From IMG/VR virus record IMGVR_UViG_3300006916_000529, positions 1 to 20,290 of that record: a stretch of 20,290 nt of DNA; one strand, written 5' to 3'. This document shows, in pieces, positions 1 to 20,290 of this stretch. A program made the translations under genes and the position numbers. This DNA is from a virus. Within the stretch, counting starts at the first letter, position 1. The number at the start of each line of letters is the position of its first letter. The notes under the pieces are model-generated. The model was not told the DNA's origin. It saw only the letters and a list, made by a program, of their open reading frames with translations, and ran no database searches.

Positions 1-1
1 A

Positions 2-172
2 AAAGACGCAGCAACAGGTAATAGGCTGTTTACTGGGTTCAAGGTGCCTTTGGACGGTGATTACTCCCCAGCCTCTCTAACTAGCCTATATAACAACAAG
101 GAGCTTCCTAGGGAAAACTACAGAACATATGTTCTAACTAGAATCAAGAGCCCTGTCTGGAGAATTAAATAA
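2..172 (+). CDS. C-terminal end of an unidentified phage structural gene (partial)
   Basis: An open frame enters from the left edge and stops at TAA 170-172, giving 56 residues that end in SPVWRIK. The stop overlaps the next start codon as TAATG, so this is the gene just upstream of the tape-measure gene in the same operon. The fragment is polar and rich in Tyr, Asn and Arg, with no motif I recognise. Position suggests a virion or tail-assembly protein, but that is inference only. The rest of the gene lies outside the window. Confidence 0.7.
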   Translation, partial: KDAATGNRLFTGFKVPLDGDYSPASLTSLYNNKELPRENYRTYVLTRIKSPVWRIK

Positions 173-1770
173 TGTCTATCCTTGTAGCTACTATTGACAG
201 ATTAAACGAGACTATGGGTAAAACCATAGGAAGGCTAGAAAATTTAGCTGCTCAAGGTGAAGCTGCCCAGAAGGCTACCTTGTCCTTAGGTATGTCCTTA
301 GGTGGAGGATTTAACTCTCTGGGCGGCAGCATAGACGAGTTGAACGGTTCAGTAGGCGAGAGACTTCAGGTTGGGATAGCGGGCCTAAAGGAAGGACTTC
401 AAGGCAATACGACTGGACTACTAAAGCTTCTAAACGAGCAACAACTGCTTGGACTAAACTTCAGAGCTACAGCAAAAACCTTTGCTTTACTAGAAGCGTC
501 TTTAGGTTTGTCCAGAGAGGAGACCGTATCACTAGCTGGTGTTTTGAGTGAGACCAGTAAAAGGTACGCAGTAAGCACGGACAAACTAGTTGGATCTTTA
601 GATGCTTTACAGAGTAATATGCCCGCTCTTCGATCCGCAGGTTTGGGGGGCCTAGCTGAGGTTCAAGCTCAATTAGCTGGAAAACTGGGGCCAGCAATGA
701 TTCCATCTCTTAATAAGTTTATGTCTTTCATTAGCGATACCTCTATGGATACATTTAGTAAACTTAGCCTTTTAGGTATCGGAGATCTAAGAGAACAGTT
801 ATCATCGACTAAAGACAACCCAGAGAAACAGATGGCTATCTTTGTCAAAGCCATTCGAGAAGCTGGAGTGCAGGTAAATCTTCTTGCAGGGGACACAGAG
901 GAATTTTACACAGGGTTCTCCATTGCTACCGACGCTATCGGGAACGTAGCAATGTCTATAAAAGACATAAGTGAGAACTTAGATAAAAGAAAAGCTACTT
1001 TGAATGAGAATACTGGAATATTCACATCGCTGTTTTCAGTCATAAAAAATGACATCTTCGCCCCGTTTAATCAGTTATTCTTAGAAGAAATATTTCCTAA
1101 ATTAACCGAAGTAGGTATTTTGCTTAGAGATGCCATTTTACCCATAGTTTCAACAACAGTTGAAAAGTTACGAGAGTTTATTGATAAAAATTTCGGTAAT
1201 AATAATTTTAAAGCCTTTGCACAAAATGTTATTAATATTGGGGTTGAGATTGCTAACTTCTCAATTAAGTTTATTAATATGTCACTAAGTATTGGAATTA
1301 GGCTTTTTAATGCCGCTAAACCTATATTTTTTGTATTAGGTAACTTAGCTAAGGGCTTTATTTCCCTTTTTGATATAGTGCAGAGAATAGTTAGTATCTC
1401 AACTATTGGAGTTTTAGGAAAAATTAGTAGCTTTTTTACAGGAGACCCTCAACTGGGTCAATTTCAATTCGATCTTTTGGATAGAGCAGACTTTCAGTTA
1501 GATAACATAAGCTTACTCTCAGACATTAAGAAAAATACAAAAGAATCTGTTGAGGTTGGAAAAGTAAGACAAAACGAACTAACTGCCTCAATGAAGCTTT
1601 TAGACGAAACGATTAGAGTTATTGCAGATGAAGCTACGAATAGAGTTCTACTAGAAGCAATAGCAGAAAACACGGAAATTACAGCCGAGGAAGCTAAGAA
1701 CCCTACTCCCACCAGGGCCCCATCTAAGATTGGCATATACGAGTTTATGGATGAATTCGGAGGAAAGTAA
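172..1770 (+). CDS. Probable tail tape-measure protein (short, T4 gp29-sized)
   Basis: The protein has 532 residues. Residues 1-110 are helix-rich, with a glycine/serine-rich stretch near residues 35-60. A largely helical middle follows. Residues about 348-421 form a strongly hydrophobic block containing Ile/Phe-rich runs such as IGIRLFNAAKPIFFVLGNLA. The C-terminal quarter is charged and helical again. Helical proteins with hydrophobic patches placed just before the baseplate genes are typical tape measures, which fill the tail tube, set its length and may enter the host envelope on ejection. At roughly 1.5 angstrom per residue, 532 residues would give a tail of about 80 nm, comparable with T4 gp29 (590 residues, about 100 nm). 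A TGGAG at 158-162 precedes the start. The assignment rests on composition and position, not on a conserved motif. A hub or chaperone role is possible. Confidence 0.55.
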   Translation: MSILVATIDRLNETMGKTIGRLENLAAQGEAAQKATLSLGMSLGGGFNSLGGSIDELNGSVGERLQVGIAGLKEGLQGNTTGLLKLLNEQQLLGLNFRATAKTFALLEASLGLSREETVSLAGVLSETSKRYAVSTDKLVGSLDALQSNMPALRSAGLGGLAEVQAQLAGKLGPAMIPSLNKFMSFISDTSMDTFSKLSLLGIGDLREQLSSTKDNPEKQMAIFVKAIREAGVQVNLLAGDTEEFYTGFSIATDAIGNVAMSIKDISENLDKRKATLNENTGIFTSLFSVIKNDIFAPFNQLFLEEIFPKLTEVGILLRDAILPIVSTTVEKLREFIDKNFGNNNFKAFAQNVINIGVEIANFSIKFINMSLSIGIRLFNAAKPIFFVLGNLAKGFISLFDIVQRIVSISTIGVLGKISSFFTGDPQLGQFQFDLLDRADFQLDNISLLSDIKKNTKESVEVGKVRQNELTASMKLLDETIRVIADEATNRVLLEAIAENTEITAEEAKNPTPTRAPSKIGIYEFMDEFGGK

Positions 1771-2733
1771 ATGACAACACCAATTAAACCAAGAGACTTA
1801 GAAAAAAAGTCCATGTTAATTTTTGAGTTTCCTCAAGAGATGGGAAAAAGCCCTCTCAGAGTTACTCTACCTTTTTACGAAAATATAAACATTACTGAGA
1901 AGAAAAAAGCCAACTATAAAAAATATAATCTACTGGGCAGACCTAGCCAGTTGTACACATATACAGGATCAGACTCTAGAAAGTTTTCTATAGACTTTCA
2001 CATGAGCTTCGGTCATATTTTGGAGGAACATGGGGCTGCTCCAATAGAAGAATTCAGAACATACATTGACTCTGAGAACAAAGCTGTACAAATGTTAAGC
2101 TTTACCCAGGGAATGGCTGATGCCTTAGCCACAGTAATTAATGAAGCTGCGTTTCGTAGCTATTCTAGCGAAGCCAGAGAAAGATTTAATATTAAACCTG
2201 AGGAGCCAAAAGAATCAGAAGCTTTGAACAATGTACTAAACGGTTTAGGTAGTATCGTAGATGGAGCGTTGGGCGTGGTTTCCACAGTGAGAGATAATAC
2301 TCCAATACTAAACTTACTTGGGGGAGGTGGAGATACGGAAGGATTTGGATCTAGGATTAACTCTAGATTACAGTATGATAAGGTAATGGATTTAGTCATT
2401 TACTGGACTCACATTATTAGATCCTCCGTGACAAACCTGTCGGAAAACCCTATCTACGGACCTCCTATAGTCAGGCTTTTGCATGGCTCTCTTTTTGATG
2501 ACATCCCTTGTATTTGCACAAATTATACGGTTAGTCCTGTAGAGGAAGCTGGATATGATAAGGATACTATGTTACCCAGAAGAATTAAATACTCAATGGT
2601 CTTGGAAGAATTACGCGCTGGAGATTATCAGAAGTATGAGAGAGGAAATGTAGTTAAAAGAGATAACGTAGTTGGATGGGAAGCAGTAATTAATCCTAGA
2701 GTTGCAAGTATGGACCCAGGAGCAATAAAATGA
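1771..2733 (+). CDS. Tail tube initiator / baseplate protein (gp48/gp54-like position)
   Basis: The protein has 320 residues. The N-terminal half has beta-strand character with a YTGSDSRKFSIDF segment near residue 65. The middle (about residues 150-200) is low in complexity and glycine-rich, ending in LLGGGGD. The C-terminal part has a Pro-Cys-Ile-Cys-Thr strand near residue 245, followed by LPRRIKYSMVLEELRAGDY around residues 267-285. This strand-and-turn layout is what I associate with tube-like or tube-initiator proteins of contractile tails, which join the tail tube to the central hub. The gene lies between the tape measure and the gp53-like gene. The start directly follows the previous stop and has a strong GGAGGA at 1759-1764. 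No LysM domain is visible, although related injection-system proteins often carry one. The family call is tentative. Confidence 0.5.
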   Translation: MTTPIKPRDLEKKSMLIFEFPQEMGKSPLRVTLPFYENINITEKKKANYKKYNLLGRPSQLYTYTGSDSRKFSIDFHMSFGHILEEHGAAPIEEFRTYIDSENKAVQMLSFTQGMADALATVINEAAFRSYSSEARERFNIKPEEPKESEALNNVLNGLGSIVDGALGVVSTVRDNTPILNLLGGGGDTEGFGSRINSRLQYDKVMDLVIYWTHIIRSSVTNLSENPIYGPPIVRLLHGSLFDDIPCICTNYTVSPVEEAGYDKDTMLPRRIKYSMVLEELRAGDYQKYERGNVVKRDNVVGWEAVINPRVASMDPGAIK

Positions 2734-3035
2734 GTTCCTTAGGTAAAAATAGAGGACCTTACTCTATTGATTATAAAGCATATAAGCATAGAAAAGCAAC
2801 AGTAACCACAATACTGAACTCAACTCAATTTGATAATATTCTAGAAAATTTAGATACTGCTTACAAGTATAGCGTAGGCTATATTCCTGCGGGCTTCGAG
2901 CACCGCCCGGATCTCATTTCCGACCTGTTTTATGGGACCCCGGATAAATGGTGGTTGTTAATGTTGGTCAACAATATTTCAGATCCTTTTGAAGGATTTA
3001 ATGTTAACGATAGGATTCTAATCCCAGACAAATGA
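2730..3035 (+). CDS. Baseplate wedge protein, T4 gp53-like
   Basis: The protein has 101 residues. The diagnostic stretch is residues 59-88: RPDLISDLFYGTPDKWW, then LLMLVNNISDPF. It is followed by a LysM-like closing strand, NDRILIPDK, at residues 93-101. This matches the known gp53 family pattern: an Arg-Pro-Asp-Leu-Ile-Ser entry, a Tyr-Gly-Thr/Ser-Pro turn, a Trp-Trp pair, Asn-Asn-Ile-x-Asp-Pro-Phe, and a final Ile-Pro. T4 gp53 clamps neighbouring wedges together around the hub during baseplate assembly. This copy is about half the length of T4 gp53 and keeps mostly the LysM-like core. The start overlaps the previous stop as ATGA and is served by AGGAG at 2718-2722. Confidence 0.85.
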   Translation: MSSLGKNRGPYSIDYKAYKHRKATVTTILNSTQFDNILENLDTAYKYSVGYIPAGFEHRPDLISDLFYGTPDKWWLLMLVNNISDPFEGFNVNDRILIPDK

Positions 3036-5788
3036 ATCCTGAACAAGTACCAACAGCAAACGTATTAATATCCACTGAAGAATCTATTCTTCAAGAGGTT
3101 GTAGATAACTTGGGTATGAAAGGAGCTACCCTTTTCGGTGCTGTAAAGAAGTTACCTGAGGCAGATCAAGCAGGAATACTTTTATTTAATAATATAAACA
3201 ACCCTAATTTCCTGTCTTTCGAGCACCAATTTAATTTACCTGAAACAAAGGCAGTCCTTAGATTCATTGATCCCAAAGGAGAATTTGAGTCTAGTTTTTA
3301 TTCTACTGGTTCCATTTTTAGAGCCTTAGTTTCTACATCTAAAAAAGTTAGAGAAGCAAAGAAAGCAGAAGATAGAAAAGCAGCAAAGTCTCTCGATCTC
3401 CCAGGGCTAACAAAAAAAGAATTAGCTTCCTTAGTTAGAGGAAACTTAGAAAAATTCTTATACGTTGCTTATGGAACAGGTAACTCATCTGGAGATTGGT
3501 CTTCTATTCATAAGATGAAGATTCAAAGAGTGAACTTTACTTCTGATGGAGCAAGAGAATTTACTTTGGTAATGGTGGATGTCACTAAACCATTGTCAAG
3601 AGTAGGGAATACAGTCCTATTGAAGGACCGCATTGATATAAATACCTTAGGAAATACATTAGCCGTTCGAGGATACTCAGATAGAATAAGATATGAACTA
3701 ACAGCGTTCGGAGGACAAGTGTATGGTGACGGGGACGGAAAATACTTCCCCATAGACTATCACTTGCTTATTGTGGATATGCTTATTGATTATGTTAGAA
3801 AAGCTTCTGGGGGAGCAAATGTAATTTGTTTACTTCCTGATTTAAATACTTTATTGGAGGACTACGTTAGAGGAGTAGACGAAGCCTACGCAGGGAATAA
3901 ATCAAGCGGTCAAAACATCACTGCGCTAATAAAGTCTGTGGACGAAGTTCTAGCTGGATTAAGCATTAATCATGTTCGGAGAGGAGATATTCGACTAGGT
4001 TTAGATCCGCCTGGAGACAGACCGTTACCTACAGGTCTTAGATCTTTTTATGATGCGGTACAAACAGAAAACCGCAGGACCGATAATAATAATTATTGGG
4101 TAAATGGAATGTGGTACGCTAAACTTGAAGCAGAGTCTACAGATGGCTTACCTAATTTTATGGCCCCTATTGTGGAAATGATTAAATCCATAAATGTTTA
4201 TGCGTCCGCTCGCCCAGCGAACTACCCGATATCAATGGCGTATTTTACAGAATCAAATACTAGTCTGTTGAACTTTTGGGGAAATGAAGACAACCGGAAT
4301 AAATTTACTTTTAACGGGTTGAAGCCTTTTGATCCTACGGCTCCAACCATAGTCATGGGCCATGACGCTATGTTGTCTGTTTTATTATTTCCTAAAGAAG
4401 CAAAGAGCCCTATACCACTTCGATATATTCATCCAATTAACTCAAAGGATTTGGATGATACATACAAAAAAAATATATCATTAAATTACACTTTGAAGAA
4501 ACAGACTCGAACCTTTGGAGCAAAAAATCAAGTTCCTGATATATTTGGCTATAAAGAAAATTTATCTCAAGAAGCTTTGGATATTATTGAGTCGGAACAA
4601 ATCCCGGTATTTAGACATAACACAAGTAATCCTAATGTACTGAGTGTTGAAATAGACGATCAGAGCGCGGCATACGCTCAGGTATTAAGGTCCGGCTATC
4701 AGAAGCAAGTTTGGAGAACTGCCGTCAATTTAGGGGCTGCGGGCAAGGCAGGAGTTAGGGTTTCCGACTATCCCATATCAGACGTAAGCTCAATGAACGC
4801 AGCAATACAAACAAGTTTATACTCAGAGCATGGACCAGAGCTAAAAGATAAAGATATTATTAATGATATTGTACAAAGAACAGATGCAAAGTTTAGATAC
4901 GATAACAAAATAAAAACAAATGTACAGATAGCAAAAATAGTAAAAGATTATATAGAAAAACTAAGAAGTGACGAAGAGCTAACACTAAAAATCAGTCAAA
5001 GGGTAAACGCTAACCCAGGCGAACTTATAGTTAATATGGCAAATGAGCTTAGTAAGAAAACAGTTCGAGTTACGTTACAGTCGTTACCCATGTTTTTTAT
5101 TAGTAGCAAAACAGAATATTTAAACTCTCCTATTGTTCTTTTTTCTCAAGACGCTCCGATGATGAATCAAGTTTATCCTAATAGGACTAGATTTAATAAT
5201 TATCTAACTGGAGTATATTCTATCCTTGGTTACGCTCACACGATATCAGAAAATGAAGCGTCTTCAAAGTTTGTTTTAGCAAAAAGAAACTTTGACCCTG
5301 TAGGTACAGGACAAGGAGGTGGGGATGAAGGCAGAGGAGAGGAAATTCCGGGGGGTGACGAAATGACATATGAGTATAAGATTCGTGAGTTCTTAGAAAG
5401 TTCACCTGAGACAGTAGAAGTGCTTACGGAAGATTTAGAACCTGTGGAGGATAAGTTGTTCGTTACCCCAGAAGAACCAAAGGAAGAAGCCCCTGAAGTA
5501 ATTGAAGTGCCCATTACTTCAGAAATTCTTGACCCTCCTAAGCCTCCTGTGACTAATGAGAAAACACCAGAATATGAAGAGATTGTCACAGGACCAGCCG
5601 AGTTTAACGAGGCATTAGATCTTGGGTATGAAAATCCTTTATTGGTTAATCCGTTAGATTCGGGTGGTCCGAGGGTAAAAGAAATACTTGAAGCAGGGTG
5701 GTATGATTTTGGAGATGGGTTGGAGTGGTTTAATGGAGGCCCTACACCCCAAAAATTTTATGATAACCAACAGGAGCGGGAGGAATAA
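3032..5788 (+). CDS. Large probable baseplate central-hub protein (gp27-like role) with acidic C-terminal tail
   Basis: The protein has 918 residues. The N-terminal region holds strand-rich hub-type features: a FIDPKGEFESSFY segment near residues 77-90, and a YGTGNSSGDW turn near residue 148 followed by strands leading to DVTKPLSRVGN. Residues about 200-740 are mixed alpha/beta with no motif I can name. After a glycine-rich hinge near residue 760 (GTGQGGGDEGRGEE) comes a Pro/Glu-rich, probably disordered linker at about residues 775-865. The last 40 residues are rich in Trp, Tyr and Phe (AGWYDFGDGLEWFNGG). The spike gene follows after a 2-base gap, as expected for a hub/spike pair. T4 gp27 has only 391 residues, so if this is the hub it is greatly enlarged. 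Its start overlaps the upstream gene as ATGA with no good Shine-Dalgarno sequence, which suggests translational coupling. A different wedge or tail protein cannot be excluded. Confidence 0.5.
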   Translation: MNPEQVPTANVLISTEESILQEVVDNLGMKGATLFGAVKKLPEADQAGILLFNNINNPNFLSFEHQFNLPETKAVLRFIDPKGEFESSFYSTGSIFRALVSTSKKVREAKKAEDRKAAKSLDLPGLTKKELASLVRGNLEKFLYVAYGTGNSSGDWSSIHKMKIQRVNFTSDGAREFTLVMVDVTKPLSRVGNTVLLKDRIDINTLGNTLAVRGYSDRIRYELTAFGGQVYGDGDGKYFPIDYHLLIVDMLIDYVRKASGGANVICLLPDLNTLLEDYVRGVDEAYAGNKSSGQNITALIKSVDEVLAGLSINHVRRGDIRLGLDPPGDRPLPTGLRSFYDAVQTENRRTDNNNYWVNGMWYAKLEAESTDGLPNFMAPIVEMIKSINVYASARPANYPISMAYFTESNTSLLNFWGNEDNRNKFTFNGLKPFDPTAPTIVMGHDAMLSVLLFPKEAKSPIPLRYIHPINSKDLDDTYKKNISLNYTLKKQTRTFGAKNQVPDIFGYKENLSQEALDIIESEQIPVFRHNTSNPNVLSVEIDDQSAAYAQVLRSGYQKQVWRTAVNLGAAGKAGVRVSDYPISDVSSMNAAIQTSLYSEHGPELKDKDIINDIVQRTDAKFRYDNKIKTNVQIAKIVKDYIEKLRSDEELTLKISQRVNANPGELIVNMANELSKKTVRVTLQSLPMFFISSKTEYLNSPIVLFSQDAPMMNQVYPNRTRFNNYLTGVYSILGYAHTISENEASSKFVLAKRNFDPVGTGQGGGDEGRGEEIPGGDEMTYEYKIREFLESSPETVEVLTEDLEPVEDKLFVTPEEPKEEAPEVIEVPITSEILDPPKPPVTNEKTPEYEEIVTGPAEFNEALDLGYENPLLVNPLDSGGPRVKEILEAGWYDFGDGLEWFNGGPTPQKFYDNQQEREE

Positions 5789-5790
5789 CT

Positions 5791-6987
5791 ATGTTAGAAC
5801 AAACGATAATAAAGTCAGCAGAGGTAAAGGATAGGACAGCTATAGGTAAAGATGGAACTTTTATAGCAAAGTTAGAGGACGGCCAAGAGGAAATGGTTCG
5901 TTACACAAGTCCTTATGGAAGTGGAGCTAAAGCGGGTATAATTGCTGTTCCTGAGGTGGGTACGCCTATACTGGTTTGTCAGCCTATGGGAACTCTGAAA
6001 TGGTACTACATGGGCTCTACGTTTGAACCAGAGCTTCCTCCTAAGAATTCAGAAGTCGAAGGAGGGAAGTCTATCTTAGCCGATGAGGCTGCACAAAGCT
6101 CATCTCCTTTTGGAAGAGTTGATCCTAACATAGCTAAAACTTCTGGGGTAGTTAATAAAATGCTATTCAAGGGTAATCATGGTCATGGCTTAGAGATTTC
6201 AGATGACAAAGATGGAGTTTCTATCATGGGAGTAAAAACTGAACTTACTTCTTCTAACGGAAAAAAAATTACAATGGCGGATAGCCCAGGAATAGATTCA
6301 ATAAAACTAGATTCCGGCAACAACGCTTCAATAACTCTCACACAAAACCCTCAAGACAATCCTCAGAAGGGAGCAGCTTCTATTGAGATTGACTCCAACG
6401 GACCTCAGCTTCATGTTTGTAGGGAGTCAGATATGGAGGTTAGGGTTCTAGGTGGTGGAAGAGAGCTTAACATTATTAATTCTGCTAACGGCGTCCCTTG
6501 GGGAAAGATTGCAGGAATTCCTGAACCTAATCCAATAGCCACGGCAGGAAATGTTAACATACAAAGTGATCGAGGGGATATTAATTTATTCGCTAATTCA
6601 CCGTATACGGGAAGAATTTTTATTGAGACTTTAGCTCCGGGTGGAGCTAGGCAGTTTATTAAGATCGGCACGGCGGGGCCTGACGGATCTATTGTTTTAC
6701 AAGCAAACTCCATAGTTCTTGATGCTACTGGACCAGGAGGAACGATTGATATTAATGCTACAGCAGGAGTTTTTATCAACGGAGGCGCGGGGCCAGTGTC
6801 TACGCAAGGGACTTCAATAGAGACTCTAGCTACTGGGCCTGGAGGAGTAAACATTGAACCTGGGTCGGGCGTGGTTAATCTAGCAGGTGGAGCCGCTGCG
6901 GTCCCTAACTCGCCTAGATATGTTGAGAACACTAACCCTGCTGACATATATAAGGTAGACGACTATTTCGGTTTAGGAGTATTTTAG
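5791..6987 (+). CDS. Baseplate central spike: OB-fold plus beta-helix (gp5/gpV-like, no lysozyme domain)
   Basis: The protein has 398 residues. Residues 1-77 look like the OB-fold of phage baseplate V/gp5/VgrG proteins, including the VPEVGTPILVC strand and GTLKWYYMG near the domain end. The family hallmark where the spike begins is present at residues 128-140: GNHGHGLEISDDKDG, comparable to the GHxxExDDxxG signature of spike and VgrG proteins. From about residue 150 onward there are short alternating strands with many Gly, Asn and Asp, as in a trimeric beta-helix needle. A Gly-Pro turn recurs at residues 296, 314, 334 and 349. No lysozyme-type domain lies between OB-fold and needle, unlike T4 gp5. 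The C-terminal end (IYKVDDYFGLGVF) lacks an obvious metal-binding HxH tip. The start has a strong GGGAGGA at 5778-5784. The spike punctures the outer membrane on contraction. Confidence 0.85.
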   Translation: MLEQTIIKSAEVKDRTAIGKDGTFIAKLEDGQEEMVRYTSPYGSGAKAGIIAVPEVGTPILVCQPMGTLKWYYMGSTFEPELPPKNSEVEGGKSILADEAAQSSSPFGRVDPNIAKTSGVVNKMLFKGNHGHGLEISDDKDGVSIMGVKTELTSSNGKKITMADSPGIDSIKLDSGNNASITLTQNPQDNPQKGAASIEIDSNGPQLHVCRESDMEVRVLGGGRELNIINSANGVPWGKIAGIPEPNPIATAGNVNIQSDRGDINLFANSPYTGRIFIETLAPGGARQFIKIGTAGPDGSIVLQANSIVLDATGPGGTIDINATAGVFINGGAGPVSTQGTSIETLATGPGGVNIEPGSGVVNLAGGAAAVPNSPRYVENTNPADIYKVDDYFGLGVF

Positions 6988-6988
6988 T

Positions 6989-7435
6989 ATGGCATCATTT
7001 GATTTAGATACATTTCTTACGGCACAGGGCCAAACGGGAGCTGGACCTGTACAGGCTTTAGGTATGGCGTATGGTGTTCCTAGCTGTATGCTTAACTTGG
7101 CTTCTGATGTTCTTAGCTTATTACCTTCTCCGGTGCTAATTTCTATGAACTTAGCAGCACAACAAGGAAAAGCTAAAGCAAATGAGATTATTCAAAAATT
7201 ATTTAGAATCCTACAATTTGATTTAGGCATTATAACCTTTGATACTGAGACAGGAACCTTTCAATTTAAATTAGATGATGGGTGGCTGGGAGTTGATTTT
7301 ACCGCTCTCGGTGAAATACTATCTTTGATCAATGGACTAACCGCTTTCGGAGCACAAATCTACCAAAACCTTAATGCTGCTATAGATCAAGTCGAGGCAA
7401 TTATTGATTGTGTAGGTAAGTTTGGCGACTCATGA
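6989..7435 (+). CDS. Small unknown protein encoded next to the spike
   Basis: The protein has 148 residues and I do not recognise it. The first 70 residues contain hydrophobic helices, with GMAYGVPSCMLNLASDVLSL and then a Pro-flanked LLPSPVLISM stretch. Residues 85-105 look like a beta hairpin (IITFDTETGTFQFKLDDGW). The C-terminal part is another hydrophobic helix ending in AIIDCVGKFGDS. In T4-like and injection-system clusters the position after the spike can hold a PAAR tip protein, but no PAAR motif or histidine triad is visible; the sequence I read has no histidine at all. It could be a tip substitute, a membrane-active ejected protein or an assembly factor. AGGAG at 6975-6979 supports the start. 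It overlaps the next gene as ATGA. Confidence 0.8.
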   Translation: MASFDLDTFLTAQGQTGAGPVQALGMAYGVPSCMLNLASDVLSLLPSPVLISMNLAAQQGKAKANEIIQKLFRILQFDLGIITFDTETGTFQFKLDDGWLGVDFTALGEILSLINGLTAFGAQIYQNLNAAIDQVEAIIDCVGKFGDS

Positions 7436-9678
7436 GTGCCAAAGACCCCGGATATGCAGCCCGGACGGTTTCTCCGGAGGAGCGAAGAGCAGCAGTTGAA
7501 AACAAATATGCTGCGGGAATAGCTTCGGCTAATACAGCTAAGGACTTCGTAAACCGAGTCGATGCTTTTGAAGCTAGAATAAATAGTATTATCAAGGCCA
7601 GAAGAGATGACCCTTCTCTAGAGCCTGTCTTCAAAGATGACTCAGAGTTCGGGTTGAGCGGTCTTAATACTTCTGCTTCTATTGATCCTGGACTTTCTGA
7701 GGAGGACACTTTTAGACTTACGTTTGGGCCTCCCGAAACAGTTACAGGTCAATACATATTAACTAAGGATGGATTATATTACGATTCGCAGACAGGGGGC
7801 TTAGACCCAATCATCACATCTATTTCTGGTATTGTCCCTGTTGGGGAAAGGTGGAAATACAATTATGATCCTAACCTAGGTGGAAAGGGAGATAAGATAG
7901 ATATAAATTCTCTAAATAAGTTTGCTGATAATATATTTGATCCAAACATAATTGACGATAGCATAGGGCTCACAGTATATTACGATCAAGATCATTTTTT
8001 ACAAGTTATAAAGCAGCAGAGGGATAAACTAGTATTTGATCTTTCTGGCGACCTCCAAGTATTTATTGAACAACATGGAGAGGACTCTTCCATTGTTTTA
8101 AATCAAAAACAACTTATTATATCAGAAATAGCTAATCACAACGACAAGCTAAACAGAAGAAAGAAGCAGATTGAAGTTGCTGTAAAAGCTCCTCAAATTT
8201 ATGGTGGAGAGACACAGCCTATATTCCCTCCGGGCGATGTTCCAATTAATGATTTCTCCTTCCTAGCTGATTATAATTTGCAGGTTGATTTAGAAAAGCA
8301 GCGGGCTCTAGTTTTTGAACAGGCGGAAGTAAACGGAATAGTTCTTCCCCTGAATCCCAAGTTCGTTAGGTCCACACCGAAACCAAGGTCTCTCAGCTAT
8401 GAGCATTTAAATGTTCCGACCATAGGTAGAGGTAGTATTATTTACTCTCCCTCGTCTACTGACCAAACGAATGCGACGGTACTTTCTTTAACGGACAACA
8501 TCGTTACAGATAAATTATTTGCTATTTATAATTTCTTAGACACTAACTTAGAGCTACCTTCATCTACGAACTTTACCTCGACCAATTGCGCTACGGATGA
8601 TAACTATAACAACGCACAGTTGGTAGGCACTTCAAGACAGACCATATTTGCTTCTGGATTAGCTATTCCTTATCTAGGAGGGATTACTAAGAATAAGGGG
8701 ACCGCAGGAAACACCGCAGCGGCATCCGCGCTAGGAAGCTTCTTAAAGCTCCCTGATACTAAAGAGTATCAAAATTTAACCTACTCACCTTCGGGCTTTA
8801 GTATGGAGTGCTGGGTTCATGTACCGGACATTTTAGATAGCGAGGCTGGCTGGTTAAGCACTGGGGCTTCTTCTTTAACTAAGGTGCTACTAGCTTCAGA
8901 AAATGTAGGAATCAAGGAAGGTTTCTCTAATCTAGACAGAATGGGCCAAGAAAGAGACCTAGATTACTTGCCGAATAACAAGGGGGATCAACTCGTTAGA
9001 GGTATGCTTTGCGGGTTCACCAGAGATAGAAGAATAACGCAATTATCTACGTCATCGAACCCCATAGGCTTCAGTAACAGTAATGCTGATAATGATCCCG
9101 TGTCGTCTCTTAGCTTTTTCATTGCCCCAACGATATCAAAAGATGCATCCTCGGCATCTTTTGTTAACAGCGATGAGTGTGCAGACTACCCTATATTCCA
9201 TAAGATGAAAGTAGATCTCTCGGCAACGGCTTTCGGGAATGTGTCTTCACAGTTTGTTCTTGTAGGGATAGCGTGCGATCCGAAGGAAAATACAGTAAAA
9301 ATGTATGCAGATGGGGAGCTAGTGGCTACTTCTTCAATAAATGAAGTGTTTGGTGTACCTGAATATCAAACGCCCTCACTACCAAACTTTAAACAACCTA
9401 ATAGCTTTGAGTATTCATCCACAACTGTGGATGGACCGCAGATACTTAAACAAGGTCCTCTACTGTATGATTTTTATACACCCTGGATCGTAGGAGGCGG
9501 ATATACTGACGGAATGTTTTACCGGGGCAACTTCCTAGGAGGAGACCGTGGAGGCATAACGAGCGGTCTTCGCGGCCATGTGGGAAGCCTCAAATTTTAC
9601 GGTAAAGCACTAGATAGTAGAGAAGTAAAAAAGAACTTTGACGCTCAAAAAGGCTTCTTCAAAAATATTAAAATCTAA
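7432..9678 (+). CDS. Baseplate-cluster protein with coiled coil and C-terminal LamG (concanavalin A-like) domain
   Basis: The protein has 748 residues. An N-terminal helical stretch (about residues 15-65) and a second long charged helix (about residues 189-255, VIKQQRDKL through DKLNRRKKQIEVAV) suggest coiled coils. From about residue 362 the layout fits a LamG_3-type jelly-roll: an opening strand (LFAIYNFLD), a Gly/Asn loop, then FSMECWVHVPD with Trp461, NTVKMYADGELVATSS near residues 622-635, and a closing GHVGSLKFYGKALDSREVKKNFDA at about residues 719-742. That closing strand and helix are very typical of the family. LamG folds often bind glycans, so a role in touching the host surface or decorating the baseplate is plausible but not shown. 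The gene lies between the spike and gp25-like genes. Its start overlaps the upstream stop as ATGA with only weak ribosome-binding sequence. Confidence 0.75.
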   Translation: MSAKDPGYAARTVSPEERRAAVENKYAAGIASANTAKDFVNRVDAFEARINSIIKARRDDPSLEPVFKDDSEFGLSGLNTSASIDPGLSEEDTFRLTFGPPETVTGQYILTKDGLYYDSQTGGLDPIITSISGIVPVGERWKYNYDPNLGGKGDKIDINSLNKFADNIFDPNIIDDSIGLTVYYDQDHFLQVIKQQRDKLVFDLSGDLQVFIEQHGEDSSIVLNQKQLIISEIANHNDKLNRRKKQIEVAVKAPQIYGGETQPIFPPGDVPINDFSFLADYNLQVDLEKQRALVFEQAEVNGIVLPLNPKFVRSTPKPRSLSYEHLNVPTIGRGSIIYSPSSTDQTNATVLSLTDNIVTDKLFAIYNFLDTNLELPSSTNFTSTNCATDDNYNNAQLVGTSRQTIFASGLAIPYLGGITKNKGTAGNTAAASALGSFLKLPDTKEYQNLTYSPSGFSMECWVHVPDILDSEAGWLSTGASSLTKVLLASENVGIKEGFSNLDRMGQERDLDYLPNNKGDQLVRGMLCGFTRDRRITQLSTSSNPIGFSNSNADNDPVSSLSFFIAPTISKDASSASFVNSDECADYPIFHKMKVDLSATAFGNVSSQFVLVGIACDPKENTVKMYADGELVATSSINEVFGVPEYQTPSLPNFKQPNSFEYSSTTVDGPQILKQGPLLYDFYTPWIVGGGYTDGMFYRGNFLGGDRGGITSGLRGHVGSLKFYGKALDSREVKKNFDAQKGFFKNIKI

Positions 9679-10145
9679 TGGCAGCTAATACTACAGTTAC
9701 GAGATTTGGGGTTCGTCCTACAAAGTATGAAGAGCAAGCTCCTAGAGCGAAGCGTCAGGAGATTTATGGACTAACTTTTCCTATAGGAAAAGAAAGAGAT
9801 TCCGGTGGGTTCTTAAAAAAGAACAGCGGAAGACAATTGATAACTCAAGCAGTAACTCAATTAATTAGAACAGAAAAAGGCGAGAGGCTGATGCTTCCTA
9901 ATTTTGGATGCAACCTAAGAAAATTTCTTTTTCAGCCAATAACCCAGGAGCTATTTGAAGAAATAAGGGATACTATTGCTTTTTCGTTTTCTAATTATAT
10001 TGTGGGGGCTACTCTGCTAAAGGTAGGCGTATTTGAGACGGGTGAGTATGACGCGGCGGGGGGAAACCAGATAAGAGTAATATTAACTGTTCGATTATCT
10101 ACAGACGACTTACAAGTATTTGACATAGAGGCAAAAATAGAATGA
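9678..10145 (+). CDS. Baseplate wedge / sheath initiator, gp25-like (GPW/gp25 family)
   Basis: The protein has 155 residues. The family signature is at residues 66-90: EKGERLMLPNFGCNLRKFLF, followed by QP and a long helix (ITQELFEEIRDTIAFSF). The known gp25 core carries the same EPR-like Glu-x-Arg turn and a Phe-Gly/Phe-Leu-Phe-x-Pro run; here Glu69-Arg70 fill that place. gp25 is part of the inner wedge core with gp6 and gp7 and starts polymerisation of the contractile sheath. The protein is somewhat longer than T4 gp25 because of a charged N-terminal extension of about 35 residues. It begins at a TAATG overlap with the LamG gene and no Shine-Dalgarno sequence is visible, so its translation probably depends on the upstream gene. 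Confidence 0.9.
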   Translation: MAANTTVTRFGVRPTKYEEQAPRAKRQEIYGLTFPIGKERDSGGFLKKNSGRQLITQAVTQLIRTEKGERLMLPNFGCNLRKFLFQPITQELFEEIRDTIAFSFSNYIVGATLLKVGVFETGEYDAAGGNQIRVILTVRLSTDDLQVFDIEAKIE

Positions 10146-11740
10146 ATTTTTCTGGTACAATAACTTCGGACTTTATGAAGTTGGCTCCTATAGCTCTTAA
10201 CAGAAGAGTGGATTTAATAAACTTTGCGGCCACAGACTTCCTAACCTTAAGAGATTCTCTTATTGATTATGTTAAGGCTGTCTATCCTGACGAGTATAAG
10301 TATTTTGTGGAATCAGATTTGGGTATGATGTTTATAGAGTTAGCAGCATACCAGGGAGCAGTTATGTCCATGAAGGCTGACATGTTGGCTAATGAAAACT
10401 TTTTAGCTACAGCAAAGCAGAGAAATAGTGTAAAAAAACTTTTAGAGTTGATTGGCATTAGAATGAGAGGTCCTTTATCCGCAGCAGCGGATGCTCAGGT
10501 AATATTTGAAAATGAAGACCTCACCTCGGCTGACTCTATAATTATCGCACCCGAACAAAGGGTGTTTGAGATCACTTCCCCAGAGGATGGGGCTCAGGTA
10601 GCATACACCTTATATAAAGTAGTTAACGGTGTAGTTGATCAGGCAACAAATAGAGCTTCTATTGTTTTGTCTCCCGTATCTGAAGGTTTGGGTACACAAA
10701 ATAACGTATTTCAAAATTTAGTTATGCAAGAGGGTTCCTTGGTTGTTGAGACTGGGGAGTTTGCCGCTACTGAGGGGCAAAAAACAATCCCCCTCACCGA
10801 TGGGCCTGTTGTCGAGGGAAGTATAGAGGTCTTTGTTACTTCCCCTAATGATGACTCTGCTGGAGCTTACTCGGAAGTTGACAGCATTTATTTCGCTTCG
10901 GGAGCTAGTGATAGGGTTTTTGAGATGGTTTACGATGAATTTTATAACGCCACGATTGTTTTTGGCACAGGCGTAGCGGGTATTTCTCCTCCAGATAATG
11001 CATCGTACATAGTAACGTATAGAGTCGGTGGCGGTACTAGAGGCAACTTAGAAAAGAGGGCTATAGCCACCTCTATTGTAGCGACAAGTGGAACCAATGT
11101 CTACGCAGGGACCATAACTAACACCTCCAAGGCTACGGGAGGAGCTAACGCAGAGACGATTGAGCACGCAAAAAAATATGCACCGCTAACCTTCAGAAGA
11201 CAAGACAGGTTAGTAACCCTAAGTGACTATTCTTCTTTTGCCAACAGTTTCATTAGCACCTTCGGAACTATAGGAAAAGCTACAGCGGCAACAAGAAACG
11301 CATACTCTTCTGCCAACACAATAGATATTTATGTTCTAGAAAAAGCAGGAGACTTTCAATTACAAAGAGCCACTAGTAACTTTAAAACTCAATTAATAGA
11401 GGCCATGAACGAGAAAAAAATGATGACTGATGATATAGTTGTTGTTGATGGCTTAATTAGAACTCTTGATCTTATTTGTACCATTAGGATTGATCAAGAA
11501 CAAAAAGAAAATGAAGACTCTATAAAAGCAAAAGTTAGAAATAGAATTTTAAACTACATGAGCATAGATAATACTGAGTTTGGCGAGGATTTAATAGTAG
11601 CTGACTTAAATAGACAGATCTTTGAGGTAGATGAGGTTAGGTTCTCTACTTTGGATAATGTCGCCCAGGATATAAGAATTGATTTCAATGAGATTATCCA
11701 ATTAAATAACTTAATAATAAATGTAGAATACTTAGCCTGA
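10142..11740 (+). CDS. Baseplate wedge protein, gp6 / baseplate J-like
   Basis: The protein has 532 residues. The N-terminal part has the wedge-type helices, with LGMMFIELAAYQGAVMS from residue 60 and RNSVKKLLELIGIRMRG at 94-110, as in gp6-family proteins that bind the gp25/gp53 core. The baseplate J-like core follows: a GTGVAGISPPD turn near residue 276, YRVGGGTRGNLE near 293, and APLTFRRQDRLVTLSDY near 347-365. These match the known Yr-GGG-x-GN and R-x-Vt-x-x-Dy patterns. The C-terminal region contains strands typical of gp6-type dimerisation domains (residues about 430-532). T4 gp6 has 660 residues, so this is a slightly compact version. It forms the ring linking wedges. It overlaps the gp25-like gene as ATGA, with GAGG at 10128-10131. 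Confidence 0.9.
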   Translation: MNFSGTITSDFMKLAPIALNRRVDLINFAATDFLTLRDSLIDYVKAVYPDEYKYFVESDLGMMFIELAAYQGAVMSMKADMLANENFLATAKQRNSVKKLLELIGIRMRGPLSAAADAQVIFENEDLTSADSIIIAPEQRVFEITSPEDGAQVAYTLYKVVNGVVDQATNRASIVLSPVSEGLGTQNNVFQNLVMQEGSLVVETGEFAATEGQKTIPLTDGPVVEGSIEVFVTSPNDDSAGAYSEVDSIYFASGASDRVFEMVYDEFYNATIVFGTGVAGISPPDNASYIVTYRVGGGTRGNLEKRAIATSIVATSGTNVYAGTITNTSKATGGANAETIEHAKKYAPLTFRRQDRLVTLSDYSSFANSFISTFGTIGKATAATRNAYSSANTIDIYVLEKAGDFQLQRATSNFKTQLIEAMNEKKMMTDDIVVVDGLIRTLDLICTIRIDQEQKENEDSIKAKVRNRILNYMSIDNTEFGEDLIVADLNRQIFEVDEVRFSTLDNVAQDIRIDFNEIIQLNNLIINVEYLA

Positions 11741-14700
11741 TGGTTGATAACAGCAAATATACTCCTAATCCAAGAAAATACTACAAGTCTAACTTCGTAG
11801 AGTTGTTGGAGCTATTAACTCCTAATGTGTATGTCCAAGAGGATTTATCTCTTAGTGGGACGGAGTTTAATCCTTTATCAAAAATTATAAACAGCCATCT
11901 GGATATAGCAAATAACTTTTCTGGAATTCTGCCTATTTCTTCTATCCCCGGCTCGCAAACTAGTCAGCTTAGTTCCATAGCTGGAATATCTCAGTATTTT
12001 GTAAAACAAAATAATTTAACAAAAGTTACTAGTCAAAGTTTTAGGGAGAAGATTTTACTTCCTCTTTCCGTTAATTATTCTAACTTTGATACCAGCGCGG
12101 AGTTCCGAGATTATCTTTCCGACACACTCCTACCTAAATTAGTTCCTCCTGGAATAACTACCCCAGGAACAATAGAAAGTAATGTGGCAGAGCTTTCCGC
12201 ATTTACCGGGAGCCAGGACGCCAGCGGCATTCATAACTACCTTGTAGATGCACTAGGTTGGTTCTACTTATTGAACACCTCTGGCTTAGGTAATCTTTCT
12301 TATTCCCCTTCCTCTTTTGTTGTTGATAGCTTCTCCACTCTTTACTTAGGCCAAAAGCTAGAAACTGTTGATGGCATAAAAGGATTTACAAAATATATTT
12401 GGAATAATGTGGAAACTTGTTCCTTTGGAGAATATATTCCAGCAGACTACTTGTCAGGCGCAGCAGACGCAATACTGGATTCTAGCTCTGGGGAGGTTGC
12501 AACATACACTAGCGGAACACAAAGGTTAGATAATCTGCTTACTTTACTAGATGTTATCTATTCCCCTTTATCTATTGACAATCAGGACTATACAGTAAAA
12601 GAAGCCTTTGATGATTTTATTGATGCTCAATTAACCTTAGAAGACAGAGTATCCAATGGACCGTACAGAAAAATATTAACCGCGTTGGGTTTTCATTTTG
12701 CTGATATTTCTGATCAAGTAGAAAAAATAAAATATATTTACGACATTGAGGATGCAGATCAAGATAAGTTGGAATATATTGCGGACTTGATCGGTTATAA
12801 ACTTAGAGGAAATCAGTCGGAGAAGTGGAGACATCAGCTTCGAGTGGCGGTTGATATCTACAAAAAATCGGGAACAGAGGCTGCTCTTAGGGCAGCACTT
12901 AACGCTATTGTTGTCAATAGTTTATTAGATCTTGAAGGAAAGATAATTCCCTTGTGGGAGTCTTATGTTCCTTTTCTTATCTGGTATTCTCTGGGGACAG
13001 GCTCGCCCTTATTCAAAAGCCTTAAGACTTGGACGCCTGAGATAGCGAAAAAGGCTGGAGTTCCTACCTACAACGCAAGTAGCTTGGAAGAAAATATAAA
13101 GTTAGCTACGGATAGCATTCTATTAGATTTAGCTTCGGCTTTCCCGAAGAACTTTAAATTTTTTGGTAAAGAGTTCCCCCTACCTAGGTTCTATGTGCTG
13201 AATGAAGATGGGACCAAAGGTGATTTGTATACCGTGCTTGGCGATACTAAAATGAAACCTTGGCACGCACACCCCGTGAATGGTGCGGGGTATCAAGCGT
13301 TACGAAGACAAGCGCAAGAATTTGGAGAAGTGGCTTTATGGGATCGAGCCATAGGCCCTGGGCCGTTTGGTGAGGGAGTATACATGACGGGTAAACGTCA
13401 CCCCCTTGGTTTACAGAGACCAACTTACTTACTTTTTGAGGGTGATCCTGAGTTCCTTTTTAACTATAGAGGAAAACAAAATTATCCCATGCCTCCCTTT
13501 GAGGAAGTAAAGTATTATAGGGACTCTTCTGTAACTAAACCTTTGGCGGAACTACTAGTAGACAGGCTTAAATGTTTTAAAGTCGAACCTTCTTTTGCTG
13601 ATTCTGTAGGAGACTTTATAACTAGTGGCGCGGTGACAGACGATAGTAACATAGGATCTTTGAATGAGTTCTTGATGTTCTTCAGTTCTGTGCAGCACCC
13701 ACCAAACTATGACGAGGTTATGTTCAGCATCTCTGATTATGAGAAGAATCTGCTTAGTCTTTGGAATGGAAAATCCTCTCATATATTCCTGGATTTTGAT
13801 GAAGCAAGTTTCGATTTTAGAAAATCAACACTTGAGGCAGATTCTAAGTATGCACTATACGAAACCGCTAGGGTAGCTCAGGAGTACAGCCCAGCACACA
13901 CAATCCCTAGAGTCAACTTAAACGCTAGTGCTGAGGACGATTTTATTTCCTCTGCTACAAATTATACTTACCTTGGTTACGATAAGGACGATACCCGAGC
14001 GGGGTATTCTTCCGGGTCGGTTTTAAGTAATGCAGAAGTAAGTGGTGTAAAAATCATTTCTGAGCCTGGAAGAGAAGGCTTTAGCACGTTTAAAAGGAGT
14101 CAGGTTGATGGAGTAGATACTGATTTAAGTTCAACCAATTCCATTGTCGGAACAGGAAGGAGATCCTTGCGGAGAAGAAATTTTAGGTATACTCTACCTG
14201 AGCAAGGATACTATGATAGAACAGGCTTCAACGGCCCTGTGAGCTACGATCCTTCAGTTATTGAGAGGTCTATGGCCTCCTCTTTAGGAGAGCTTACGCT
14301 TGGGTATGTTGCTTCTGCGGGAAAGTTTTACCCTGTAGAGGACCACACGAATATCTCTGGGGTATGGCACATTTGCGAAGGGCTGGGTTCTACTAATACT
14401 TTTTCGGGTGTAGACACTAGTAATACCTTCCCGTACAGAGGATTAAAGGTCATAGGGTCTGACGCAAAGAACGAAGATATTCCTTCAACTACAGACCGCT
14501 ATGTTGATAGGGGTCAGACACCTGCAATCATTAAGGCAATGCATTCCTTAATGCAAAAAAAAGCCAGGGTTCTTGCGGAGATTCAAGTAAGCGGAGACCC
14601 ATCATCCTTTAGTGACGATTCTTACTGGAAAGATCAGGTCCAAAGCCTTACTAACTCAGCTATTGCTAGTGGATTAGTTATAAACTCCTATGCAGATTAT

Positions 14701-16098
14701 GAAAACTTTAGCTTTGGTAGAGGAATACATAACCTATATCGAGCTTATTGCCAAAGCTTCGGTCAGCATTCACTAGGACCTACGATACAAAAAAAGACAG
14801 GAGGAAATATTTTTGCTCATGTTTTTGGCAAAGCACTGTATAATTCCGATTTTGAAGTTGTCGGAGCTAATGGAAGTCCGTTTATTCAAACTTCTTTAAG
14901 ACAAAACACCCCTATAAATAATACCACTGTTTGGGCAGATGGGAAAGTAGGTACGTTCACAGCGAGCAGCTTAAACCAAGCAGTCGTTCCTCTGGTAGGC
15001 ACTTATGTTTCAGGCGAAGCTTTTGATTTTAGAAATCCAACAATTCTTAGCGGTATTGAGTTTTGTGATATCTCTGGAGCACCTAGTAGAAATGAGTTTC
15101 GCGTAATTAATCTAGCTTCCAGTGGAGCTATTCCCGGAGAAGAAAATTACTTTATAAATAATCCAGTAATTAAATGCAAGTCTGTTGGAGGATTACCTAG
15201 AGTAAGGTTTGACGTTTCCTCTTACGGGGACATGGACAATAAGCTAAACCCTGAGCATAAGTTCAAGTTAAATATTAAGTCGTTAGTGGCTGATGAAACT
15301 AAGTTAGACCTAGGAGGGGGCCAGCTAGGTGTGTGGATACACACGGAACCTGCTCAGGACTTGATGTGGTCTTGGACTCCCAAAGGTAGATGGGAGCCAA
15401 CAAACGTAAGTAGTTTGAGTATTGATCAAGTGAAAAAGAAGTTGTCGCATATCTATACGTTCCCTACTATAATTCCAGAAAAAGCGGTGAGGCAGTATTG
15501 TCTAAATGCTCAGGAAGCTCCAGAGCAGTATGTCAATGATCTATCAATAACCAATCTTAAGGAAGACTACTTCAAAGACTTTGAAGTGCAGTTTGATACT
15601 AGAAACTTCACCATATATAATAATTTTGAGTATAAGAAAATTATAGATAAGAACGAGGAGCAGTTTAAGATAACGGATCAGGTACACAAAGACAGAAATT
15701 ATATTATTGAAGTGTTCTTTATCCCCAACAACAATTACTCAAAATATCTTTTAATTGATTCTATTGATTTGCAAGATCAAACATTGCGATACGAATCTGG
15801 GATATCTACTGGGCTTGGATTAGAGACTAGTGGCATACCACTAAGGCCGTTTATTGAAGAATATAAGTATTACTTGGATAAAGAAGAGTTGGCTGATGTA
15901 TTAAGCTTCTATAATGGTTTAACGGGAAAGGAGGCAGGAGAAAATACTACAGCCTTAGCTTCACGGGACGCGAGTATAACTTCTGGAACTCTAGAAGTAA
16001 GCGGCGGTAGTAGAATCTCTTACAGGGTTCAGCCTGAGTGGGTAAGCCACACGGATGGACCTAATGGTAGCTACAGCGTGGTGGAGTTTGATAACTGA
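11740..16098 (+). CDS. Very large baseplate wedge protein, gp7 / phage tail protein I-like
   Basis: The protein has 1452 residues, compared with 1032 for T4 gp7. The recognisable core is at residues 344-390: LEYIADLIGYKLRGNQ, then a helix and KSGTEAALRAALNAI, the usual layout of P2 I-type tail proteins in which a Lys-x-x-Gly-Thr-x-x-x-Ile/Leu helix follows the first helical pair. Residues 1-340 are mainly helical and rich in Ser, Leu and Tyr. Residues 450-850 are Pro/Tyr-rich with no named motif. From about residue 870 the chain becomes beta-rich (SGVWHICEGLGS with Trp876; LGVWIHTEP with Trp1199), suggesting one or two jelly-roll-like insertions or appendages. It directly follows the gp6-like gene through a TGATG overlap, as gp7 follows gp6 in T4. 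No Shine-Dalgarno sequence is seen, so translation is probably coupled. The core call is fairly firm; the rest of the chain is not assigned. Confidence 0.75.
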   Translation: MVDNSKYTPNPRKYYKSNFVELLELLTPNVYVQEDLSLSGTEFNPLSKIINSHLDIANNFSGILPISSIPGSQTSQLSSIAGISQYFVKQNNLTKVTSQSFREKILLPLSVNYSNFDTSAEFRDYLSDTLLPKLVPPGITTPGTIESNVAELSAFTGSQDASGIHNYLVDALGWFYLLNTSGLGNLSYSPSSFVVDSFSTLYLGQKLETVDGIKGFTKYIWNNVETCSFGEYIPADYLSGAADAILDSSSGEVATYTSGTQRLDNLLTLLDVIYSPLSIDNQDYTVKEAFDDFIDAQLTLEDRVSNGPYRKILTALGFHFADISDQVEKIKYIYDIEDADQDKLEYIADLIGYKLRGNQSEKWRHQLRVAVDIYKKSGTEAALRAALNAIVVNSLLDLEGKIIPLWESYVPFLIWYSLGTGSPLFKSLKTWTPEIAKKAGVPTYNASSLEENIKLATDSILLDLASAFPKNFKFFGKEFPLPRFYVLNEDGTKGDLYTVLGDTKMKPWHAHPVNGAGYQALRRQAQEFGEVALWDRAIGPGPFGEGVYMTGKRHPLGLQRPTYLLFEGDPEFLFNYRGKQNYPMPPFEEVKYYRDSSVTKPLAELLVDRLKCFKVEPSFADSVGDFITSGAVTDDSNIGSLNEFLMFFSSVQHPPNYDEVMFSISDYEKNLLSLWNGKSSHIFLDFDEASFDFRKSTLEADSKYALYETARVAQEYSPAHTIPRVNLNASAEDDFISSATNYTYLGYDKDDTRAGYSSGSVLSNAEVSGVKIISEPGREGFSTFKRSQVDGVDTDLSSTNSIVGTGRRSLRRRNFRYTLPEQGYYDRTGFNGPVSYDPSVIERSMASSLGELTLGYVASAGKFYPVEDHTNISGVWHICEGLGSTNTFSGVDTSNTFPYRGLKVIGSDAKNEDIPSTTDRYVDRGQTPAIIKAMHSLMQKKARVLAEIQVSGDPSSFSDDSYWKDQVQSLTNSAIASGLVINSYADYENFSFGRGIHNLYRAYCQSFGQHSLGPTIQKKTGGNIFAHVFGKALYNSDFEVVGANGSPFIQTSLRQNTPINNTTVWADGKVGTFTASSLNQAVVPLVGTYVSGEAFDFRNPTILSGIEFCDISGAPSRNEFRVINLASSGAIPGEENYFINNPVIKCKSVGGLPRVRFDVSSYGDMDNKLNPEHKFKLNIKSLVADETKLDLGGGQLGVWIHTEPAQDLMWSWTPKGRWEPTNVSSLSIDQVKKKLSHIYTFPTIIPEKAVRQYCLNAQEAPEQYVNDLSITNLKEDYFKDFEVQFDTRNFTIYNNFEYKKIIDKNEEQFKITDQVHKDRNYIIEVFFIPNNNYSKYLLIDSIDLQDQTLRYESGISTGLGLETSGIPLRPFIEEYKYYLDKEELADVLSFYNGLTGKEAGENTTALASRDASITSGTLEVSGGSRISYRVQPEWVSHTDGPNGSYSVVEFDN

Positions 16099-17156
16099 TG
16101 AGAGGAGAAGTAGAAGTTTGGAGTGGAGATGAATTAATCCTTAAGGAAGCAAATATGCTAACTGATGGAGCGGGAGTTTTATTGGCAGATATTATGACTG
16201 TATCTCCCTCTTTATCTGGAATAGATGATCTGGCAACATCGTCTATAACTGATGCTTCAAATTATACTATTCAAGCAATCTCTTTTGGCACAGGGTCGGA
16301 TGCGTTTAGATCTAACGCACATTCTTGGAGTGGTAAGAAAAATAGTATTTATAGCGCCAGCGCCTTTGCGGGCATATTGGGGGGATCCACAGGAAACGTA
16401 GCCTTACTAAGAACTAATAGGGTAGATGGGGATATAGATTCAGTGTATCAGCCCGCTAACCCAGGGCTTCCTACGGCCCCAGATCCAAGAAAAGAAATAT
16501 TAGAAGATAATACCGCCGTGTCTGCCTTGTTAGCATCGACGGATGTTAGTTCTGTTATTCCTCCAAACGGGCAACTTACAAACTTTTTTCCTTCTGCGTT
16601 GGCGTTAGCTTATACTTCTGAGTCACCGTTAAGCTCTACGTTTAATACTCTTAAGACGGCATCAATAATAGGCTGTTTCCCAGAAGGAAGTAGTGTACCC
16701 TACCCTGTAGCTAGAGATAAGGTCATTTACTTTAATCAAACTGTCTCAGGAATAGAAGTTGAGGTAGAAGGTGGATACTTCAATGAAGTAAGCTCTATGG
16801 ATGTATCAGGCTTTGTCAACGCCGTGTCTGGAACGGTGAGCACTAGTGGGCTTACAACGTCCTCGAATATTGATTTTTCTTCTAATGGAACTGTTGAGTA
16901 TGCAGTAACATTGTCTAAGGATGATGCTTTGTTTGCCCATGCTTATGGAGGAATCTTTCACTTAGGTCTTTGGACCATAGACATGAAGCAATCTCTTCTG
17001 AACGGAAATACACCTCCTTTTAGGTTTAGTATACTAAATAATCCTAGAAAGTACCGATTGTTTTGCAGAAAAGGAGTGTCAAAAGATCTGACTCACATAG
17101 AAGACATTACTTCTTATCAAGACTTAACAATAAAGTGGAGGCTTCACTTCCTATGA
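16098..17156 (+). CDS. Unknown tail/baseplate adaptor-like protein, longer member of a paralogue pair
   Basis: The protein has 352 residues. It opens with two strands (GEVEVWSGDELILKEAN), then a short helix MLTDGAGVLLADIM, then YTIQAISFGTGSDAF near residues 55-70. It ends with DLTIKWRLHFL. The same opening, helix, fG-tG strand and R/KW-x-hF ending recur in the next gene, so I read the two as diverged duplicates. The middle 200 residues are extra compared with that neighbour and rich in Ser, Thr and Gly. The position after the gp7-like gene corresponds to wedge or fibre-adaptor genes (gp8-gp10 region) in T4, but I see no motif that proves such a role. Translation starts at a TGATG overlap, with GGAG at 16083-16086 about 11 bases upstream. 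Confidence 0.75.
   Translation: MRGEVEVWSGDELILKEANMLTDGAGVLLADIMTVSPSLSGIDDLATSSITDASNYTIQAISFGTGSDAFRSNAHSWSGKKNSIYSASAFAGILGGSTGNVALLRTNRVDGDIDSVYQPANPGLPTAPDPRKEILEDNTAVSALLASTDVSSVIPPNGQLTNFFPSALALAYTSESPLSSTFNTLKTASIIGCFPEGSSVPYPVARDKVIYFNQTVSGIEVEVEGGYFNEVSSMDVSGFVNAVSGTVSTSGLTTSSNIDFSSNGTVEYAVTLSKDDALFAHAYGGIFHLGLWTIDMKQSLLNGNTPPFRFSILNNPRKYRLFCRKGVSKDLTHIEDITSYQDLTIKWRLHFL
17135..17141 (+). promoter_or_regulatory. Ribosome-binding site selecting the ATG at 17153
   Basis: GTGGAGG lies 11 bases before ATG 17153. It decides between this start and an in-frame upstream TTG at 17063, which would add 30 basic residues copied from the overlapping end of the previous gene. With ATG 17153 the junction is the ATGA overlap used repeatedly in this operon. 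Confidence 0.6.
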
Positions 17157-17758
17157 AAAACTTTACAGAAGAACTGGGCATTACTGGGCACCTTACGATC
17201 ATTAAGAAAATGAACACAGGTGAAGAGGAAATTCTCCTAGATGACTCTAATATTATTGTCTCTGGTATGGGAGTAGGTTTGTCTTACTTATTCGCAGCTT
17301 CGGGGTCGAACAACGTGCTTGACTATCAGATACAAAAATTTCAGGTAGGTGTTTCTGGTCCACCCGCTGGTGGGGTAACAAGCTCTATTAATGAGCTTTC
17401 CGGTGCTCTTACCTCGATAGATGAATACGGAACAGGTAGCAACTTAGCACTTTTTGAAGGCACTCAGATAGTAGGCAGCAATGAAGTTACAGGAAGAGTT
17501 TTTGCGGAGATACCTGCTAGTAAAATAACAAGAATAAACGAAAACTCGGTTCGGTATACTTTAGTTATTGATGAAGAAGCGGCTAACGGACTCCAACGGG
17601 ACTCTTCAGATGCTTCAATAAACGAGATTGGGATGTTCATGAAGAACCCTACAGGGGCGGCAGACGACAAGCCTATTTTAGTCTGTTATAGAACATTTAG
17701 CGATATAATAAAAACTAACGATTTTAGTTTAATTTTCCGATGGACAATAAATTTCTGA
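17153..17758 (+). CDS. Unknown tail/baseplate adaptor-like protein, shorter member of the paralogue pair
   Basis: The protein has 201 residues when started at ATG 17153. This start was chosen because it gives an ATGA overlap with the previous stop and has GTGGAGG at 17135-17141; the frame also extends upstream to a TTG, which looks spurious. It parallels the previous protein: opening strands (ITGHLTIIKKMNTGEEEILL), a helix SGMGVGLSYLFAASG, a YQIQKFQVGVSG strand, and a DFSLIFRWTINF ending that matches DLTIKWRLHFL. This one is compact, without the long Ser/Thr-rich middle. A short ASINEIGMFMK segment near residues 156-166 resembles tail-collar or fibre-connector proteins, in which such a strand precedes the C-terminal end. 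A connector between baseplate wedge and fibres is plausible but unproven. The next gene starts 1 base after its stop. Confidence 0.75.
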   Translation: MKNFTEELGITGHLTIIKKMNTGEEEILLDDSNIIVSGMGVGLSYLFAASGSNNVLDYQIQKFQVGVSGPPAGGVTSSINELSGALTSIDEYGTGSNLALFEGTQIVGSNEVTGRVFAEIPASKITRINENSVRYTLVIDEEAANGLQRDSSDASINEIGMFMKNPTGAADDKPILVCYRTFSDIIKTNDFSLIFRWTINF

Positions 17759-17759
17759 T

Positions 17760-20290
17760 ATGGCATTCAACAAAGATGACGTTTATACAAGCAGCGGCAG
17801 CGTGGTGCTGTTTAATTCTTGGACACCTTATGTTTCCAAGTTTGATACCAGCACGTTCTACAACTGGGAGCAGGACAATGTTCCCCTTTATGATTTAGAA
17901 GAGCGCACATATGAACTTTGGGAGCAAGGAGGATTCGCTACCTCTGCGGGTGTCCCAGGTATAGCTTTAACTGTGTCTGCGGACACTCCTGAGCTTACCC
18001 TCCAACAAAACACAAACATATTTGTTGACGTTAGTTCTGCCATTGCGGCTATCCCAAAGGTGGTACGTTTTCCTGTCCTCATTGAAGTAGGAAACTTTGG
18101 AGATTTAGGTCCACTAGAGTTACACAACTTTAGAATAGAAGAAGAGGGATCCATTGAGATCATCAACAGAAACTTTGCTAGAACGTACAATGCTTCTTCC
18201 GACGTTAGAGCGGTAGCAACACCCTCGGTAGGAGAATACTTGCAAGCACCTACTCAAATTAGTTCCCTAGACCTGAGCAACAGTTTAAGGGATACTTCTT
18301 GTGTTCATATATCGACATCTGTTTTATCAGGAACAGGGGACCCTAGATTTAATCAGGTTAACTCGGTCTTTTTTCCTTCTCACTCATTACGATCCACCCC
18401 CTTAGCAGTTACCTTAGCGGATGGTAATTTTAGAACGGGAACAGTTAACGAATTCAGCCCAAACGTATTTGAGAATTTCACCACAGATCAAACAATACCT
18501 ACAACTGATTTAAGTTCTCTAGATTCTAACATCCTAGCAAACCTAAAAAGACCTCAGGTTTCTGTTTCAGATGCTTTAGGAGGAAATGTTTACGGTAACT
18601 CTTGTTCCAAGATTACTGTCAAGAATTGCGATGGACCCATATACATAAGAAACTTTTTTGTTAACTCCGAGAATCTAGAAAAAACGGGCATAGAGGTAAA
18701 TAATTCTAAAGTATTAATTGAGAACTGCGCGGCTGTTAGGGCTAAAGAAGCTGGATTTAAATTCGTTAATTCAGATGTTACGCTTTCTAGATCAGCGTTT
18801 TCGTATAGAAATTATACCTTAGGGGACCCTGCCACTACTAGAGAAGCTGATTTGGGGATTGGGTTTCACCTAATCAACAGTGAAGTTCTCGTTAGCTCTT
18901 TACCTCTTGATGTTGGGTCCACCAGTGTAGGCGATGTAGGGGCAGAGGGAAGAGACGCTACGGTTGTAGCTTCCAGAAACACAAAAGGATTTGTTTTAGA
19001 AAATTCAAAGCTTCGTGGTGGAGTAAAAAGAACATCCGGGTCAAACCCAGCAACGGGGGGTGTCGTTTGCTCAGAGCTAAACACCAGTGCGGGCATCGTT
19101 CTTAACAATTCCTATATTGAGTTAAAAGGATTGATTGACATTTATGCCAATGATGAGGGCATAGTCTCAGAAAATTCTTTTATTAAGTATGAAAATCTTA
19201 CTGTTGACGGAAACCAGAAAAACGGATTAAAGAGTTTAACCTCTACAACAATATTTGATTCAGACACAATACTTGATGATACAAATAGAAAACAACTTGA
19301 GTTCTCTGGAAACTCTGTCCATGTTGATCTTCGTGGAGGGAGCACGTTTGGGTTTGAGTTGAAAACAAGTGTCCCGCAGGTGTATGGAAATTCTTTCTTT
19401 AGAAATGCCTTCGGGGGTTCTCCTGCTGTCTACGCCTCAGATAATTCAAACGTAGACCTAGTAAAACCTTTTATTGACGTTACCGATGTTGACAATGGCA
19501 CTGTAAATGCACAACAGGTTTATTACGGTAGAGCGATCAAAGCAACTAACGGTTCTGTAGCCAGCTTAAATGGAGCAAGCACTGGAGCTACACTACTGTT
19601 AGGTCCAGCCGCGTACCCTACTCAGAGAGTTATGGCAGGAGCCTGTGCAGAAAATAACTCTACAATAAACTTTCATGGACCGACAGCGGTGGCTCAGTTT
19701 GGTGTAGATGTTTTAGCAAAAGATAATTCGGTTACCAATTTCGAGCCCAGAAGAATTAAAGGTTCCTATGCTCCAGATAGTTTATCTTTTGATCTAAGTG
19801 CCGCAGAAAATCATACAACAGTTGAACTTCATTCTACTCGCTCATGTATTGTTGCACAAAAAAATAGCACGATAAACATGCGAGACTTGGGAGCTTTCCC
19901 AGGAAACTGGGGATCGACACCTAGCGGGATTGCGATACTAGATAGGGTAAGCTATTCGCTTCCTTTAAGTGGTGATGTATCAGGAGGGTCCATGCAGTTT
20001 TTCTCTAACCCTCAAGACGCTGCAAAGATAGCAGCAGAAACACTAAATTCTGTTGGTGCTTTAACAACGCCACTAATTCCTACTAAATCTGGAAGAACCA
20101 ACACTTTACTTATTAATGATGGGGGGTATCAGAGTCCTAACTACACTACTCGACAGGGAATCTCTTTTGGTGGTGTCTGCTTGAGAGCAGTCGAAGATAG
20201 TTTAGTTAATGTTCAAAATGTACACTTCCCTGTTCCTGTAAACGGAAGTCCGGCAGACGGGCTTTACTACGATACCAGCGGAGAGGAGTG
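17760..20290 (+). CDS. Large parallel beta-helix tail/fibre protein (3' end outside window)
   Basis: An open frame from ATG 17760 runs without a stop to the right edge, giving at least 843 residues. The first 60 residues hold an aromatic, acidic motif (FYNWEQDNVPLYDLEERT at 33-50, then LWEQGGF). Residues 60-150 look like a beta domain. From about residue 270 the chain shows short strands separated by Asn-Ser turns. Asn-Ser, or a close variant, recurs with its Ser/Thr at residues 281, 316, 338, 374, 416, 451, 473, 519, 545, 563, 599, 634, 657, 686 and 703, usually followed by an alternating hydrophobic strand. This is the appearance of a right-handed parallel beta-helix with ladders of stacked turn residues, as in phage tailspikes and fibres. 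No catalytic site for polysaccharide cleavage could be identified. The start follows the previous stop by 1 base, with only a weak ribosome-binding sequence. Confidence 0.85.
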   Translation, partial: MAFNKDDVYTSSGSVVLFNSWTPYVSKFDTSTFYNWEQDNVPLYDLEERTYELWEQGGFATSAGVPGIALTVSADTPELTLQQNTNIFVDVSSAIAAIPKVVRFPVLIEVGNFGDLGPLELHNFRIEEEGSIEIINRNFARTYNASSDVRAVATPSVGEYLQAPTQISSLDLSNSLRDTSCVHISTSVLSGTGDPRFNQVNSVFFPSHSLRSTPLAVTLADGNFRTGTVNEFSPNVFENFTTDQTIPTTDLSSLDSNILANLKRPQVSVSDALGGNVYGNSCSKITVKNCDGPIYIRNFFVNSENLEKTGIEVNNSKVLIENCAAVRAKEAGFKFVNSDVTLSRSAFSYRNYTLGDPATTREADLGIGFHLINSEVLVSSLPLDVGSTSVGDVGAEGRDATVVASRNTKGFVLENSKLRGGVKRTSGSNPATGGVVCSELNTSAGIVLNNSYIELKGLIDIYANDEGIVSENSFIKYENLTVDGNQKNGLKSLTSTTIFDSDTILDDTNRKQLEFSGNSVHVDLRGGSTFGFELKTSVPQVYGNSFFRNAFGGSPAVYASDNSNVDLVKPFIDVTDVDNGTVNAQQVYYGRAIKATNGSVASLNGASTGATLLLGPAAYPTQRVMAGACAENNSTINFHGPTAVAQFGVDVLAKDNSVTNFEPRRIKGSYAPDSLSFDLSAAENHTTVELHSTRSCIVAQKNSTINMRDLGAFPGNWGSTPSGIAILDRVSYSLPLSGDVSGGSMQFFSNPQDAAKIAAETLNSVGALTTPLIPTKSGRTNTLLINDGGYQSPNYTTRQGISFGGVCLRAVEDSLVNVQNVHFPVPVNGSPADGLYYDTSGEE

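Follow-up and report, generated by a model that had tools for sequence, protein, structure and literature searches.

The 20,290-bp contig of an uncultured virus analyzed here (the window) encodes a protein with a C-terminal LamG/concanavalin A-like jelly roll within a block of baseplate genes. We favor, at a probability of roughly 0.55, the reading that this protein is a core part of the baseplate and also an outward-facing, conserved platform for contact with glycan. The features of the window that bear on this assignment are as follows.

2730..3035, plus strand: gp53-like baseplate wedge protein (PF11246, E 2.9e-5; phrog_232, E 1.2e-6)
3032..5788, plus strand: probable hub protein, named by position and synteny only; no match in Pfam or PHROG
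5791..6987, plus strand: spike-like protein directly 5' of the LamG gene, named from a reading of its sequence and its position; nothing firm in Pfam or PHROG
6989..7435, plus strand: the first 148 residues of the LamG protein, a separate ORF by a frameshift
7432..9678, plus strand: the other 748 residues of the LamG baseplate protein gene (intact relatives, about 896 aa)
8506..9675, plus strand: the LamG/concanavalin A-like jelly roll, C-terminal, window residues ~359-748 (AF2, VIA-align, Foldseek and, in relatives, Laminin_G_3)
9678..10145, plus strand: gp25-like baseplate wedge protein directly 3' of the LamG gene (PF04965, GPW_gp25, E 4.4e-9; phrog_261, E 6.4e-12)
10142..11740, plus strand: gp6/baseplate J-like wedge protein (tblastn matches in 402 phage records)
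11740-16098: gp7/tail-protein-I-like ORF (Pfam Tail_P2_I, E 0.011, below the family cut-off)
17153..17758, plus strand: small tail protein of a family we call K (no match in a Pfam scan; relatives in four other contigs carry a sulfatase)

The LamG gene thus lies between the spike-like and the gp25-like genes, as the preliminary description of this DNA had placed it. Among the 15 tblastn matches listed for the gp6-like ORF, those with an annotation are baseplate wedge, J or assembly proteins. The last ORF of the window (17760-20288) is open-ended, with 843 aa that resemble a repetitive tail spike and no match in Pfam.

The two ORFs at 6989-7435 and 7432-9678 are parts of a single LamG baseplate gene (6989-9678) of about 896 aa, which is cut in the window by a one-base frameshift near position 7430. 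The preliminary description had taken the protein to be 748 aa long with an N-terminal part of 360 residues; this was wrong, as the preceding 148-aa ORF is the true N-terminus. Where they align with the window, three related contigs (L001-L003) match it at 99.76-99.99% identity, and in all of them the gene is uninterrupted; in L003 the sole difference over 14,122 bp is one gap near position 7430. The gene is in one frame in 147 of the 148 distinct contigs that contain its start, the sole exception (L016, 1969-4640) having its frameshift at a different site. Since these contigs and the three near-identical ones are intact, the break, to judge from the sequences compared, is specific to the window contig, as either a sequencing error or a rare defect. 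Separately, L001 lacks 20 bases of the window (11751-11770) near the start of the gp7-like ORF.

By sequence, the window LamG protein had no match in Pfam or PHROG and no meaningful match in the PDB. The Laminin_G_3 profile (PF13385) was found, at a lenient threshold of E<=1, in 12 of 31 relatives scanned (best 5.2e-5), and had no match in the window itself or in the intact, otherwise identical L003, which is among the 31. A PHROG search with seven divergent members gave only two unnamed families, in one member each. Structure prediction was more informative. An AF2 model of window residues 255-748, built from 111 aligned rows (the window and 110 relatives that are 29-87% identical), had a pLDDT of 82.5 and a pTM of 0.78; its residues 1-100, a linker, were modeled poorly, and elsewhere each block of ten residues averaged at least 82. 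In VIA-align comparisons the best PDB chain had a Z of 16.8 over 216 residues at 3.1 Å, 569 of 967 chains had Z>=8, and the lectin domain of a GH43 arabinanase scored 16.2. Foldseek at E<=0.001 gave 197 PDB and 203 viral matches, and the viral models (BFVD) included numerous phage proteins annotated as concanavalin A-like or LamG-like. The Foldseek TM-scores by query were low (0.19-0.33 among the matches listed), probably because of long insertions in the modeled domain. Such insertions are expected since the domain has about 390 residues in the window compared with 151 positions in the Laminin_G_3 profile. The LamG fold that had been proposed at residues ~362-748 is therefore confirmed at the level of the model, in which residues ~359-748 (nt ~8506-9675) form the two-sheet jelly roll of the concanavalin A-like lectin/glucanase superfamily, the fold shared with Laminin_G_3. 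Most of the top fold matches were binding domains of clostridial neurotoxins, which we set aside as likeness of fold and not of function (7-17% identity in the rows listed).

LamG folds are already known in phage virion proteins, and two of these, a virion structural protein of cyanophage S-PM2 (Q5GQW3) and a baseplate wedge subunit of S-SCSM1 (A0A6M2ZHU7), were structural matches to the window domain, although at 12% identity. The tailspike of cyanopodophage Pan3 (9vyh_p) shares this architecture at 10% identity (Z 15.7, with 234 of its 269 residues in the alignment), but it is the named tailspike of a podophage, whereas the window protein is encoded between the spike and gp25. Our literature search, which covered papers outside subscription access, found no paper on the Pan3 tailspike and no description of a LamG protein that occupies this place in the baseplate block across a clade.

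The N-terminal half of the protein is predicted to be partly helical. A full-length AF2 model from 25 rows had a pLDDT of 47, too poor for use; this low-confidence model places predicted helices at residues ~107-207 and ~326-405 of the full-length protein. The coiled coils claimed in the preliminary description were borne out in part. Heptad-like periodicity was strong at residues 107-152 (period 3.46, 0 of 2000 shuffles as strong) and weaker at residues 47-78 (period 3.66, 19 of 2000 shuffles), both stretches falling in, or mostly in, the cut-off 148-residue piece. By contrast, it did not exceed that of shuffled sequences in five other stretches, among them 163-207, 326-363, 326-405 and 368-405. 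Profile matches of the N-terminus in the PDB were generic coiled coils (E>=0.14) and were rejected as homology.

To follow the gene in related phages we used two sets of contigs. The first comprises 176 distinct contigs found with the LamG protein (window excluded, contig repeats removed by hand), a selection that favors the LamG reading; the second comprises the best 80 contigs found by gp6 alone and is independent of LamG, and it covers gp6 identities to the window down to 64%, remoter contigs being covered in the LamG-biased set only. In the gp6-found set, LamG was directly before gp25 in 78 of 80 contigs, and the other two have a contig edge there, with fewer than 400 bases. At least 90% of the LamG profile was seen in 69 of these 78, the other nine starting close upstream of gp6; none of the 69 contigs long enough to hold the LamG part lacked it, and so no domain swap was seen. 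In the LamG-found set, the family ORF that follows was gp25 in 175 of 176 contigs (a contig end in the other), and the upstream neighbor was the spike family in 143, a contig edge in 32 and the hub in one (L138), so that the spike family was directly upstream in 143 of the 144 distinct contigs reaching that far. Judged by gene order, the position of the LamG gene in the gp25/gp6/gp53 baseplate block is conserved.

For this phage group, a single pattern search of IMG/VR gave at least 592 confirmed stretches. Neither the window LamG protein nor the version in L118 had a tblastn match at E<=1 in 50,697 phage records, and the LamG profile had no match in the stretches fetched from three outgroup records that keep the baseplate block. 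Of these, LR756511 has gp53, the hub, a 742-aa spike-like ORF, gp25 and gp6 in a row, and BRock and LuckySocke have a small tail protein followed directly by gp25 and gp6; the spike profile also had no match in these stretches, and "spike" is there a name by position. In S-PM2, which has no LamG-type gene beside gp25, a hypothetical gene of 195 nt precedes gp25. The expectation that other phages have no such protein at this place was therefore borne out in these records, and T4 is not known to have a LamG-type protein there.

Conservation was expressed as the median identity to the window on gp6-found contigs in which the spike, LamG, gp25 and gp6 are all present. For the 39 loci with a gp6 identity of 0.5-0.72, the LamG half (0.67) was as conserved as gp6 (0.67), and more so than gp25 (0.52) and the spike (0.39); in the same bin the values were 0.68 for K (14 loci), 0.66 for gp53 (25 loci) and 0.25 for the hub (32 loci). 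Across these 39 loci the 254 residues preceding the LamG half had a median of 0.58, the gp7-like protein 0.57 and the N-terminal 148 residues 0.48. The 12 closer loci gave a similar ranking (LamG half 0.84, gp6 0.83, gp25 0.79, spike 0.51). The LamG-found set, which was selected by LamG itself and in this comparison counts some contigs twice, agrees with this result (LamG versus gp6, 0.65 versus 0.66 in 47 loci and 0.80 versus 0.83 in 24 loci). At a larger distance, in 20 loci of that set, the LamG half (0.40) fell below gp6 (0.51) and gp53 (0.45) and stayed above gp25 (0.32) and the spike (0.29). Residues that are fully invariant in the LamG domain are mostly Gly, Trp, Pro, Asn and Phe.

Seven of the 176 LamG-found contigs encode a predicted enzyme on the same protein. 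In L042 the LamG ORF continues for about 765 residues that match the Pfam Sulfatase family (PF00884, E 2.7e-26), after which gp25 and gp6 follow, and a search with this extension identified the same arrangement in six further contigs.

L042, 370-5418: LamG-sulfatase fusion
L056, 2519-7798: LamG-sulfatase fusion
L199, 6277-11430: LamG-sulfatase fusion
L201, 6184-11385: LamG-sulfatase fusion
L058, 1-3216: LamG-sulfatase fusion, cut at the 5' end
L200, 1-3105: LamG-sulfatase fusion, cut at the 5' end
L202, 6223-11546: LamG-sulfatase fusion over two frames, with a frameshift inside the sulfatase that splits its motifs between them

Another contig, L057, is fragmentary and covers just the end with the sulfatase, and an eighth sulfatase match (L203), which is 25% identical and has no LamG part, was excluded from the count. 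The fused C-terminal enzyme is about 765-830 aa long, and in the contigs with listed neighbors the next gene is gp25. The LamG-fused sulfatases retain the strings C[TS]PTRxxxLTGK, GKWH and GDNG; we take C-x-P-x-R to be the formylglycine site and GKWH and DNG to be motifs of S1-type sulfatases. The PDB matches of the fused domain were GalNAc-6-sulfatase and carrageenan sulfatases, and S1-type enzymes (PF00884; 7stt, 9fo1, 6prm) share these three motifs with L042 and the other fusions, but the phage enzymes differ in their length, their extra segments and their attachment to baseplate or tail proteins. In a tree of 112 LamG domains, the seven fused rows group together as a single clade (SH-aLRT 99) and require one change, a number as low as which was reached in 0 of 500 shuffles; long branches, L054 and L117 among them, drew a warning from the program. 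The remaining 169 of the 176 contigs have no sulfatase on the LamG protein, nor has any of the 78 gp6-found contigs, and none was found in the window ORFs scanned. Further, no other C-terminal extension of more than 25 residues was present in 202 ORFs reaching the C-terminal end of the profile (contig repeats and the window included), and there was none in the 78 gp6-found loci.

A related enzyme is fused to a second tail protein. In the record of L129 a sulfatase is joined not to LamG but to a homolog of the small tail protein K of the window, and this arrangement is present in four contigs (L208 and L210 being one).

L208, 776-3943, minus strand: K-sulfatase fusion
L209, 955-4155: K-sulfatase fusion
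L211, 5953-8865: K-sulfatase fusion
L212, 5992-8427: K-sulfatase fusion

These four contigs matched the K profile with E-values of 4e-61 to 7e-70; the profile was iterated and may itself have drawn on them. The K-fused sulfatases contain the C-x-P-x-R site together with GKWH and DNG, and they are 35% identical to the LamG-fused enzyme over 771 aa. The two phage sulfatases are far closer to each other than to the best PDB chain (2.3e-6) or the best sampled genome (2.9e-6). PF00884 scored above its cut-off in seven of the 14 records searched, six with LamG fusions and one with a K fusion; the sulfatase of L058 was detected with the A4 profile only. A tblastn search of 50,697 phage records gave no sulfatase match at E<=1e-3. 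As to a donor, 16 of 198 genomes from the class of the L117 genome gave short, weak stretches (best E 2.9e-6), none of them a close donor, and the L117 genome itself had no sulfatase match. No gene for FGE (PF03781) was found in the 14 records, seven of which have a sulfatase and any of which may be partial, and maturation of the enzyme would therefore rely on the host. That the sulfatase rides on the virion we infer best from its fusion to two tail proteins.

Based on these results, we propose that the helical N-terminal half docks the LamG protein at the junction of spike and wedge, a placement that is a guess given the quality of the full-length model, and that the C-terminal jelly roll would face outward and touch glycan. 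That the C-terminal end is exposed is suggested by the large enzyme it carries in seven contigs, and this outward end would be where one lineage added the sulfatase. In that lineage the baseplate may strip sulfate esters from polysaccharide of the host surface or capsule while the phage is settling there. Because most contigs, including all 78 gp6-found ones, are without the enzyme, the glycan part of this reading is borrowed, for the window, from its relatives.

The concanavalin A/LamG fold is also used structurally, and the strongest competitor of our reading, although we regard it as unlikely, is that the jelly roll is a block for protein-protein contacts in the baseplate that binds no ligand, the sulfatase having merely used a free C-terminus. 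The gp6-like conservation, the constant presence next to gp25 and the nature of the invariant residues would all be expected of such a block. Against it stand the fusions, which join a glycan-active enzyme to precisely this protein and a relative of that enzyme to a second tail protein, and the nearest solved folds, which include the arabinanase lectin domain and a cyanophage tailspike. It is distinctly improbable that the domain instead sits on the baseplate as a receptor-binding module or glycan sensor with host specificity. Such a role would suit the concanavalin A-like fold and the exposure suggested by the sulfatase fusions; however, variation or loss would be expected of a sensor tuned to particular hosts, or of a decoration that the phage can do without, and the LamG half equals gp6 in identity, exceeds gp25, the spike and the hub on gp6-found contigs, and is never missing or swapped in those long enough, which argues against a sensor. 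The preliminary description's reading as a glycan sensor, or as a decoration separate from the fibers, is partly borne out: gp6-like conservation and presence in 78 of the 78 contigs that reach the gene weaken it, while its link to glycan gains indirect support from the seven sulfatase fusions. From the sequence comparisons, the LamG protein looks more like a core part of the baseplate than like a rapidly evolving glycan sensor, and binding of a glycan that is widely shared is a possibility compatible with this conservation. That the adjacency is incidental and the protein no part of the baseplate, as the frameshift in the window gene might suggest, is very improbable and largely refuted by the near-constant place before gp25, the intact frame in 147 of 148 contigs and the retention of the family down to 29% identity.

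Clues to the host are few. A 130-kb Prochlorococcus single-cell contig (L118) and a virus record of 129.9 kb (L119) have LamG genes that are 99% identical; a link to Prochlorococcus through this pair is possible, with carry-over in sorting as an alternative. With this one relative as a pointer, the phage group may be largely marine. The gene psbA (PF00124) was absent from nine records; none was found in the record of L119. A contig from an Altibacter MAG (L117) is only a hint.

Virion-borne depolymerases on tail fibers or spikes modify host surface glycan, and the fusions described here would likewise put a tail enzyme onto such glycan, the difference being that this is a predicted desulfating enzyme on a protein of the baseplate block. 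As a tentative extension, somewhat less secure than the role proposed for the LamG protein itself, in a large clade of uncultured phages the conserved baseplate protein with the lectin fold may act as a mounting arm, with some lineages adding a sulfatase there or on a second tail protein, so that virions would desulfate host surface polysaccharide during attachment with a two-mount system. Our literature search, again outside subscription papers, found no description of a phage tail or baseplate sulfatase. A passage in a review suggests that mucus could be a target of enzymes carried on phage structures, and the review also mentions a bacterial BACON/sulfatase protein (PMC9853417); passages elsewhere concern a gliding protein of a host that has an FGE domain (PMC13288928) and FGE-type DGR target proteins of prophages (PMC12724379).

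For the window, a LamG protein that is about 896 aa long and core-like alters how the gene should be annotated and tested. If the proposal is true, a baseplate sulfatase would add desulfation to the known glycan-directed enzymes of virions, would point to hosts coated in sulfated polysaccharide, and would allow a test of whether the conserved LamG protein serves as a glycan platform of the baseplate.
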